Assembly (NCBI RefSeq): GCF_900129315.1
Contig: NZ_FQUS01000013.1
Location: 62,001 to 126,000, forward strand
From: Fodinibius roseus
Lineage (GTDB): Bacteria > Bacteroidota > Rhodothermia > Balneolales > Balneolaceae
Length of the DNA: 64,000 nt
Direction: 5' to 3'
The position numbers and the translations under genes were made by a program. Positions within the stretch are counted from its first letter, which is position 1; the number at the start of each line of letters is the position of its first letter. The notes under the pieces were generated by a model, which worked only from the letters and a program-made list of their open reading frames with translations, made no database searches and was not told the origin of the DNA. This document shows positions 1-64,000 of the stretch, in pieces.

Positions 1-422
1 AATTTGACAAAGCGTTCAGAGATGTGATGGAAGCCTGTGCCGATCGGGACACTACCTGGATCTCGGAAAAACTAATCAACTCCTATTGCACTCTCCATGA
101 GGCAGGCCACGCCCATTCGGTGAGCGTCTACAACCAGGACCGGAAACTGGTAGGGGGACAGTATGGGGTTTCGCTGGGGGCGGCATTTTTCGGCGAATCG
201 ATGTTCGGGCGGGCCAGGGAAGCTTCCAAAGTAGCGCTCTACTGGACGCACCGGGTCCTACAGCAAGGCGGGTTTGAACTTTGGGATACCCAGTTCTGGA
301 CCGAACATCTCGCCCGGTTCGGCTGCATCGAAATTTCGGCCGCCGAGTATGAAAAGCGACTGCAGGCGGCCCTCAAAAAATCAGCTGAATTCAAACCGGT
401 GGATACGGATGCCCGCAGCTAA
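1..422 (+). CDS. aat: Leucyl/phenylalanyl-tRNA--protein transferase (3' part)
   Basis: Cytoplasmic enzyme that transfers Leu or Phe from tRNA onto the N-terminal Arg/Lys of proteins, marking them for ClpS/ClpAP (N-end rule) degradation. The frame is already open at the left edge (codons from base 3 read FDKAFRDVMEACADR), so the gene begins outside the window and the GTG at 24 is not the start. Family signatures follow in order: WIS, LHEAGHAHSV, LVGGQYGVSLG, FFGESMF, ASKVAL and DTQFWTEHLARFG. About 140 of roughly 220 residues are present. The C-terminus after the EISAAEYEKRL segment is of normal length. No partner gene such as clpS is visible. Confidence 0.95.
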   Translation, partial: FDKAFRDVMEACADRDTTWISEKLINSYCTLHEAGHAHSVSVYNQDRKLVGGQYGVSLGAAFFGESMFGRAREASKVALYWTHRVLQQGGFELWDTQFWTEHLARFGCIEISAAEYEKRLQAALKKSAEFKPVDTDARS

Positions 423-679
423 ACCGGATTTCCCATCCCCGCTACTCCGAAGGAATGACCCTCTCGTGCGCCTGCATCTTTCTGAAAATTTTTATACCAA
501 TTTATGAGCAAATTACGTTTCTTACAGATAGACTTGATTTCTCACTCCCGGCTGCCGGACAAACGGTAAGGCACAATGCGGTAATCTGAGCCTTTCGCGG
601 CGATGCTTTTGGGTGGCAAGCTAAGAAATGCGGGTCATACACTGAGAAATATAACACTTATCGACCGGGTGCTATAACT

Positions 680-1429
680 ATGTTTGCTAATTTTAATGAT
701 GATATTTGGGATGAATACCAGTGGGAAGCCCATCTGAATGAGATTGCCAAGCAGAATACCCAGCTTCGAAGATTCATTGCCCCGGACGCTTCAGACAGCA
801 ATCCGCGGTGGTTAACCCTGCTCCGGGAAAACAGTGATGAATGGGAAGCGGTGGATGCGTTTATCGAAGAAGAACTGCAGCTGGATGACCCCTATTTCGA
901 GGACGATGAATCGGACGAAAGCAAACTGGATGATTTCCTTTGGGATGAATGGGAAGATGAAGAACCTCCGATTGACGAGGAAGACGACTTCGATGCCGGG
1001 GAAGAATGGAAAGAACTGAGTAATGACTTTGCCTTATCCGGTAACGGTTCTATAGAGATGCTCGACATCTATAACCATTCCCGCGAGCTGGCGGTCATAA
1101 TACTGCAGTGGATCGAATACAGCAATCCCCGGTTCCTGAATAAAGATTGCACTGATTTTGTGGGCAAAGTACTGCAGATCGGAGCTAAAATCGCCGGCGG
1201 GTACGGCTTCGGATTTGAACGCGAATTTCTGGGGGGCAACATTGCATACACTAAAAAAGCCCTTTACTGTGCCAATGACGGGCTCACTATCCTGCAGCGC
1301 GACCTGAAGGACACATCGCTGATCACCAGGAAGCAATACCTGCATTTCCACGAGCGGCTTTTTACGCTTCGAAATGATATCGGCATCTACATACAGGAGC
1401 TTCGCGAACAGTTTTATACGAGCTTGTAG
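680..1429 (+). CDS. Acidic conserved hypothetical protein, 249 aa
   Basis: Not recognised. The N-terminal half is extremely acidic and tryptophan-rich (about residues 55-115 contain long Asp/Glu runs such as DDFLWDEWEDEE). The C-terminal half (about 120-249) has no charge bias and looks all-helical. It carries several Tyr/Cys residues and a short glycine-rich stretch (IAGGYGFGFE). There is no signal peptide and no clear membrane segment, so it is probably cytoplasmic. It stands alone after aat, with about 250 bp of upstream non-coding DNA. The overlapping minus-strand frame is a shadow. The strong acidity would suit a salt-adapted organism, but that is inference. Confidence 0.75.
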   Translation: MFANFNDDIWDEYQWEAHLNEIAKQNTQLRRFIAPDASDSNPRWLTLLRENSDEWEAVDAFIEEELQLDDPYFEDDESDESKLDDFLWDEWEDEEPPIDEEDDFDAGEEWKELSNDFALSGNGSIEMLDIYNHSRELAVIILQWIEYSNPRFLNKDCTDFVGKVLQIGAKIAGGYGFGFEREFLGGNIAYTKKALYCANDGLTILQRDLKDTSLITRKQYLHFHERLFTLRNDIGIYIQELREQFYTSL

Positions 1430-1445
1430 AGCGAAAGAAGTAAAG

Positions 1446-1592
1446 AGATTTTTGCAAAAGCCGTTCTTTGGGACCAATCTCTGTATTTTAGCGCATTCAA
1501 AATCCTCACATAATATCAAATGCTGCGGTTATGGTTATCAATGCGTTCAGGCTTTGATATTGATCAAGGTTCCTGGTTTTGCAAAAGTCTGG
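1446..1592 (-). repeat. Dispersed intergenic palindromic repeat, copy 1 (reverse)
   Basis: An imperfect inverted repeat between convergent genes. The outer arms are TTTTGCAAAAGCCGTT at the left and CCTGGTTTTGCAAAAG at the right. The inner segment AATGCGTTCAGGCTTTGATA matches, in reverse complement, the left arm of the copy at 50061 (ATATCAAAGCCTGA). Read on the minus strand it has the same order of blocks as the other family members (20941, 43848, 46473, 50061, 51625). It has no coding potential. Confidence 0.7.
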
Positions 1593-1622
1593 GCTCATAG
1601 AGGAATGACTGACATACGTACC

Positions 1623-2681
1623 TTACTTCCAAATAGCCACTTCGCGATGATCTTCTGAATCTGACATCCCGCGGAACATGCCCGGGGTATTCATATCCAT
1701 CAGCATATTCCCGTATCGATCGACGGCAATCATCCCGGCCTCACCGGGTTCAAGCACCTCCCTGAGCAGGTAATCCGCGGCTTCCTCAAGACTGGCGGGC
1801 TTGTGCTTCATGTAGGCGCTGACCGTATGTCCCGATACCGCCTCCATGATACGCTCGCCCCAGCCCGTCATAGACACCGCTACCACATCACTGGCATAGG
1901 TCCCGGCACCGATGACCGGCACATCGCCTACACGACCATACTTTTTATTCGTCATGCCGCCCGTGGAAGTTCCCGCCGCCAGCTTTCCCTCCTTATCCAG
2001 CGCCACGCATCCCACGGTTCCGAATTTACGATCGCCGCCTTCGGAGGGCGCCGGGGCGGGAGATCTGTCTTTATCCCCCAAGACCGACGACTGGGCCTCG
2101 TCCTCTTTGATAGCCCGCCTCCAGGCTCTGTAGCGCCGTTCGGTGTAAAAATAATCTTGGTTTACCCGTTCCACATCCCTTTCATCGGCATATCGTTCGG
2201 CTCCCTCTCCGGCAAACATCACATGCTCTGAATGCTCCATAACCATTCGGGCCAGTGAAATAGGATTTTTTACCGTTCTGATGCCGGTAACGGCCCCGGC
2301 TGTCCGGCTGTCCCCCGCCATGATCGCCGCGTCCAGCTCGTGTCCGCCATCATGGGTAAAAACCGCTCCCTTGCCCGCATTAAACCTCGGATTGTCTTCC
2401 AGGAAGGTGATGACCTGCTCAACCGCATCAAGCGAGGAGCCGCCTCCCTTGAGAATCTCCTCCCCGACCGACAGGGCTTCCCCGAGGTCCGCCCGGTACG
2501 CCTGCCGGACCGAATCGGCCATATCCTGTGAAATGACGCCCGCTCCCCCGTGAATAACGAGCGCCCAATCCTTTTGGGAAGGCTCCCCGGGAGAATGGAC
2601 CGCCTCCTGCTGTTTCGATTCCGCACACCCTGCGAGCAGGATAACCGCCCACACCCATATCCATTTTTTATTCAACATCAT
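1623..2681 (-). CDS. Isoaspartyl peptidase/L-asparaginase lipoprotein (Ntn hydrolase)
   Basis: Plant-type asparaginase family enzyme that hydrolyses L-Asn and isoaspartyl dipeptides. It starts with a lipoprotein signal (membrane segment, then LLAGC with Cys19), so the mature enzyme should be membrane-anchored in the periplasm or outer membrane. ALVIHGGAG (about 40-48) is the family N-terminal motif. NPRFNAGKGAVFT and ELDAAIM follow. The nucleophile Thr is at about 222 in GTVGCVALD, where autocleavage into alpha and beta chains is expected, and STGGMTNK and GTYA follow. The length of 352 aa is normal. It is a single-gene unit convergent with the upstream gene, with repeat copy 1 between the two stop codons. 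Confidence 0.92.
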   Translation of the reverse strand: MMLNKKWIWVWAVILLAGCAESKQQEAVHSPGEPSQKDWALVIHGGAGVISQDMADSVRQAYRADLGEALSVGEEILKGGGSSLDAVEQVITFLEDNPRFNAGKGAVFTHDGGHELDAAIMAGDSRTAGAVTGIRTVKNPISLARMVMEHSEHVMFAGEGAERYADERDVERVNQDYFYTERRYRAWRRAIKEDEAQSSVLGDKDRSPAPAPSEGGDRKFGTVGCVALDKEGKLAAGTSTGGMTNKKYGRVGDVPVIGAGTYASDVVAVSMTGWGERIMEAVSGHTVSAYMKHKPASLEEAADYLLREVLEPGEAGMIAVDRYGNMLMDMNTPGMFRGMSDSEDHREVAIWK

Positions 2682-2922
2682 ATGATTAGCTTAACATTCG
2701 TAATACGCACTTCGGTTTTAACATTATGTGATCAGCAACAAAAATATAATCCTTTAACCGACTATTCCCGTTTTCTCTTTATAAAAATTCCTCCTGGTAA
2801 ACTTTTTAAAAAAAGCTGCATGCTTTTTTCCTACCCCTGTGAGGAGGAGATCACAAGCGGGGTTGAAGAACACAGGGGGGACTATGTCAACACCTGAACC
2901 GTTCTGATTATAATAAGTACCA

Positions 2923-5430
2923 GTGCGGTTATTTCAAAGCCGCTGTTCCCCCGTCGCGGCATCAAATTATTTTGTAAGGATTGGCTTCAGGGCCGGTCTT
3001 ACTTATGTGACTATTCATCAGACATATCAATTCCCCTTTGCCTCCTATCCCGCCGTAAGACTGGCGCTTCTTTTTGCGGCGGGAATTATAATGGATTTCC
3101 ATATCGACGGCGAACCCTTCTGGTGGTTCGGCCTGTTCGGGTTCTCATCCCTGTTCTATGCGCTGTGCGAGGAGAGGCACCGGCAGACCCTGAAAACCCG
3201 GCTCTACCATGGGACGGTCGGCTTCTACCTGTGTGCGGTCGTATGCTTTGGCGGAGCCTGGCATGCCGCGTTTAATGTGCAGGATATGCCGCCCGAAGCC
3301 GAGATATTGTACAGCTATACCTGGCAGGAGCTCTCATTCAGAGGCGAAGTCTATCGCATACAGCCCACCCGCACGGGCAACTATCACATTGACGTGGCCG
3401 TGGATACCACCGTTTTTCCGAAGAAGCTGCCGTGGGTCAAATCGTATAACCTGAGAACAACCCTGAATCCCGACGAGATCCCATTCCCTGCGGACCTGAG
3501 ACTGGGCGACCGGCTCCACGTTACGGCCAGGGTCTACCCGCTGGAAGAACCCGGCAATCCCCATGAGTTTGATTACAAGAGATACCTGGCGTCAAATGAG
3601 ATCTACCTGCAAGCGGGTATCATGTCCATTGATGCTATTCACACCCCCAACCACTTTTTTAGCTGGAACAGCTTCCGCCGGGACGTACTGGATGCCATTG
3701 ATCACAATTTTAGTCCCCCCTCAGCTTCCCTGGCCAAGGCGCTGCTCATCGGCTATAAAAGCGAACTCAGGCAGGAGACAGAGGTGGCCTTCTCGCGTGC
3801 CGGTCTCTCCCATATCATGGCCGTTTCGGGCCTGCATGTGGGATTTATCCTGGCCCCGTTCTGGCTCGCCATCCCGCTGTTCTGGACCTTCCGGCACGGT
3901 AAAAAGATCGGGCTGCTGATGTTAGCGGCACTCCTGTTTTTCTATGCAGGCCTGACCGGATTTTCGGCTTCTGTCACCCGCGCCTCCCTGACCGGAGGGT
4001 TGCTGATGTACGGACGTCTTTTTCACAAGGTACGCAACTCCAAAAACCTGACGGCGGTAGCCGCCCTTCTCATCCTGGTGATGAATCCCAGCGATCTCTT
4101 TACCGTTGGGTTTCAACTTTCCTTCGGAGCGGTATATATCATCCTGCTGGCAGCGCCCGTCATTACCCAGATCCTGCCCGACCGGCTACGATTCCGCTGG
4201 TATGGAACGCCGCTGATGGTCGTGGTTATCTCCCTGATTGTTCAGGTCGGACTCTTCCCCCTGCTGGGGTACTATTTCGGGGAATTTTCTATTATTGGTC
4301 CCCTTGCCAACGCCTTTGTAGTCCCCTTTTTGGGCATTGTGGTGCCGCTGTCCCTGGCGTTGTTGCCGGTGGCCCTGGGTTGGGCCGGGGTGGCCCGGGC
4401 GCTCAACACGCCCGCTGATTATTTTTTATCCCATCTCAACCGGTTTGTTACGGTCATTGCCGGCTGGGAATGGAGCTGGATGCCGGTCCATATCGAAAGT
4501 GCCTTGCTCTTTGTGAGCTGGACATCCGCCCTGTTCTTCATTGCCTCTGTCCGTATTCCCCGCCTGCGATGGAAATGGCTCTCGATAGTACTGTTTCTTC
4601 TATGTATAAACCAGGGACAAAAACTGTGCACTAAACTTCAGCCGGCCGACCTGCAGCTTATGGTCTTTGATGTGGGACAGGGCGACGCCACGTTAATCAG
4701 GACCCCCGGCGGCAAACACTATCTTATTGATACCGGCCTTTGGCAGCCCGGCTACAACAGCGCCAGGTATATTCTTATTCCCTATTTGAGGGCGGAGGGC
4801 ATCCGCCGGCTGGAAGGTGTTTTTCTTTCCCACCCGCATGCCGATCACATCGGGGGCGTAACGGAGCTGATAAATAACATCCCCATTGATACGATTTACC
4901 ATTCGGGTTCCCCGTACGAATCCGACCTGTTTAACAACTATCGGGCGGCGGCCGCAGACAACAACATCCCTGTAAAACCGTTGGAAGCGGGACAATGGCT
5001 TATGCCGGATGCCGCCACCCGCCTCTTTGTTTATGGCCCCCAAAACCACCTGACGGCCTCATCCCCCTCCGATGTCAACAATCGTTCGCTGGTCCTTGAA
5101 CTGGTATACGGGGGGACCGAGTTTCTTTTTATGGGCGATGCTGAAAGAGCGCAGGAGCAAAGGCTGCTGGAATCGTATCCCCGCTTCCTGGAGACCGACG
5201 TACTGAAGGTAGCGCACCACGGCAGCCGAAGCAGCTCTACCGACCGCTTCCTCCGCGCTTCCCGTCCCGCTGTCGGCATTCTGTCACTGGACCTGCACAA
5301 TCGATTCGGCCACCCCCATGTAGCGGCCGTACGAAGGTTGCGAAATCATATCGAAAGCGTATATTTCACCAGTCTCGACGGAGCCATCCGGCTGACGTCC
5401 GACGGTCACCGGATCAGGGTCGGGCGCTGA
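2923..5430 (+). CDS. comEC: ComEC/Rec2-family DNA uptake channel
   Basis: Inner-membrane channel that carries single-stranded DNA into the cytoplasm during natural transformation. The N-terminal part has several membrane segments and a DUF4131-like soluble region. The central Competence domain has the typical GLSHIMAVSGLHVGFIL and TGFSASVTRASL motifs. The C-terminal metallo-beta-lactamase-like domain starts at VFDVGQGDATLIR and has the metal-site motif SHPHADHIGG and a later VAHHGSRSSS. The length of about 835 aa is normal. The start is uncertain: the GTG at 2923 gives an N-terminus unlike the family, and the in-frame GTG at 3007 just before the YPAVRLALLFAAG segment is a good alternative. 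No other competence genes are nearby. Confidence 0.93.
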   Translation: MRLFQSRCSPVAASNYFVRIGFRAGLTYVTIHQTYQFPFASYPAVRLALLFAAGIIMDFHIDGEPFWWFGLFGFSSLFYALCEERHRQTLKTRLYHGTVGFYLCAVVCFGGAWHAAFNVQDMPPEAEILYSYTWQELSFRGEVYRIQPTRTGNYHIDVAVDTTVFPKKLPWVKSYNLRTTLNPDEIPFPADLRLGDRLHVTARVYPLEEPGNPHEFDYKRYLASNEIYLQAGIMSIDAIHTPNHFFSWNSFRRDVLDAIDHNFSPPSASLAKALLIGYKSELRQETEVAFSRAGLSHIMAVSGLHVGFILAPFWLAIPLFWTFRHGKKIGLLMLAALLFFYAGLTGFSASVTRASLTGGLLMYGRLFHKVRNSKNLTAVAALLILVMNPSDLFTVGFQLSFGAVYIILLAAPVITQILPDRLRFRWYGTPLMVVVISLIVQVGLFPLLGYYFGEFSIIGPLANAFVVPFLGIVVPLSLALLPVALGWAGVARALNTPADYFLSHLNRFVTVIAGWEWSWMPVHIESALLFVSWTSALFFIASVRIPRLRWKWLSIVLFLLCINQGQKLCTKLQPADLQLMVFDVGQGDATLIRTPGGKHYLIDTGLWQPGYNSARYILIPYLRAEGIRRLEGVFLSHPHADHIGGVTELINNIPIDTIYHSGSPYESDLFNNYRAAAADNNIPVKPLEAGQWLMPDAATRLFVYGPQNHLTASSPSDVNNRSLVLELVYGGTEFLFMGDAERAQEQRLLESYPRFLETDVLKVAHHGSRSSSTDRFLRASRPAVGILSLDLHNRFGHPHVAAVRRLRNHIESVYFTSLDGAIRLTSDGHRIRVGR

Positions 5431-5755
5431 GGACTGCTCCTGCGGTGCGACGGCGGCCGGTTATGTTGTCACTTCTGCTTTTTGGCATTATGTTTGGTAT
5501 CTTGGAACTGCATACAGCGGTCCCCCCGGCTGCGCTGATTTCGATTTTTTACCGGCAGTACAAGAAAACCCGGAAGATTTCGTTTTTAAGCGGAAGCGAA
5601 CAGGGCTCCTTCATCCAGCAGTTTGATCGCGAATCTCAAAATCAGAAAAAAGAAGCAGCGCCAAAAGGGAAAAAGAGTTGGATTCTGAAGTTTAAAATAA
5701 CTTATTTATACGTTTATCTTGTAGTTTGGAAACAGATCATTCTTAAATATACTTT
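5431..5755. other. Intergenic region between comEC and xseB
   Basis: About 325 bp without a convincing gene. A 104-codon frame starting at 5445 is open, but it has no family signature and its composition shifts from G+C-rich to A/T-rich along its length. I treat it as non-coding. The last 60 bases before xseB are A+T-rich and could hold the promoter for xseB-dxs. No hairpin terminator was seen after comEC. Confidence 0.5.
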
Positions 5756-5983
5756 ATGAGCAGTGCCAACGAGAAGGAACCTTTAAGCTTTGAAGAGGCT
5801 TTATCAAGGTTAGAGACTATAGTAAATGAACTGGAAGATGAGTCGATTACGCTCGATCAGTCGATTGAACTCTATGAAGAAGGTATTGAACTGTCCCGGT
5901 TGTGTACCGAGACGCTGGAGGAGGCTGAACTCCGCATCAAAAACGTAGCGGAGCAGCAGTCCGATAATAACGATAATGAATAG
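5756..5983 (+). CDS. xseB: Exodeoxyribonuclease VII small subunit
   Basis: Small subunit of exonuclease VII, which degrades single-stranded DNA together with XseA. The 75-residue length and the motif order are diagnostic: SFEEALSRLETIVNELE, then the short helix LDQSIELYEEGIELS, then CTETLEEAELRI. The protein is highly acidic at its C-terminus. It lies 6 bp upstream of dxs, the pairing seen in many bacteria. The large subunit xseA is not in the window. Confidence 0.95.
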   Translation: MSSANEKEPLSFEEALSRLETIVNELEDESITLDQSIELYEEGIELSRLCTETLEEAELRIKNVAEQQSDNNDNE

Positions 5984-5989
5984 GTTTTT

Positions 5990-7912
5990 ATGGAATTTGA
6001 AAAAATAACACCTGGTCCGCTACTCGCAGACATACATTCGCCGGATGACCTGAAAAAGCTGGACCCGGAACAACTGGTGGAGGTCTGCGACGAGCTCCGG
6101 GATTTTATTATCGACACGGTTTCTATTCACGGGGGACATTTTGGCGCCAGCCTTGGCGTCGTGGAGATGACCGTCGCTTTGCATTATGTGTACAATACCC
6201 CCAAAGACCTGCTGCTCTGGGATGTCGGTCACCAGGCATACGGGCATAAAATTCTGACCGGCCGCCGCGATATTTTTCATACCAACCGGAAATACGGGGG
6301 ACTTTCCGGCTTCCCCAAGCGCTCGGAAAGTGAGTATGACACCTTTGGGGTAGGTCACTCGAGCACCTCTATTTCCGCTGCACTGGGGATGGCCGTGGCC
6401 CGCGACCTGGATCAAAGCGACAAGAAGGTGACAGCCGTTATCGGTGATGGGGCGATGACCGCCGGCCTGGCCTTTGAGGCGATGAATAACGCCGGGGCTA
6501 TGAACTCCGATGTGCTGATCATCCTCAATGACAACTGCATGTCCATTGACCCGAATGTGGGAGCGCTGAAAGAATATTTAACCGAAATCACCACCAGCAA
6601 GACGTTCAACAAGCTGCGCGACGAGATTTACGACATGCTCGGCCATTTTAAGTCCGCCGGTGAAAAGATGCGCAAGGTGGCTTCGCGGCTCGAAAAAGCG
6701 GTTACGACCGCGATTACGCCCGGGGGACTCTTCCAGGCGCTGGGCTTTAAGTACTACGGACCCGTTGACGGTCATAATGTCGACACCATGCGCCGGTACC
6801 TCGAGGATCTCAGGGACATACCGGGTCCGAAATTGTTGCACGCGGTAACGGTCAAGGGCAAGGGATTCGCCCCTGCCGAACGCGAGCAGACCAAGTGGCA
6901 CGCCCAAAGCAGTCCTTTTGACAAGATTACAGGGAAATCGCTGGATCCCGACACCAAGCCCAAACCCCCGAAATATCAGCATGTATTCGGGGAAGCGATT
7001 GTTGAGCTGGCCGATAAAGATGAGGATATCGTCGGCATCACACCCGCCATGCCGAGCGGGTCGAGCCTGTGGCCGCTGATGAACAAGTACCCCGAGCGGG
7101 CGTTTGACGTCGGCATAGCCGAGCAGCATTCCATCACCTTTGCGGCGGGCCTCGCGGCCGAGGGGAAAAAAGCGTTTGCCGCTATTTATTCGACATTTCT
7201 GCAGCGCGCCTACGACCAGGTGATCCACGACGTGGCAATCCAGAAGCTGCCCGTGATCTTTTGTATCGACCGCGCCGGACTCGTGGGCGCCGACGGCCCC
7301 ACCCACCACGGCCTGTACGATATTTCATACCTGCGCAATGTGCCGAATATGATCGTATCCTCGCCGCTTAACGAACAGGAGCTGCGCGACATGATGTACA
7401 CGGCCTCCAAATACGAGGAGGCGGCATGGGCCATCCGGTACCCGCGCGGAAGAGCAACCGGCATGAACTACCGCAGCGAATTCCGACCCATGGAAATCGG
7501 CAAAGGAGAATGCCTGCGCGAAGGCAACAATATCGCCATCCTGAGTTTTGGCCCCTTCGGCAACTATGTGACGGAGGCCGCCGATGACCTAGCCGAAATC
7601 GGCATCAAAGTAGGTCATTTCAACATGCGGTTTGCCAAGCCCCTGGATACGGAGCTGATCGACAAGGTTTGTCATACCTACGAGCATATTATCACCATTG
7701 AAGATGGCACCCGGCTGGGCGGATTCGGCAGCGCGGTGGCGGAATACCTGGCCGACAAGCCCCACCATATTCCCGTTACGATTATGGGCGTCCCCGACCG
7801 TATCGTAGAGCACGGCACGCAGGAAGAACTCCACCGGGAGGTCGGTCTCGACCCCGAAGGCATCCGGACCAAGGTTCGGGAAGTGCTGAAAAACTATTCG
7901 TTGGAAGCGTGA
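5990..7912 (+). CDS. dxs: 1-deoxy-D-xylulose-5-phosphate synthase
   Basis: Thiamin-diphosphate enzyme that condenses pyruvate and glyceraldehyde-3-phosphate, the first step of the MEP isoprenoid pathway. The 640-aa length is typical. The N-terminal ThDP half has HGGHFGASLGVVE, WDVGHQAYGHKILTGR and the cofactor motif GDGAMTAGLAFEAMNNAG. The middle domain contains the catalytic Glu region AFDVGIAEQHS and the segment AGLVGADGPTHHG. A C-terminal transketolase-like domain follows. The ATG at 5990 comes 6 bp after the xseB stop, so the two genes are probably co-transcribed. Confidence 0.97.
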   Translation: MEFEKITPGPLLADIHSPDDLKKLDPEQLVEVCDELRDFIIDTVSIHGGHFGASLGVVEMTVALHYVYNTPKDLLLWDVGHQAYGHKILTGRRDIFHTNRKYGGLSGFPKRSESEYDTFGVGHSSTSISAALGMAVARDLDQSDKKVTAVIGDGAMTAGLAFEAMNNAGAMNSDVLIILNDNCMSIDPNVGALKEYLTEITTSKTFNKLRDEIYDMLGHFKSAGEKMRKVASRLEKAVTTAITPGGLFQALGFKYYGPVDGHNVDTMRRYLEDLRDIPGPKLLHAVTVKGKGFAPAEREQTKWHAQSSPFDKITGKSLDPDTKPKPPKYQHVFGEAIVELADKDEDIVGITPAMPSGSSLWPLMNKYPERAFDVGIAEQHSITFAAGLAAEGKKAFAAIYSTFLQRAYDQVIHDVAIQKLPVIFCIDRAGLVGADGPTHHGLYDISYLRNVPNMIVSSPLNEQELRDMMYTASKYEEAAWAIRYPRGRATGMNYRSEFRPMEIGKGECLREGNNIAILSFGPFGNYVTEAADDLAEIGIKVGHFNMRFAKPLDTELIDKVCHTYEHIITIEDGTRLGGFGSAVAEYLADKPHHIPVTIMGVPDRIVEHGTQEELHREVGLDPEGIRTKVREVLKNYSLEA

Positions 7913-8077
7913 TATGGGGTGGGAATTAGTATAAGCCTCATATGCTTCTCTTCAAGTCTTTTATTATTATTGAGCTTGTCAGTCGAATAATAAATTCGGA
8001 TAATATGTCATTTTATTACTCAACATGTCCTGATCAAACAAACGGTCTCCAAAACATCAATAATCTGGGATCCGGAC

Positions 8078-8479
8078 TCACTTTTGCACAAGCTCCCAAA
8101 ACTTCCGCGGTGTGAGAATCCTTAGCTGCGGTACTTGTTTTGAAATATCCAAAAGGTCTTTATCTCCAGTAACCAGGACATACGCTTTTGCCTCTATTGC
8201 TGATTCCAATACCCACCGGTCATCTTCATCCCGGACTTTTACTTTGGAAGGGTTATCAGGCATAGGTTCTACATGATAATTGCGAAGAAATTGAAGAGTT
8301 TCGGAAACTTTTTCTTCGGGAACCTTGAGTTTTTTTGTTAATACACGGTTTAACTCTTGTAATACAAACTCTCCCGTCATTAATTGATGGTCGGCAAGTA
8401 TAACTTCAAGCAGATCCGCACATAATCCTCTTGCTGTAAATGTGCTGACCAACACATTGGTATCAGCAAAAATCTTCAT
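8078..8479 (-). CDS. PIN-domain ribonuclease toxin
   Basis: Putative toxin of a type II module, from the PIN-fold endoribonuclease family (TIGR00305-like). The N-terminal MKIFADTNVLVS contributes the first catalytic Asp. ELNRVL supplies the conserved Glu. The C-terminal segment VRDEDDRWVLESAIE and VTGDKDLL carry the remaining acidic residues, so the active site looks intact. The 133-aa length is normal. It lies 87 bp downstream of a ribbon-helix-helix gene on the same strand, which is probably its antitoxin. It is at the far, oldest end of the integron array. There is no attC between its stop codon and dxs, so this cassette may have lost its recombination site. Confidence 0.88.
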   Translation of the reverse strand: MKIFADTNVLVSTFTARGLCADLLEVILADHQLMTGEFVLQELNRVLTKKLKVPEEKVSETLQFLRNYHVEPMPDNPSKVKVRDEDDRWVLESAIEAKAYVLVTGDKDLLDISKQVPQLRILTPRKFWELVQK

Positions 8480-8566
8480 GATACACTCCTGGCTGAAAAT
8501 TGGGCGATGAGATATGTAGTGCTATTGGAGTGCACCGTGAGACTATAAAAATAAAATTTAAAATCC

Positions 8567-8785
8567 TCACGAAACTTCACGAAAAACATCTTCATCGGTT
8601 AACCATCCCTGCGCTTCTCCATAAGGCAAAAGTTCTTTACGCAGTTGTTGAAATGATTCGATAGATAACTGACGTCGCAGGGCTTCCCGAACTAATTCAC
8701 TTTTGGGGCGTCCGGTTCGTTTGGCAGCCTGCTCAAGAAGTTTTTCAAGATCCTTATCAATGCGAATGGAAAGCGTTGTCTTCAT
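8567..8785 (-). CDS. Ribbon-helix-helix (CopG-like) antitoxin
   Basis: DNA-binding antitoxin candidate of 72 aa for the PIN toxin downstream. The start MKTTLSIRIDKDLEKLLEQA is the beta-strand plus helix of the RHH fold, and GRPKSELVREALRRQL forms the second helix. A longer frame reaches 8821, but the ATG at 8785 gives the canonical RHH start and lies just downstream of an operator-like palindrome (8806-8816). The C-terminal tail (PYGEAQGWLTDEDVF) is the likely toxin-binding region. It is expected to repress its own operon, as is usual for this family. Confidence 0.85.
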   Translation of the reverse strand: MKTTLSIRIDKDLEKLLEQAAKRTGRPKSELVREALRRQLSIESFQQLRKELLPYGEAQGWLTDEDVFREVS

Positions 8786-8805
8786 AGTAGTATAATTTAA
8801 GTGCA

Positions 8806-8816
8806 TTACAATGTAA
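8806..8816 (-). promoter_or_regulatory. Operator-like palindrome before RHH antitoxin
   Basis: TTACAATGTAA is an 11-bp palindrome (5-bp arms around one base) about 20 bp upstream of the antitoxin ATG. This is where an autoregulatory RHH protein would bind. The location and symmetry are seen directly; binding is inference. Confidence 0.4.
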
Positions 8817-8859
8817 CACAATTATAACAAACGGGCAACTATATTGTTATTCAGAAGGG

Positions 8860-8988
8860 CTCTAACGACATTGCGTATAAGCTGCAGGCGTATGAACGTT
8901 GATCTCTTTACAAATGAAAGAGTAACTATAAAACCTTAAATGGGCAAGAATGGGCGAGGCAATGTAAGCTTAATACGCGGGATTGGGA
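8860..8988 (-). repeat. attC site, far left (complete but eroded)
   Basis: The left part CTCTAACGACATTGCGTAT is nearly the same as the sites at 12729 and 15336. Inner arms GCGTATAAGCT (left) and AGCTTAATACGC (right) are complementary apart from one extra base. The shared block GGGCAAGAATGGGCGAGGC also occurs, in slightly different form, in the other sites. The right core is ATTGGGA rather than GTTRRRY, which suggests mutation. The sites are read on the minus strand. Confidence 0.72.
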
Positions 8989-9359
8989 CATCGATTGGTG
9001 GGCCGGCCGGAGGTCTGGGATAGTAGCGTCATTTAAAGCTACAGCTTCTACCCACCCGCAGAAGATAAGGTCGAAAAGGTATGCAATCTGAAGTACAGCC
9101 TACGTAAGCTTTACTACTCTGGCGTAGTAGGACTTTAGCGCAGGTATCGTAATCCGTCCGGGCTTGATCACCGAAATCGGTCGTCAGTAATAGGTTAAAT
9201 AGGATTTATTGAATAGATTAAAACGAACACCTGGGTGAGGACTGCCTGCCCCGTCCTACGGGGTCTGCTTGACATTTCCCTTTTTAAAGGGAGTATACGG
9301 CGCAAACTATACACCAATTAGAATTTTGGCTAAGCTTGCGCCGTTGTGAAAAAATTAAA
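8989..9359. other. Gene-free stretch in the integron
   Basis: About 370 bp between an attC and the stop of the SDR gene, with no open frame that survives inspection. It contains a G+C-rich stem, CCCCGTCCTACGGGG at about 9251-9265. It also contains a longer stem-loop at 9296-9345, described separately. It may be a decayed cassette. I see no recognisable protein remnant. Confidence 0.4.
9296..9345 (-). repeat. Short attC-like hairpin downstream of SDR gene
   Basis: Nested inverted repeats GGCGCAA...TTGCGCC and, inside them, CCAA...TTGG, with GTTGTG just outside the right arm. The two-box layout resembles a short attC, but the left core lacks the AAC triplet. It could equally be a transcription terminator for the SDR gene. 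The call is tentative. Confidence 0.35.
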
Positions 9360-10109
9360 TCATGCGTTTGCTCCTCCGTCTACATTAATTATAGCGCCAC
9401 TTATATATGAACTTTGAGAACTTGCCAAAAATGTAATACTATCAGCAAGTTCTTCTGGTTTGGCGTAACGCTCAAGAACGGTTCCTGATTTTTGTGCATT
9501 AGCCGTTGGGTTTTCATCTGGATCTGCTGGATTCATATCTGTATTCGTCGGACCAGGTTGCACACAGTTAACTGAAATCTCTTTTGGTCCAAGATCATGT
9601 GCTAGTGCCCGCGTAAATCCAACCACAGCAGCCTTGCTCAACGCATAGAGGGGGATTCCAGCCATTTTTACACGTTCTCCTAAGTGACTTCCTATATTTA
9701 TAATTCGTCCACCTTTAGGCAGAACTTTTGCAGCTTCACGGGAGGTAAGATATACCGAACGAATGTTAATATTGACGGTTTCTTCGAAATCTTCGTCTGT
9801 TGTTTTTTCAATTGCGTCCATTAGAAATATTCCAACTCCATTAACAAGAATATCCAGTTTCCCGAATGCATCCACAGCCCGTGATACCAAGTTACGCATA
9901 TCTTCGCGGCTGCCTGCGTCCACTTGCCAAGCTTCAGCTTGCACATCTTGTTTGCGACAATACGTAACTACTTTTTCAGCTGCTTCTTTTGAGTTGAGAT
10001 AGGTAATAATAACATCGGCACCATTTTCAGCAAATCGACGAGCCGTTGCAGCTCCAATACCTCGACTACCTCCGGTAATTATAGCAGTTTTATTTGATAA
10101 TAAATTCAT
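9360..10109 (-). CDS. SDR-family oxidoreductase (FabG-like)
   Basis: NAD(P)-dependent short-chain dehydrogenase of about 249 aa, cytoplasmic; the substrate is unknown. Visible motifs are TGGSRGIGAATARRF (cofactor binding), the NGVG segment (usually NNAG), the catalytic Ser/Tyr/Lys region with INIGSHLG and YALSKAA, and a C-terminal ISGAIINVDGG. The frame extends upstream to 10178, but the ATG at 10109 begins the fold and is chosen here. It is divergent from an ArsR-type regulator 91 bp away, which probably controls it. Its base composition is A+T-rich like the rest of the array. In many such cassettes the pair confers resistance to a reactive compound, but nothing here shows the ligand. Confidence 0.9.
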   Translation of the reverse strand: MNLLSNKTAIITGGSRGIGAATARRFAENGADVIITYLNSKEAAEKVVTYCRKQDVQAEAWQVDAGSREDMRNLVSRAVDAFGKLDILVNGVGIFLMDAIEKTTDEDFEETVNINIRSVYLTSREAAKVLPKGGRIINIGSHLGERVKMAGIPLYALSKAAVVGFTRALAHDLGPKEISVNCVQPGPTNTDMNPADPDENPTANAQKSGTVLERYAKPEELADSITFLASSQSSYISGAIINVDGGANA

Positions 10110-10200
10110 AACAGCATAATATTTTATTAAATCTATAGTTTTATAAATATCGAAATATAAAAGTATAGAAATTGACAATCAAATTCTGTATATTATACGT

Positions 10201-10500
10201 ATGCGAAAACAAATACATCCAGACATTGAATCCGTTGAGCTATCGACAGTTCTTTATGCCTTAAGTGATCCAGTTCGGTTGGAGATCACAAAGTGGTTAG
10301 CAGAACATCCCGATCAAACTTGTGGTGATATTCCGGTCGATGTGGCTGATTCCACAAAATCTTACCATTTGAAAATTTTGCGAGAATCTGGAGTTATAAA
10401 CATGTCAGCAGAAGGGAAAAATCGGTTTGTTACTTTGAGGAAAGATGATTTTAAAAAACGCTTCCCTGGACTTTTATCCTCAATTTTAGAAGCAATATAA
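10201..10500 (+). CDS. ArsR-type winged-helix regulator
   Basis: A 99-aa helix-turn-helix repressor. LYALSDPVRLEITKWL is the usual N-terminal ArsR helix, and DSTKSYHLKILRESGVI is the recognition-helix region. No ArsR metal-binding CxC motif is visible; there is a single Cys in QTCGDIP, so it may sense something other than a metal. It is the only plus-strand gene among the cassettes and is divergent from the SDR gene, with an A+T-rich shared promoter (TTGACA near 10173). Its stop codon overlaps the first core of the next attC, so the two genes were probably captured together. Confidence 0.88.
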   Translation: MRKQIHPDIESVELSTVLYALSDPVRLEITKWLAEHPDQTCGDIPVDVADSTKSYHLKILRESGVINMSAEGKNRFVTLRKDDFKKRFPGLLSSILEAI

Positions 10501-10618
10501 CGGCGTGGCAGATAACCTGCGTGGTGATTACGAATGAATTTAGAAGATAATACGGGAACTGCAAGGGAAGGGGATGTTGAAAAGCCCGTACCACGTCAGG
10601 TTGATCTGCTTGTTAGCC
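10495..10618 (-). repeat. attC site
   Basis: A 124-bp imperfect palindrome. The left side TAACGGCGTGGCAGATAACC and the right side, whose reverse complement reads TAACAAGCAGATCAACCTG, pair over GCAGAT-AACCTG and then CGTGGT. The right core is GTTAGCC (10612-10618), five bases before the stop of the RelE-like toxin, as expected for a cassette gene followed by its attC. Confidence 0.82.
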
Positions 10619-10622
10619 AATC

Positions 10623-10913
10623 CTATTCGGGTTTATCTGGTAATTTCTGGCTCGTATGCCAAATAGTAAGCATATCGATTTGTTTGGTCTTGACTTCGTA
10701 AATCAATCGGTAATTTCCGTGAATCAGCTCCCGGATTTCAGGGCGTCCAAATTCTGGAACAATACGCCCACTTTCTGGATGAGACCGCAGTTGTTCGCAT
10801 CGATCAAAGACCTCATTTGCCCAATTTATAGCCGTTGGAATATCATCAAGCGCTATATAATCTGAAAACTCTTCAGCACGCCCCAGAAACCGATCCGTTA
10901 AAATTATTTCCAT
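10623..10913 (-). CDS. RelE/ParE-family toxin
   Basis: A 96-aa toxin of the RelE/ParE fold. Diagnostic stretches are DIPTAINWANEVFDRCEQL, HPESGRIVPEF, IRELIHGNYRLIYEV and the C-terminal IWHTSQKL. RelE members cleave ribosome-bound mRNA and ParE members poison gyrase; the Arg-rich IRELIHGNYRLIYE segment does not decide between them. The start overlaps the upstream antitoxin by 10 bp, typical of translational coupling. Its stop is adjacent to an attC. Confidence 0.9.
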   Translation of the reverse strand: MEIILTDRFLGRAEEFSDYIALDDIPTAINWANEVFDRCEQLRSHPESGRIVPEFGRPEIRELIHGNYRLIYEVKTKQIDMLTIWHTSQKLPDKPE

Positions 10914-11191
10914 TTAGACAGGTGCTTTTCAATACGTTCCCTGGCTTCATCCATCGTGTAGGTTTCTCCCTTTTCTGCCTGTTGTTTGGCCTCGAGTAAG
11001 TCTTCCAGCAATTCCAACTTCTTAGAAAAGCGCTCGTATTCGGTCACATCCATCAACACTGCCGCACTTTTACCGTGTTGTGTCAGAATGATTGGCTGTT
11101 TTTCTTTTTTAAGGCGCTTAATAAAATCAGCTGATTTCTTGCGGAACTCCGAGAGGGGTTCTATATCTTTGGAGATTGAAATGGTATTCAT
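10904..11191 (-). CDS. Phd/YefM-family antitoxin
   Basis: A 95-aa partner of the downstream RelE-like toxin. The N-terminal ISKDIEPLSEFRKKSADFIK and the strand PIILTQHGKSAAVLMDVTEYE are the Phd/YefM DNA-binding fold. The C-terminal helix (EDLLEAKQQAEKGET) would wrap the toxin. Overlap with the toxin gene and A+T-rich upstream DNA suggest autoregulated co-expression. It sits inside one integron cassette (about 10501-11274). Confidence 0.9.
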   Translation of the reverse strand: MNTISISKDIEPLSEFRKKSADFIKRLKKEKQPIILTQHGKSAAVLMDVTEYERFSKKLELLEDLLEAKQQAEKGETYTMDEARERIEKHLSKWK

Positions 11192-11267
11192 AATGGTATA
11201 TATTTTGTCTTTATATGTACTATAAATATACTGAAAGAAAGCTTGGTTGACAAAGAGAGAATAGGTT

Positions 11268-11395
11268 GCCTAACGACTCACGGGATAAACGGCTTGGAGA
11301 TTATGTAATCGATTTAACACTCGAAACCATAACCGTAAGGGGACAGAATAAAAAGCCAATCTTTGTACCAAGTCCACTTAATGCCGTTGTTATGT
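11268..11395 (-). repeat. attC site
   Basis: A 128-bp site. The left core is GCCTAAC (11268-11274) followed by ACTCACGGGATAAACGGCTT. The right core is GTTATGT (11389-11395) preceded by CCACTTAATGCCGTT. The arms are partly complementary. The TlpA-like gene ends 3 bases after the right core, the expected cassette geometry. Confidence 0.78.
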
Positions 11396-11397
11396 TT

Positions 11398-12702
11398 CTA
11401 ATTTTCTTTTATAAGTTTTAGAATGACTTCATAATCTAACTTTCCAAATTGATAAAAAGCCTTTTCTTCAAAATCTATTAGATAGTTAGTAGGATAGTAG
11501 AGAATTCTAAAGTCATGTTCGATACCTTCAGAAACTTCGATATGATTCCAACTTAGATTTTCACTTTCAATAACTTCTTTCGCTTTAGGATAATTTGCAG
11601 CTTTTAAAAAACTTACAATATTTATTTCTTCACCATTCTCGTTTCTCAGCTTTTTAAGTTCAGGAATCTCTGCTATACAGGGACCACACCACTCACCCCA
11701 AAAATTTATCAAAAGAAACCCAGTATCATAATCACTGATTTTGACTAACTCTCCCTCAATACTTTTAAATTTCATCTTGAAAAATGGGGGTTTTAGGCTC
11801 CCAGAGGCTAGGATACTGTTATTAATATCATTGTGTGAAAAAGTCAGAAAAGGATGTGCTGTTGGATTGTTATCTATTTGTTTAACCTGCATGTAATCAC
11901 CGTATTTGTGGACATTAGTTACAATAAAATTATTATTCCTAACAGTAAGGGTGTCCTTTAAACCAAATACTTCACTTCTTTCATAGTGGCTTAACTTCTC
12001 GTTGTTGTTTAAATCTATAAAAACTCTATCGTCATCGTCGTTATACAGACCATTGACGCTATAATCAACTAACCCAATCATAGTAGTGCCTTGGGGATGT
12101 GTTAATTTACCTCGTCTAAGGTTTAATCGCTCTGTAAAGTAAAATGAATGTTTTGATCCATCGAAGCTGGAATTATGTCTTTGCCAATAGCTGGTCCAGT
12201 AGGAATTTAAACTGCCATCCGAGTCGAAATAGCTTTTAATAAATTTTTCCTCTTTCATAGAGTCGCCTATAACTCCTGATGGAAGCCTCAAGAGAAGTCG
12301 CCCCGTTTTTTGTTTGGGGTCAGTTGGGTCAGTAATCCAAAATTCAAAACTTTTTTTTGAATACGGAAAAAAGTAACTCTGCTGATCTTTTGTAATAATC
12401 TCATCGTTATCAAGGTCTATATATAGTAGCTCTCCTTCATCTGTCTTATCTACAACAATGTCAATTTTTGGGTCTTCAGAAGTTTTGAAGGTATAGAAGA
12501 CGACTATATAAAAAAGTTCATTCTTTTCCCATTCTTTTGGTATTGAAACTGATGTAGTTGGTTTTTTAGTAAAGGATTTGATGCCCTTATTCACATAGTC
12601 ATGGGTAGTAGGTTCTGCTAATTTTATCGTTTGCACTTGACCCAATAAAGCCAGAGGTGAAGTAGTTAATACAAGAGAAAATATTAAGTATTTAAAACTC
12701 AT
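11398..12702 (-). CDS. Thioredoxin-like (TlpA/ResA-type) exported protein
   Basis: About 434 aa. It starts with a signal peptide (MSFKYLIFSLVLTTSPLALLG) when the ATG at 12702 is used; the longer frame to 12756 runs into the attC and is rejected. The first 300 residues form an unrecognised, probably beta-rich domain with a VFIDLNNNEKL segment. The last 130 residues are a TlpA-like thioredoxin domain with FLLINFWGEWCGPC, where the CxxC redox pair is intact, and a cis-Pro region (YYPTNYLID). It probably acts in the periplasm in disulfide chemistry. It fills a single-gene integron cassette, unusually large for one. Confidence 0.85.
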   Translation of the reverse strand: MSFKYLIFSLVLTTSPLALLGQVQTIKLAEPTTHDYVNKGIKSFTKKPTTSVSIPKEWEKNELFYIVVFYTFKTSEDPKIDIVVDKTDEGELLYIDLDNDEIITKDQQSYFFPYSKKSFEFWITDPTDPKQKTGRLLLRLPSGVIGDSMKEEKFIKSYFDSDGSLNSYWTSYWQRHNSSFDGSKHSFYFTERLNLRRGKLTHPQGTTMIGLVDYSVNGLYNDDDDRVFIDLNNNEKLSHYERSEVFGLKDTLTVRNNNFIVTNVHKYGDYMQVKQIDNNPTAHPFLTFSHNDINNSILASGSLKPPFFKMKFKSIEGELVKISDYDTGFLLINFWGEWCGPCIAEIPELKKLRNENGEEINIVSFLKAANYPKAKEVIESENLSWNHIEVSEGIEHDFRILYYPTNYLIDFEEKAFYQFGKLDYEVILKLIKEN

Positions 12703-12728
12703 CGATTTAATCTGGAAGGAAATTAGAA

Positions 12729-12853
12729 GCATAACGACATTGCGCATAAGCTGCACGCGAATGAATGTTGAGTTAGCAACTAACGAAAGACGAGACTCAA
12801 AACCAAGAAGGGCAAAGAATAGGCGAGGCGTGTCCGCTTAAAGGCGGGTCAGG
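12729..12853 (-). repeat. attC site
   Basis: A 125-bp site. The left core is GCATAAC; then come GACATTGCGCATAAGCTGC and AATGAATGTTGAGTTAGCAA, almost identical to the 15336 site. The right part is CGAGGCGTGTCCGCTTAAAG, ending in the degenerate core GTCAGGT. High similarity among several sites is typical of old chromosomal integrons. Confidence 0.8.
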
Positions 12854-12864
12854 TGTAACTAAAT

Positions 12865-13626
12865 TCATTTTAGGGCTTGAACTCTTTTAAGTTGCTTAAG
12901 TATAGCGTGAATCATGATTTCCTGTTGCTTTTTGTGGGAGATATCAGCTGAGCCATCACCAAGTTGGTAACCGTAATATGCAAATTGGCGATGATTTCCG
13001 CCGGCAATTCTTACGCGGTGCATCTTAGGGGGGAGGTTCATAGCAAACTTGTTTACTTCCTCTTCGCTGGCCAATCCATCATTGGAACCATAAATCTTGG
13101 TTACATCGATAGTTAAATCAGAAAGGTCCAACTCCCTGGGATGTGAGGTTCCAACAAGCAACAATCCACTAAGGGCTTTGCTATAATTCTGTGTAAATAT
13201 TGTCGCAAGTTTCCCACCTCGTGAGTGTCCACCAAGGATCCAATTTCGGTTCAGTGAATCACTTCTTATGTACTCCAGGGTCTGTTGAAATACATTTTCT
13301 TGCTGTGATTCAAAAAATGCCATTCGATAAGGCAATTTTAAAATAATTGTTTTGAATCCTGCTTTTGCAATTGTTCTTGCCATCGGAGCATAAGCTTTTG
13401 GATCGACCAGTGCTCCTGGATAGAAAATTAGAGCTGATCCCATGGTATCGATAGCAGGCGTAAATAATAAGGCGTTCGATAAATTTTGGACTTGTACCTT
13501 ATTGTTACTTTCAAGTATTATTGATTCTAAGCCTTTAGCCTGCATGTTGTAAAATAACCATGCCGTAACTCCTACCCAGAATATTCCTAACCCAATACGA
13601 ATATATTTCCGCTTTTTGGTCGCCAT
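12865..13626 (-). CDS. Alpha/beta-hydrolase with N-terminal membrane anchor
   Basis: 253 aa. Residues about 9-26 are a membrane segment, so the enzyme is anchored and probably faces the periplasm. The hydrolase fold shows LIFYPGALVDPKAYAPMA and the nucleophile elbow WILGGHSRGGKLA. It also has an Asp-containing KIYGSNDGLAS segment and a C-terminal IAGGNHRQFAYYG providing the catalytic His. This matches the family-5/DUF3887-neighbour type of small alpha/beta hydrolases; the substrate is unknown. It is a single-gene cassette, with its attC 11 bp after the stop codon. Confidence 0.87.
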   Translation of the reverse strand: MATKKRKYIRIGLGIFWVGVTAWLFYNMQAKGLESIILESNNKVQVQNLSNALLFTPAIDTMGSALIFYPGALVDPKAYAPMARTIAKAGFKTIILKLPYRMAFFESQQENVFQQTLEYIRSDSLNRNWILGGHSRGGKLATIFTQNYSKALSGLLLVGTSHPRELDLSDLTIDVTKIYGSNDGLASEEEVNKFAMNLPPKMHRVRIAGGNHRQFAYYGYQLGDGSADISHKKQQEIMIHAILKQLKRVQALK

Positions 13627-13827
13627 TTAAAAGTAGCTCTTATAATAAAAAAAGCAATCCAACACCTATAGCAAGAGCACTAATAGAGAATACTGTTAAC
13701 ACTGAAAGAATATTTTTTGACTGATTCGGAAATTTTTTTTTGTAGGAAATGGACATTATGTATCATCGTATCACCGAGTTTTATTATTGGTTTGAAGAGT
13801 AGACGAAATTCCATTGCAAAAGGTTAC

Positions 13828-13956
13828 ACTTAACGACACTGCGGTTAAGCGGCCGGCGCCGGAGTTTTGTAATTATCTCTGAAAGAAAGGGTAATCAAAA
13901 ACTGGAAAACGAGCAAGGTCATGGCGAGGCCGATCCACTTGAAGCGCCGGTTATAG
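13828..13956 (-). repeat. attC site
   Basis: A 129-bp site. The left core is ACTTAAC, then GACACTGCGGTTAAGCGG. The right part is CCACTTGAAGCGCCGGTTAT. The reverse complement of the right side (ATAACCGGCGCTTCAAGTGG) pairs with the left arm. The conserved GGTCATGGCGAGGC block lies before the right arm. It directly follows the small lipoprotein gene. Confidence 0.8.
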
Positions 13957-13979
13957 GGCGATGCGAGAAGTTGAAAAAG

Positions 13980-14405
13980 TTACTCTATGTCTTCTTCTGT
14001 CAACCTGAGCTCATATTTTTTAACTGTATCACCTTCGGCTGTGATATCATTCCAATTCTCATCTACAATAGGTTCTACCACAAATATAGGTGATGTCATA
14101 TCACTGGATTGCATAAAGAAGCGGAGGTTATCAAACGCTTCTGAAGGTGCAGGAAAATTGCTTCGCGCCAACTGAAAAACTTTAGTCGTTGAGTTGGTAG
14201 GAACAGCTACAGTACTATCAACAGCGAAATTGGCTATTTTGTATGTAACATTGAGGTTTGATTCGCTTTGATTGGTAATATAGTAATATGACCTTCCTAA
14301 GGGTTCCGTAATGACTGTTGGTTCTGAACCAGTATTGCCAAGACAACTCACTAGGGAAATTACACAAGCGAGCAAAATTACTGGTTTAAGGAGCTTCATA
14401 AGCAT
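13980..14405 (-). CDS. Small lipoprotein of unknown function
   Basis: 141 aa. The signal peptide ends in a lipobox (ISLVSC), so it is a lipidated envelope protein. The rest is short, beta-rich and unrecognised, with several Ser/Thr/Asn-rich strands. The start may be the ATG two codons inside (MKLLKPV). It lies in the integron between an attC (13828) and the remnants of a doc gene. Upstream, at about 14450-14577, is A+T-rich DNA with an eroded CGGGATAAGCGGC block that recalls an attC left arm. Confidence 0.65.
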   Translation of the reverse strand: MLMKLLKPVILLACVISLVSCLGNTGSEPTVITEPLGRSYYYITNQSESNLNVTYKIANFAVDSTVAVPTNSTTKVFQLARSNFPAPSEAFDNLRFFMQSSDMTSPIFVVEPIVDENWNDITAEGDTVKKYELRLTEEDIE

Positions 14406-14577
14406 GAAATTAATTAAATATGGTTGAAAAGTAATTTATATGGATATACACACCAAAATGTAGGAATAACTATTTTGTTTAGGACTTAGCCCTATAAAGA
14501 CCTTCGGGATAAGCGGCGCAATGCGCTCTCCAGAACTACTGATGAAATTCAATCGTAGCTTAAATCTGTAATGCAAG

Positions 14578-14796
14578 CTAGGCCAGGGCGAGTTGTGTCC
14601 GCAAACAAATGATGTAGCTGGCAGCCATCTCAAATAGGTTATTGAGATACTCTCCATCAAAACTTGCTTTAGGAGAATCCGTGCAAGCTTGGACGTCTTG
14701 TTCTTCTCGAATACCTGGATCACCGCCTGCTTTTTGAATCTCTTGCTCATGGATGAATAAAATGTCTTCCGTAGTTAAAAAGGAAGGCTCTTTCAT
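14578..14796 (-). pseudogene. doc: Truncated Doc (Fic-fold) toxin
   Basis: The N-terminal part of a death-on-curing kinase toxin: FLTTEDILFIHEQEI, the segment GGDPGIREEQDV and YLNNLFEMAASYIICL. Where the active-site motif HPFxDGNKR should follow, the frame ends after RTQLALA. A shift into the next frame gives CGHNSPW, a trace of the NHPF segment, and then similarity stops. The catalytic loop is therefore gone and the product cannot be an active toxin. No Phd-type antitoxin gene lies directly upstream. Confidence 0.75.
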
Positions 14797-14820
14797 TATT
14801 CACCCAGTTTGTCTAACGAT

Positions 14821-15035
14821 TTACGATGTTTCGATCGATTGCTGAAAACTTAAATTGCGATCACTGGTGACAAAAACATCGAATTCATCCTCTGCTTTCT
14901 CCAATAACCTTCCAATATAAAAATAGCCCAGCCTGCCGCGGGAACGGTCTTGGCAGAAAAGTCAGGATCTAATTCTTCGATACGATACTTCAGCTTCTTC
15001 GGCAGGCATTCATCCAGCAGAATTCTGATCATCAT
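14821..15035 (-). pseudogene. DUF5615 PIN-like protein, frameshifted
   Basis: Starts as a normal DUF5615 protein (IRILLDECLPKKLKYRIEEL, AKTVPAAGWA). The frame then slips: the annotated frame reads into nonsense and stops at about 14850, while the neighbouring frame continues with RLLEKAEDEFDVFVTSDRNL and stops at 14821. A one-base indel near 14940 therefore splits the gene. It overlaps the DUF433 gene upstream by 4 bp, the usual DUF433/DUF5615 toxin-antitoxin-like pair. Only 24 bp separate it from the doc remnant. Confidence 0.8.
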
Positions 15036-15247
15036 TGAGGCTGAAGCAGTTGATCTTTAAACGATTCAAGGATGTCGATGGCCTGCTGTCGGGAAACGGT
15101 GGGAAAATCTTCCAGGAATTCATTAAGCGAGTGACCGGCTTCCAAGTATTCAAAAAAGGTCCTGACAGGTACACGGGTCCCTTTAAACACCGGAGTGCCG
15201 CCAAGGATATCTTTTCGCCGTTCAATTAATTCTTTGGAAGAACTCAT
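15032..15247 (-). CDS. DUF433-family antitoxin-like protein
   Basis: 71 aa and intact. Motifs are KDILGGTPVFKGTRVPVRTF and DFPTVSRQQAIDILE, typical of DUF433 (VapB-like, helix-turn-helix). It is the usual partner of DUF5615 PIN-like nucleases. Here the partner is frameshifted, which leaves an orphan antitoxin. The two genes overlap by 4 bases (ATGA-type), so they were once translationally coupled. Confidence 0.9.
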   Translation of the reverse strand: MSSSKELIERRKDILGGTPVFKGTRVPVRTFFEYLEAGHSLNEFLEDFPTVSRQQAIDILESFKDQLLQPQ

Positions 15248-15335
15248 TTTTTGGAAATTTTATTACTGTTTAATCCAAATTAATCAACGATCAGGCAAAT
15301 AGGAAATTTTATTCATAAAAGGGCTATTACAGTTG

Positions 15336-15462
15336 CTATAACGACATAGCGCATAACCGGCGCACGGATTGATGTTGAATTAGCAACTAACGAAAGAAGA
15401 GACGTAAAACCAAGAGTGGCAAAGAATAGGCGAGGCGCGTTCCGTTGAAGCGCTGGTTAGGT
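15336..15462 (-). repeat. attC site (best preserved)
   Basis: A 127-bp site. The left core is CTATAAC, followed by GACATAGCGCATAACCGGCG and GATTGATGTTGAATTAGCAA. The right arm is GCGTTCCGTTGAAGCGCTGG, ending in a canonical GTTAGGT core (15456-15462). The right arm reverse complement (CCAGCGCTTCAACGG) pairs with the left-arm region. The MazF stop follows 8 bases after the core. Confidence 0.85.
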
Positions 15463-15470
15463 TTGCGCAC

Positions 15471-15812
15471 TCATGGGGCAAATATCTCTTGTAGTGTATT
15501 TAATGTTTTCTCTTGGGCAGATGAACTAACCGTTCCCAACTTTTTTATCAGTCGTTGCTTATCTACTGTTCGAATTTGATCTAAAACAATCTGACCACGT
15601 TTCTTTTGAAAAGTTGTAGTAACTCTTGATGGATAGTTTTTGATTGTTGAAGTCATAGGAGCAATAATGACCGTTCGAATATGACGGTTCATTTCATCAG
15701 GAGAAATGACCAAGCATGGGCGGGTTTTCTTAATTTCTGAACCTTTCGTAGGGTCAAGAGATATTAAATAGACATCAAAACGCTGGACAGAATCTCGTTT
15801 TACCATGTCCAC
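15471..15812 (-). CDS. MazF/PemK-family mRNA interferase toxin
   Basis: A 113-aa ribosome-independent endoribonuclease toxin. Diagnostic motifs are RFDVYLISLDPTKGSEIKK, the catalytic-Arg strand KTRPCLVIS, then VIIAPMTST and a C-terminal GQIVLDQIRTVDKQRL. All conserved elements are present, so it should be active. The ATG overlaps the upstream antitoxin by 13 bp. It is followed by the best-preserved attC of the array. Confidence 0.93.
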   Translation of the reverse strand: MDMVKRDSVQRFDVYLISLDPTKGSEIKKTRPCLVISPDEMNRHIRTVIIAPMTSTIKNYPSRVTTTFQKKRGQIVLDQIRTVDKQRLIKKLGTVSSSAQEKTLNTLQEIFAP

Positions 15813-16057
15813 TCAGTTTCATCCCACTCGCTCGGGGTTTCAACCTTTTCCTTGTCGATCAGCTGATCATCTTGTTCTTCTGCCATTCTCTCAAAAGCAC
15901 TATCCCAGCCTTTGCGAGTCTGCTCGGCGGAACGCAGAATGATTTGATTATCTTTAAGAATCATTTCAATTTCATCTGAAAGCCCAATTTCTTCAATTAC
16001 AGGTTTGGGAATACGAATTCCCTGGGAATTTCCGATACGAACAAGCTTTGTTTTCAT
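15800..16057 (-). CDS. MazE/AbrB-type antitoxin
   Basis: 85 aa. The N-terminal half is a SpoVT/AbrB swapped-hairpin DNA-binding domain (VRIGNSQGIRIPKPVIEEIG). The acidic, Trp-rich C-terminal tail (about residues 55-85) is the expected MazF-binding peptide. It overlaps the toxin gene. The DNA just upstream carries the perfect palindrome TGTAATTACA (16090-16099), a likely autoregulatory operator. Confidence 0.92.
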   Translation of the reverse strand: MKTKLVRIGNSQGIRIPKPVIEEIGLSDEIEMILKDNQIILRSAEQTRKGWDSAFERMAEEQDDQLIDKEKVETPSEWDETEWTW

Positions 16058-16089
16058 AGTACTATGGATTAATAAAAATGCACTTTTAA

Positions 16090-16099
16090 TGTAATTACA
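16090..16099 (-). promoter_or_regulatory. Operator-like palindrome before mazE
   Basis: TGTAATTACA, a perfect 10-bp palindrome about 33 bp upstream of the MazE start codon. AbrB-type antitoxins usually bind symmetric A+T-rich sites here. The palindrome is seen; its function is inferred. Confidence 0.4.
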
Positions 16100-16142
16100 A
16101 TATAAGTACTATGCAACGGCCGAAATATGATTTTAGTGCGCA

Positions 16143-16196
16143 ACCTAACGACACGGCGCATAAAGGGCACGCGAATGAATGTTGAGTTGATAAAGA
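16143..16196 (-). repeat. Truncated attC (left half only)
   Basis: The core ACCTAAC is followed by GACACGGCGCATAAAGGGCA and CGCGAATGAATGTTGAGTT, matching the first half of the 12729 site. The match stops abruptly at GTTGAGTT, and the stop region of the HepT gene follows within about 15 bases. The right half has been deleted. Confidence 0.75.
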
Positions 16197-16208
16197 ATGA
16201 ACGATGAG

Positions 16209-16541
16209 CTAAAAATCTTCGACTTTGTCCAACAATTCCGGAACGCGATTGACGGCAAAATCCCACATGGCAGCTTCGTCAATAATATCATAACCATGAG
16301 CGATGATATTCCTAAAGTCGATGATTTTACGATACTCAGGAATTTTTTCAGCAAGCGTATCTTCTTCAATTCGAGAGAGTCGGTGCAGAGCTTCTCCAAT
16401 AATTTCAAACTCTCTTTCGATAGCAAGCTGAAGCACGCGATTTTCTTGAAAGTCTTTGAAGCTTTTGCCGTCAATAAAATCCAATATTTCTTGACAGGAA
16501 AGGCTGATGTCAAGAAGTAGCTTTCTTGTTTTATGCGGCAT
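16209..16541 (-). CDS. hepT: HepT-like HEPN ribonuclease toxin
   Basis: 110 aa, from the HEPN family (formerly DUF86). It pairs with MntA nucleotidyltransferases, which AMPylate and silence it. Helical throughout, it has FEIIGEALHRLS and the catalytic motif RNIIAHGYDIID, in which the RX4HxY residues are intact. It overlaps mntA upstream by 11 bp. Together they occupy the first cassette next to the integrase remnant, so they would be the last cassette gained and the best expressed. Confidence 0.93.
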   Translation of the reverse strand: MPHKTRKLLLDISLSCQEILDFIDGKSFKDFQENRVLQLAIEREFEIIGEALHRLSRIEEDTLAEKIPEYRKIIDFRNIIAHGYDIIDEAAMWDFAVNRVPELLDKVEDF

Positions 16542-16836
16542 AAAGTAATTCTTTGGAACGCTCTACTTCTTGCTGAAAGATGGAATTTCTGAACTTTTTG
16601 AGATGATATAAGTCAACAGGCCGACCATAGATTTGTTCAAGCTCTTGTTTGAAATCAATGAATTGATCAAACGCTCCTTCAAAGCTTCGACGATCAAATT
16701 TTACAATAAAGTCAAGATCACTGTCTTCAGAAAAATTATCGGTTGTGGCAGATCCAAACAGATATAACTCCTTCACATTATACTTTTTGCAAATTTCCTG
16801 AAGCTGCTTTGTTTTAAGATCTACTTTTGTTGCCAT
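16531..16836 (-). CDS. mntA: MntA-like nucleotidyltransferase antitoxin
   Basis: 101 aa minimal nucleotidyltransferase. LYLFGSATTDNF gives the GS motif, and SEDSDLDFIVKF supplies the catalytic DxD. DLYHLKKFRN is the usual C-terminal segment. It acts as the antitoxin of the HepT protein encoded just downstream by AMPylating the Tyr in its RX4HxY motif (family knowledge). It is the first gene to the left of the predicted attI site. Confidence 0.93.
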   Translation of the reverse strand: MATKVDLKTKQLQEICKKYNVKELYLFGSATTDNFSEDSDLDFIVKFDRRSFEGAFDQFIDFKQELEQIYGRPVDLYHLKKFRNSIFQQEVERSKELLYAA

Positions 16837-17100
16837 AACATGTTAATTAATTATTGACTACGACAAACTTAACTAAAATTGATTGATTTTTCTATCGAGT
16901 AAATAAATAGAACTGAAACTCAGGCAGTATAACATACTATTATTTAGACAGCCATTTGCATATCTAACGTCATATAATATCTCATATTTCGGTCCTGCAG
17001 GCAACTGAAGACTTTTTCACCATCTTATTCGGCCGTTCATTGCCATAAAAACTTCAGATAAAATCAAAAAAACTGTAAGGATTACCGGTCAGGAATTACC
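16837..17100 (-). promoter_or_regulatory. Predicted attI/leader region; core at 16972-16978
   Basis: A+T-rich, non-coding DNA between the first cassette and the intI remnant. Read on the minus strand it contains one GTTAGAT core (plus-strand ATCTAAC, 16972-16978) at the position expected for the attI crossover point. A cassette running from there to the next core at 16149 would be about 829 bp, fitting the mntA-hepT pair exactly. The minus-strand cassette promoter should lie here, but no clear -35/-10 pair stands out. Confidence 0.5.
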
Positions 17101-17352
17101 CACCGGTATCATATTTCTAACAGTTATATCCAAAGGAGCCTAAAAGAAGCCGCCCGCAAAGCAAAAATTCAGAAAAAGGTAACATGCCATGCCCTCCGCC
17201 ACAGCTTTGCCACTCATCTATTGGAAAATGGATATGATATTCGAACGGTTCAGGAACTGTTAGGCCATAAGCATCTTAAAACAACTATGATCTATACCCA
17301 TGTATTAAATAAAGGCGGCCGGGGCACATTAAGCCCGATGGATGATTTATAA
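17101..17352 (+). pseudogene. intI: Integron integrase (IntI) C-terminal remnant
   Basis: Translation from 17101 gives [20 protein letters not shown], then [40 protein letters not shown] and the integron-integrase tail [15 protein letters not shown] before TAA at 17350-17352. The RHR box II residues, the LLGH His and the catalytic Tyr (MIYTH) are present. The first Arg (box I), the IntI-specific extra domain and the whole N-terminal SAM-like domain are missing, because similarity stops at about 17101 and an in-frame stop lies at 17059. It cannot catalyse recombination alone. It points away from the cassettes, as intI does. Confidence 0.88.
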
Positions 17353-17490
17353 TTCGGGCGGTCCGGTTTCCGGTTCATTTTACATAACTCCCTTATGCGA
17401 CAAATCCATAAATTTCACCACAATTATTTAACTTTCTTTTTCAAATAAAATACGCAGATTGGAGATAATTAAATCTTAGAGACAGCCTAA

Positions 17491-17850
17491 CTAAATCGCC
17501 GCTGATCCCCTTTCTCCGGTACTAATGCGAATACACTCCTCCAGCGGGAGGATGAAGATTTTACCGTCGCCGGTGGTTTGGCCGGGTTTCTTGTCTTTGT
17601 AGCGGGATTTTACAGTTTTGATAATGGTATCGACAGTAATGTCCACGAACTCATCATTTACAGCAATTTCAAGGCGGAACCGCGGAATCAGTCCCGGGAC
17701 CACCTTTTTGCCCCGGTAGATCTCCACATCTTCTGCTTTTCCGTGGCCGGATACACGCATGACCGTGATCCGCCTGATTTCCGCTTCAATGAGCGCTTCC
17801 CTGACTTCGTCGAGTTGTGTTTCCCGAATAATGGCTATAACAAGTTTCAT
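17491..17850 (-). CDS. glnK: P-II nitrogen regulatory protein (GlnK-type)
   Basis: 119-aa trimeric signal protein that senses 2-oxoglutarate and ATP/ADP and blocks the ammonium channel. It begins MKLVIAIIRETQLDEVREAL, has RVSGHGKAEDVEIYRGKK at the T-loop base, and ends with DGKIFILPLEECIRISTGERG, the conserved ATP-binding C-terminus. The residue at the usual uridylylation site (Tyr51) appears to be Val in GKKVVPG, so covalent control by GlnD seems unlikely. It lies 22 bp downstream of amt on the same strand, the common amt-glnK operon. Confidence 0.95.
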   Translation of the reverse strand: MKLVIAIIRETQLDEVREALIEAEIRRITVMRVSGHGKAEDVEIYRGKKVVPGLIPRFRLEIAVNDEFVDITVDTIIKTVKSRYKDKKPGQTTGDGKIFILPLEECIRISTGERGSAAI

Positions 17851-17872
17851 GTGGTTGTTGGATTTAAAGTGA

Positions 17873-19207
17873 TTAGTTGGGATTGAGCATTCCGTAGCCG
17901 TGCTCGCTGTGGTAGGCGCTGTCTAAGCCCTGCATCTCCTCTTTTGGGTCGGACCGGAAGCCTGTCAGTTTGTTCACAACGTAAAGCAGGATCAGTGTAA
18001 GAACGGCTGCATACACAATGGCTATCAGAACGGCCGCAACCTGAACCCCCAGCTGCTCCCATACTGTCCAGCTTCCGCCGGCGAGTTCCGCGGCTTCGCT
18101 CATCCAGCTGTCCCGGATAAAGAAGGTGAGCAATATGGCTCCCACAATACCCCCCATTCCATGAATGCCAAAAGCATCAAGGCTGTCATCGTATCCCAGT
18201 TTGTTTTTGGCGATGATCGCAAGGTAACAGAAAATAGACGCAAATATTCCGAGACAAAACGCTCCGAAGGGTTGCACTACACCGGCCGCAGGTGTAACGG
18301 CTACCAGTCCGGCCAAAATACCCGACATGATTCCAAGTGCTGTTGCTTTGCCCTGGTGACACGCTTCAATAATCATCCATGCAATGGCCCCGGACGCCGC
18401 AGCAACTTGTGTGGCTGTCAATGCCTGCGCAGTGCTCAATCCACTTGCTACGGAGCTGCCGGCGTTGAATCCAAACCACCCAACCCATAGAAGTCCGCCG
18501 CCAATCATGGTCATTACCAGGTTGCTGGGCGGCATGTTGGTGACCGGAAAGCCGCGCCGGGCTCCCAAATATAACGCTGCTACCAAACCGCTTACACCAG
18601 CAGAGATGTGAACCACCGTTCCCCCTGCAAAGTCAATGGCCCCGTTCGCGCCCATGTTGAAAAGGAAACCGTCTTCAGCCCATACCCAGTGGCAGAGCGG
18701 ATTGTAAACAAGGATCCCCCAGAGCGCAATAAACAGGCAATAGGATTTGAATTTCACGCGCTCGGCAAAGGCCCCGGCGATCAGGGCAGGCGTAATTATG
18801 GCAAACTTGCCCTGGAACATGCTGAACACATATTCAGGCACGCCCGCGTCTAAGATTGAGTTGTCTATTCCGCTCAGAAACAGGTAATCCGTGTTCCATC
18901 CGAACCATCCGCCGAGAACATTCGGCCCGAAGCTCATTGCATACCCGACGGCCACCCAGAGAACAGTCATAATTCCCATAGCAGCAAAGGTGTGCATCAT
19001 GGTTCCCAAAACATTTTTAGTGCGGACAAGCCCGCCATAAAACATGGCCAGTCCGGGTATCATCAAAAGAACAAGTGCCGTTGAGACCAACATCCAGGCG
19101 GTAACACCCGTGTCTATAGCGGCGCCGTCGGCGGCAAGTAGAGGCATTGAAATGAAAAGAAAGGTCAGTAGTAGTAAAGGGAATTTACCCCGGTATTTTT
19201 TAAGCAT
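17873..19207 (-). CDS. amt: Ammonium transporter
   Basis: About 444-aa Amt/Mep/Rh channel with 11 membrane segments after a cleavable signal peptide (MLKKYRGKFPLLLLTFLFIS). The ATG at 19207 is preferred over the longer frame to 19288 because it starts at the signal peptide. Motifs are IPGLAMFYGGLVRTKNVLG, HISAGVSGLVAALYLG and DAFGIHGMGGIVGAIL; the last two carry the pore twin-His pair. The C-terminal cytoplasmic tail that GlnK binds is present. It forms an operon with glnK and would be expressed under nitrogen limitation. Confidence 0.96.
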   Translation of the reverse strand: MLKKYRGKFPLLLLTFLFISMPLLAADGAAIDTGVTAWMLVSTALVLLMIPGLAMFYGGLVRTKNVLGTMMHTFAAMGIMTVLWVAVGYAMSFGPNVLGGWFGWNTDYLFLSGIDNSILDAGVPEYVFSMFQGKFAIITPALIAGAFAERVKFKSYCLFIALWGILVYNPLCHWVWAEDGFLFNMGANGAIDFAGGTVVHISAGVSGLVAALYLGARRGFPVTNMPPSNLVMTMIGGGLLWVGWFGFNAGSSVASGLSTAQALTATQVAAASGAIAWMIIEACHQGKATALGIMSGILAGLVAVTPAAGVVQPFGAFCLGIFASIFCYLAIIAKNKLGYDDSLDAFGIHGMGGIVGAILLTFFIRDSWMSEAAELAGGSWTVWEQLGVQVAAVLIAIVYAAVLTLILLYVVNKLTGFRSDPKEEMQGLDSAYHSEHGYGMLNPN

Positions 19208-19846
19208 GTTCGTTGGTTTGATAGATGTTTTAGCAATGGACTTTTTTACAAACGCCAAAAACCTATAACAATTTAACAAATAATACAAAGTAAAAATCGT
19301 ATTTTATATTAAGTAATTAGATGTATTAGATTTATTTATTTATAATTTAAGTTTTTCATCCGAATTTTTTAATTAAGTTCGGTTTTTATCCGGTTCCAAA
19401 TTTTTTCTCCTAACTTTTTTAGCTAATCTTTTTTCCATGACGATAATATCTTTTTTTAAAACTTGCTTATTCCTGCTCAATGGTTTTTCGCCGGTTGGTG
19501 TAATCGATTTCGACCAGCAGCCGGGCTGCTATTCTTTTGTCTTCAAAAGCAACTGCTTTACCGGAAATTTTGTCCCAGTGCACTTCTTCATTTTTACCTG
19601 CGAGCTGTCCGGAGACATTTTGTCTAAACGCAGACATCCGGACATAGGTGGCTTGTATAATTGCAGTCCTGTAATTGATGATAAGCGTACTTAATTTAAG
19701 GTGTTGTATTCAGGATGGCCTATAAAAATGATCAAGGGGCTCAACAGACCTTAAGGTTTATATCATGAATAGTTACCTCTACATGGTGATGTGTACACTC
19801 TTTAGAAGCATCTTCCAATAACTTTTATTTGCCTAATGACTTCATC
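19208..19846. other. Long intergenic region amt / outer-membrane protein
   Basis: About 640 bp, very A+T-rich next to amt (likely its promoter) and more balanced from 19440 to 19690, where both strands have short open frames. The only one I consider possible is the minus-strand 56-codon frame at 19467-19637, listed separately. The plus-strand 85-codon frame at 19437 has no recognisable features. No terminator or attC was seen. Confidence 0.45.
19467..19637 (-). CDS. Possible small protein, 56 aa
   Basis: A short minus-strand frame that starts MSAFRQNVSGQLAGKNEEVH and ends ARLLVEIDYTNRRKTIEQE. Its codon use is like the neighbours, the residues are well mixed and charged, and the composition looks protein-like. 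I do not recognise it. The frame is open for another 29 codons upstream but without a start codon, so it could also be the tail of a decayed gene. No clear ribosome-binding site is visible. Confidence 0.35.
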   Translation of the reverse strand: MSAFRQNVSGQLAGKNEEVHWDKISGKAVAFEDKRIAARLLVEIDYTNRRKTIEQE

Positions 19847-20473
19847 ATGAAAAAAATATTCTTTCTGTTACTTTTTAGCGTTACTGCTTTGGCTGCAACA
19901 GCACAGGGACCTATGGACAGGATAACCTTCGGTGCCCATGCCGGCTGGAGTGTATCCAATATTTCGGGCAATCATTTCGAGGCCAAGAGTGGTTTTACAG
20001 GGGGTGTTTCAGCTACCCTTCGTATGGGCGGAAATTTTTACATCCAACCTGAAGTGAATTTCCAGCAACAGGGCGCTAAATATGTAAAAGAGTTTATTAT
20101 CGGGGACGTTGTTTACAGAGATGCCCAATTAAATATGAGCTATCTGCAGGTACCACTTCTGCTGAAATATCGTATTGCTCCTGCAAATTTGAGTATCTAT
20201 GCCGGCCCACAAGTGGGCTTCAAGCTCAGTGCCAAAGAGTATATTGACGGCGGCTCATACAATTACGAAAGCAATAATGTCAGGAATACAGACTTTTCGG
20301 GTACATACGGGTTAGAGTATTTCTTTTGGCGGCCGGATGAGAATGTTGCCTTTGTGCTGAATGCCCGGCACTTTATTGGATTTACAAATTTTGCGAATTA
20401 TTCCTACGCCAACATGCCCGACAATTCCTACCAGAACCACGGGTTTGTGTTTTCACTTGGATTACGTTTTTAG
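19847..20473 (+). CDS. PorT-like outer-membrane beta-barrel protein
   Basis: 208 aa from the ATG at 19847; an upstream in-frame start at 19829 only adds residues before the signal peptide MKKIFFLLLFSVTALAATAQ. The mature part reads as alternating beta-strands: FGAHAGWSVSNISGN, FYIQPEVNFQQQGAKY and YLQVPLLLKYRI, the last a PorT-family hallmark. It ends in GFVFSLGLRF, with the terminal aromatic residue of barrel proteins. It probably sits in the outer membrane with an unknown role. It is a single gene. Confidence 0.85.
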   Translation: MKKIFFLLLFSVTALAATAQGPMDRITFGAHAGWSVSNISGNHFEAKSGFTGGVSATLRMGGNFYIQPEVNFQQQGAKYVKEFIIGDVVYRDAQLNMSYLQVPLLLKYRIAPANLSIYAGPQVGFKLSAKEYIDGGSYNYESNNVRNTDFSGTYGLEYFFWRPDENVAFVLNARHFIGFTNFANYSYANMPDNSYQNHGFVFSLGLRF

Positions 20474-20685
20474 GAGCCGGCATGGCTGCAGGCATACCCC
20501 CTTTTACAAAAAGGATTTGTTTCTCCGAATTTTTAACAATCAGCGACATAAGACTCCATTATCGGTCCGGACAGGATCGGAAGCAAAAAAGAAAATTCCA
20601 TCCCTGAAGTTGATTTTACCGTAAAGATAGATAGCGTTAGAAACGTGGAACGGAATATTGAGAAGCCTGCAGACAAATTTAATAC

Positions 20686-20866
20686 TTACCATGCCGATAC
20701 ACCGTGTTTTTCTGCATAATAAAACAGGATATCAAAAACTTCCGGGGGCGTAGCCGAGTTCTCGCAGCAGCACAGCAACCTGCCCGCGATGGTGCACCCC
20801 GTGAATAATCCATAGGTATTGCCGGTGGCTGTCGTGTAGTAAAGTATAGAACAAAAGGCAAAGGCC
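20686..20866 (-). pseudogene. DinB/YfiT-family remnant
   Basis: Translation on the minus strand gives YTLLHDSHRQYLWIIHGVHH and RGQVAVLLRELGYAP, the C-terminal helix of DinB-type metal-binding proteins with the conserved HHRGQ. The frame then hits a stop, but shifting by one base continues PEVFDILFYYAEKHGVSAW and stop. The N-terminal two thirds are missing. It is therefore both truncated and frameshifted. It ends close to repeat copy 2, which may be linked to its loss. Confidence 0.6.
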
Positions 20867-20940
20867 AGGGCGGTTCTCTCAAATTCGGAACTAATTGCTA
20901 TCCGTTAAAACTTTTTACCTTCCTTACTCGTCATTACTAT

Positions 20941-21084
20941 AGAAGCCTTTGCGAAACTGCTCTTTTGGCCAGGGCCGGTGTTATCGGTCGGTTGTAATCC
21001 TCACATATGAGTTATATGCTGCGACTGCAACCTTCCTGGGGCCTTGACTTGACCCTGACCAAAAATCCTGGTTTTTCAAAGGCT
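20941..21084 (-). repeat. Dispersed intergenic palindromic repeat, copy 2 (reverse)
   Basis: The outer arms are AGAAGCCTTTGCGAAACTGC and CCTGGTTTTTCAAAGGCT. The reverse complement of the right arm (AGCCTTTGAAAAACCAGG) matches the left arm of the 50061 copy. The inner part is more diverged. It is located between the DinB remnant and the sigma-factor gene. Confidence 0.65.
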
Positions 21085-21148
21085 ACCTACAAACGGTTCC
21101 CGGCATGCCGCTCATTCATGCGGCACCAACACAGGCAATCCCCAAAGC

Positions 21149-21721
21149 ATGACCGATGCGAAGCTGATAGAAAATTTCAGAAAAGGCGATACAGCAGCGT
21201 TCAACCGACTGGTGGAACGGTGGCAACAGCGGATCCACCGGTTGGCCTACCGTTATTTCGCCAGCCATGATGAAGCGATGGAAATTACCCAGAAAACCTT
21301 CATCAGGGTGTACCATAAACTGAATACGCTTGATGATACCGAACAGTTCAATGCCTGGATCTACCGGATCGCTAACAACCTGTGCCTGGATGAAACCAAA
21401 AGGGCGGGACGACGCCGCTCTTCTCCCATGGAAGCGCTGGGCAAACCTCCCGTGGCAAAAGGCTTGGCTTCCAATCCCGACCGGCAGGTTGAGAAAAACG
21501 AGCTGGGATCGATCCTTCAGCTGGCCCTGAATCAGCTTCCCCCGGAGCAACGCATAGTGGTGATTATGAAAGAATACGAGGGACTCAAATTCCGGGAAAT
21601 TGCCGAAATCCTGGAGGAACCGGAAAATACGGTGAAATCGCGCCTGTATTACGGATTAACCAAATTGCGTCAACTTTTTAACCAATGGAATATCGAATCG
21701 GAGGCTTTGCGTTATGAATGA
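21149..21721 (+). CDS. ECF-type sigma factor
   Basis: 190-aa sigma-70 family factor with only regions 2 and 4. Region 2 is visible as LIENFRKGDTAAFNRLVERW ... EITQKTFIRVYHKLNTL and FNAWIYRIANNLCLDE. Region 4 is LNQLPPEQRIVVIMKEYEGL ... EILEEPENTVKSRLYYGLTK. Its stop overlaps the next gene by 8 bp, and that gene encodes a membrane protein in the position of an anti-sigma factor. Together they form a signal-transduction operon. Confidence 0.94.
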   Translation: MTDAKLIENFRKGDTAAFNRLVERWQQRIHRLAYRYFASHDEAMEITQKTFIRVYHKLNTLDDTEQFNAWIYRIANNLCLDETKRAGRRRSSPMEALGKPPVAKGLASNPDRQVEKNELGSILQLALNQLPPEQRIVVIMKEYEGLKFREIAEILEEPENTVKSRLYYGLTKLRQLFNQWNIESEALRYE

Positions 21722-22400
21722 TCAACTGGCCCGCACACTGTTTATGGAGTATCTCTATGATGAGATATCAGCCGAGGACCAAGCGAAACTGGAATCCTAC
21801 CTGGATAAAAATCCCGGGCTCCGGCAGGAGTTAAGCGAGCTGCGGGAGACGCGTTCGCTGCTGCAGCAGATGCCGGACCCCGATACCCCCCCGCAACTGC
21901 TGGTCATGGATCCGCGCAATCGCACTCTTTTGCAGTGGTGCAGGGAAGCCAGACAACTCCTGCCCCATTCTTTGCTCGGGAAATCGGCTCTTGCAGTGGC
22001 TGCGGGACTTATTCTACTACTTGTAGTGGGATCGGTGGCTCAACTTCAGGTAGATGCATCCGGTGACGGGGTCGCCATCAGTATGGGGGGATCCTCTCCC
22101 GAGGAAGGTGAAGGACTGACTGCCGTAGAGGCCGAGGTGCTGGCAGATGAAATCCGCCGGGAAAACGCAGTAATGATGGCTGATTACACCGAAGCCATCA
22201 ACCGGCAACACCGGCAGCAGCTGCAACAGCTAATCAGTTATTTCCAGCAGCAGCGTATCGACGACCTGCAGCTTGTCGATCAAACGCTGGACGCGTTTCA
22301 ACAAACTACTCACGATCGCCTGCTTCTAACCAACCGGTACCTGGGGGAGGTGTTACAAACCGTTAGGTTACAGGATCAGGATCAATCAATAAGCAAATAA
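21714..22400 (+). CDS. Putative anti-sigma factor (single-pass membrane)
   Basis: 228 aa. The cytoplasmic N-terminus (MNDQLARTLFMEYLYDEISA then KLESYLDKNPGLRQELSELR) has the shape of an anti-sigma domain, although the usual HxxxCxxC zinc motif is absent. One membrane segment lies at about residues 90-109. A periplasmic, Gln-rich helical tail (about 140-228) follows. Translational coupling to the sigma gene supports the role. The downstream secreted protein gene begins 4 bp later. Confidence 0.75.
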   Translation: MNDQLARTLFMEYLYDEISAEDQAKLESYLDKNPGLRQELSELRETRSLLQQMPDPDTPPQLLVMDPRNRTLLQWCREARQLLPHSLLGKSALAVAAGLILLLVVGSVAQLQVDASGDGVAISMGGSSPEEGEGLTAVEAEVLADEIRRENAVMMADYTEAINRQHRQQLQQLISYFQQQRIDDLQLVDQTLDAFQQTTHDRLLLTNRYLGEVLQTVRLQDQDQSISK

Positions 22401-22404
22401 TACT

Positions 22405-23661
22405 ATGACCTACATAAAAAATATGCTCCCGTGGATGACGATCTTCATACTGATCGCCGGTATCCAATCAGCCGGGGGCCAGTCGTCAGAGATTGATGAA
22501 AACCGTATGAATCGCGATCTCAGGATTATGGAGAATGTCCTGCAGGAACTGTTTAAAACCGGCGGGACCATTCGAGGTCGTTACGGGGGACCCTTTGGTT
22601 TTGGCAACAATCACAATATTCGGGGGACCTACTTGCCGGGCTACGGGGTCATCTTCACGATTCCGGAAGCGCGACCCGGCTTTATGGCCTTGGGCGGTGC
22701 CAACGGCAATGATTTCTCTTTTTATTTTGAGTATGGAGATGGCGAAAAGGGAGAAAAAGTAACCGAAGAATCCATCACCGAGAGGATCATTGAATTTCTG
22801 CAGGATTACGGTGCTGTCATCGGACAACTTTCTGATAAGGAGAAGGTGATGGTCATCTATAATACCGCTGCCTCCAGCGATCGGTTTGATTTTGATAACT
22901 TTCGGCTTGCCGGGGAGGATGAGGATAAAGAGCAGGAAAAAAGGAGACAAGACATTCCGACCATCTCTGTGGCAGCGGCGAAAAGCGACCTGCAGGCCTA
23001 TCGGTCGGGAGATGCATCTCCGGGACAACTCCGGGAACGGCTGGAGATCAGCACGGGGGGAGTGAATGATGACAGTCAAATGGACCTGAAGGTGATGGCC
23101 AATATCCTCGAAACGACGTTAAAAGAATCAGTTGACGAAGGTACCGGTTCTTTCCGGATCAGCGGGTCCCTGGATTATCTGATGCTGGATAATTTCGGAG
23201 CTCTGTTCTTTGGTAACGCTATTTCAGCGGGAGGGCTGTCTTCGGCTATATCCTCCTTAAATCTGTCGAATATTGATTCCATAAGCGTGCAACCCCGAAA
23301 GAAAAAGGGAGGAGTGCGGATTACGACCAAGAGTGGAGAACAACGGTTCTATGGCAGCAGCGATATGCTGGAAGGATGGAAAAAGCGGCAGGAGCAGCGA
23401 CATAAACAAATGGAGGAGCATTACCGGGCTTTTGTTTCAAGGCTTAAAGAGTCGCTCGTGGACTACGGCCGCACGCTGCGTTCCATCGATTCCGATCAGT
23501 ATATCCTCCTTTCTGTTGCGCTGAACAGTCGTCTTGGTCCCCATGGCAATCTCCCGGAGCGCATTGACATGCAGGTTAAGAAATCAATGCTCGAAGCCAT
23601 GGAGCGGGGAGATCTGGACCGCGAAGATACGATCGATCAAATTCAGGTCAGGGAATATTGA
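22405..23661 (+). CDS. Secreted/periplasmic protein of sigma operon, unknown
   Basis: 418 aa with an N-terminal signal peptide (IFILIAGIQSAGGQS). It has a glycine-rich patch (GRYGGPFGFGNNHN), mixed alpha/beta content and charged helices near the C-terminus (KKRQEQRHKQMEEHYRAF). It is not recognised. Its place immediately behind the sigma/anti-sigma pair suggests an envelope target or sensor of that system. No lipobox is clear. Confidence 0.8.
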   Translation: MTYIKNMLPWMTIFILIAGIQSAGGQSSEIDENRMNRDLRIMENVLQELFKTGGTIRGRYGGPFGFGNNHNIRGTYLPGYGVIFTIPEARPGFMALGGANGNDFSFYFEYGDGEKGEKVTEESITERIIEFLQDYGAVIGQLSDKEKVMVIYNTAASSDRFDFDNFRLAGEDEDKEQEKRRQDIPTISVAAAKSDLQAYRSGDASPGQLRERLEISTGGVNDDSQMDLKVMANILETTLKESVDEGTGSFRISGSLDYLMLDNFGALFFGNAISAGGLSSAISSLNLSNIDSISVQPRKKKGGVRITTKSGEQRFYGSSDMLEGWKKRQEQRHKQMEEHYRAFVSRLKESLVDYGRTLRSIDSDQYILLSVALNSRLGPHGNLPERIDMQVKKSMLEAMERGDLDREDTIDQIQVREY

Positions 23662-23781
23662 TATTCCAGGGGTATACAAAAGTGGACAGGCCATCGCATC
23701 GATCGTACCTTCCGGGGCTTTCCTGAGACCGGGATCCCTCTCCCCTGCAGCCGGAACCCGAGACTGTGTCTGTGTCAGGGT

Positions 23782-24273
23782 TCAGCCACGCAGCAGCCGC
23801 AGGGCAAAATAGAGAACGGCCAGCCCCAAAAGAAGGTTTAATCGTCCCAGCCAGCGCGAAAGCACTCGCATACTTTTCGCCCGATCACTATCCGGTTGTT
23901 TGTCCATCAGCTCTGCGGCTTTGGGACCCGCATAGAAGTCGTGGATCCCGCTTATGATCAGGACCGCGGCAAACAGCTGCATCTTGATAAACAGCTTGCC
24001 TCCAAAAACATCAATCCAAAATGAAGCGGTCAGCAGCTGCTCCGTGGTATATCCGCGCGTTAACAAATTCGTGATTCCCGTAATTATAAGAATGATAAAC
24101 AAAATCCATGAAATACGGCTGAATTTACGGCCGATCAGGGCAAAAAAAGCCCCCTTCTTCTTTTTCAGCAAGGCGTGTCGGGAGGCGGGTACCAGTACGC
24201 CGGCTGTAAAAAGCATACCGCCGATCCAGAAAATCGCCGATAGCAAGTGGATAAATACGGACAAGTGATACAT
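23782..24273 (-). CDS. CopD-like integral membrane protein
   Basis: 163 aa with four predicted membrane helices. It begins LSVFIHLLSAIFWIGGMLFT, a His/Trp signature shared with CopD and related heme- or copper-handling membrane proteins. ISWILFIILIITGITNLLT and FIKMQLFAAVLIISGIHDFY follow, with further His residues in the membrane. It could be a DUF4149- or CopD-type protein; the exact role (copper uptake, heme handling) is not shown. It is convergent with the sigma operon. Confidence 0.75.
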   Translation of the reverse strand: MYHLSVFIHLLSAIFWIGGMLFTAGVLVPASRHALLKKKKGAFFALIGRKFSRISWILFIILIITGITNLLTRGYTTEQLLTASFWIDVFGGKLFIKMQLFAAVLIISGIHDFYAGPKAAELMDKQPDSDRAKSMRVLSRWLGRLNLLLGLAVLYFALRLLRG

Positions 24274-24376
24274 TTCAGATCATAAATTATTTACGGGACT
24301 CATATCCCTTCTGTGAGAATTTTCACAACCGGTGTCTCCCTGGGCCACTTCCCTGCGACAGAATCGGTTGCACAAT

Positions 24377-24418
24377 AATGAAGGTAACAGCCACTGAAAT
24401 GAAGGTGGCAGCCACTGA
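24377..24418. repeat. Two tandem 21-bp direct repeats
   Basis: AATGAAGGTAACAGCCACTGA is followed at once by the same sequence with two changes (AATGAAGGTGGCAGCCACTGA). They lie in the 305-bp gene-free stretch between the CopD-like gene and the azurin terminator. Nothing else was recognised in that stretch apart from the terminator. Confidence 0.7.
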
Positions 24419-24512
24419 CGTGCCATTGCTGCTAATGTTCAGAAAAGCATCTTTCCTGCGGCCGGCGGAGTTCAACATGGGAGAGCAGGTTTTTAAAAGC
24501 CTCTCCTCAATA

Positions 24513-24539
24513 AAAAAGGCAGCTGGTTACCAGCTGCCT
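24513..24539 (-). terminator. Rho-independent terminator of azurin-like gene
   Basis: A 10-bp perfect stem AGGCAGCTGG/CCAGCTGCCT with a 3-base loop (24517-24539). Read on the minus strand it is followed by a run of six T residues. It lies about 40 bp after the stop codon of the azurin-like gene. Confidence 0.88.
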
Positions 24540-24578
24540 CTTTATAAATCAGATTAATTGCATGCAAATGTTGAAATC

Positions 24579-25151
24579 TTATTCAACGTTTAACGTCCCC
24601 CGCATGCCGGCTGCATAGTGTCCGGGGAACGAGCAGACATACTCATATTCTCCGGTTTCTTCAGGAGCCGTAAACGTAACTTCCACGGTTTCACCGCCGC
24701 CCGCCAGTTCAGTGTGAGCAATAATTTGGTCGGACATATCAGCAGGGATATAGTCGTTATCCTTGGCCTGCGAGGCGGCATTGACAAAGGCATCGACATC
24801 AGCCGACAATGTTAGCAGTACGAAGTTATGGGCCATAGCCGTGGCCGGAAGATCGCTTTCGGTAGTGAGGACAACACGTATTTCCTCACCGGGCTCGGCT
24901 GATATACTTTCAAGGAGCAGGTAATCGCCTGTTTCACCGCCGGTGGAAATACCGTCTTCGTCACTTTCCACTGCAAACTTCATTTGGTCAATGCCGATTA
25001 TTTCAATAGTACGAACTCCGGACTGATCCGCCGCACTACTCTGGGCTTCTGTAGTAGTCTCGTCAGCTTGCTGTTGCTGGTCGCCTGAACCGCCGCCGCA
25101 TGCCGTGGTGATAAAAAACATGAGAGGCAATAGGTAAGTTAGGTATCGCAT
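24579..25151 (-). CDS. Azurin-like copper lipoprotein
   Basis: 190 aa. A lipoprotein signal (ITTACGGG) is followed by a Gln/Thr/Ser-rich linker and an azurin-type cupredoxin domain (about 45-190). Type 1 copper ligands are visible: His in AMAHNFVLL, then Cys, His and Met in YVCSFPGHYAAGM. It is a periplasmic electron carrier, for example to nitrite reductase. It has an insertion (SDEDGISTGGETGDY) compared with the paralogue at 44048, which lacks the lipid anchor. It is a single gene with its own terminator. Confidence 0.92.
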   Translation of the reverse strand: MRYLTYLLPLMFFITTACGGGSGDQQQQADETTTEAQSSAADQSGVRTIEIIGIDQMKFAVESDEDGISTGGETGDYLLLESISAEPGEEIRVVLTTESDLPATAMAHNFVLLTLSADVDAFVNAASQAKDNDYIPADMSDQIIAHTELAGGGETVEVTFTAPEETGEYEYVCSFPGHYAAGMRGTLNVE

Positions 25152-25229
25152 AATAGTTTATATATAGTTTAATAGTTTTAAATTCGATTAGAATTCTAAA
25201 TATAAGGTTCTAATCAATACAAAATGTAG

Positions 25230-25649
25230 TTAATTTAATGTTGCTTCAAGCGTAATATTGGTCGCCGCCAGAGCCTTGGAAACAGGGCAGCCTTCTTTGG
25301 CCCCTTCGGCAATTTCCCGGAAGGTATCTTCATCAATATCCGGAACGTCGGCTTCGGTGATAAGCTTGATCTCGGTAATCTCACCCTTGCTGCTGTCAAG
25401 GGTCACCTCGGCTTTGGTTTTGACCGATTTCGGTTCATAACCCGCTCCGTCAAGTTCATTGGAAAGAGCCATCGAAAAACAACCGGCGTGTGCGGCTCCA
25501 ATCAGCTCTTCGGGATTGGAGCCCTTACCATTTTCAAACCGCGAAGCAAAGGTATAGTTCCCTTTATAGGAACCGCTTTCCAGCTCCATCGTCCCGTTTC
25601 CACTCTTCAGATCACCATTCCATTGTGCATTTGCTTTTTTTGTAGGCAT
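25230..25649 (-). CDS. osmC: OsmC-family peroxide reductase
   Basis: 139 aa cytoplasmic thiol peroxidase acting on organic hydroperoxides. The conserved Cys pair is in AAHAGCFSMAL and AKEGCPVSKAL. The N-terminus carries ENGKGSNPEELI, and the C-terminal NITLEATL is typical. The start MPTKKANAQWNGDLKSG is like OsmC sensu stricto. It is monocistronic, next to the copper protein gene, which may reflect shared oxidative or nitrosative stress. Confidence 0.93.
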   Translation of the reverse strand: MPTKKANAQWNGDLKSGNGTMELESGSYKGNYTFASRFENGKGSNPEELIGAAHAGCFSMALSNELDGAGYEPKSVKTKAEVTLDSSKGEITEIKLITEADVPDIDEDTFREIAEGAKEGCPVSKALAATNITLEATLN

Positions 25650-25928
25650 AATACAAGATATTTTAGTTAGTCATTATGTGTTAGTTATAAGGTATTTAAA
25701 CAGAATTTAATTTCCTTTATTTCGTACTTTTTCTACTTCTTAGAATGACACCGGGGCATCATTTCCTCCAGCTTGTGCGAAAACGTCTCCCATACTCGCA
25801 TCCGGGGTGGACGTCCCCGGTCTGTACCTCTGCTAAACCCTTTGGCTTCTCAACCGTCAGGGGACGTTGAACGGAACGTACAGCAGATGGTTCATTCATG
25901 GTTGCAAACGGTTATAATCATTAGAGAA

Positions 25929-27050
25929 TTACGCATGTTTGTTCTGGTTCATGGAACGTTGGCGTCGTTTCCGGAGGGCGTCCCACAACAGAAAGAAAAG
26001 GATGCCCCCCAGAAACAGGAGGATGGCCGCCACGTTCCCGTAACTGCCTGCTTTCCTGACGGCCGGCAGCCAAAACAGGTCACCCGCCACCCGTATCAGC
26101 AAGAATCCGTGCAAAAGTAGCAGCGGCCCGTAAAAGTAGGGGTGATAGGGGACCAGCTTCCCGGAAAGCGACGGGATGATAACCGAGGCGTGGGCAAAAA
26201 TCATGCTGAATACAAAGCCCACGAATATCATGTGCAGCAGGGCGTCGTACAGGGGACCCGCCGTGGGAAAGCCCTGCCAGAGGCTAAAGAGTCCCGCCAA
26301 CACCAGCCAGCCATAGCCTGTCAGCAAGCTGATGGCACTGTAGCGGGTCCACTCCACCGACCGGATGGTGCGGCGGGCCACATCATATTTAAAAAGCCAG
26401 CCGGCCTGTGCGATGAGGGAAACCGAGGCCGCGGCCCACCCGATCGGACGGTTGAGATGAGTAAAAGCTATTGCGGTTATCCAGACGGCGATAAGTGCTA
26501 CAAACAGGTGTTGAGCGCGTTTGGGGGGACGCATGATGCGATTAAGTTCCAGCCGCTCCCCGAAGATGGTCAGCAATGGAAATCCGGCCCACCAGGCCAC
26601 AAGGTTGAAAATGGGCATATCAAACAGGAAAAGGATATTGCCGACCAGCAGAGCGGCTGCTCCCAGGGCCATAATTAGGTGATGAGCCACCGGCTGCATG
26701 TTATAGAGGTAGAGCATGATCGCCAGCAGGGAAAGGGATCCGGCGATAACCAATAACTTCGCCGGGAACGTAAAGCCGGAAAGGACCAGGATGGTGGAAA
26801 AGCCCAGCAGCAGCGGCGCCATATACGCCCACTTTTTCTCCAGCGCGGCCGCCCGCTCCAATCCGATAAGGGCCCCCAGAAATCCGTTGATCATGAGCGG
26901 GCCGTGGGCCATGGGGGAAATAACGGAAGCAGTCCCCGCCAGGAATCCCAGCCGAACCAGTCCGGCATGCAGGCCGCTTAACAGGCCGATCGCTGCTACT
27001 GCGAGCAGGCTTACCAATATATATGTCGAAGCTTTGCGGGAGGTCATCAA
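25929..27050 (-). CDS. Polytopic membrane protein, NnrS-like
   Basis: 373 aa with about 10-12 membrane helices. Conserved-looking polar residues inside the membrane include MAHGPLMINGFLGALIGLER, FGERLELNR and LLHMIFVGFVFSMIFAHA. The spaced His residues recall NnrS, a heme/copper protein that protects against nitric-oxide stress in denitrifiers, but overall similarity is loose. It lies downstream of the ferredoxin and DUF59 genes (gap 46 bp) on the same strand. That neighbourhood of Fe-S and NO-stress genes supports the assignment. Confidence 0.65.
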   Translation of the reverse strand: MMTSRKASTYILVSLLAVAAIGLLSGLHAGLVRLGFLAGTASVISPMAHGPLMINGFLGALIGLERAAALEKKWAYMAPLLLGFSTILVLSGFTFPAKLLVIAGSLSLLAIMLYLYNMQPVAHHLIMALGAAALLVGNILFLFDMPIFNLVAWWAGFPLLTIFGERLELNRIMRPPKRAQHLFVALIAVWITAIAFTHLNRPIGWAAASVSLIAQAGWLFKYDVARRTIRSVEWTRYSAISLLTGYGWLVLAGLFSLWQGFPTAGPLYDALLHMIFVGFVFSMIFAHASVIIPSLSGKLVPYHPYFYGPLLLLHGFLLIRVAGDLFWLPAVRKAGSYGNVAAILLFLGGILFFLLWDALRKRRQRSMNQNKHA

Positions 27051-27096
27051 TGACTAATTACTGCAGGGTCTTTGGAAAAACATGGCGAAACCGAAA

Positions 27097-27432
27097 TCAG
27101 GACTTCTGTGCCCGCGGCGGCGGATGCGCAAAGAATTCAACCTCCCCGTCAATCATATCCACCGTCCAGTCCGGCTCCCAGACCAGCGTTGTCTCATACT
27201 CCTCGATTTCTTCGATGGAGCTGAGGGCTTCCTCAATTTGCTGCTGCAGGTAACGACGCATGGGACAGCCCGGCGTGGTGGTCGTATATTCCACAATCAC
27301 TTTGCCATCGGCTGACATAATGTTGTAGACCAGACCGAGATCCACGATGTTGACGCCCAGTTCGGGATCGATAACATCGCGGAGCTGCCGGACAATCCTG
27401 CGCAGACTTATGGAGGGAGTGTTCCTATTCAT
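27097..27432 (-). CDS. DUF59/MIP18-family Fe-S assembly protein
   Basis: 111 aa. The signature IDPELGVNIVDLGLVYNI and the Cys motif TTTTPGCPM are those of the SufT/PaaD-type DUF59 fold, which helps mature Fe-S proteins. It has an added acidic C-terminus (WTVDMIDGEVEFF). It starts 4 bp inside the end of the ferredoxin gene, so translation is coupled. In this context it could serve clusters damaged by nitric oxide. Confidence 0.92.
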   Translation of the reverse strand: MNRNTPSISLRRIVRQLRDVIDPELGVNIVDLGLVYNIMSADGKVIVEYTTTTPGCPMRRYLQQQIEEALSSIEEIEEYETTLVWEPDWTVDMIDGEVEFFAHPPPRAQKS

Positions 27433-27788
27433 TCTACCGGCTTTATTTCTTCTTCCCAGCTTTCGACCAGATGTTCGCGCTTGTTCTCACGGCCGCTCCA
27501 CTCGTCAACTTCGGGCAGCGGTTCCTTTGCCTCGTTGATGACATGGTCGTCCCATTCTTCGGAGAGGCGATCGTTTAAGTCGATATAATCCTCCCACTCC
27601 AGGGGCACTTCATCATCCGGGAAGATCGCTTCTTCCGGGCATTCAGCCACACATGCGTCACAGTCAATGCATTCAAAAGGGTCGATCACCAGGAAATTGG
27701 GTCCCTCGCGAAAAGCATCGACCGGACAGACCGCAGCGCAGTTGGTATGTTTGCACTGTATGCAGGGATCCGTTACTACGTAAGCCAT
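27429..27788 (-). CDS. fdxA: Seven-iron ferredoxin
   Basis: 119 aa from the ATG at 27788 (MAYVVTDPCIQCKHTNC), where FdxA proteins begin; the longer open frame to 27899 adds a non-homologous extension. The first cluster motif is CIQCKHTNCAAVCPVDAF, for a [3Fe-4S]/[4Fe-4S] pair with EGPNFLVIDP. The second is CIDCDACVAECP. A long acidic tail (about 60-119) is normal for this type. It is the first gene of the fdx-DUF59-(NnrS-like) set and is divergent from the RIC-like gene at 27922, with a 133-bp shared promoter. Confidence 0.93.
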   Translation of the reverse strand: MAYVVTDPCIQCKHTNCAAVCPVDAFREGPNFLVIDPFECIDCDACVAECPEEAIFPDDEVPLEWEDYIDLNDRLSEEWDDHVINEAKEPLPEVDEWSGRENKREHLVESWEEEIKPVE

Positions 27789-27921
27789 AAAGCCTGAATG
27801 ATCATGATTTCCAATTGCTTCGCCTTTAAGGTAGGAGTCCCGGAAATCAATTTCAACTATAAAAACGGTTTTAACCTTTTTTATTGATTTATACGACAAT
27901 CCTCGGTATTTTACCTATGCA

Positions 27922-28701
27922 GTGAAAAACCGACACCGTTATCACAAGAACATGAAGAAGATCAAACAATCGTTGGACCACCTGACGCCCGGTGCCACCC
28001 TCTCCCAGATTGCTTCGGCCCACCGGCGAGTCAATGACCTCTTGAGGTCTATCGGCCTGGACCCCTCCAGCCGCAGTGATGAAACCTTGCGGGCTGTTTG
28101 CCAGCAGCGCCAATGGAATGAATCGGAAGTACTTCACTGGATCAGGGAGAAAACCCTCGCCTCTTACGTTCACCGCCCGGAGGAGGTCCGGCCGGAGGAA
28201 CCGGAGCGTAGTACCAACCTGACGAAATGGTGTGAATATATAAGCGAAGGATTTCATCCGCTCAATATTGAACTTCTGAATGAGATTGCCGACACTTTCC
28301 CCAGGGTCGCCAAAGTGCACGGCAACCAGTATCCCCGGCTAAAATATATGTGCGGGCATTTCAAAAGGTTCAGCGGGGACCTGGAGCTTTATTTTAAATT
28401 CCAAAGCAAAAAGCTCTTTCCCCTTGCGGGGAAGCTTGACGACCCGCGACAACAGCTTTTGGATGGAACCATCCGTAAGCTGGAACAGGGCATCCGTATT
28501 GTGGAGAAAGATCAGCAGCGATTGCTGCAATTGATGGAGATACTCCGCGAGAAAGGCCACCAGCTTGGAAACCCGAAAGACGCCACGTTTCGCATTCTGA
28601 ACCAGCATTTCAAGATGCTTGAAGAACAGCTTAAAAAACAGTTTAATGTGGGAAAAAAGATTATTATTCCTCTTATTCAACAAAAACTGGGTAGTATATA
28701 A
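27922..28701 (+). CDS. RIC-like hemerythrin/DUF542 protein, degenerate
   Basis: 259 aa. The N-terminal DUF542-like domain (about 20-75: TLSQIASAHRRVNDLLRSIG ... ALR) lacks the CCGG cysteines of true ScdA/YtfE, with LDPSSRSDETL in their place. The central domain (about 100-180) follows the hemerythrin pattern GFHPLNIELL ... VAKVHGNQYPRL ... LFPLAG. The His after EL is replaced (LELYFKFQSKKLFP), so several di-iron ligands are missing. Repair of NO-damaged Fe-S clusters is the family role; this copy may be non-catalytic. It starts with GTG at 27922, or possibly the ATG at 27952. Confidence 0.8.
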   Translation: MKNRHRYHKNMKKIKQSLDHLTPGATLSQIASAHRRVNDLLRSIGLDPSSRSDETLRAVCQQRQWNESEVLHWIREKTLASYVHRPEEVRPEEPERSTNLTKWCEYISEGFHPLNIELLNEIADTFPRVAKVHGNQYPRLKYMCGHFKRFSGDLELYFKFQSKKLFPLAGKLDDPRQQLLDGTIRKLEQGIRIVEKDQQRLLQLMEILREKGHQLGNPKDATFRILNQHFKMLEEQLKKQFNVGKKIIIPLIQQKLGSI

Positions 28702-28736
28702 CGTTCAGCCCGTAATTCTAATTTAAACATCCGGTT

Positions 28737-29363
28737 ATGATCAGCGGCTCAAAAAAAGAACTCCTCGATCTTATTAAGCGAACAGGCACGCTCTCTATGG
28801 ACGAAGCCGTAGAACAGATCGAGCTGGCGAAAACAACGCTTCGCGAACACCTGTTGCAGCTCGAGCGGGACGGCTATGTGGAGCGCGACTATGTGCGGTC
28901 CGGCGCGGGTCGCCCCAGCCTGCATTATCAGCTTACCCCCAAGGGAAACAGCCTGTTTCCCTCTTCCGAGTCGGACCTGATCCGCGAGATGATCAGCTAT
29001 TTGAAAGCTCGGGGAGAAGAAGAAACCATTAAAGATTTTTTTGACACATTTTGGGAGGATCGGTTAACAAACGCAAGAAAAAAAATAGCTGATGCACCGG
29101 CAGATAATTCGGGAGTGCGGGTACAGATTTTGATGGAAATGCTGGAGAAAGAGGGATTTATGCCGGAATACCAGATGGACGAGGAAGCAGACACCCTGAC
29201 GGTCAAAGAGTGTAATTGTCCCTTTAGTGAAGTTATAAAGGAGACCCGCCTGCCCTGCAAGCTGGAAGCACTGTTTTATAAGAAATTATTCAATGAAAAT
29301 GCAGAACGAACCACCTACATCGCAGAAGGCGATTATTCCTGCACTTATGATATCCCCTTATGA
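28737..29363 (+). CDS. SufR-like winged-helix regulator with Cys cluster
   Basis: 208 aa. The N-terminal wHTH (MDEAVEQIELAKTTLREHLL ... GRPSLHYQLTPKG) is followed by a C-terminal domain with NCPFSEVIKETRLPCKLEAL and YSCTYDI. The Cys spacing matches SufR, which binds an Fe-S cluster and represses suf genes. The target could be the Fe-S and NO-stress genes next door or gdhA. It is 35 bp downstream of the RIC-like gene on the same strand, so probably in one unit with it. Confidence 0.85.
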   Translation: MISGSKKELLDLIKRTGTLSMDEAVEQIELAKTTLREHLLQLERDGYVERDYVRSGAGRPSLHYQLTPKGNSLFPSSESDLIREMISYLKARGEEETIKDFFDTFWEDRLTNARKKIADAPADNSGVRVQILMEMLEKEGFMPEYQMDEEADTLTVKECNCPFSEVIKETRLPCKLEALFYKKLFNENAERTTYIAEGDYSCTYDIPL

Positions 29364-29445
29364 CCCGGAAATATGTATTTTTTAATGACAATAGTATTTA
29401 ATATATACTCCACTGCTGATTTATTGAATACCTAATTATTGAATA

Positions 29446-30825
29446 ATGAAAAATCATAATAAAAATAAAAGCGTGAATCATTCGGGGACATACTCCATAG
29501 ATTCGTTCATGAAAAAGTTGAAAACAAAAAATCCGGGCGAAAATGAATTTCATGAGGTTGTGCATGAAGTCCTCGAATCGGTTTGGGATATGCTGCAGGA
29601 CCATCCGACCTATTTTCGTGCCAACATTCTGGATCGTATAACCGAACCCGAACGTATTATTATGTTCCGCGTGCCCTGGACCGATGATGAGGGCGAAGTG
29701 CATGTAAACCGCGGGTACCGGGTGGAATTCAATTCGGCCATCGGCCCGTACAAAGGAGGGCTGCGGTTTCACCCGTCTGTGAACCTCGATATCCTGAAGT
29801 TTTTGGCCTTCGAACAGATTTTCAAGAACAGCCTGACAACCATGCCGATGGGGGGCGCCAAAGGCGGGGCTAATTTTGATCCCAAAGGAAAATCGGACAG
29901 CGAAATCATGCGGTTTTGCCAATCCTTTATGACCGAGCTGTACCGCCATATAGGTCACAATACCGACGTGCCGGCTGGAGACATCGGCGTTGGGAAAAGG
30001 GAGATCGGCTACCTTTTCGGGCAGTACAAGCGGCTGCAGAATGAGTATACCGGTGTTTTAACCGGAAAAGCACTGGAGTGGGGCGGGAGCAAGCTGCGAC
30101 CGGAAGCCACGGGCTATGGTACAGTCTACTTTGTCCGGGAAATGTTTGCCTTGCGTAACGAAACGCTGGAGGGAAAAACCGTAACCATATCCGGCTCCGG
30201 GAATGTAGCGCAGTACGCGGCCGAAAAGGCTATCCAATTGGGGGCCAAAGTGATCTCACTTTCCGATTCCGACGGAACGGTTCACGACCCGGATGGTATT
30301 GACGAAGAGAAGTTAAAGTACGTGATGCATCTTAAAAATGTGGAACGGGGACGCATTCGCGAGTATGCCCGCAAATATGATGTCAGGTATATTGAAAACG
30401 GAACGCCCTGGAACCTGTCCTGTGACGTGGCCCTGCCCTGTGCTACTCAAAATGAAATTAACGCCGATGATGCCGCAGCGCTCGTTAAAAATGGATGCGG
30501 ATGTGTTGCCGAAGGGGCCAACAAACCGGCACAGCGCGAAGCAATACGAATATTCCTGGAAAACGAGGTTCTCTTTGGTCCCGGCAAAGCTGCCAATGCC
30601 GGCGGTGTTGCGGTATCGGGACTGGAAATGACCCAGAATGAAATGCGGATCCAGTGGTTGCGCAAGGAAGTAGATAGTAAGCTTGAGGATATCATGAAGG
30701 AAATCCACAGCTCCTGTGTCGCCTACGGGGACACCGGCAACGGCTATATCAATTATCCCCAGGGTGCCAATATCGCCGGTTTTATCAAAGTTGCGGATGC
30801 GATGTTACACCAGGGAGTGGTTTAA
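29446..30825 (+). CDS. gdhA: NADP-type glutamate dehydrogenase
   Basis: 459 aa cytoplasmic enzyme converting 2-oxoglutarate and ammonia to glutamate. GPYKGGLRFHPSVNLDILK, PMGGAKGGANFDPKG (catalytic Lys) and PAGDIGVGKREIGYLFG are diagnostic. The nucleotide fold is ISGSGNVAQYAAEKAIQLGA. The C-terminus NIAGFIKVADAMLHQGVV is complete. It is the ammonia-assimilating partner of amt-glnK elsewhere in the window. It is single-gene, with an A+T-rich promoter upstream. Confidence 0.97.
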   Translation: MKNHNKNKSVNHSGTYSIDSFMKKLKTKNPGENEFHEVVHEVLESVWDMLQDHPTYFRANILDRITEPERIIMFRVPWTDDEGEVHVNRGYRVEFNSAIGPYKGGLRFHPSVNLDILKFLAFEQIFKNSLTTMPMGGAKGGANFDPKGKSDSEIMRFCQSFMTELYRHIGHNTDVPAGDIGVGKREIGYLFGQYKRLQNEYTGVLTGKALEWGGSKLRPEATGYGTVYFVREMFALRNETLEGKTVTISGSGNVAQYAAEKAIQLGAKVISLSDSDGTVHDPDGIDEEKLKYVMHLKNVERGRIREYARKYDVRYIENGTPWNLSCDVALPCATQNEINADDAAALVKNGCGCVAEGANKPAQREAIRIFLENEVLFGPGKAANAGGVAVSGLEMTQNEMRIQWLRKEVDSKLEDIMKEIHSSCVAYGDTGNGYINYPQGANIAGFIKVADAMLHQGVV

Positions 30826-30972
30826 TATTTTAGATAGGATATCTTATAATATATCCACACGAACAGTTTTTAAAACAGACTTAAGAGTATTAAATATCAA
30901 ACAATCTATTTAATCTAAAAAACTTCAAATTTGTCAGTATTAAAAAATCTGGCAGGCCTTTAACCAGAAAAT

Positions 30973-31710
30973 ATGTTTGAAAAACAGTTTGACCTGCGAT
31001 ACTTCGAAATGGGTCAGCATGGAGAAGCAACGCCCGTTACTATTTTAACACTGCTGGAAGAAACCGCTGCCGACCATTGCTTGTCTATCGGGTGTAGCCT
31101 GTACGAACTGCTTGAAAAAGGCATCGGATGGGTTCTCCTGTCCGGACGTATGGTGATGGAACGCTATCCCGGGTACAAGGAAAAAATCACTATCAAAACC
31201 TGGCTGTCCAGCTTCAGGACCTTCAGGGGTATTCGGGAAAACCTCATTATCGGAGAAAAAGGCAGCATCATTGGAAGAGCCAAAGGCTTCTGGTTGTTTT
31301 TTGATATTGAAAGAAGAAAACCCGCCCGTATTTTTGATGAGATTTTGGAAGGATGGAATATCAATCCCGAGGAAAGTATCGAAGTGGACAGCACCGAGGT
31401 AAAAGCTCTTGATTCGGCAGCTTACCGCAAGGAATTTGTTATTCAACGCTTTGATATGGACTCAAACGAGCATGTAAACAATCTGCGATATTTGCAATGG
31501 GCCATGGAATCCATACCCGATGATATAATAGATCACTGTTATTTGCATACCATAGACGGAAATTTTGTGGGAGAAGCGCAATATGGCCATACCATAGAAT
31601 CCCTGGCTGATCCGGTGGGTTCAGAAAAAACGTTCGTTCATACTATTAAAGATATAGATAATAATAAAGTTTGTTCGACTGCCAGAACCGTATGGAGAGA
31701 ACACAAATAA
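30973..31710 (+). CDS. Acyl-ACP thioesterase (FatA-like)
   Basis: 245 aa double hot-dog thioesterase that ends fatty-acid synthesis by freeing the acyl chain from ACP. The N-terminal domain has YFEMGQHGEATPVTILTLLE and GIGWVLLSGRMVMERYP. The second domain has YRKEFVIQRFDMDSNEHVNN, where the family's Asn/His-containing catalytic loop (DxNxHxNN) reads DSNEHVNNLRYLQW. It has no signal peptide. It is followed 7 bp later by a DUF488 gene. Confidence 0.92.
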   Translation: MFEKQFDLRYFEMGQHGEATPVTILTLLEETAADHCLSIGCSLYELLEKGIGWVLLSGRMVMERYPGYKEKITIKTWLSSFRTFRGIRENLIIGEKGSIIGRAKGFWLFFDIERRKPARIFDEILEGWNINPEESIEVDSTEVKALDSAAYRKEFVIQRFDMDSNEHVNNLRYLQWAMESIPDDIIDHCYLHTIDGNFVGEAQYGHTIESLADPVGSEKTFVHTIKDIDNNKVCSTARTVWREHK

Positions 31711-31717
31711 ACACCTT

Positions 31718-32077
31718 ATGAGTAAAAGTCATTTACATATCAAACGCATTTACGAAGATCCTTCTCAGGATGACGGCTATCGCGTGCTTGTGGATCGACT
31801 CTGGCCACGCGGCGTTTCCAAAGAGGATGCCCAACTGGATGAGTGGCTGAAAGAAATTGCCCCATCCACCAAATTGCGCACATGGTTTGATCACGATCCC
31901 GACAAATTTGATGAGTTTTCGGATCGTTACAAAGTCGAGTTAACCCAGAAAGAAGAAGTGGTGGATCGCTTGCTCGATATAGTAGAAGAGCAGCAGGTAA
32001 CACTGCTTTACGCAGCTAAAAATGAAGAGCATAACCATGCGAAGGTACTAAAAGAATTTATGGACACATCCGCTTGA
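31718..32077 (+). CDS. DUF488-family protein
   Basis: 119 aa. The family signature is HLHIKRIYEDPSQDDGYRVL and VDRLWPRGVSKE, followed by LDEWLKEIAPSTKLRTWF and a C-terminal LLYAAKNEEHNHAKVLKEF. DUF488 proteins are small cytoplasmic proteins of unknown function, often with redox or stress genes. It is probably co-transcribed with the thioesterase. Confidence 0.93.
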   Translation: MSKSHLHIKRIYEDPSQDDGYRVLVDRLWPRGVSKEDAQLDEWLKEIAPSTKLRTWFDHDPDKFDEFSDRYKVELTQKEEVVDRLLDIVEEQQVTLLYAAKNEEHNHAKVLKEFMDTSA

Positions 32078-32102
32078 AAAGCCCGGATAATTTGATATAA
32101 AA

Positions 32103-32262
32103 ATGGAGAAAAGGAGTAACCACTACGCAGCCCGGCAAGAATGTGCTGTTTATGTTGCGGGATGCCTACTCCAAAGATCCGGACGCGCTTATTGCCAGCT
32201 CACACGTTGTTGCTGACCACTGCCAAACCATTGCCGCTGCCGACAATTACTGCTGTGAATAA
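32103..32262 (+). pseudogene. Hexameric tyrosine-coordinated heme protein (HTHP) remnant
   Basis: A frame without a start codon translates as GVTTTQPGKNVLFMLRDAYS, then KDPDALIASSHVVADHCQTI and AAADNYCCE. This is the C-terminal two thirds of HTHP, a small periplasmic peroxidase/catalase-like heme protein in which a Tyr coordinates heme. The usual NNYW ending is changed to NYCCE. The N-terminus and ATG are lost; an in-frame stop lies just upstream. It sits in a 285-bp gap between DUF488 and DUF2249 genes. Confidence 0.75.
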
Positions 32263-32362
32263 AAAAGTATGATACTGATGTGGAAAACCCTTTATCGAAT
32301 ATGAGCACAAAAAAATATTCAATTATAAGCTTTAATAGTGTAACCATTAACAGAACAGAACT

Positions 32363-33127
32363 ATGAGTAATACAACAAGCCCAACCCAAGAACTCGATGT
32401 ACGCTCGTTAATCCCCATAAAACGGCACGAAAAACTGTTGAAGTTATTTAAGGAGCTGCCGCCGGGCGACAGTTTTGTATTTATCAACGATCACGATCCC
32501 AAACCCCTTTACTACGAATTTCGATCGATATACGGTGATGTCGTCGGCTGGGAGTACCTGCAGCGTGGGGGACGGGAGTGGACGGTGCGTGTAACGCGTA
32601 CCGAGGCGTCGCAGGGACGTGAATTTGATGACATTGCTACCCTGATGGATCTCCGCAAGACGGATCCCAAAGACTGGAAATATGCGGTTTTTCATCGTTA
32701 CGGGATGATGTTAAAAGAGGATACGATGGAAATTATCTCCGCGAAGGATCCGGAAGAAATTCGCAGGATTTTTAAGAGAAAATTTAATGAGGAATACACA
32801 TGGGTCTATAAGAAAGACCGACCGGGAGAATACGTCATTCACGTAACCAAAAAAGAGGAAACCGATCCGGCCCTCGAAGATCTATCCATTGTCAGCAGCT
32901 TTGACGTGCGCGCGCATCTGCCTGCCAAGCGTCACGAGATGGTCTTTGATGCTTTCGATGAGCTGAATCCCGGCGAAGCGTTTGTCTTTATTAATGACCA
33001 CGATCCCAAGCCGCTCTATTACCAGATGGAGGCCGAAAGCAATGAGCCGTTTCACTGGGAATACCTGGAAACGATGCCCAAAGAGTGGAAGGTGAAGGTG
33101 ATGAAGCTGAAGGATGAAACTCAGTAA
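32363..33127 (+). CDS. DUF2249 protein with two to three tandem domains
   Basis: 254 aa. The first DUF2249 unit spans about 15-90 (IPIKRHEKLLKLFKEL, SFVFINDHDPKPLYYEF, GWEYLQRGGREW). The last spans about 180-254 (PAKRHEMVFDAFDEL, AFVFINDHDPKPLYYQM, WEYLETMPKEW). The middle 70 residues (KYAVFHRYGMMLKEDTMEII ... YTWVYKKDRPGEYVIHV) look like a diverged third unit that lost the NDHDPKP motif. DUF2249 has a TusA-like fold and is common near nitrate, NO and hemerythrin genes. Its function is unknown. Confidence 0.88.
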   Translation: MSNTTSPTQELDVRSLIPIKRHEKLLKLFKELPPGDSFVFINDHDPKPLYYEFRSIYGDVVGWEYLQRGGREWTVRVTRTEASQGREFDDIATLMDLRKTDPKDWKYAVFHRYGMMLKEDTMEIISAKDPEEIRRIFKRKFNEEYTWVYKKDRPGEYVIHVTKKEETDPALEDLSIVSSFDVRAHLPAKRHEMVFDAFDELNPGEAFVFINDHDPKPLYYQMEAESNEPFHWEYLETMPKEWKVKVMKLKDETQ

Positions 33128-33380
33128 ATAATATGAATTTCTCAATCAACTGATAGATTAAACTATTCAATTTACTGAATGGAGACCGATTCTCAGCAGC
33201 TTATATTCTTTCGCCCCAGAAGGGTATGTTATTGATTCTTATCGCAACGAACACATCTGTTTACAACGTTTTATTTCTACAAAAAAATAAGGTATTATAA
33301 GAATAATATATAAAAAAAATAACCAACTACAGTTTGCTAAACGTTAACTCAGGAATCTGTCGGACTTAGCAAAATCTACC

Positions 33381-34163
33381 GTGGCAAAGTCAAAAATTAA
33401 TAATACAAAAGTTCTTATACTCTGTGCCGGTGATGGCACGCGCTGGGACAATTATCTGGGCGTACCCAAACAGCTTATACCCATCAACGAGGAGCCTCTC
33501 CTTAAGCGAACCGTGCGGTTGCTTTGCGACAATGGCTGTAATGACATTGCTATCATATCCCACGATGATCGTCTCAATTTAGATAGGTGTGACTTTTTTA
33601 AGCCGCCCCAATGTCGGTGGACCGTTGAAACATTATTATCAACACACCCTCTTTGGACAGAAAGAACCCTGGTGCTTCTTGGCGATGTTTTTTACACTAA
33701 GCAGGCACTGGCTACAATCCTATCGCCCAGCCAAGGCGTACAAGTATACGGGCGGTTCGGACCGAGTCTCTTTACTTTCACCCAATATGGGGAGCTGTTT
33801 GCCATTTCGTTCGAGGAAAACGATCATCATAAGATGAAGAAACACCTTAATATTGCCCGTTCTCATGCCCTTTCAGGCGGCAGAGGCAAAATGTGGGAGT
33901 TTTATCGATCGCTGGCCGGCTTTCCGTTAAATGAACATAAAAAAGATGATGAAATATTTACTTCAATACACGATTTAACGGACGATATCGATAGTCCCAA
34001 AGAATACGACAAGCTTGTTAAAAGGTATACCTATGCTGCTTCAAAAAAACCTTTAAAACGGATTCTGGTCTACTGTTGGATTCATGCAATCATTCCCATT
34101 CTATACGTAAAAAAGTTTCTGAGACCCGTTAAAAACTACACCCTGCAATTGATCACCAAATGA
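33381..34163 (+). CDS. Sugar/alditol nucleotidyltransferase-like protein
   Basis: 260 aa. LILCAGDGTRWDNYLGVPKQ is the NTP-binding motif of the MobA/NTP-transferase fold, then LLKRTVRLLCDNGC and LLGDVFYTK, in which the catalytic Asp is present. It probably makes an activated sugar, but no specific partner is nearby. Its C-terminal 40 residues are basic and hydrophobic (YCWIHAIIPILYVKKFL), perhaps a membrane-associated tail. It starts with GTG. Confidence 0.78.
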   Translation: MAKSKINNTKVLILCAGDGTRWDNYLGVPKQLIPINEEPLLKRTVRLLCDNGCNDIAIISHDDRLNLDRCDFFKPPQCRWTVETLLSTHPLWTERTLVLLGDVFYTKQALATILSPSQGVQVYGRFGPSLFTFTQYGELFAISFEENDHHKMKKHLNIARSHALSGGRGKMWEFYRSLAGFPLNEHKKDDEIFTSIHDLTDDIDSPKEYDKLVKRYTYAASKKPLKRILVYCWIHAIIPILYVKKFLRPVKNYTLQLITK

Positions 34164-34251
34164 TGGCAATCACCTATTATAGAGAACCTGTAAGAATTGT
34201 TGTCTTAAAAGGCCGGGTGAACTACTGGTTTAAGATGAACAACTATACTTC

Positions 34252-35283
34252 ATGAAAAAAGATAGTTACGTCCGGTGCTGGTTATGGACCGGTGCCGGGT
34301 TGATTTTTCTCATGGTAGTGGTAGGCGGAATCACGCGATTGACGGGTTCCGGTCTCTCCATGTCCGACTGGAGTCTGATCATGGGCGCATGGCCTCCGAT
34401 AAGTGAATCCGAATGGATGGCCGTCTTTGAGCGGTATAAGGAGTTCCCGCAGTATCAGCAACTCAACAGGGGGATGTCTCTGAGCGAATTCAAGGGGATT
34501 TTTTTCTGGGAGTATCTCCACCGGTTACTGGGACGTATTATCGGGATCGTTTTTCTTGTTCCGTTTATTTTCTTCTGGGTGCGCGGTTATTTTGATTCGA
34601 ACATGCTGCGCCGGGCCTGGATTTTGTTCGCTTTAGGGGCGCTGCAGGGAGGGATGGGCTGGATTATGGTTAAAAGCGGCCTGGTCGACGCACCCTATGT
34701 AAGTCATCACCGCCTGGCCCTTCACCTGTTGCTGGCTATGATCCTGTTTGGGTTTTGTATCTGGTATGTCCTGGATCTGTATGACTCAGGTCCCCCGGAA
34801 AAAAGTAACCCGCCGACTGTTCTAAAATGGTGGTCCCTGGCCCTGCTTGTTCTTTTTATTGCGCAGGTGGTTTGGGGGGCATTTACGGCGGGACTTGATG
34901 CGGGGTATATATACAATACCTTTCCAACCATGAATGGAGACTGGCTTCCCCGGAGCGCATGGGCTCTGAAACCTGCGGTGTTGAACCTGGTCAAAAATCC
35001 CGGTACCGTTCAGTGGGTACACCGTATTTTGGGAACGCTACTTGCCGTAGCCGCACTCATCTTTTGGTGGAAACATCGCAACGCTGGCCTTAGTCCAATC
35101 ATCGAACAAAAAGCCCGAATGCTGCTCGGTATGGTTTTGACACAGTACGTGCTTGGCATTTTAACCGTTATTACTCATGTGGATATCATAACAGGAGTTG
35201 TCCACCAGGCCGGGGCGCTGATGGTGCTTTTTTTCTGGATCTGGTACTATCATGATCTGATACCGAATGAGGAAAAGGGCTGA
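34252..35283 (+). CDS. ctaA: Heme A synthase (CtaA/COX15)
   Basis: 343 aa, eight-helix inner-membrane enzyme that oxidises heme O to heme A for cytochrome oxidase. LIFLMVVVGGITRLTGSGLS and MSDWSLIMGAWPP are the canonical start. FFWEYLHRLLGR, MVKSGLVDAPYVSHHRLALH and VQWVHRILGT carry the heme-ligand His residues, and VHQAGALMV gives the last. It has no ctaB or oxidase genes beside it. It is 88 bp after the nucleotidyltransferase. Confidence 0.96.
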   Translation: MKKDSYVRCWLWTGAGLIFLMVVVGGITRLTGSGLSMSDWSLIMGAWPPISESEWMAVFERYKEFPQYQQLNRGMSLSEFKGIFFWEYLHRLLGRIIGIVFLVPFIFFWVRGYFDSNMLRRAWILFALGALQGGMGWIMVKSGLVDAPYVSHHRLALHLLLAMILFGFCIWYVLDLYDSGPPEKSNPPTVLKWWSLALLVLFIAQVVWGAFTAGLDAGYIYNTFPTMNGDWLPRSAWALKPAVLNLVKNPGTVQWVHRILGTLLAVAALIFWWKHRNAGLSPIIEQKARMLLGMVLTQYVLGILTVITHVDIITGVVHQAGALMVLFFWIWYYHDLIPNEEKG

Positions 35284-35411
35284 TGCTATTGCCGGGTTAA
35301 GACCATAGGTTCCCGAATACTGCATACGCTGGACCCCGAAAATCACCCTATGGAATAGCGAAACTACTGTCAAAGAGGGGGACATCTGATGACAGCCCGT
35401 GACGGTCTATC

Positions 35412-36806
35412 CTATGGGTCCAAAGGTTCGAGCCGGGCCGAAAAGTGCCGCAACACCGTGGGACCGGATACTATTTTATACCCTCCGAGTTGCTCACGCT
35501 GTCTGAAAACCGATATAATCACCTCTGCCAGATAATCGACATGGCTTTGCGTGTAAACCCTGCGGGGGAAGGCCAGGCGGACCAGCTCCATGGCGGCCGG
35601 CTTTTCGCTCCCGTCAGGCTGTCGGCCAAACATAACGGTTCCGATTTCCACTCCCCGAACGCCCCCCAGCAGGTAAAGAGCGTTGTTGAACGACCAGGCG
35701 GGATATTGCGTAGGTGGAATATGGGGCAGGATCTTCCTGGCATCCAGATAAACCGCATGTCCCCCGGTAGGTTGTACAATGGGAATCCCCGCATCGGAAA
35801 GTTTGTCTCCCAGGTACGCAATGGATCGGATTCGATAGCGCAGGTAGTCGCTGTCGAGTGCTTCATAAAGTCCCTGTGCTACAGCTTCCATGTCGTATCC
35901 CGCCATCCCACCATAGGTGGGGAATCCCTCGGTCAGAATCTCCAGGTTCCGGCATTCCGAGGCCAGTTCATCACTGTTCAGTGCCAGGAATCCCCCGATA
36001 TTGGCCATACCGTCCTTTTTGGCACTCATGGTACACCCGTCGGCATAACTGAACATTTTTCTCGCAATATCGAGAGGTTTTTCCCCGGAGAAGCCTTCTT
36101 CGCGCGTTTTGATAAACCAGGCATTTTCAGCAAACCGGCAGGCATCAATGAAAAAAGGAATGTCATATTTCCGGGCCATTTCAGAAACCGACCGGATGTT
36201 ATCCATGCTTACCGGCTGACCGCCTCCCGAATTATTGGTTACCGTAATCATAATCACGGGAATGTTATCGACCCCTGTATCATGAATAGTCTTCTCCAGC
36301 TTGGCCAGGTCCATATTCCCCTTGAACGGATGCCGGCTTTCGGGTTGATGTCCCTCTGCTATCACCAGGTCCCGCGCTTCGGCGCCGGCGTGCTCTATAT
36401 GAGCGCGGGTGGTATCGAAGTGCGTATTGCTGGGAATGACATCCCCTTCCCGGGCAATAGTGGTAAAAAAAATGTTTTCGGCAGCCCGTCCCTGATGCGT
36501 GGGGATGAGATGCTTGAATCCGGTTATATCCCGCACGGCCGATTCCAGTTTGTAAAAGGAGGATGATCCCGCATAGGATTCGTCGCTGGCAATCATGCCC
36601 GACCACTGTTTGGAGGACATAGCGCCCGTGCCGCTGTCCGTGAGCAGGTCAATAAGAACATCGTCCGCTTTGAGCAGGAAGGGATTGAACCCGGCCTCTT
36701 TAAGGAGTTGCGCCCGCTCTTCCATAGTAGTGAACCGGACCGGCTCAACCGACCGGATACGAAAGGGTTCTATAATCGTATCGGATTCGAATTCTTTGAG
36801 CTTCAT
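35412..36806 (-). CDS. tnaA: Tryptophanase (beta-eliminating lyase)
   Basis: 464 aa PLP enzyme. EPFRIRSVEPVRFTT, IDLLTDSGTGAMSSKQW and IPTHQGRAAENIFF match TnaA; tyrosine phenol-lyase is the close relative. The PLP Lys is in CTMSAKKDGMANIGG. The substrate side is EGFPTYGGMAGYDMEAVAQG, with TGGHAVYLDA and RGVEIGTVMFGR. The overall order and the last motif favour tryptophanase (Trp to indole, pyruvate and ammonia), but tyrosine phenol-lyase is not excluded. It is divergent from the nirK operon. No TnaC-like leader peptide is visible in the 515-bp upstream gap. Confidence 0.85.
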   Translation of the reverse strand: MKLKEFESDTIIEPFRIRSVEPVRFTTMEERAQLLKEAGFNPFLLKADDVLIDLLTDSGTGAMSSKQWSGMIASDESYAGSSSFYKLESAVRDITGFKHLIPTHQGRAAENIFFTTIAREGDVIPSNTHFDTTRAHIEHAGAEARDLVIAEGHQPESRHPFKGNMDLAKLEKTIHDTGVDNIPVIMITVTNNSGGGQPVSMDNIRSVSEMARKYDIPFFIDACRFAENAWFIKTREEGFSGEKPLDIARKMFSYADGCTMSAKKDGMANIGGFLALNSDELASECRNLEILTEGFPTYGGMAGYDMEAVAQGLYEALDSDYLRYRIRSIAYLGDKLSDAGIPIVQPTGGHAVYLDARKILPHIPPTQYPAWSFNNALYLLGGVRGVEIGTVMFGRQPDGSEKPAAMELVRLAFPRRVYTQSHVDYLAEVIISVFRQREQLGGYKIVSGPTVLRHFSARLEPLDP

Positions 36807-37321
36807 AACATAGTTTTTCTTTTATGGGGCATCTATAACATTGATAGTAATAACCTGCATATAATCCGTTCAGAAAATACGGTTACCGTGCAACAATGTA
36901 CAGGAAATTTAGCCCGGTTGCCCCATCCTCTCCACCCATTGTACGGCCCTTCAACCGGTTAGTTATTAATCTGTCATAAACAGCTGGTAGCAGTCGCGGC
37001 AGTTTTAACCAGCTATTGATCGGCTCGGTACACTTGGCGGGCGGCATTCTCGTTCATAAGCGTCCGTACGGGCGGTGATCCTAAACGGCATAAGGTTAAA
37101 GTGGCTATAAAACTTCTACCCTTCTTTACACAGAATACAAATTGCAAGCATTTTTTTCATATTCTCCTCTTTTTTTCAATATTGCGCTTGCAGGGATTGT
37201 GGCCGATGCAGCAAATGCACTACGATGGGTTGTATAAAACGTACACCACAACAAGGGTTCGGCCTGCCTATTCTTTAGGTACCCGTCTGTTAAACGTAAT
37301 GTACACGAAAAAAATACAATT
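36807..37321. other. Divergent promoter region tnaA / nirK
   Basis: 515 bp without a gene. Several short, partly repeated elements are present: TTGCAAGC at about 37141 and GCTTGCAG at about 37187, which recall the TTGCATGC palindromes before the second nirK, and three GTACAC/TGTACA motifs. The remainder is ordinary mixed sequence. No exact TTGAT-N4-ATCAA (FNR-type) box was found. Confidence 0.45.
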
Positions 37322-38761
37322 ATGCATAAGCATTTAATACGATTGGGGACTATACTATTGGTGACAGGAGTACTGTCGGCCTGTTCAGCCGAAGACGATT
37401 TCGATCCCGAAACAGCCGAAATCGTCGGGGAAGAAACGGCAGAGTTAACGCTTCCGCCCGACGTACCTCCCCCCATTGAACGGGATCACGCAACAAAATT
37501 AATAGCAAATATGGAGGTCATCGAAAAGGAAATGCGCCTGGCCGACGGGGTTACGTACACGATGTGGACCTTTGGCGGGGATGTCCCCGGGAAATTTATC
37601 CGCGCCCGGGAAGGGGATATGATCGAATTCCACCTGCAGAATCATCCCGACAACAAACTCCCCCACAATATTGACCTGCACGCTGTAAACGGTCCGGGCG
37701 GCGGCGCCGAGTCCACCTTTACGGCGCCGGGACGTGAAACCGTATTTACCTTTCGCGCGTTAAATCCGGGCCTGTATGTTTATCACTGCGCCACTGCGCC
37801 GGTCGGCATGCACATTGCCAACGGCATGTACGGGCTTATCCTGATCGAACCGGCCGAGGGACTTTCAGAAGTGGACGAAGAATACTATGTCATGCAAAGT
37901 GAGTTTTATACCGAAGGCGACTACGGGGAGCGGGGCCTGCAGCCGTTTGACATGGATCGTGCGATTGAAGAGGATCCGGAATATGTGGTCTTTAACGGAT
38001 CGGTAGGATCCATGCAGGGCGAAAATGCCATTACTTCCGAGCGGGGGGACCAGGTCCGGCTGTTTGTCGGGAACGGGGGACCCAACTTAACCTCTTCGTT
38101 CCACGTTATCGGAGAAATATTTGACAAGGTGCATTATGAGGGCGGCGATCGTGTACAGAATAATGTTCAGACGACCAGCATCCCGGCCGGGGGCTCGGCC
38201 ATCGTCGAGTTCGAAACGGAGGTTCCGGGCAACTATATTTTGGTGGACCACGCTATCTTCCGGGCCTTTAACAAAGGAGCACTGGCGACCCTTGCTGTCT
38301 CCGGTGAGGAGGATGAAAATGTCTTTACCGGTCAGCAGCTGGAGCAGGTCTACCAGCCGGAAGGAGGCGCTGTTCAGGAAATACCCCAGGAAGAGCGGAC
38401 GATACCCGCCGCTGAAACCCTGGAGGAACAGATGGAATACGGCAGAGAGGTATATACTTCTGTCTGTCAGGCCTGTCACATGCAGGATGGTACGGGTATT
38501 GAGGGCGCTTTCCCCCCGATAGCAAATTCTGACTACCTGAATGAAAATCCGGACCGCGGGATTAGCGCGGTCGTGCACGGACTTTCGGGTGAAATTACAG
38601 TCAACGGGGAAACCTATGACGGTGTAATGCCCCGACAAAACCTCACAAACGAGGAGGTCGCAAACGTGACCACCTATATTCTCAATAGTTTTGATAATGA
38701 AGGCGGGCGCGTTACGCCCGGGGATGTGGAACGTATCCGGGAACAGGGACCTGTTGAATAA
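37322..38761 (+). CDS. nirK: Copper nitrite reductase with C-terminal cytochrome c domain
   Basis: 479 aa lipoprotein (lipobox LSAC, Cys21) reducing nitrite to nitric oxide in the periplasm. It has two cupredoxin domains (about 60-330). Type 1 Cu ligands are His115, Cys156, His164 and Met169 (YHCATAPVGMHIANGMYG). Type 2 ligands are His120, His155 and His310. Catalytic Asp118 (PHNIDLH) and His261 (FHVIGEIFD) are intact. The motifs are closest to the AniA-type class. A cytochrome c domain (about 370-455) adds CQACH and the axial Met in GVMPRQ, giving a built-in electron donor. It is the first gene of a nirK-nirV-SCO module, with NirV following 17 bp later. Confidence 0.95.
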   Translation: MHKHLIRLGTILLVTGVLSACSAEDDFDPETAEIVGEETAELTLPPDVPPPIERDHATKLIANMEVIEKEMRLADGVTYTMWTFGGDVPGKFIRAREGDMIEFHLQNHPDNKLPHNIDLHAVNGPGGGAESTFTAPGRETVFTFRALNPGLYVYHCATAPVGMHIANGMYGLILIEPAEGLSEVDEEYYVMQSEFYTEGDYGERGLQPFDMDRAIEEDPEYVVFNGSVGSMQGENAITSERGDQVRLFVGNGGPNLTSSFHVIGEIFDKVHYEGGDRVQNNVQTTSIPAGGSAIVEFETEVPGNYILVDHAIFRAFNKGALATLAVSGEEDENVFTGQQLEQVYQPEGGAVQEIPQEERTIPAAETLEEQMEYGREVYTSVCQACHMQDGTGIEGAFPPIANSDYLNENPDRGISAVVHGLSGEITVNGETYDGVMPRQNLTNEEVANVTTYILNSFDNEGGRVTPGDVERIREQGPVE

Positions 38762-38778
38762 CTTGATGACATAACCTC

Positions 38779-39561
38779 TTGTTGTACCGAAAACCCATAC
38801 TTTTACTCTTCCTGCTGGCGGGATGTTCCCTTTTAGCGCGAGCACAGCCAAACGGCATGGTTGCGATAGAACGGGATACTTTTATGCCGTTCTACAGCTC
38901 TGCCGGCGACAGTATAAGGGTGGAATCCTTTTACCTGGATACCCACCCCGTAACCAATGCCGAATTCCTGAAGTTTGTGACGGAGAACAGGCAATGGCGG
39001 CGGTCGCAGGCCAAGAGTGTTTTTGTGGATGAGAATTATCTCGGCCACTGGGAGGGTGACCTTGATATCGGGACCAACACTGCCCCGGAGAGCCCTGTTA
39101 CCAATGTGTCCTGGTTTGCCGCACGGGCTTTCGCCAAGTGGAAGGGCAAGCGGCTGCCGACCCTCCACGAGTGGGAATACGTAGCTTCTGCCAGTGCATC
39201 AAAGCCGCTTGCGAGTCGTGACAGGGCGTTTGTGCGACAAATACTGGATTGGTACAGCCGGCCGAATCCCGAGCAGAAACCGGCAGTGGGAGAAGGACGT
39301 CCCAATTACCACGGCGTATATGACATGCACGGGTTGATTTGGGAGTGGGTACGGGATTTTAATACCGTGTTTATCAGTGGAGAATCGCGGGCCGACCAGG
39401 GAGAGCTGAAACAGTTTTACTGTGCCGCCGGGAGCTCCGTTGCCGCCGATGCGGATAAGGCAAATTATGCCGCTTTCCTGCGCTATGCTTTTCGCGGTAG
39501 CCTGGAGGCTGATTTTTCGGTTGGCAACCTGGGCTTTCGCTGCGCCCGGGATAAGAAATAA
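38779..39561 (+). CDS. nirV: NirV-like SUMF1/FGE-fold protein, module 1
   Basis: 260 aa, exported (signal peptide with LLLFLLAGCSLLARAQ). It has the SUMF1/formylglycine-generating-enzyme fold: FYLDTHPVTNAEFLKFV, SPVTNVSWFAARAFAKWKGK, RLPTLHEWEYVA, WEWVRDF and the terminal NLGFRCARD. NirV proteins follow nirK in many denitrifiers; their role is unproven, possibly nitrite-reductase maturation. The FGE cysteine pair is not obvious; one Cys occurs in FYCAAGSS. The only in-frame start at this place is TTG at 38779, 17 bp after the nirK stop. Confidence 0.88.
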   Translation: MLYRKPILLLFLLAGCSLLARAQPNGMVAIERDTFMPFYSSAGDSIRVESFYLDTHPVTNAEFLKFVTENRQWRRSQAKSVFVDENYLGHWEGDLDIGTNTAPESPVTNVSWFAARAFAKWKGKRLPTLHEWEYVASASASKPLASRDRAFVRQILDWYSRPNPEQKPAVGEGRPNYHGVYDMHGLIWEWVRDFNTVFISGESRADQGELKQFYCAAGSSVAADADKANYAAFLRYAFRGSLEADFSVGNLGFRCARDKK

Positions 39562-39573
39562 ATATTATAAATC

Positions 39574-40239
39574 ATGACCATATATAGTTATCAAAACACG
39601 GTCTTTCTCTTTTTAGTCACTGCTGTATTCCTTGCGGGAGCTTGCAGCAGCGGCGAGAAACAACAGGCCGCCCAATCAGACGGGATGGCTATGTCGGATG
39701 ATGAGCATGCAGCTCACGCCGATATGCAGATGGATGCCGGGGAACCGACCGGTGAATCCATCTATAATGTAAGCAGCACCTGGCAAAACCGCCGCGGGGA
39801 ATCGGTTACCCTGAACAGCTTGGGCGGCAAGGTACAGGTGGTGGCGATGGTTTATACCCACTGCGAGCATGCCTGTCCCCGTATTCTCGCTGACATGCAG
39901 CGCATCAGGGATGGCTTGCCGGAGAAAGCTCTATCAGCCACAAACTTTACGATTATTTCTATTGATCCCGAGCGCGATACGCCGGGACGCCTTACGGATT
40001 TTGCCCGGGAAAATAATCTCTCGGACGACCAGTGGACCCTGTTAAATGGCGATGAGGGAGATATTTTGGAAATAGCAGCCCTGCTGGGGGTAAAATACAA
40101 GCGGATCAGCGATACCGACTTTACGCATTCCAACATGATCACCGTGCTTAACAAAGAGGGGGAGGTCGCCTACCAGCGCAGACAGCTGACGGATCAACAG
40201 GACAAGATCATTGATGTCATTCATGATTTAGGCAGCTGA
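39574..40239 (+). CDS. SCO1/SenC-family copper chaperone lipoprotein, module 1
   Basis: 221 aa. The lipobox LAGAC is followed by a Met/His-rich linker (SDGMAMSDDEHAAHADMQMD) able to bind copper. The thioredoxin-like fold has the copper motif CEHAC in VYTHCEHACPRILADMQRI and the distant His in FTHSNMITVL. SCO proteins load copper into CuA or other copper sites; here the likely client is the nitrite reductase. It starts 12 bp after NirV. Confidence 0.93.
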   Translation: MTIYSYQNTVFLFLVTAVFLAGACSSGEKQQAAQSDGMAMSDDEHAAHADMQMDAGEPTGESIYNVSSTWQNRRGESVTLNSLGGKVQVVAMVYTHCEHACPRILADMQRIRDGLPEKALSATNFTIISIDPERDTPGRLTDFARENNLSDDQWTLLNGDEGDILEIAALLGVKYKRISDTDFTHSNMITVLNKEGEVAYQRRQLTDQQDKIIDVIHDLGS

Positions 40240-40575
40240 GATGAGCGCGGCGGATTCTCCTGCTCTCGCACTCACTATTTTCCGCTCCTGCGCTTGCACT
40301 ATTTCATAGCCGGCAGTTGTCCTGCCGGCATATATTGTACTATCAAATCTCACATATCCCCGAACTGATTTCCGAATATGATAAAGCGCGCGGCGAGCTC
40401 CCACCTATCTCACGACTGCTTGTATCCGGCCGTAGATCCATAGATTCGACTATTGTAGGGCGCTGTCTTAAAAAGCCTTGTATTTACTGCTATATTCCAT
40501 AAATCCATATTTTTCACAAAGATTTAAGGTGAGAAACATGGGTTAGAGGTCTTGATAGATGCCCTGATCATTCTG

Positions 40576-40621
40576 TTGCATGCATGCAATAACCCGTAAA
40601 ATCCCTCTTGCATGCCTGCAA
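40576..40621. promoter_or_regulatory. Paired TTGCATGCATGCAA palindromes upstream of nirK2
   Basis: TTGCATGCATGCAA (40576-40589) is a perfect 14-bp palindrome. TTGCATGCCTGCAA (40608-40621) is the same with one change. The centres are 32 bp apart, about three helical turns, so two dimers could bind the same face. They lie 168-213 bp before the nirK start. The regulator is unknown. Confidence 0.55.
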
Positions 40622-40745
40622 TGTTACCCTCCCGGTCCATTATAACAGTCCAGGAACATCTTTGGTTTAGATTAGGCTGGAGACATTTTTCATCCGCTTA
40701 GCAGTTTTGGTACGCTTGTTGCATAAACCATTGGCAAAACAATAA

Positions 40746-40761
40746 AAGACAAAGTTGTCTT
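40746..40761 (+). promoter_or_regulatory. AAGACAA-AG-TTGTCTT inverted repeat in nirK2 leader
   Basis: A perfect 7+7 inverted repeat with a 2-bp centre, 27 bp before the nirK ATG. It could be an operator or an mRNA hairpin near the ribosome-binding site. No related copy was found before the first nirK. Confidence 0.5.
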
Positions 40762-40788
40762 AAATACAAACCACCAAACCTCAGCACC

Positions 40789-41922
40789 ATGAACTTTCCA
40801 AAACGTACCTTAGCCCTTTTAACCGGACTAATCCTTGCAGGTTTTTTTACTCTTGCACAGGCCCAAACAGATGAATACGAGCTGGATGGCATGACCTTCG
40901 GCATGCCGGAAGCAGAAGTCTTCACTGAAGACTATGACGGGCCTCCCGTGGTAGGCGAATATTTGACAATGTTACCCAACCTCAAACCGCTGGATTATGA
41001 AGGTAATAAACATCACGAGGTCCGAATTGATATTATCGCCCAGGAAATAGAAGTGGCCGACGGGGTCAAATATAAAGCATGGACATTCGGTGGTACAGTT
41101 CCCGGTCCGGTGTTGCATGTAAAGGAAGGCGATCGAATTACTTTCGTAATGAAAAACCGTTCAGACGAAGAAGTGACGATCACAGAACCTACAAAAGAAG
41201 GTTCTCCCTTTATGCAGCAGGTCGCTGAAAACAACTTTATGAACGCGCAGCCGGGTACCATGCCTATGCCGCACTCCATGGATTTCCATGCGGGAACCGT
41301 TGCAAAAGATGACAAGTGGAGAAGTATTTCTCCGGGCGAATCCATTACGTTCGACTGGGTTGCCAATTATGCAGGCTCATATATCTATCACTGCGGTACG
41401 CCCAGTGTACTTATGCACACGGCTATGGGGCAGCACGGAGTGGTTGTCGTATCCCCCAAGGATGGCTACGGCACAGATTACGAAGTCGATAAAGAATTCG
41501 TAGTGGTTCAATCCGAGTATTACCTGAAGAAAGGTGCCGGCGACTTATACCAGTACGATTTTGAGGCCGCTCAAAGTGTAAATCCATCCCATGTGGTATT
41601 CAACGGGCACCAGACCATCCTGCATGACCGACCTCTGGAAGCCAGTGCCGGCGACCGTGTTCGCCTGCATGTTTCAAACAACGGTCCCAGCGGCACCTCC
41701 AGCTTCCACGTAATCGGTGCCATATTCGATCGTGTTTGGTTGGAAGGCCATCCTTTTAATGAAATGCGCGGAATGCAGACCGTATTGTTAGGTGCTTCAA
41801 GCTCTGCCACGATAGACTTTATCGTGCCTGAAGAAGGGAAATACATCCTGATCGACCACGAATTTGCCGATGCCGAGAAGGGCGCCACGGGTACCCTGAA
41901 AGCCGGTCCCCGTATCAACTAA
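40789..41922 (+). CDS. nirK: Copper nitrite reductase, second copy
   Basis: 377 aa, exported with a cleavable signal peptide (LLTGLILAGFFTLAQAQ); no lipid anchor and no cytochrome domain. Type 2 Cu ligands are His167, His201 and His357. Catalytic Asp165 (MPHSMDFH) and His307 (FHVIGAIFD) are present. Type 1 ligands are His162, Cys202 and His210. The segment YHCGTPSVLMHTAMGQHG has Gln215 where the axial Met usually lies, with Met213 two residues earlier. This may give a stellacyanin-like copper site or a shifted ligand. It has a 40-residue N-terminal extension compared with NirK of module 1. It leads the second nirK-nirV-SCO module. Confidence 0.94.
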   Translation: MNFPKRTLALLTGLILAGFFTLAQAQTDEYELDGMTFGMPEAEVFTEDYDGPPVVGEYLTMLPNLKPLDYEGNKHHEVRIDIIAQEIEVADGVKYKAWTFGGTVPGPVLHVKEGDRITFVMKNRSDEEVTITEPTKEGSPFMQQVAENNFMNAQPGTMPMPHSMDFHAGTVAKDDKWRSISPGESITFDWVANYAGSYIYHCGTPSVLMHTAMGQHGVVVVSPKDGYGTDYEVDKEFVVVQSEYYLKKGAGDLYQYDFEAAQSVNPSHVVFNGHQTILHDRPLEASAGDRVRLHVSNNGPSGTSSFHVIGAIFDRVWLEGHPFNEMRGMQTVLLGASSSATIDFIVPEEGKYILIDHEFADAEKGATGTLKAGPRIN

Positions 41923-41966
41923 CCATCATCACCTATAATTACTTATAACTATTAATCTATCTTGCA

Positions 41967-42779
41967 ATGAAATTCCTGACGAACATAGTACCTGTTACCA
42001 TCCCGCTGCCCTCGCTGGCGGTGGTGATGGTTTTCGGTCTGGCAGCGGCCGCCCGGGCCCAGACGGACAGGGTACTGGTTCCGTCGGGATCATTTCATTC
42101 CGTAATGCCCGAAGTGAAGGGAGAAGCCGTTCCGGTAGATTCTTTCTATCTGGATATTACAGCTGTAACCAATGAGAAGTTTGCAGAGTTTACAGATCAA
42201 AATGAAAATTGGCGGCCGGATGAAGTACCGGCTGTATTTACAAACAAAGGGTATTTGAAACACTGGCAAGAAGAAGGCCACAAGCCGGATTATGAGCGTA
42301 TTGGCCGTGAACGTCCCGTAACTAATGTGTCATGGTTTGCCGCAAATGCGTATTGTCAATGGAGCGGGGGACGCCTTCCCACACTGAATGAGTGGGAATA
42401 TTCCGCACAACTCATGGATTTCGATTCATCCGAAGCGGTAAGTGAATTTACCGCAAAATTAGTCAGCTGGTACTCCAGTGTGGACACCAATAACCTCGGA
42501 GAAGTAGGATCTACCGGTATAGAAACCCGAGTAGGCGTGAAGGACCAGTTCGGGCTAATCATGGAATGGGTGCAGGATTTTAAACCACCCGTTTCCGACG
42601 ATCTTTCCCTGGATTGCGGTACGGTCGGAAGAATGCAGCAGCTCGGCAACGCATACAGCTATGCCGCTTCTATCCGCTATATTACCCGCATGAGCTATAA
42701 TCCCAAAAGCTCCATCGGCACGATGGGCTTTCGCTGCGCCTATGATATTGGCCCGAAACTCGAATCGAACGAACCATAA
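41967..42779 (+). CDS. nirV: NirV-like SUMF1/FGE-fold protein, module 2
   Basis: 270 aa, exported by a signal peptide ending near AAAARAQTD. It has the same fold and order as the protein at 38779: FYLDITAVTNEKFAEFTDQ, RPVTNVSWFAANAYCQWSGG, RLPTLNEWEYSAQ, MEWVQDF and TMGFRCAYD. It differs in a Cys at DCGTVGR instead of FYCAAG and has an extra Cys in AYCQW. It starts 44 bp after nirK and 6 bp before the next SCO gene, so it is co-transcribed. Confidence 0.9.
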   Translation: MKFLTNIVPVTIPLPSLAVVMVFGLAAAARAQTDRVLVPSGSFHSVMPEVKGEAVPVDSFYLDITAVTNEKFAEFTDQNENWRPDEVPAVFTNKGYLKHWQEEGHKPDYERIGRERPVTNVSWFAANAYCQWSGGRLPTLNEWEYSAQLMDFDSSEAVSEFTAKLVSWYSSVDTNNLGEVGSTGIETRVGVKDQFGLIMEWVQDFKPPVSDDLSLDCGTVGRMQQLGNAYSYAASIRYITRMSYNPKSSIGTMGFRCAYDIGPKLESNEP

Positions 42780-42785
42780 AAAAAC

Positions 42786-43394
42786 ATGAAAACACTTCCC
42801 ATCATATTGATCTTCCTTTTTGGGGGGACATATTTGTATGCCCAGCATCACCACGCAGCGGATAACGAACTGGAAGCCGGGAAAATAAATGCCGGGCACT
42901 CGCTGTATCACCTGGATGCCCCGTGGACAACTCACCGGGATGAAACTGTCAAGCTCAGCGATTTCAGAGGATCGCCTATTATTGTTGTAATGTTTTATGG
43001 AAACTGCAGGGAAGTGTGCCCGATTTTAATTCAGGATACCTGGCGCCTGTACAACAGGGTAGATACCTCCCGGAGAGAAACGGTGAAGGTGCTGGCCATT
43101 ACTTTCGATACCGAAAATGATACTCCCGAGGTATTACGGGAATACGCGAACTATGAACAGCTGGATATTCCCGGCTGGCATTTCATGACCTCCGAAGACG
43201 CAACTGTTCGCAGCCTTGCCATGATGCTGGGCGTGCAGTACTCAAAAAAGAGCGATGGCCATTTTGCTCATACCAATCTTGTCACGGTATTGGATGAAGA
43301 AGGCAAAATCGCCCGGCGTGTCGAAGGATTAAACCAGCCAATGGAAGAAGCGGCCGCTGTCATTGATAGTATGAATAAGGAGGAAAAGCTATGA
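42786..43394 (+). CDS. SCO-family copper chaperone, module 2
   Basis: 202 aa with a signal peptide followed by a His-rich start (AQHHHAADN). The copper motif is CREVC in FYGNCREVCPILIQD, and the third ligand His is in FAHTNLVTVL. It resembles the module 1 SCO but is shorter and lacks the lipobox and Met-rich linker. It ends overlapping the next gene by 4 bp. Confidence 0.92.
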   Translation: MKTLPIILIFLFGGTYLYAQHHHAADNELEAGKINAGHSLYHLDAPWTTHRDETVKLSDFRGSPIIVVMFYGNCREVCPILIQDTWRLYNRVDTSRRETVKVLAITFDTENDTPEVLREYANYEQLDIPGWHFMTSEDATVRSLAMMLGVQYSKKSDGHFAHTNLVTVLDEEGKIARRVEGLNQPMEEAAAVIDSMNKEEKL

Positions 43395-43846
43395 AGTATT
43401 CTGCAATATTATTTTTCTTTGGCTGTTTATGGATGGGCAACGAGGTGCTTGCCCATAAGAGTCAAACGCTTTATATAGATACGGTTAGCGTTGAAGTCCA
43501 CGGCACAGGTGAAAAGGCGCGATTTGAACCCGCTGTTGTAACCATTAGTCCGGGCGATGTCCTTCAGTTCGTAGTACGTGAGGGACGACATACCGTAACC
43601 GCTTATCATCCTGACAACCGGCGCCCTCTTAGAATGCCCGGATCAGCCGAATCTTTTGACTCCGGATTGCTGGCAAGTGGTGATGTCTGGTTTTTGACGA
43701 TCTCCCTCGCGGGCGTGTATGATTATTACTGCCTCCCGCACGAACAAATGGGCCACGCGGGACGCATTATTGCGGGTGCTGTTGAGGCTGTACCGGACTA
43801 CCCTGCAGAAGGCATGCCTCCGGCTGTACTCAAGATATTTAATTAA
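43391..43846 (+). CDS. Plastocyanin/halocyanin-like cupredoxin
   Basis: 151 aa with a signal peptide. A single cupredoxin domain has His in GRHTVTAYHPDN and the C-terminal cluster YYCLPHEQMGHAGRI (Cys, His, Met), a complete type 1 copper site of the pseudoazurin type. It starts inside the SCO stop codon (ATGA overlap). It probably passes electrons to the nitrite reductase. Confidence 0.9.
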   Translation: MKYSAILFFFGCLWMGNEVLAHKSQTLYIDTVSVEVHGTGEKARFEPAVVTISPGDVLQFVVREGRHTVTAYHPDNRRPLRMPGSAESFDSGLLASGDVWFLTISLAGVYDYYCLPHEQMGHAGRIIAGAVEAVPDYPAEGMPPAVLKIFN

Positions 43847-43847
43847 A

Positions 43848-43987
43848 AGAGGGCCTTGATTAACCATGGGTTTTGTTCAACAGCATCCCCTGAGCGATTT
43901 TAAAACCGCAGTGTATACACAATACATGAGAATGTTGAAATCGCGAACATGCAGCATTTGGGCAAAACAACGGTTTTGCAAAGGCCT
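43848..43987 (+). repeat. Dispersed intergenic palindromic repeat, copy 3
   Basis: The arms are AGAGGGCCTTGATTAACC and GGTTTTGCAAAGGCCT. The inner pair AGCGATTTTAAAAC / GAAATCGCG is also complementary. It lies between the cupredoxin and azurin genes and shares the AAAACAACGGTTTTGCA right arm with the 51625 copy. Confidence 0.75.
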
Positions 43988-44047
43988 ATAAAAATGAATC
44001 ATTTTAACTACACAACACAAACAAATAAATCCCAACGAGGACCTATT

Positions 44048-44503
44048 ATGAAATCACTAACAAAAATAACAGTAATTCTGGCCGTTTTATTCACCGGCAT
44101 TGTTTCATCGGCGATGGCGCAGAGAACTATAGAAATCATTGGAACCGATCACATGAAGTTTGACGTGACGACGATTGAAGCCACCCCCGGCGAGGAGATT
44201 ACCATCAGGCTTACCACCAAGAGTAACCTCCCCAAGCAGGCGATGGCTCACAACGTGGTGGTCGTAGACAACGATATTGATGTTAATGAATTTGCAAACG
44301 CTTCGGCCCGTGCCCGCGATAACCAGTACCTTGCTCCGGACTACGAGGATGATATCATTGCAGCCACGGATTTAGCCGGCGGCGGTGAAACCGTTGAGGT
44401 AACCTTTACGGTGCCCGAAGAGGAAGGCGATTATGAATATATCTGCTCCTTCCCGGGACACTATGCAGCCGGTATGAAGGGAGTATTGACCGTCAAACAG
44501 TAA
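44048..44503 (+). CDS. Azurin-like copper protein
   Basis: 151 aa from the ATG at 44048, preceded by GAGGA; longer in-frame starts run into repeat copy 3 and are not used. The signal peptide is ILAVLFTGIVSSAMAQ. The azurin domain shows EIIGTDHMKFD, the His ligand in AMAHNVVVV, and ICSFPGHYAAGM with Cys, His and Met. It is a paralogue of the lipoprotein at 24579, without anchor and insertion. It is a soluble periplasmic electron donor for NirK, followed by a terminator. Confidence 0.95.
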   Translation: MKSLTKITVILAVLFTGIVSSAMAQRTIEIIGTDHMKFDVTTIEATPGEEITIRLTTKSNLPKQAMAHNVVVVDNDIDVNEFANASARARDNQYLAPDYEDDIIAATDLAGGGETVEVTFTVPEEEGDYEYICSFPGHYAAGMKGVLTVKQ

Positions 44504-44536
44504 TAACGGTTTACATACTTCCTATGTTTTATCGAG

Positions 44537-44587
44537 AGACCCGGGAGAAAACGTGCTTCGGCAGTTACTCTTCCGGGTCTTTTTTTA
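44537..44587 (+). terminator. Rho-independent terminator after azurin
   Basis: Stem AGACCCGG (44537-44544) / CCGGGTCT (44573-44580) enclosing about 28 bases with a small inner hairpin, followed by seven T residues. It closes the nitrite-reductase region. Confidence 0.85.
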
Positions 44588-44698
44588 TCCACCCGTATTT
44601 GGAACTGTGCAGTGACTTGCCCGGCGCAAGAAACGCATCATGCAATTCCTTTCGCTTACAGCCCTTCCCCCTGCGTCAAGCCTCATGGCTCATTTCAA

Positions 44699-45490
44699 TC
44701 ACTCCTTGAGAATCGATTCATCCAGCATGTCCGTATCCTCAAACACAAAATAATTGGCGAAATAGATCCCTAAAAATACCGACAGGATCGTACCGGAGAA
44801 GATGGCCACCATAATCATAATCTGGTATTTGATAGCTATAACGGGAGAGCTGCCGCTGAGGATTTGCCCCGTCATCATACCGGGCAGTGAAACCAATCCG
44901 ATAGTAGCCATAGAAGCCAGCGTGGGATTGGCAGATTTCTGCAGGGCTTCGCTGATAAAGGAATGCAATGCCTCGTTCCGGGTGGCGCCGCAGGCAAGAA
45001 AAAACTGGTAGCGCTCCCTGTGCTCACTCAAACTGTAATAAAACGCATTGATACCGATGACGTTGCTACGCAGACAGTTTCCGAGCACCATGCCGGTAAT
45101 AGGGATGGTGTACTGAGCAGCCAGGAATTTCGGAAGCTGAATCACCGCCTCCAGGAAAAAGAGATCAATGACAATAATACCCAGGAAAGTCGCACCGAAC
45201 ACAGGGATCAAAAGTGATTTCCTGCGTTTGAGATCGCTGCGGTCGATGGTGGCGAAATCGGCCACCAGCACCATAATCATGATCCAGCCGGCATTTATCC
45301 ACGCATTATCGTACTCAAAAAGGTATTCCAGGTAGTACCCGACGAACAGCAGTTGCAAGACCATCCGCAGCGAAGCGGTAAACAGTTTCCTGTTGAGCCC
45401 GGTCCGATACTTCCACAAGATCCAGGCCGGCAGCAGCAAAATAAGGAAGGCAATCGCAAGTTGTATCCACGAAAGATCTATAATGTCCAT
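44699..45490 (-). CDS. fetB: FetB-type ABC permease
   Basis: 263 aa with about seven membrane helices, from the UPF0014/FetB family of iron export permeases. Visible motifs include LRMVLQLLFVGYYLEYLF, IPITGMVLGNCLRSNVIGIN and ISEALQKSANPTLASMATIG. It is paired with an ATPase that ends at its start codon (shared base at 45490). In E. coli FetAB exports iron under oxidative stress. Here the pair lies next to copper genes, so metal specificity is not settled. Confidence 0.9.
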   Translation of the reverse strand: MDIIDLSWIQLAIAFLILLLPAWILWKYRTGLNRKLFTASLRMVLQLLFVGYYLEYLFEYDNAWINAGWIMIMVLVADFATIDRSDLKRRKSLLIPVFGATFLGIIVIDLFFLEAVIQLPKFLAAQYTIPITGMVLGNCLRSNVIGINAFYYSLSEHRERYQFFLACGATRNEALHSFISEALQKSANPTLASMATIGLVSLPGMMTGQILSGSSPVIAIKYQIMIMVAIFSGTILSVFLGIYFANYFVFEDTDMLDESILKE

Positions 45491-46107
45491 TAGTTTAGCT
45501 CTATGATGTTATCGGCGTGTTCAACCCAGAAAGGATCGTGGGAGGTGGAGACGATCGTTTTATTTGTATGTGCAAGCAATAGATCGGCTGCGCGCCGTTT
45601 AGAGGCCCGGTCAAGGGCCGAGGTAGGTTCGTCTAACAGCAGAATCGGTTTGTCCAGCAGGTGGCAGATCGCCAGTCCCACGCGCTGACGCTGTCCGGTC
45701 GAGAGATCCCTGAACGGTTTGTCAAGGTTGTCACCGGACAACCCCAATTGATTTAATGTACTGATGCAGGTTTCGCGGCCGGGGATCTTTGCCTGGTTGA
45801 TTGCAAAACGAAACGGCTTCCGGATAACCTCATCCACGGTTCCGCTGCCCAGATCCAGATCCTGCGGCAGCCAGGCGGTGTTCCTTCGTATTTCCCGCCG
45901 GCCCTTGCCGCTGTGAAATTGAATGGATCCTCCGGCAGGCTTCAGAAATCCCAGGAATAGTTTCAGCAAAGTGCTTTTTCCCGAACCGGACTCCCCTTTG
46001 AGGATCGTATGCTTTCCCCCCGGGATCCGGAAGCTGAACCCTTCCATCACCACTTCATCGCCGAATCGGACCGTCAAATCGGAACAGGTTATGAGCGTGT
46101 TTGTCAT
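45490..46107 (-). CDS. fetA: FetA-type ABC transporter ATPase
   Basis: About 205 aa from the ATG at 46107; a longer frame to 46155 is open but begins in the DoxX remnant. Walker A is LKGESGSGKSTLLKLFLG, the signature is LSTGQRQRVGLAI, and Walker B is PILLLDEPTSALD. The H-loop STSHDPFW follows. It powers the downstream permease. Its start overlaps the stop of the DoxX-like fragment (ATGA). Confidence 0.93.
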   Translation of the reverse strand: MTNTLITCSDLTVRFGDEVVMEGFSFRIPGGKHTILKGESGSGKSTLLKLFLGFLKPAGGSIQFHSGKGRREIRRNTAWLPQDLDLGSGTVDEVIRKPFRFAINQAKIPGRETCISTLNQLGLSGDNLDKPFRDLSTGQRQRVGLAICHLLDKPILLLDEPTSALDRASKRRAADLLLAHTNKTIVSTSHDPFWVEHADNIIELN

Positions 46108-46292
46108 CGGTGCCCCCCCTTTTCCCCGATCGTAAACTGTCGATCGAACGACCATCGCCCCCCCCTGATCAGCAGAAAGAGACTGCTCAAAAACATAGCA
46201 AGGTCCGCGCGCATTTCGTGAGCCATCGGCCAGAAGCCATAGCTGGAAAGTTCACGAAGCGTAAAGGGACCAAAGGAAGCTCCGAACAAAAC
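46104..46292 (-). pseudogene. DoxX-family C-terminal fragment
   Basis: Translation of the last 62 codons reads VLFGASFGPFTLRELSSYGF, WPMAHEMRADLAMFLSSLFL and LIRGGRWSFDRQ, the end of DoxX-type membrane proteins. The open frame extends to 46415, but the preceding residues are unlike DoxX and A+T-rich. The gene therefore seems to have lost its first two thirds. It still overlaps fetA by 4 bp, so it once led the fetAB operon. Confidence 0.6.
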
Positions 46293-46472
46293 CTGCAGCA
46301 GTTCGGAGTCGTTACGGGTCTTTTTTCGCATTTGTACCAGAAAGAGAACATATTGATACTGATATTTGTTTAAAAACCTATTGCTATTCACATGCATGCA
46401 TTCTGATATGTTCAATATACCGGGCTAAACAACTATGGTATATAAATTTTCTGTTTATAAAAAGTATTTTGC

Positions 46473-46614
46473 AGGAGGCTTTGGTAAACCAGGGGGAGGA
46501 CAATACCAACCCCAGAGCGATTTTAAAAATCGTGTTATACAAACCATGGATGAGGATTTCGAAATTGTGATAATGTAATGATTGGGTACAACTACGGTTT
46601 TACATTGGACTCCT
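46473..46614 (+). repeat. Dispersed intergenic palindromic repeat, copy 4
   Basis: The left arm is AGGAGGCTTTGGTAAACCAG, and the right side ACGGTTTTACATTGGACTCC is more diverged than in the other copies. The inner AGCGATTTTAAAAAT / TTTCGAAAT pair is kept. It lies about 100 bp before the S9 peptidase gene. Confidence 0.6.
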
Positions 46615-46709
46615 GTAAAACACTTTTATTAGTGGAAGTGACACAAAAATGCTAAGTTTAGCCATTAGTTTTGATCAATCGATTTTTATCAATTCATAAA
46701 AGTAAGCGT

Positions 46710-48758
46710 ATGGAATTTCAACGAATACAAAAACGACTGTTTTCGATTCTGATCTGTATCATACTTCCTGCCATGGCACCGGGACAGGATTCATCACCGG
46801 AACAGGGGTTGACGCCCCTCCAGGTAGCTCACCTGCAGCAGGTTGATGAAATTGCCCTGTCTCCTTCCGGCGAGAAGGCCGCCTACACCCTAAGCAAGCA
46901 GGCTGACCCGCGGAAGAAAAACAAACCGGCTGAAAGCAGCCTGTATGTGCGCAATTTGTCATCACCGGAATCCATTCCGTTTGTAACAACCATGGATGTC
47001 AGCAATATCGCCTTTCGTCCCCACCAGGGAAGTATTACGTTTTTAGGCAAACGTGAAAAGGACAAAAAGGTCGGGCTGTTCGAAATTTCATTATCCGGCG
47101 GAGAGGCCCGGCGCATCTTATCCTTTCCTACCGGTATAAGCGATTATTCATGGGCGTCTGACGGTAAACTGCTGGCCTTCCTGGCCCCTGATACCACTAC
47201 TGAACCGGAACCAACCCTCCCCTACGAACCGAGAATTTATGAGGAGAACCTTACAAACCAGCGCGGCTTTATAACGGATCTGTCCACCGAAAATAATCCA
47301 CCACGGCAGATACAGGTGGAGGGTTCGGTGTACCAGGCAGAATGGGGACCCGAACAAAAAAAGCTGGCCATCGCAGCGGCACCAACCCCCCTCGTAGATG
47401 ACTACTACATGCACCAGCAGGTAATGATTCTGGATTCCCTGGGACAGCAGACACTGGTGGAAGTAGACCACGAGGGGAAACTGGGTCCTCTGGAATGGAG
47501 CCCGGACGGGACGAAGCTGGCGATGCTGGGTGGTGCCGATATCCACGATCCGGCCCCGGCCCGGCTGCATATCGTCTCGGCGGCAGATGGATCCGTGCAG
47601 CAACTTCAACCCCGGTTTGAGGGGGCGTTTGAGCAATTCCAGTGGACCGGAGAAAATGAACTTCACTACCTGGCCAGCAAAGGTGTCTGGTCCATCTACG
47701 GCAGCATCACCGCAGACGGGTCCACTATGGAGCCCGTTATTGATGAAGGAGGTCCCTACCTGGAGAGCTTTGATCGGGCTGCTGACGGTACCGTTATTTT
47801 CGTTGCCGACCATGCCACACATCCACAGGAGTTGTACCACTATCATGCGGATAAAGATACGGTCCAGCGACTGACAAACAGCAACAAATGGCTGGCGGAT
47901 GTCGCACTGGGAAGGCAGGAAGCCGTCAGCTGGACCGCCTCTGACAGTACGGTCTTGCAGGGACTGCTGATATACCCACTTGACTATCAAAAAGGGAAAA
48001 AATACCCCTTGATAACGACGGTACACGGGGGACCCGAAGCGCACTATGACAATGGCTGGCTCACAAGTTATTCCACTCCGGGACAGATGGGGGCGGCAGA
48101 GGACTATTTTGTTTTTTATCCCAATTACCGGGGTAGTACAGGGCGGGGCGAGGAGTTCGCCAAAAGCAGCCAGGCTGATATGGCCGGCGCAGAGTTCGAT
48201 GATATTGTCGCAGGAGTCGACGAATTAATCAAGGGGGGGCTGGTGGATTCATCCAAAGTAGGCGTCACCGGCGGCTCATACGGGGGATACGCCACAGGCT
48301 GGATGGCCACGCGCTATACCAACCGCTTTGCGGCCGGAGTGATGTTTGTGGGTATCAGCAACAATATTTCGAAATGGGGGACCAGCGATATTCCTGAAGA
48401 GCTGTACCTGGTGCACGCCCGCGAGCGGATCTGGCATGATTACCAGGGGTTTTTAGAACGAAGTCCTATCTATTATGCCGGCCAATCGGAAACGCCGCTG
48501 CTCATCATGCATGGCGAGGAGGACACCCGCGTCGATCCGGGCCAGTCGTATGAGCTCTACCGCCATATTAAAACCCGCACTGATACGCCCGTGCGCCTGG
48601 TACTATACCCCGGAGAGGGACATGGCAATGTAAATGCCACCGCCCGATACGACTATAATATCCGCATGATGCGCTGGTTTAACAAGTATTTGAAAGGCGA
48701 AATGGATAACCAGCCGGACAGCGAACTGGAGATGCAAAGCAGATCCGTCCGAAGCTAA
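46710..48758 (+). CDS. S9-family serine peptidase (prolyl oligopeptidase type)
   Basis: About 682 aa, exported (signal SILICIILPAMAPGQ). The ATG at 46710 is chosen over the TTG at 46671. The N-terminal beta-propeller (about 30-430) has WSPDGTKLAML-type strands. The C-terminal alpha/beta hydrolase has the nucleophile motif GVTGGSYGGYATGWMATRY, the Asp region HGEEDTRVDPGQS and the catalytic His in GEGHGN. It is a DPP IV/acylaminoacyl-peptidase-like enzyme in the periplasm. It is a single gene. Confidence 0.95.
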   Translation: MEFQRIQKRLFSILICIILPAMAPGQDSSPEQGLTPLQVAHLQQVDEIALSPSGEKAAYTLSKQADPRKKNKPAESSLYVRNLSSPESIPFVTTMDVSNIAFRPHQGSITFLGKREKDKKVGLFEISLSGGEARRILSFPTGISDYSWASDGKLLAFLAPDTTTEPEPTLPYEPRIYEENLTNQRGFITDLSTENNPPRQIQVEGSVYQAEWGPEQKKLAIAAAPTPLVDDYYMHQQVMILDSLGQQTLVEVDHEGKLGPLEWSPDGTKLAMLGGADIHDPAPARLHIVSAADGSVQQLQPRFEGAFEQFQWTGENELHYLASKGVWSIYGSITADGSTMEPVIDEGGPYLESFDRAADGTVIFVADHATHPQELYHYHADKDTVQRLTNSNKWLADVALGRQEAVSWTASDSTVLQGLLIYPLDYQKGKKYPLITTVHGGPEAHYDNGWLTSYSTPGQMGAAEDYFVFYPNYRGSTGRGEEFAKSSQADMAGAEFDDIVAGVDELIKGGLVDSSKVGVTGGSYGGYATGWMATRYTNRFAAGVMFVGISNNISKWGTSDIPEELYLVHARERIWHDYQGFLERSPIYYAGQSETPLLIMHGEEDTRVDPGQSYELYRHIKTRTDTPVRLVLYPGEGHGNVNATARYDYNIRMMRWFNKYLKGEMDNQPDSELEMQSRSVRS

Positions 48759-49032
48759 GGGCCTGATCTTTTGGGGTCCTGAGGGGAGCCTGTACGGCGG
48801 ATTAGGCATAAAATTGTAAAATGATATATATGGAGATTGCTTTTATCTTGTTAACTATTACTTTTAAGTAATGCGTGGTGTGGCTAACTGGCCTGACAGC
48901 GTGCCAAGGGAAATTAACTCCTGTTAGTGTCCTTGCCAAACCAATAGTAACAGGTTTTATGGACACTGAAGACCTATTGAAAACCAACTGCACAACGCGT
49001 TTTATGTTATGATTAACTAACTCCTTACCGTT

Positions 49033-50058
49033 ATGACAAAATTGATCTCAACGCTCATTGCTGTATTGTTCATCGTTTCTGCTTTTGTCTTAACCGAACA
49101 GCCCAAAACGAATGTAGAGACGGATGCAGAGGTAGAGGTATCCATAACCGAATGGGAAGTGCCCTGGGAAGACAGCCGTCCCCGTGATCCTTATGTAGCT
49201 CCTGACGGCGATATCTGGTTTGTCGGACAACGTTCCCATTATGTGGCGGAGTTCGATCCCGATACGGAAGATTTTCAAAAATTTGATCTGCAAGAGGGTG
49301 CCGGTCCCCATACCGTTATTGTAGATGAGGATGGAACGCCCTGGTACGCCGGCAACCGCGCCAACCATATCGGTACCGTCAATCCTGAAAGCGGAGAAAT
49401 CAATAAATATATGATGCCGGATGACAACAGCGCCCGCGACCCGCATACGATGGCCTTTAACCATGAAGGTGATATCTGGTTTACCTCGCAGGGCGCCAAC
49501 TCGGTCGGTAAGCTGGACGTGGAAACCGGAAACCCCCAAATCATAGCCGTGCCGACCCCGCGGGCGCGTCCCTATGGAATCATTATGGACCGCAACATGG
49601 AACGTCCCTGGATTTGCCTGTTTGGCACTTATAAGCTGGCAACCGTCGATCCCGGTACGATGGAGCTCAAAGAAATCGAGCTTCCCAGCGAAGATGCACG
49701 TCCCCGCCGACTGGCTCAAACCTCGGACGGCGTGATCTGGTACGGCGATTATGCCCGCGGCTATATCGGCCGGTATAACCCGGAAGACGGCTCATTTGAA
49801 GAATGGGAGATGCCTTCCGGGGAACAGTCCCGTCCATATGCCGTGACCGCAGACGACCAGGATCGTATCTGGCTGGTAGAGACGGGCGTAAGTCCCAATA
49901 TGTTTGTAGGCTTTGATACCGACAAGGAAGCATTTATCAGCTCCACGCCAATTGAAAGCGGCGGGGGCACAGTGCGGCACATGGTCTTTCACGAACCCAC
50001 CCGTTCTATCTGGTTCGGGACCGATACCAATTATCTGGGACGGGCCCAAATTCAATAA
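49033..50058 (+). CDS. Virginiamycin B lyase-like beta-propeller protein
   Basis: 341 aa with an N-terminal signal or anchor (LISTLIAVLFIVSAFVL). Seven propeller blades repeat a DGDIWF motif: APDGDIWFVGQ, EDGTPWYAGN, HEGDIWFTSQ, SDGVIWYGDY, QDRIWLVETG and TRSIWFGTDT. This is the SMP-30/Vgb fold. True streptogramin lyases cannot be separated from other propellers by sight; secreted Vgb-like proteins are common in this group. It is followed by repeat copy 5. Confidence 0.88.
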   Translation: MTKLISTLIAVLFIVSAFVLTEQPKTNVETDAEVEVSITEWEVPWEDSRPRDPYVAPDGDIWFVGQRSHYVAEFDPDTEDFQKFDLQEGAGPHTVIVDEDGTPWYAGNRANHIGTVNPESGEINKYMMPDDNSARDPHTMAFNHEGDIWFTSQGANSVGKLDVETGNPQIIAVPTPRARPYGIIMDRNMERPWICLFGTYKLATVDPGTMELKEIELPSEDARPRRLAQTSDGVIWYGDYARGYIGRYNPEDGSFEEWEMPSGEQSRPYAVTADDQDRIWLVETGVSPNMFVGFDTDKEAFISSTPIESGGGTVRHMVFHEPTRSIWFGTDTNYLGRAQIQ

Positions 50059-50060
50059 AC

Positions 50061-50200
50061 GGAAGCTTTGAAAAACCGGGAATTTTAGTCAATATCAAAG
50101 CCTGACCGTATTCAAAAACACCCGATATAAGGCACGTATGAAGATGTTGAATGCGCAAAAATACAGGGATTGGCAAAAAAACGGTTTTGCAAAGCCTTCT
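50061..50200 (+). repeat. Dispersed intergenic palindromic repeat, copy 5
   Basis: The arms are GGAAGCTTTGAAAAACCGGG and ACGGTTTTGCAAAGCCTTCT. The inner blocks ATATCAAAGCCTGACCG and GATGTTGAATGCGCAAAA are shared with copy 1 (reverse). It is located between the Vgb-like gene and the CxxCH protein gene. Confidence 0.75.
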
Positions 50201-50232
50201 AACCACATATACCAGCTGAATTGCAGCCCCTC

Positions 50233-50255
50233 CTGACGGCGGTTCATGCCGTCAG
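50233..50255 (+). promoter_or_regulatory. Hairpin in leader of CxxCH protein gene
   Basis: A perfect 8-bp stem CTGACGGC/GCCGTCAG with a 7-base loop, 26 bp before the ATG at 50281. No T run follows, so it is not a simple terminator. It may act on translation. Confidence 0.4.
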
Positions 50256-50280
50256 ATGAGTGGTTTATACTGCACTTATT

Positions 50281-50874
50281 ATGTTACGACTGTTTATCCT
50301 TCCCGTCATGACCCTGCTGATGGCCGTTACGTTACCGGAGATTCCCAACGTGCCGGTACCGGGCGACGTGCCCCCTTATCCCGAGCATCTGACCGGCACT
50401 TTTACCGGCGGTTTCGGTGAACAAACCTGCCGGAGCTGTCATTTTGATTACGATCTAAATCCCGATGCAGGCCGGCTTGCTGTCTCGGGGATGCCGGAAC
50501 GTATTACGGGGGGAGAAACACTCGAAATCCTGATCCGACTGGAACGGGAACAGCTGGGACGCGGCGGCTTTCAGCTTTCGGCGCGATATGCGGACGGAAA
50601 ACAGGCGGGAAGCTTCGAAGTCGGGGATAATGACCGCACGATGTTCAGCAATGCCACATCCGAATCGGTGGAATATATTCAGCACTCTCCCGGCGGAAGT
50701 GAACCGCTCGGGGAACACGAAACAAGCTGGACCATAACCTGGCGGGCCCCGCAGTCGCTGGCCGGTCCGGTCACCTTTCATATTGCAGCCAATGCTGCGA
50801 ATGGGGATCAGTCGGAATTCGGCGACTTTATCTATACCGAAGAGATCACAGCGGCTATCGCACCAGATCGGTAA
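50281..50874 (+). CDS. Exported protein with one CxxCH heme motif
   Basis: About 197 aa from the ATG at 50281; the in-frame GTG at 50260 lies within the leader. The signal peptide is LFILPVMTLLMAVTLP. A single heme c site is in GFGEQTCRSCHFDYDL. The rest is a beta-sandwich with repeated Gly/Ser/Thr (ISGMPERITGGETLEIL ...), similar to Reeler/choice-of-anchor V domains. It is probably a periplasmic or surface cytochrome-like protein. The absence of other cytochromes beside it leaves the role open. Confidence 0.72.
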   Translation: MLRLFILPVMTLLMAVTLPEIPNVPVPGDVPPYPEHLTGTFTGGFGEQTCRSCHFDYDLNPDAGRLAVSGMPERITGGETLEILIRLEREQLGRGGFQLSARYADGKQAGSFEVGDNDRTMFSNATSESVEYIQHSPGGSEPLGEHETSWTITWRAPQSLAGPVTFHIAANAANGDQSEFGDFIYTEEITAAIAPDR

Positions 50875-51184
50875 CCATAACGCTGACGGCAGCCAGCGAA
50901 ATGACACTTCGTTTTTTTTGAAGCGGTGTAGTTTCTAATGGCGTTCGATTCCCCGGTGAGCCAAAAATATCAGCTTTTATTCTCAACCAAAGCGGCGGCT
51001 GTTTTCGTTTAAACGCAAGTAATCGCACACTTTATTGGCATTATTCCTCTAAATGTTGTTTTATTACATTTCATCTGACAACACATACGTTGCACATGTT
51101 GTCCCTTACTCCTTAAATCGGGATGGAACATAAGGGACCCAAGTTTTTTTAGACTCAACGTAATAACCAAATGACTCTGATCTT
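50875..51184. other. Gene-free stretch
   Basis: 310 bp with no acceptable frame. It holds a short CTTC-T8-GAAG hairpin near 50909 and an A+T-rich tract before the DoxX gene. Nothing else was seen. Confidence 0.5.
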
Positions 51185-51601
51185 ATGTTAAAACGATTAA
51201 ATTCTTCTACCCTAAGTGAGTTCGTTGATGCCAAAACCTCCGCTATGATCCTGCGGGTCCTGGTGGCCTTTTTTATGATCTATGGCCATGGCTTCGGCAA
51301 AGTCATGAATGTATTGGGGGGCAATCTTCAATTTTTAGATCCGATTGGTATCGGCCCGGAAGCCTCCCTTATCCTTGCTGCTTTTGCGGAAGGGATCTGT
51401 GCCTTTCTGATACTCATAGGATTCTGGACGCGCCTGGCTTCCCTGATCCTGGTCATCAATATGGGTGTCGCAATCTTTTTCCACCATATACCCTCGGGTG
51501 ATGCTTTCGGGGCCTTCGAGACGGCTGTGCTTTACCTGGTGGCATTTTTCGTAATCTTCTTGCTGGGACCCGGCAAATTCGCTATGGACAAAGGCCGGTA
51601 A
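51185..51601 (+). CDS. DoxX-family membrane protein
   Basis: 138 aa, four membrane helices. MILRVLVAFFMIYGHGFGKV is the conserved first helix. EASLILAAFAEGICAFLILI with the Glu, and WTRLASLILVINMGVAIFFH, follow. The C-terminus FVIFLLGPGKFAMDKGR keeps the DoxX pattern (GPGxxxxD). The family includes subunits of sulfur-, quinone- and thiol-linked oxidoreductases, and the exact role is unknown. It is complete, unlike the fragment at 46104. Confidence 0.9.
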   Translation: MLKRLNSSTLSEFVDAKTSAMILRVLVAFFMIYGHGFGKVMNVLGGNLQFLDPIGIGPEASLILAAFAEGICAFLILIGFWTRLASLILVINMGVAIFFHHIPSGDAFGAFETAVLYLVAFFVIFLLGPGKFAMDKGR

Positions 51602-51624
51602 CAGTAACAAGTCTAACATTATTT

Positions 51625-51756
51625 AGAGAAGGTTTTGAAAACCAGGGGGATTTGTTCAATACCAAAGCCTGGGCGATTTTAATACTGTAGTATAAAGCTT
51701 TTTGAAATCGCGAAAATGTCACATTTGGATAAAACAACGGTTTTGCAGAGGCCTCT
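51625..51756 (+). repeat. Dispersed intergenic palindromic repeat, copy 6
   Basis: The arms are AGAGAAGGTTTTGAAAACC and GGTTTTGCAGAGGCCTCT. The inner blocks GCGATTTTAATACTG and TTGAAATCGCG are also complementary. It lies directly downstream of the DoxX gene and is followed by a terminator. Confidence 0.75.
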
Positions 51757-51769
51757 TAGATATAATACA

Positions 51770-51807
51770 ACCCTCAGGGTTTATGGCATCCTGAGGGTCT
51801 TTCTTTT
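51770..51807 (+). terminator. Rho-independent terminator after DoxX
   Basis: A perfect 9-bp stem ACCCTCAGG / CCTGAGGGT (51770-51778 and 51790-51798) followed by CTTTCTTTT. It terminates plus-strand transcription past repeat copy 6. Confidence 0.8.
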
Positions 51808-51862
51808 AAACCGACTCTATTGCGCTGCCCCCTTTTCTTTCACTATGGTCGCCATGCCCAAA

Positions 51863-52657
51863 CTATTCGCTATGAGCAATAAGCTCCCAGAGTTCTACCT
51901 TAACCATATCACGGGTTTCATAAATCGTAGCAAAAAGCTCAGGGATATTGGCATTGGTCCCTATCGCCTGGTTGATGACCTCGTTGGTAAAGCCGTATTC
52001 AATATGCTCTAAGCGATCATAAAAATTACCGGTGGCAAAATTGTAGCCATATTCTATTCCACCGGGGATAATAAGAGAATAAACTTCCCAGCCCGACATG
52101 ATATTCTTCTCAATGCGCGCTTCGTGGATCGGTTTTGCCACTTCCTCCTCAAGCATCAGGTAATCGGGATTTTTATCAGGCGCTACATCCATATAATCCA
52201 TCGACATATACTTGGCAGGATGGTTTTTAGTCGAATCGATAAACGCATTTTCCACTTTCCAGAGCTCCGTTTTTATGATCGAATCGTGAACGGCACTTAT
52301 TTCGGAACCGAATGCAGAAGGAATATAGGGAGATGAGGAAACCGTGGAAAAAACCTCTTCAAAAGCGGCCAGGTCGGTAGCGGTAACAATACTGACAAAA
52401 TTATAGTCGGTCTTCTCACCGCCGGGATACGATACGTGATAAAGCTGCCAGTTTTTCAGGGCGTCGTCTTCGACCAACTGCTGGTAAACGGCCCTCAGTT
52501 CATGTGTAACCTGGTCGGTAAATGTAAAAAACTGATCGGGACCAACATGGATATAGTCCATTTTCTTATACTCGTTCGGAGCGGGTTGAGCAAAAACGGT
52601 TCCGGTTACTATTAGGATGAGCAGGACGGGAAAAAAGGTGAACTTCTTCATAGGCAT
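51863..52657 (-). CDS. Exported protein with two tandem ferredoxin-like domains
   Basis: 264 aa with a signal peptide (FFPVLLILIVTGTVFAQ). Two related halves follow: about 30-130 (KMDYIHVGPDQFFTFTDQ ... NWQLYHVSYPGGEKTDYNFV) and about 145-250 (SMDYMDVAPDKNPDYLMLEE ... GWEVYSLIIPGGIEYGYNFA). The fold recalls dimeric alpha-beta barrel/NIPSNAP-type proteins that have been fused. It is periplasmic with unknown function. It is convergent with the DoxX unit. Confidence 0.82.
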   Translation of the reverse strand: MPMKKFTFFPVLLILIVTGTVFAQPAPNEYKKMDYIHVGPDQFFTFTDQVTHELRAVYQQLVEDDALKNWQLYHVSYPGGEKTDYNFVSIVTATDLAAFEEVFSTVSSSPYIPSAFGSEISAVHDSIIKTELWKVENAFIDSTKNHPAKYMSMDYMDVAPDKNPDYLMLEEEVAKPIHEARIEKNIMSGWEVYSLIIPGGIEYGYNFATGNFYDRLEHIEYGFTNEVINQAIGTNANIPELFATIYETRDMVKVELWELIAHSE

Positions 52658-52859
52658 CCTCCGGTATCTAATGACAATGTAATAGTAAGTAACACATTTT
52701 TTCCGAAAAAAACACCTGAAATTATGATTAGTTTGTAATTATGGAGGAGGAGCGGATTTATTAACTCGCCCGGAATGCTGGGCATCAGTTTTTTTACGGA
52801 GTGGAAAAATGCGGAACTGAAGTCCACGGCTGTAAGAGCTGTAACTCTATCAGTCGGAT

Positions 52860-54266
52860 TTATGACGATCCAATCCCTTTTCGGACCATTGTTCCCCACT
52901 CTTTCTTGCCTTTGAAAAAATCAATGATCCCCTGGAGCCGCCACCAGGCATGAAGCTGACGATAGCCAAGATTTTCCAGCAGTGCATACCCGGCCAGAAT
53001 AAGGGTGTCACGGGGACGCTCGTAGCGCCGGGAGGTAAGTTCTTCCAGAAAAACAGCGCTCACTGAAAGCACCATTCCCCAAACAAGGGCTACGGCCAAA
53101 AAAAGAAGGGCGAAATAACCGTTAATGACCCCCATCCACCAGGAAATGCCAACCAGAAAATATCCCGCGAATTCAATGACCGGGGAGATCATCTCCACAA
53201 ACACAAAAAAAGGCATTGCAAAAAGCCCGATACGTCCATAACGAGGATTTAATAGCATTCGCTTATAACGGTATAAGGAATCGGTAAGGCCGCGATGCCA
53301 GCGGTTGCGTTGTCGTGCAAGAGAAGCCCGGTCTTCCGGCACTTCGGTCCAGCATACCGGCTCCGAAATAAAACGTATCCGGTAAGGAATTTTTTGGCGG
53401 CGGTAATGCTCGTGAAGCCGCATCACCAGTTCCATATCTTCACCGACGGTATCACGCAGATAGCCGCCCGCTTTAATGACAGCCTTACGATCGAAGAGGC
53501 CGAAGGCACCGGAGATAATGAGCAGCGAATCAAGGTAGTCCAGGCCGATACGCCCGAAAAGAAAAGCCCGCAGGTATTCCACCGACTGAATTCTACCTAA
53601 AAACGAATCGGGGATGCCTGCCTTATCCACCAATCGATTCTTAAACGTACAGCCGTTAGCCACGCGTACAACCCCGCCTACGGCAATCGTGGTATCGTCT
53701 TCCATAAAAACACGCAGCATTTTGGTAAGAGCATCCGGCTCCAGAATCGAATCAGCATCTACAGCACAAAACAGCTCTTTCTTTGCAATATTAATGCCGG
53801 CATTAAGGGCATCGGCCTTGCCCCCGTTTTTTTTATCTATCACGACTAATTTGGGGTATCGATCGGAAGTGTAAATATCTTTAATGGGTTGATGGTCTGT
53901 AAATTTAGGCCAGTGACGTTGCTGAGACTTTAGCTGGTAATAATCAATCAGCTTTTGCAAGGTTTGATCCGTACTGCCATCATTGACAACCACCACCTCG
54001 TAGTTGGTATACTTAAGGTTGAGCAGGGAATTAATAGAACTTATAATCGACTCCTCCTCGTTAAAGGCCGGGGCGATGATGCTTATCGGCTTGTAGAGAT
54101 TGGTGCTGTATACTCCCTTGAGCTTAAAAATACGATCAATATTTCTGTACCGGCGGATATGAAAAAAAGATACGACCAGTAACATAAAATAGATCCCATT
54201 GACGATGATAAAATATAAGATCACCAATTCATTAATACCATAAAGTATGTTAGATAATGTTGACAT
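52860..54266 (-). CDS. Processive membrane glycosyltransferase (GT2)
   Basis: About 468 aa from the ATG at 54266; the longer frame reads through the end of the upstream gene. It has an N-terminal helix, then SIIAPAFNEEESI, VVVNDGSTDQTL and NGGKADALNAGI. The catalytic DAD is in FCAVDADSILEPDAL, and RQRNRWHRGL is the QxxRW motif of processive enzymes such as cellulose, PNAG and hyaluronan synthases. Several C-terminal helices form the channel. It is the last gene of a minus-strand operon and overlaps the HEAT gene by 17 bp. It probably makes a secreted polysaccharide. Confidence 0.93.
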   Translation of the reverse strand: MSTLSNILYGINELVILYFIIVNGIYFMLLVVSFFHIRRYRNIDRIFKLKGVYSTNLYKPISIIAPAFNEEESIISSINSLLNLKYTNYEVVVVNDGSTDQTLQKLIDYYQLKSQQRHWPKFTDHQPIKDIYTSDRYPKLVVIDKKNGGKADALNAGINIAKKELFCAVDADSILEPDALTKMLRVFMEDDTTIAVGGVVRVANGCTFKNRLVDKAGIPDSFLGRIQSVEYLRAFLFGRIGLDYLDSLLIISGAFGLFDRKAVIKAGGYLRDTVGEDMELVMRLHEHYRRQKIPYRIRFISEPVCWTEVPEDRASLARQRNRWHRGLTDSLYRYKRMLLNPRYGRIGLFAMPFFVFVEMISPVIEFAGYFLVGISWWMGVINGYFALLFLAVALVWGMVLSVSAVFLEELTSRRYERPRDTLILAGYALLENLGYRQLHAWWRLQGIIDFFKGKKEWGTMVRKGIGSS

Positions 54267-55362
54267 GGGTATCACCAATTTTTTTAATTTCCTGCCATTC
54301 CTGCTGGTACTTCTCAGGGATGTGGGTTTCCGGCTGCGGAAGGTTGGAGTATTGCAACAAGGCCTTCTGTGCCACAATACGGACTTCCAGGTCATCATCC
54401 CCACATAGTGCCAGTAGCATGTCGTCCAGATCGGGTGTATGATGCTGATAGATCCATCGGGCTGTTTCCAACCGAACCATCTGGTAGTCTGACTCCCACA
54501 AACGCTGGCGGAAAAGCTCTTCCTTTACTTCTGGAGCAGGTAACTGGTTTAATACGCTCAGCAGCGTAGCCCGGAGCTGACCAAGCTCATCATGCGGCAG
54601 GGGGGAACAGAACAGCTCAAAAAGGGGTTCTGTAAGCTGATAAAAATTCAGATCGTTAAACATACGGGTAGCGGCCGAAGCGTTTTTAACAGGAATTTCA
54701 GAAGAAGAGACCTGCTCCATAAGAAATTCGGCCGCCTGGTCTTTATCCGGATGCAGCTCACAATACTTGTAGATAATATCATTGACTGCCATAGAAGCAT
54801 TTTGGGGAGAGTGTAGAAACGAGGTTAGCGCGTAATCGCGTATTTCCTGTTTTGAACTATTAATCAGGGCCAGGGTTGCAGCATACACGATAACCGGGCG
54901 ATTGTGACTTTGAAGATCATAAAGTTTCTTAATAACCTCGGAATCCGTTTCTTTTTTTTTCTCAGAATACATACAGGCTTCAGCGATATCCATCACCGCA
55001 TTTGATTTTATTTTTTTGAGGAAATGCTCCCGAAAAGCGGAGAGATTCAACAGTTTTTTTAGCTTCTCCCGCTCTTTTCCTCTCAGGCTGTCAATCATGT
55101 CGTCGATATTCTCAAAGGCAACCACGATGTCGTAATGATTTCGCAGAGCGTCACTGAAATCGAGCTCACTTATCCCCCCATCAAGGTAGCGGTATATCAG
55201 AGGCAAAATGTATTCTTCCGAGTCAGCTTTCTTTTCTTTGCGGTAGTTCAGGAGCCATCTGTGGAAGTACGTGTAGATAATCAACACTGTAAATTGCAGG
55301 AGCAGGAAAATAAGCACGATTCCGGTGAACTGAATGGCCAATGTGTCGTAAGTAAAACTCAT
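54250..55362 (-). CDS. Membrane-anchored HEAT-repeat protein
   Basis: 370 aa. There is one membrane helix near the start (FTGIVLIFLLLQFTVLIIYT), then a long cytoplasmic all-helical region with HEAT-like repeats (VYAATLALINSSKQEIRDYA; VRLETARWIYQHHTPDLDDM; VRIVAQKALLQYS). It could act as a scaffold for the glycosyltransferase whose gene overlaps it by 17 bp. No catalytic motif is present. It starts 3 bp after the response regulator gene. Confidence 0.85.
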   Translation of the reverse strand: MSFTYDTLAIQFTGIVLIFLLLQFTVLIIYTYFHRWLLNYRKEKKADSEEYILPLIYRYLDGGISELDFSDALRNHYDIVVAFENIDDMIDSLRGKEREKLKKLLNLSAFREHFLKKIKSNAVMDIAEACMYSEKKKETDSEVIKKLYDLQSHNRPVIVYAATLALINSSKQEIRDYALTSFLHSPQNASMAVNDIIYKYCELHPDKDQAAEFLMEQVSSSEIPVKNASAATRMFNDLNFYQLTEPLFELFCSPLPHDELGQLRATLLSVLNQLPAPEVKEELFRQRLWESDYQMVRLETARWIYQHHTPDLDDMLLALCGDDDLEVRIVAQKALLQYSNLPQPETHIPEKYQQEWQEIKKIGDTHVNII

Positions 55363-55364
55363 GC

Positions 55365-55742
55365 TTAGGATCGAAGAACTGTGAGAGCCCGTTCTATACG
55401 TATGAGTAAATTATCGAAGTCAAACGGTTTGTGCAGATAGTCATAAATTCCAAGCTTGAAGAGTGCTTTGATCTCCTCGCTTTCTTCTTTTCCGGAAAGT
55501 ACGATAATACGCCTCGGATCCAGTAATTGCTGTTCATTGATACGCTCAGCCACTTCGCGTCCATCCAGTCCGGGCATCATCATGTCCATAATAACGAGAT
55601 CGGGATCGAGTATATCAACAGTTTCCAGCCCTTCTATACCATTGTCCTCATGATGCACATCATACCCTTTCTTCTCCAGCTTAAATTTCACATACCGGGC
55701 GATGTTCTCATCATCTTCTATCAGTAATATGGTTTCTTTCAT
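55365..55742 (-). CDS. Single-domain response regulator
   Basis: 125 aa receiver-only protein. LLIEDDENIARYV has the acidic pair, and LVIMDMMMPGLDGREV has the phospho-acceptor Asp. RIIVLSGKEESEE and YLHKPFDFDNLL provide the Thr/Ser and conserved Lys. No output domain is present, so it probably acts by protein contact, perhaps with the HEAT protein downstream, or in a phosphorelay with the two kinases upstream. Confidence 0.95.
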   Translation of the reverse strand: MKETILLIEDDENIARYVKFKLEKKGYDVHHEDNGIEGLETVDILDPDLVIMDMMMPGLDGREVAERINEQQLLDPRRIIVLSGKEESEEIKALFKLGIYDYLHKPFDFDNLLIRIERALTVLRS

Positions 55743-55763
55743 AAGCGTATATTATTGTGCGGG

Positions 55764-57008
55764 TTAAAATCGATATGAGACAGACCCTTTGAAGCTAAAC
55801 CGCTTTCGGGTGGTAAGGCTTGGTAAGTCAGACATGTCGTATCGAGCACGGCCGCCCACCAAAATGTGCTCCAACAGGGGGTATTGCCCGTCGATTCCCA
55901 CCGACCAGGAATCAAGTGTCTGTATATCCTGTGAAAATTGGATTTCCGTGGGAGCCGATCCATATCCGCCCGTAACACTTATATAGGCAGTGGCCGAACC
56001 GAAATAACGCCGCATAAGCAGGTTTATCGACTTGGAGTTTCCGCCCTGCGAGGGGACATAATTACTGCGCAGGGTTACAAGATAACTGCCCTCGTATTTA
56101 GCCAGAGATGCGGTATAAATATCGGTTTGCGAGGTGCTAAAATCCAGGTAGCGCATACCCGCAGAAAGCTCAAACGAAGCGGGCAGTGCCTTATACAGCG
56201 AAAAACCAAATCGATACCGGGGATAAATAGAGGACTCAGAATAACCTCCGCTCACATAGGCATACAGCCCATTGGCGATGGACGGATAAGCATCAATATT
56301 AAACTGTGCGCCATTCGAACCAAACCGGCGGGCATACTGCACGCGCCCGATAACCGGTCCGACAGGGGTCTGCCGGCTGAGAGCAAACTCCCCGAATTCC
56401 CAGGGATCAAAAGTATCCGTGAAATAATCGTACCGGTAGGATATGGAGACCCGGTACTTCATCTGCTTACGTTTTACCGACTTCAATTCATCCCGTGCTT
56501 TTTTACTGGGATTCCGTGCCAGGATATCCCTATAGACATCTTCAGAACGGCCGTATTCTTCCATGTCGTACAATACAGCGGCTTTTTGAAGTAATATCTC
56601 TTCATCTTCGGGATGATAATCCAGGGCTTCATTGACGTTTTGAAGCGCAACCTGCAAATTATCCGACCACTTTTCCACATCAATCAACGCCAGCAGAGCC
56701 CTCCGGTTGCCGGGATCCTCCTGTAACACATACCTCAGCTCTTCTCTGGCCTTCTCGTACGCCCCTTCCCAGCTATACAGGCGGGCCACAAAGATCCGTA
56801 TGCCGTGATAATCGGGACTTCGATCCAGAGCTTCAAAGGCATAAGTACGGGCTTTATCGTAATCCGCCTCCTCAAAAGCTGCATTTCGGGCCTGTTCATA
56901 GAGTTCCTCAACCGAAAGTCTGTCCACTTGACTTTGCGCAAAAATCACACCCTGCCCGGTCAGTAGGAATCCAAGAAGAAATAGTATGAATTGTTTCATT
57001 TTATTCAT
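55764..57008 (-). CDS. TPR protein with YaiO-like outer-membrane barrel
   Basis: 414 aa with a signal peptide (FILFLLGFLLTGQGVIFAQ). The N-terminal half has TPR units (LSVEELYEQARNAAFEEADY; LRYVLQEDPGNRRALLALID; EILLQKAAVLYDMEEYGRSE). The C-terminal half is a YaiO-type barrel with YRYDYFTDTFDPWEFGEFAL and GGYGSAPTEIQFS, ending KGSVSYRF. TPR plus barrel is the layout of exopolysaccharide export proteins such as PgaA, so it is the likely outer-membrane port for the GT2 product. ATGs at 57008 and 56999 are both possible. Confidence 0.88.
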   Translation of the reverse strand: MNKMKQFILFLLGFLLTGQGVIFAQSQVDRLSVEELYEQARNAAFEEADYDKARTYAFEALDRSPDYHGIRIFVARLYSWEGAYEKAREELRYVLQEDPGNRRALLALIDVEKWSDNLQVALQNVNEALDYHPEDEEILLQKAAVLYDMEEYGRSEDVYRDILARNPSKKARDELKSVKRKQMKYRVSISYRYDYFTDTFDPWEFGEFALSRQTPVGPVIGRVQYARRFGSNGAQFNIDAYPSIANGLYAYVSGGYSESSIYPRYRFGFSLYKALPASFELSAGMRYLDFSTSQTDIYTASLAKYEGSYLVTLRSNYVPSQGGNSKSINLLMRRYFGSATAYISVTGGYGSAPTEIQFSQDIQTLDSWSVGIDGQYPLLEHILVGGRARYDMSDLPSLTTRKRFSFKGSVSYRF

Positions 57009-57291
57009 CCGTGACCTAATTAGCCAGCAACATAGTAAACTCAGGGGATCTCTCGTTTACGGGATAGTGTATTCCTCACAGCGGGGGAGTCTTCATAATT
57101 CAGCCAAATTTTCTGAGGTGACTAAAGGTTACCCGGCCTCGTCCTATCTTTATAAAGCCGGAAGAAGCAAAACCTTGCGTTACCCTATCCAATCCGAGCA
57201 AAGACAGCGGGTCCACAAACATTATCTGTTTGAAAGCTAATATGGTAATGGTCCTCTGATACATCATACAATTTTGGTCGCGTCCAAACAA
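57009..57291 (-). promoter_or_regulatory. Structured leader of the polysaccharide operon
   Basis: 283 bp between the RR-kinase stop and the YaiO-like gene. At 57125-57176 (minus strand) there is a nested stem: AAGGTT...AACCTT outside and CCGGC...GCCGG inside, with the palindrome CTTTATAAAG in the apical loop. The order GCAAGG, then CCGGC, then GCCGGGTAACC loosely recalls c-di-GMP-I riboswitches, but the diagnostic core is not matched. It is a candidate cis-regulatory RNA. Confidence 0.4.
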
Positions 57292-58416
57292 TTACTGGGG
57301 AATGACAAACTGAAAATCAGTCCCTTGCCCGACTTCACTTTCAACCCGGATCTCACCATTATGGGCTTCTATGAATTCTTTACACAGCAGCAGGCCCAGT
57401 CCGGTTCCGCTTTCCTTGTCTGTGCCGGGCCTTTTGGGACGATCATCGGGATTAAAAATGTGTTCCTGGACCTCTGCAGGCATTCCGACCCCCTCATCCT
57501 GTACGGATAGCCGAATGCGGGAATCGGTACTGGTTACCTCCAATATGACCTTGTCCCCCGCGCTGGAAAATTTAATCGCATTAGCAAGAAGATTTCGAAT
57601 AATCGTAGACAGCATCTGTTTATCGGCCTCCACGGTAATATTCTCGTTATCCAGCTCAAGCTGGATTTCCACCTGTTTTTGTCGGGCCAGCGTTTGTAAT
57701 AATTGAACATTCTTGTCTATCTCCTCCGAAAGGGAGAACGTTTCCGGATTCATCTTCAGCTTATCGGTCTGGAGACGGGCCCACGCCAAAAGGTTTTCGA
57801 GAATCGAATTAGCAACGGTAAGGGAATGCGATACTCGTTTTATATTATCTTTGGTTTCCTCATCGACCGGCTGGTCCCGTAACTTGTGATCGACCACCTC
57901 AGCCAGACCGGAGATACCAAACAAAGCCCCCTTTAAGTCGTGGGCAATAATAGAATACAATTTCTCCCTGGTCTTTGAGAGTTGCTGTAGCTTTTCCCGC
58001 TGTCGTATAATTCGATCTCGCGCATTTTTTAAGCTCAGATGAGTATCAATACGAGCCAACAGCTCCCCGGAATTAAACGGCTTGGTGACGTAGTCGGCCC
58101 CGCCGAGGTTCAGTCCCTTGATAATATCCTCCTCATCGGATCGGGCGGTTAAAAATATGACGGGAATCTCCGCCAGATCTTCATCGGCTTTCAGCTCCTC
58201 GCATACTTCAAATCCCGATTTCTCCGGCATCATAATATCCAGTAAAATTAAATCGGGATCGTGATTTCTCGCCGCTTTCAACACCTGGTTTCCCTTGGTT
58301 GCGGCCACAACCTCATACCCCCGGTTGTCCAATATTTTTCCAAGCAGCTGAATATTCTTGGCAATATCATCAACGATGAGTATTACAAAGTCTTGTTCCT
58401 GCATGTCATCCTGCAT
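57292..58416 (-). CDS. Receiver-histidine kinase fusion
   Basis: 374 aa, soluble. The N-terminal receiver (ILIVDDIAKNIQLL, LILLDIMMPEKSGFEV with the Asp, YVTKPFN) is followed by a coiled-coil and a HisKA segment SIIAHDLKGALFGISGLAEV (His at about 160). The ATPase follows: LANAIKFSSAGDKVILEV, then DEGVGMP, and GTGLGLLLCKEF. Having the receiver first makes it a likely relay element taking a signal from another kinase. Its stop is 283 bp before the YaiO gene, and the large hybrid kinase lies upstream. Confidence 0.93.
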   Translation of the reverse strand: MQDDMQEQDFVILIVDDIAKNIQLLGKILDNRGYEVVAATKGNQVLKAARNHDPDLILLDIMMPEKSGFEVCEELKADEDLAEIPVIFLTARSDEEDIIKGLNLGGADYVTKPFNSGELLARIDTHLSLKNARDRIIRQREKLQQLSKTREKLYSIIAHDLKGALFGISGLAEVVDHKLRDQPVDEETKDNIKRVSHSLTVANSILENLLAWARLQTDKLKMNPETFSLSEEIDKNVQLLQTLARQKQVEIQLELDNENITVEADKQMLSTIIRNLLANAIKFSSAGDKVILEVTSTDSRIRLSVQDEGVGMPAEVQEHIFNPDDRPKRPGTDKESGTGLGLLLCKEFIEAHNGEIRVESEVGQGTDFQFVIPQ

Positions 58417-58481
58417 AATGTTGTATTATCAATAATTGATCGTTGGTGTTGACTAATTTAACAGAATGCGACGGATCACTC

Positions 58482-60758
58482 CTATTCTTTCAATCTGCTT
58501 ATTAATTCCGGGTATTCATGATTCACTAAATTACGGATACCATCAACATCAAACAGGTTAATAGCGGAAGCAAGCTGTTCATTAAAGGCAATGAGCCGGT
58601 CTTCCGGCATTTCTTGTTCAATTTCCCTTAACTCACTGAGGAGCTCCCGGTATTCTCCCATCATGATCGACTCCGTATCCAATGCTGCGATGATACCCGA
58701 CACCTTCCGATCCAGCTTTCCAGCCAGCTTTTTTTGGTCTTTACCGGACATCGCTTCAGAGCCATTATTTTCAGATTGTGCACCTTCACTTTCTTTTATA
58801 AATGTTCGACCCTCCTGTCCCTTTTGAAATCCGATGTACCGCTCTAATTCTGCTAAAATCTGCTTCCGATTTACCGGTTTTCTCAGGTATCCGTCAAACC
58901 AGGTATCCTGTACTCCCTCTGAATGCACATCAAATACAGAAGCCGTCAAGGCTACAATGGGCAGGTCCTTTTTTTTCTTTTTAATCTGTTTCATGGCTTC
59001 GACTCCATTCATATGCCCCATCTTTATATCCATGAAAACAAGATCCAGCTCTTCCTCGCCGGCCATACGCACAGCGTCCATTCCATTTTTTGCTTCCAGC
59101 ACCTGTATCGGATAATCTTTTAAAAATTCAGCGATCAGCTGACGGTTCAACTGTATGTCGTCGACCACCATAATTTTCCCCGTGTTAAAGGCGATGTTAT
59201 ATGATTCCCCTCCATCTTCCCCGGATTCTTCGAGCATCGTGGAGATCGGGATATCCGGTAGAAATAGGGTAAATACGCTGCCTTTTTTCTGTTTGCTCTG
59301 AACGGTAACCGATCCGTTCATAAGCTGGGAAAGGCGATTGGAAATTGAAAGCCCCAGGCCGGTTCCCCCATACTTGTCTGAAGTGGTGTAATCCTCCTGC
59401 TCAAACTCCCGGAATATGGTCTCCAGTTTTTCTTCCGAAATACCGATACCCGTGTCCTTCACATACACTTCCAGATTAACCCGGCTCTCCGTTTGGGGAA
59501 TTTCCTTTGACCTCACCCCGACTTCGATGAAGCCTTCCTTCGTAAACTTGATGGCATTGCCCATAAGGTTGACCAGGATTTGCCGCAGTTTCATTTCATC
59601 CAGCAGCAGGGCCTCGGGAAGATCTTCATCCACATCGGTGCGGAGTTCCAGCCCCTTATTTCCCGCCTGCAGCGCAAAAATACTCATCACTTCATCCACA
59701 ACGCGCTCTACGCTCACCGGATGGATATCAACCCCCTTTTTACCCGATTCAATTTTTGAGAGATCCAGGATATCATTGATTAGTTTCAGCAGGTTTTTGC
59801 CGCTTTTCCGGATGTTTCCGATATATTCTTTCTCCAGGTCGCTGTCCACCAGCTCCTCCATCATTTCCGCAAATCCCAGGATAGAATTCATCGGCGTCCG
59901 TATCTCATGACTCATGTTGGCCACAAAGTGGCTCTTGGCCCTGTTTGCCTCATCAGCTTTTTCCTTGGCCGTAATAAGCTCCTCCTCCATCTTTTTGCGC
60001 TCATGGATATCATGGGCAATGGCATAGAGCAGATCAGATTCTTCATCAAAAGTGGAGGTCCATGCCAGCCAGTGATAGGAACCGTCTTTGCGGCGTAAAC
60101 GGTTCTCAAAGCTTACCGTAACCTCCTGCTCACCGGCAGCTAATTTCTCTATCTCCTCCATTGTCGGCTCCACATCGTCGGGATGTATAAGTTCCACAAA
60201 TGGGATTTCTAATAATTCTTCTTTGGAAAATCCCAACACTTCTTCAAAGTGATCATTAATCTCTTTAAAATACCCGTCCGGCGTGGCCGTACACATCAGA
60301 TTAAGGGGAAGCGAGAAAAATCTCTGAATCCTCCGATGGGCCTGCTTGCGTTTTGATATATCCCGGACCACCCCGAGGTAGCTTACTACTTCCCCTTTCT
60401 CATTCTTAATCTTTTTTAATACGGTCTCCGCTTCAAGGATACCCCCACCCTTCTTTTGGTAGCGAGTCTCAAAGGTGACAGAATCGTTATCAGAATCTGA
60501 AACTCCGAAAAAATCCTTTCTCTTCCTCTCCTCAAAATCATCCGTATCTTCATAAAACCGCTCTGCCGGTTGTCCTATCATTTCCGACGGTTCATACCCT
60601 AACAAGGGCTCAACAGTATTATTGACGGCAACTATGTTAAAATTAAGATCCTCTATTACGATAATATCGGAAAAAGTATCTAAAATAGAATCGAGGGGCG
60701 TTTTCTTCTTGGAAAAATATTGTACAAGGTCGGAATCCAGGTCGTTATTCCACAGCAT
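58482..60758 (-). CDS. Hybrid sensor histidine kinase with PAS domains
   Basis: 758 aa with no membrane helix, so a cytoplasmic sensor. There are two PAS domains (about 25-140, ending SYLGVVRDISKRKQ; about 145-265, ending YAIAHDIHERKK). HisKA has VANMSHEIRTPMNSILGFAE. The ATPase has LMGNAIKFTKEGFIEV, DTGIGISEEKLE and GTGLGLSISNRLSQLM. The receiver has MVVDDIQLNRQL, DLVFMDIKMGHMNG and YLRKPVN. A final helical tail (about 680-758) is without an Hpt histidine. It heads the kinase/export/GT2 block. Confidence 0.95.
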   Translation of the reverse strand: MLWNNDLDSDLVQYFSKKKTPLDSILDTFSDIIVIEDLNFNIVAVNNTVEPLLGYEPSEMIGQPAERFYEDTDDFEERKRKDFFGVSDSDNDSVTFETRYQKKGGGILEAETVLKKIKNEKGEVVSYLGVVRDISKRKQAHRRIQRFFSLPLNLMCTATPDGYFKEINDHFEEVLGFSKEELLEIPFVELIHPDDVEPTMEEIEKLAAGEQEVTVSFENRLRRKDGSYHWLAWTSTFDEESDLLYAIAHDIHERKKMEEELITAKEKADEANRAKSHFVANMSHEIRTPMNSILGFAEMMEELVDSDLEKEYIGNIRKSGKNLLKLINDILDLSKIESGKKGVDIHPVSVERVVDEVMSIFALQAGNKGLELRTDVDEDLPEALLLDEMKLRQILVNLMGNAIKFTKEGFIEVGVRSKEIPQTESRVNLEVYVKDTGIGISEEKLETIFREFEQEDYTTSDKYGGTGLGLSISNRLSQLMNGSVTVQSKQKKGSVFTLFLPDIPISTMLEESGEDGGESYNIAFNTGKIMVVDDIQLNRQLIAEFLKDYPIQVLEAKNGMDAVRMAGEEELDLVFMDIKMGHMNGVEAMKQIKKKKKDLPIVALTASVFDVHSEGVQDTWFDGYLRKPVNRKQILAELERYIGFQKGQEGRTFIKESEGAQSENNGSEAMSGKDQKKLAGKLDRKVSGIIAALDTESIMMGEYRELLSELREIEQEMPEDRLIAFNEQLASAINLFDVDGIRNLVNHEYPELISRLKE

Positions 60759-61020
60759 AACGAGTTATTTTATTAGGAGGGTTATCCCCAAAAAAATAAC
60801 AACGCGAATATCCAAAACAAAACGTCATCCGGTTTTACACATCCTCCCCTGTCATAACGAGCCTGCCAGTAACCATATCATTATCAAAAGACACAGCCAA
60901 CGAAGGTAGAAACCAGGTATTAAGTGGTATCACCATGTGACTCTCTTCTTATTATTGAACGCACTTACTATTACCCAATAATGCAAGCCATAGCAAATCC
61001 TGCTCACCCGATTGCTCTGT

Positions 61021-61779
61021 TCAACGCCTCCCCACGGCCCAAAGGATACCGTTCGCAACCATCGTTAAAAACTCCTCTTGCCTAAACGTCTCGTTGCTGT
61101 GGCCCAGCGTAGTCGCAAACACCCGGGTACTGTCCGCCTCATGTGTCCATGTCACCGGCTGGTATTCCTGGGTTTCCTCTCCATACGTACGAGCCTGCAG
61201 GGTGATGTCTCCCCATATTTTTTCAGTGATATATACCTCATCCTCAGACATTACAAACATCTCAGGAATGTCTTCCATCACCGGGTGACTCTGATTTACA
61301 TTTTCAATTTCAATCTGGCCCGGATCTTCCGATACCATGGACTGAAGCCCCACAAACGCAAACCATGGGTCCGCCGGTTCCGCAAAACGATAGCTCTGAA
61401 TAGCGGCGTGAATCAGCACGGCGGGGGTGCCTTTGTGATGTTCGACAAACCGGGCTACAAAATCGGAGTCCCTTACCCGGGCATAGCCCGTATTATGGAC
61501 CACCACGTCATAATCTTCCGACCAGTTTTCCTGCTTCAGGACAGAGACCTGGTGACCCGGTGCTCCCTCATCTTCATGAATGATGGTCCACTCAATCCCG
61601 TCTCCAAGCCGTTCTTTGATCCCTTCCGTCAGCAGCTGCTTCTGGCTGTCATAATCGTGCCAGCCTCCACCCGTAATAAGCAGTGCCCGGATCGGGGACT
61701 CCTGCCCGTTCGCACCGGGCGCTACTATGAGTGTCAACAGAAGAACCAAAAATTGAAAAAGACAAGACGTACTGTTCAT
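61021..61779 (-). CDS. ThuA-like exported protein
   Basis: 252 aa with a signal peptide (QFLVLLLTLIVAPGANG). The ThuA/glutamine-amidotransferase-like fold shows IRALLITGGGWHDYDSQKQL, YDVVVHNTGYARV and AVLIHAAIQSYRF. It ends with WTHEADSTRVFATTLGHSNE. ThuA domains are found in sugar-catabolic loci and large secreted proteins; the activity is unproven. It stands alone. Confidence 0.9.
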   Translation of the reverse strand: MNSTSCLFQFLVLLLTLIVAPGANGQESPIRALLITGGGWHDYDSQKQLLTEGIKERLGDGIEWTIIHEDEGAPGHQVSVLKQENWSEDYDVVVHNTGYARVRDSDFVARFVEHHKGTPAVLIHAAIQSYRFAEPADPWFAFVGLQSMVSEDPGQIEIENVNQSHPVMEDIPEMFVMSEDEVYITEKIWGDITLQARTYGEETQEYQPVTWTHEADSTRVFATTLGHSNETFRQEEFLTMVANGILWAVGRR

Positions 61780-62171
61780 ACAAGATCTTTTAGTTATAAT
61801 AGTTAGTTTCTGCCGGAATAGTTATACGATCAATCAATCAGCGAAATTAAGAACCTTGAGGGTTTAATTTACGGGGAATGTATTAAAATTCAATCTCTTA
61901 AATGAAAATTAATGGCTTTTGTTTCTATCCACCGCAACAAAAGAGGGGATTTGTCGTCGATCACCACCGGGATAACCCAGAAGCACTGAGAAAACATGGC
62001 GGGTCAGGGAAGGTCATACAAGCAAAAAATTTGGAAGCTGATTCACCGGTATTCTGAACTTCTACCTCTAACATAGATTCTACTTGCTTTCTTAACATTA
62101 TGATACTTTATTGATTCTATTAGGTTGCAGGCCATTAAATTACGACAATAAACACAAGAAGGGATATCGCT
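61780..62171. other. Divergent intergenic region ThuA / AraC
   Basis: About 390 bp with no acceptable gene. It is A+T-rich at both ends, consistent with promoters for the divergent genes. The middle (about 61930-62010) is more G+C-rich but carries no recognised remnant. Confidence 0.5.
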
Positions 62172-62981
62172 ATGTCTAAAGCTGAATCGGGGAAGAAAAA
62201 GGGGGGGCGCTATCTGAATGACAGAGAAAAAAAATTTGATTTATCCAGGATTACCCCTTCAGATGAACTACAATTCTTTATAGAACACTTCTGGATTGTG
62301 GAATGGGATCCTGAACGCCCATTATACAAGCAGCAAATACCGGCTGATCTTTCTGTTCAGCTGATCTTCGAGAAAAACAATACGTGGATTTGGGGAGTTG
62401 CTACGGGGATGTTCAAAAGGCCCTTGAAAGGGAAGGGGAAAATCGTGGGGATTAAGTTCCGGCCCGGCGGATTTTATCCTTTTTTTCGGTCTTCTGTTTC
62501 AACCATTACGGATGGAATACTTGCCTTTGACGAAGTGTTTGGAGAGGATATTTCACGGCTGGAAAAGGAGATACTTACGCCCGATAGCAACCAGAAATCA
62601 ATTGCCCGGGCAGCGCGTTTTTTAGAAAACAATTTGCCGGAAAAAGACGAGCGGGTAAAAAAAATCAATGACATTATAGATACGGTAATCAAAAACAGCC
62701 GCCTCATTAGAATTGAACAGTTGGTTGAACGGTTGGATATGAGTAGACGGTCCCTCCGACGCCTTTTTAAGTGGTATGTCGGAATTCCGCCCGAGTGGAT
62801 CATCAAACGATCTCGACTGCACGAAGTGGCGAACATGATTGCTGAAGAACAGCAAGGTATGGACTGGACTGAACTGGCGCTGAAGTTAGGCTATGCCGAC
62901 CAATCGTACTTTATCAAGGACTTTAAATCCGTCGTGGGAGAAACGCCCATTGAATACGCCCGCAGTATAAAAATGTCGTAG
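62172..62981 (+). CDS. AraC-family transcriptional regulator
   Basis: 269 aa. The N-terminal DUF6597-like sensor (about 25-150) has QFFIEHFWIVEWD, KQQIPADLSVQLIF and GIKFRPGGFYPFF. The C-terminal double HTH (about 180-265) has LVERLDMSRRSLRRLFKWYV, GIPPEWIIKRSRLHEVANMI and LALKLGYADQSYFIKDFKSV. It starts with a basic Lys/Gly-rich stretch. Single-gene; the target is not shown, though the divergent ThuA gene is a candidate. Confidence 0.92.
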   Translation: MSKAESGKKKGGRYLNDREKKFDLSRITPSDELQFFIEHFWIVEWDPERPLYKQQIPADLSVQLIFEKNNTWIWGVATGMFKRPLKGKGKIVGIKFRPGGFYPFFRSSVSTITDGILAFDEVFGEDISRLEKEILTPDSNQKSIARAARFLENNLPEKDERVKKINDIIDTVIKNSRLIRIEQLVERLDMSRRSLRRLFKWYVGIPPEWIIKRSRLHEVANMIAEEQQGMDWTELALKLGYADQSYFIKDFKSVVGETPIEYARSIKMS

Positions 62982-63041
62982 AAGCTCCGGCAAACCGCTC
63001 CTTCGAACAATTACAACCGTAGCATTTGCGGTTAACGGCCG

Positions 63042-64000
63042 TTAGTGGCTATTCCACCAGTTTTTAAGTTTTTCAGTCAATTCATTATTGACATGTGTTG
63101 AAATGGGGACCTCGATCAGACACAACTCCTTATGCTCCACAGCCTGTTTCAGCGTTGATCGCAGTTCGCTCAAATTTTCGGGTTTATAGCCCTGAATACC
63201 AAATGACTTAGCATATTTCCTAAAATCAGGATTTTGTATGCCGGTGCTTACCGATTGCTGCCGGTGCTGGAACTGTTTCCAGCTAATCAGTCCGTAGTCG
63301 TTATCATTAAACACGATATTGATATATCCCACGCCAAGCCGTTTGGCTGTTTCCAGCTCCTGGCTGTTCATCATAAAGCCCCCGTCGCCCATAACCGATA
63401 CAATTTGCCGCCCCTTGTTGAGCAAGCCGGCGGCGATTCCGCCGGGCAGCGCAATACCCATGCTGGCAAGGCCATTGCTGATAATACATCCGTTTGGGCA
63501 GTACGTCGGATAATTCCGGGCAACCCACATCTTGTGGGTCCCAACATCACTGATCAGAAGAGCCCCGTCATCAAGCGTATCTCTCAATTCGAGCAGAACA
63601 CCGGGTACGGTGAACGGCTCATCCTCCTGCAGCCGGTAACTTTGGATATCCTCTCTGATCCGTTTCCGAATCGGGGCATACCAGTTGGTAAATGCAAGAT
63701 CTGAGTCATTCAACTGCTCGTTAAGCTCCCACAAGGCAGCGGAGATATCACCGGTTACTTCAACCTTTGGGTTGTAGTGCGTATAGACTTCAGCCGGGTC
63801 GAAATCGATATGGACAATAGGCTTGTCGCCCCCGGGATTCCATTCCTGCGGCGGATATTCGGCAATATCATAGCCTATGGCAAGTACAAGGTCAGCCTCC
63901 TCTACGGCTTTAAGCACATAATCTTTAAACCCCAAACCAATACTAAACAGGGATTGACTGAGTCGGTCGGATACCGCTCCCTTCCCCATAAAGGTGGAAA
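63042..64000 (-). CDS. Acetolactate synthase large subunit-like (3' part)
   Basis: Thiamin-diphosphate enzyme that makes acetolactate from pyruvate. The frame continues past the right edge (codons before the ATG at 63989 read STFMGKGAVS), so the N-terminal pyrimidine-binding part is outside. Present are the central domain (LVLAIGYDIAEYPPQEW) and the C-terminal ThDP part (MGDGGFMMNSQELETAKRLG then NDNDYGLISWKQFQ). It resembles catabolic AlsS or IlvB-like proteins. No small-subunit gene follows; its stop is convergent with the AraC gene. Confidence 0.88.
   Translation of the reverse strand, partial: STFMGKGAVSDRLSQSLFSIGLGFKDYVLKAVEEADLVLAIGYDIAEYPPQEWNPGGDKPIVHIDFDPAEVYTHYNPKVEVTGDISAALWELNEQLNDSDLAFTNWYAPIRKRIREDIQSYRLQEDEPFTVPGVLLELRDTLDDGALLISDVGTHKMWVARNYPTYCPNGCIISNGLASMGIALPGGIAAGLLNKGRQIVSVMGDGGFMMNSQELETAKRLGVGYINIVFNDNDYGLISWKQFQHRQQSVSTGIQNPDFRKYAKSFGIQGYKPENLSELRSTLKQAVEHKELCLIEVPISTHVNNELTEKLKNWWNSH

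Follow-up and report, generated by a model that had tools for sequence, protein, structure and literature searches.

A copper nitrite reductase of Fodinibius roseus, termed NirK2 here, is predicted to bind its type 1 copper through Gln215 in the axial position. This enzyme is encoded in the stretch of DNA analysed (the window: 64,000 nucleotides, positions 62,001 to 126,000 of contig NZ_FQUS01000013.1) together with a second enzyme of the same kind, NirK1. Gln as axial ligand had been put forward in the initial annotation, and it is now supported by alignment, by the invariance of the residue across a clade and by the precedent of a crystal structure (6HBE). The aligned sequences mark the axial Gln as fixed in one clade of Balneolaceae, far beyond chance or local error, because the residue is invariant in the orthologues and Met is found in the sister clade. 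In the whole account, which we consider likely, NirK2 would be a secreted two-domain NirK with a Gln215-ligated type 1 copper, and the cupredoxins of its gene cassette would be the electron donors. The gene and the residues that bear on this account are as follows (positions in the window).

40789-41922, plus strand: NirK2, two-domain copper nitrite reductase; ORF with ATG start, 377 aa, with a signal peptide and an N-terminal extension of ~30 aa
41170-41262, plus strand: insert of ~30 residues directly before the first type 1 (T1) His, absent from NirK1 in the alignment
41272-41289, plus strand: HSMDFH, with His162 (T1), Asp165 (catalytic Asp) and His167 (type 2, T2); invariant columns
41389-41418, plus strand: His201 (T2), Cys202 (T1), loop and His210 (T1); invariant columns
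41425-41427, plus strand: Met213 (ATG), at ligand His+3, predicted non-ligand; invariant in the Gln clade, column N/S/L/A/K in Met-type and L/Y/F/G in TsNirK-like enzymes
41431-41433, plus strand: Gln215 (CAG), predicted type 1 copper axial ligand; column of the axial Met in NirK1, Geobacillus NirK and others, and of Gln130 in TsNirK
41707-41715, plus strand: His307 (catalytic His) and Ile309; columns kept
41857-41859, plus strand: His357, T2 ligand from domain 2; column kept

The NirK2 frame is a real one in the ORF list of the window, and its product reads YHCGTPSVLMHTAMGQHG. It matches the NirK model TIGR02376 (E 8e-56) with 190 bits, below the NCBI cut-off of 296, and the proven Geobacillus NirK, as a 283-aa fragment, likewise stays below this value with 201 bits. 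The cut-off thus set seems to miss true NirKs of the Geobacillus/NirK2 branch. The top PDB matches are Geobacillus NirK structures (3WKQ/3X1E, E 2e-67), and a fold of two cupredoxin domains is borne out by an AlphaFold2 model (pLDDT 86), for which Foldseek gave 3X1E as best match (E 2e-32, TM 0.84 by target). The model is copper-free, with low confidence (66-68) at residues 161-180, around His162. The His, Cys and His of the type 1 site are present with Cys-x7-His spacing (His162, Cys202 and His210), and the loop runs H201-C202-GTPSVLM-H210-TAMG-Q215-HG, so that the axial Met is missing and Gln215 is found instead. The T2 His set is complete, with His167 and His201 in domain 1 and His357 in domain 2, and the catalytic Asp165 and His307 and the pocket residue Ile309 are all kept in an alignment of 59 NirKs. 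The insert that precedes the first T1 His might shield the surface at which a donor docks. Its length varies across the NirKs (L039, L040 and L048 among them): some orthologues have ~25 residues more, and the insert of the Met-type sister clade is shorter.

Gln215 falls gap-free after Cys202 in the axial Met column, whether NirK2 is aligned with NirK1, with Geobacillus NirK (loop with the aligned axial Met: CGTKPVLQHIANGM) or with the 59-NirK set. The pairwise alignment agrees with the earlier proposal that Met169 of NirK1 is the counterpart of Gln215, and the wide alignment that had been suggested as a check places Gln215, not Met213, in the canonical axial column. Replacing Met by Gln takes at least two base changes. 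Orthologues were collected by searches of relatives, phylum and class and by a short-peptide scan of 84,980 species genomes; all 26 distinct Balneolaceae sequences have Gln, and all four sister-clade sequences (Bacteroidia) have Met. The Gln clade occurs in 25 of 244 genomes of the class, every one in a single family, and Gln is kept in members down to 52-60% identity with NirK2 (loop VLQHMSMGQYG). Sequencing error or a pseudogene has been ruled out by the 26 distinct orthologues with open frames.

An axial Gln in a NirK is already known from Thermus scotoductus (TsNirK), a precedent that the initial annotation missed. In the crystal structure 6HBE, Gln130 at His+5 binds copper via its side-chain oxygen; this enzyme is active, with a turnover of 65 per s, and oxidises external pseudoazurin (PMC6400189), so that a NirK does not strictly need an axial Met. 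TsNirK and NirK2 have in common the NirK core and the axial Gln at His+5, but TsNirK carries a fused C-terminal cupredoxin, whereas NirK2 ends after domain 2 and is accompanied by free cupredoxins. In addition, TsNirK has Ser for the catalytic Asp and Val for Ile, where NirK2 keeps Asp165 and Ile309, its Cys-His loop is longer, and it lies on a different tree branch. A group of proteins of 575-640 aa, of the same order (L018-L022, L026 and L027; loop CAPGGHAIPMHVILGQYG or near it), has the axial Gln, the Ser at the catalytic position and the Val, as TsNirK does. One member, L021, matches almost all of TsNirK (E 4e-130), and an amicyanin-like C-terminal domain is seen in L018. These proteins are also extended N-terminally, by a segment that bears a CxxC-type motif (ACDWCN / ACPACN).

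A NirK tree from which the columns of the axial loop and of the insert had been removed gives the NirK2 clade a Met-bearing Bacteroidia clade as its sister (support 98/92) and places the TsNirK-like group with Geobacillus NirK, a topology that needs two Met/Gln changes. Separate origins of the Gln in the NirK2 clade and in the TsNirK-like group are therefore favoured, not proven, because a single clade of all Gln NirKs is not rejected (p-AU 0.10). Searches of openly available papers gave no report on further natural Gln NirKs or on axial-His cupredoxins, nor any description of a two-domain, unfused Gln-NirK with intact catalytic Asp and free cupredoxin partners on a separate branch. The closest solved relative of NirK2, by sequence and fold, is the NirK of Geobacillus thermodenitrificans/kaustophilus (3X1E, 3WI9), which has two domains and an equal CGT..VL.H loop length but differs in its axial Met, in Asn at His+3 and in lacking the ~30-residue insert. 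The Met-type 'HCGTP' NirKs of Bacteroidia (L051, L069-L071) are like NirK2 in the CGTP loop and the HS.DFHA region and unlike it in the axial Met (MISGM) and the shorter insert; another of this type, L108, adjoins DUF2249 and RIC-hemerythrin genes instead of NirV, SCO1 and cupredoxin genes. The type 1 copper proposed for NirK2, with His2-Cys-Gln ligation and a lower potential, has its counterpart in stellacyanin and azurin M121Q, although stellacyanin and azurin are single-domain electron carriers and NirK2 is an enzyme.

The genes around NirK2 in the window are these.

37322-38761, plus strand: NirK1, three-domain NirK with fused C-terminal cytochrome c (PF00034) and axial Met169; best PDB match 2ZOO (PhNiR), E 2e-188
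38779-40239, plus strand: NirV1 and SCO1a of the NirK1 cassette, with no cupredoxin adjoining (ORFs, Pfam)
41967-42779, plus strand: NirV-like FGE-sulfatase-domain protein (PF03781, E 2e-27); adjoins NirK2 in 11/11 loci
42786-43394, plus strand: SCO1/SenC copper chaperone (PF02630); 11/11 loci
43391-43846, plus strand: plastocyanin/pseudoazurin-like cupredoxin (PF00127), candidate donor, with His122 (43754-43756) for the axial Met; 10/11 loci
43949-44503, plus strand: azurin/auracyanin-like cupredoxin (TIGR02695, E 5e-23) with normal Met, candidate donor

NirK1 belongs with the heme c-Cu NirKs of Ralstonia pickettii (RpNiR) and Pseudoalteromonas (PhNiR), which share core and T2 site with NirK2 and differ from it in their fused cytochrome c and axial Met. 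A recent duplication of NirK1 as the source of NirK2 has been ruled out, given ~40% identity in the aligned core and positions in different major branches. The description of NirK2 as a second NirK holds for the source genome but not for the family, where the Gln enzyme is the sole NirK at E < 1e-15 in most relatives (for example G002, G003, G009, G014, G028, G032, G228, G299, G303, G318 and G331), so that a role as a special second copy across the family is discarded. One genome, G024, has three NirK kinds: a Gln type (L105, on contig C11), a Met type with fused cytochrome c and another Met type of 454 aa (L114, on C5) with an azurin-like gene next downstream. Among the 12 Gln-NirK genomes, nosZ is present in 10, NirS (cytochrome cd1) gave only weak partial matches, in G000 (33 bits at best), and the qNor-type NorB domain gave no match. 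The Gln enzyme is likely a working nitrite reductase and not a spare copy, as suggested by its being mostly the sole NirK, by the near-absence of NirS and by the frequency of nosZ.

The scan of genome contigs for NirKs covered close relatives of the source genome. In all 11 full loci found on their contigs, one cupredoxin gene or more comes after NirK2, NirV and SCO1; it is plastocyanin-like in 10 and azurin-like in its place in L036, and both kinds occur in four. Within 58 relatives, a close homologue of the plastocyanin-like gene is found in exactly the nine genomes with close NirK2 orthologues. The Gln-NirKs L104 and L105, which are more distant, have an azurin-like gene as their immediate downstream neighbour; Gln and donor do not go together strictly, because such a gene also adjoins some Met-type NirKs (L114 and L115). 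The idea of a different donor for NirK2, raised in the earlier reading, gains support from this arrangement, with a fused cytochrome c in NirK1 and free cupredoxin genes downstream of NirK2. Upstream of NirK2, a DUF2249 protein is encoded at 32363-33127 and is kept there in several relatives (L031-L033, L104); in the source window, the NirK1 cassette and other genes separate it from NirK2.

The plastocyanin-like protein itself has the motif Cys114-LP-His117-EQMG-His122, in which His122 is aligned to the axial Met of plastocyanin CEPHQGAGM. All 11 locus copies and the close copies of relatives share this His (CxPHExxGHxGR; L031-L041, L093-L101), with M, L or V at His+3, and the distant homologues L102 and L103 have an axial Met. 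The NirK2 cassette may thus encode two copper proteins that have each given up the axial Met, as far as their aligned motifs tell. It is conceivable, though we put it forward tentatively, that a change of Met to Gln in NirK and of Met to His in the plastocyanin-like donor produced in Balneolaceae a co-tuned copper relay, a His-axial cupredoxin feeding a Gln-axial NirK. A natural His-axial cupredoxin would be unusual, if true.

The proposed mechanism starts from the observed sequence, its conservation, the cassette and the branch. NirK2 would be a secreted, trimer-type, two-domain enzyme that reduces nitrite to NO at the intact type 2 copper, as homology suggests for fold and activity. Its type 1 copper would be held by His162, Cys202, His210 and the axial side-chain oxygen of Gln215, a stellacyanin-like site assigned by homology as well. 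Electrons would arrive from the plastocyanin-like and/or azurin-like cupredoxins of the cassette, the putative donors, and would pass from the Gln-ligated copper over the Cys202-His201 bridge to the type 2 copper; SCO1 and NirV would help with maturation or copper supply. The Gln would be an innovation of the Balneolaceae branch that most likely replaced an ancestral Met. Its probable effect, as we infer, is a type 1 potential that is lower, or a reorganisation that is smaller, to suit the cupredoxin donor. Against any need of Gln for such donors stands the use of cupredoxins by many Met-type NirKs. The potential of azurin falls by ~64-91 mV in the M121Q mutant (PMC5698706); rusticyanin M148Q has 560 mV vs 680 mV in the wild type, and stellacyanin 265 mV vs 375 mV in plastocyanin (PMC11881046). 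By analogy, Gln probably lowers the type 1 potential of NirK2, by a shift whose size is gauged from the azurin M121Q/stellacyanin-type precedent.

A rearranged loop, with Met213 at His+3 as axial ligand in place of Gln215 and an ordinary His2-Cys-Met centre, had been offered from the outset as an alternative. All Gln-clade sequences have Met213, for which the Met-type sister clade has Ser, so that Met and Gln changed together, as this alternative would lead one to expect. However, other NirKs do not use His+3 for a ligand, as its variability across the 59 compared shows (N/S/L/A/K with axial Met, L/Y/F/G in the TsNirK-like Gln enzymes), and the ligand is at His+5 in every Met-type NirK compared and in the TsNirK crystal; no gap separates Cys202 from Gln215. 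In the pseudoazurin loop CAPHVGMGM, the later Met is the ligand. The Met-Gly-X pattern of NirK2 is also present in pseudoazurin (3TU6). Ligation by Met213 is not supported by these comparisons and appears very improbable, and Gln215 is kept as the predicted ligand.

Two further readings concern what the protein does. NirK2 could be a two-domain multicopper oxidase or copper-handling protein and no nitrite reductase, as its score below the NCBI NirK cut-off, the SCO1 gene in its operon and its Pfam label, merely multicopper oxidase, might suggest. This is quite unlikely, since the catalytic Asp and His, the Ile and all three T2 His follow the NirK pattern, the extra His of a trinuclear site are missing from its motifs (single-His SSFHVIG and IDHEF), tree and fold place it with Geobacillus NirK, NirV adjoins it, and the Gln enzyme is the sole NirK candidate in several nosZ-bearing genomes. 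Alternatively, the Gln might be real yet functionally neutral, a tolerated ligand with no tuning of potential or donor choice. Rusticyanin M148Q, azurin M121Q and TsNirK all stay blue copper sites, in keeping with such tolerance, but in the model proteins the potential moves by anything from tens of mV to ~120 mV, and the invariance of Gln across so divergent a clade argues for selection. Neutrality is therefore a less probable explanation, which we regard as unlikely, and a Gln that tunes the type 1 copper is preferred.

The effects of the axial ligand of NirK have so far been probed mostly by point mutants. A single genome with a Met-type and a Gln-type NirK few kilobases apart, together with Met-bearing relatives, offers a native test of potential, donor choice and rate. 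The Balneolaceae enzymes are beyond the reach of the NCBI NirK model at its cut-off. A Gln-ligated NirK is no Thermus curiosity, since many genomes of the salt-loving family Balneolaceae yielded no other NirK.
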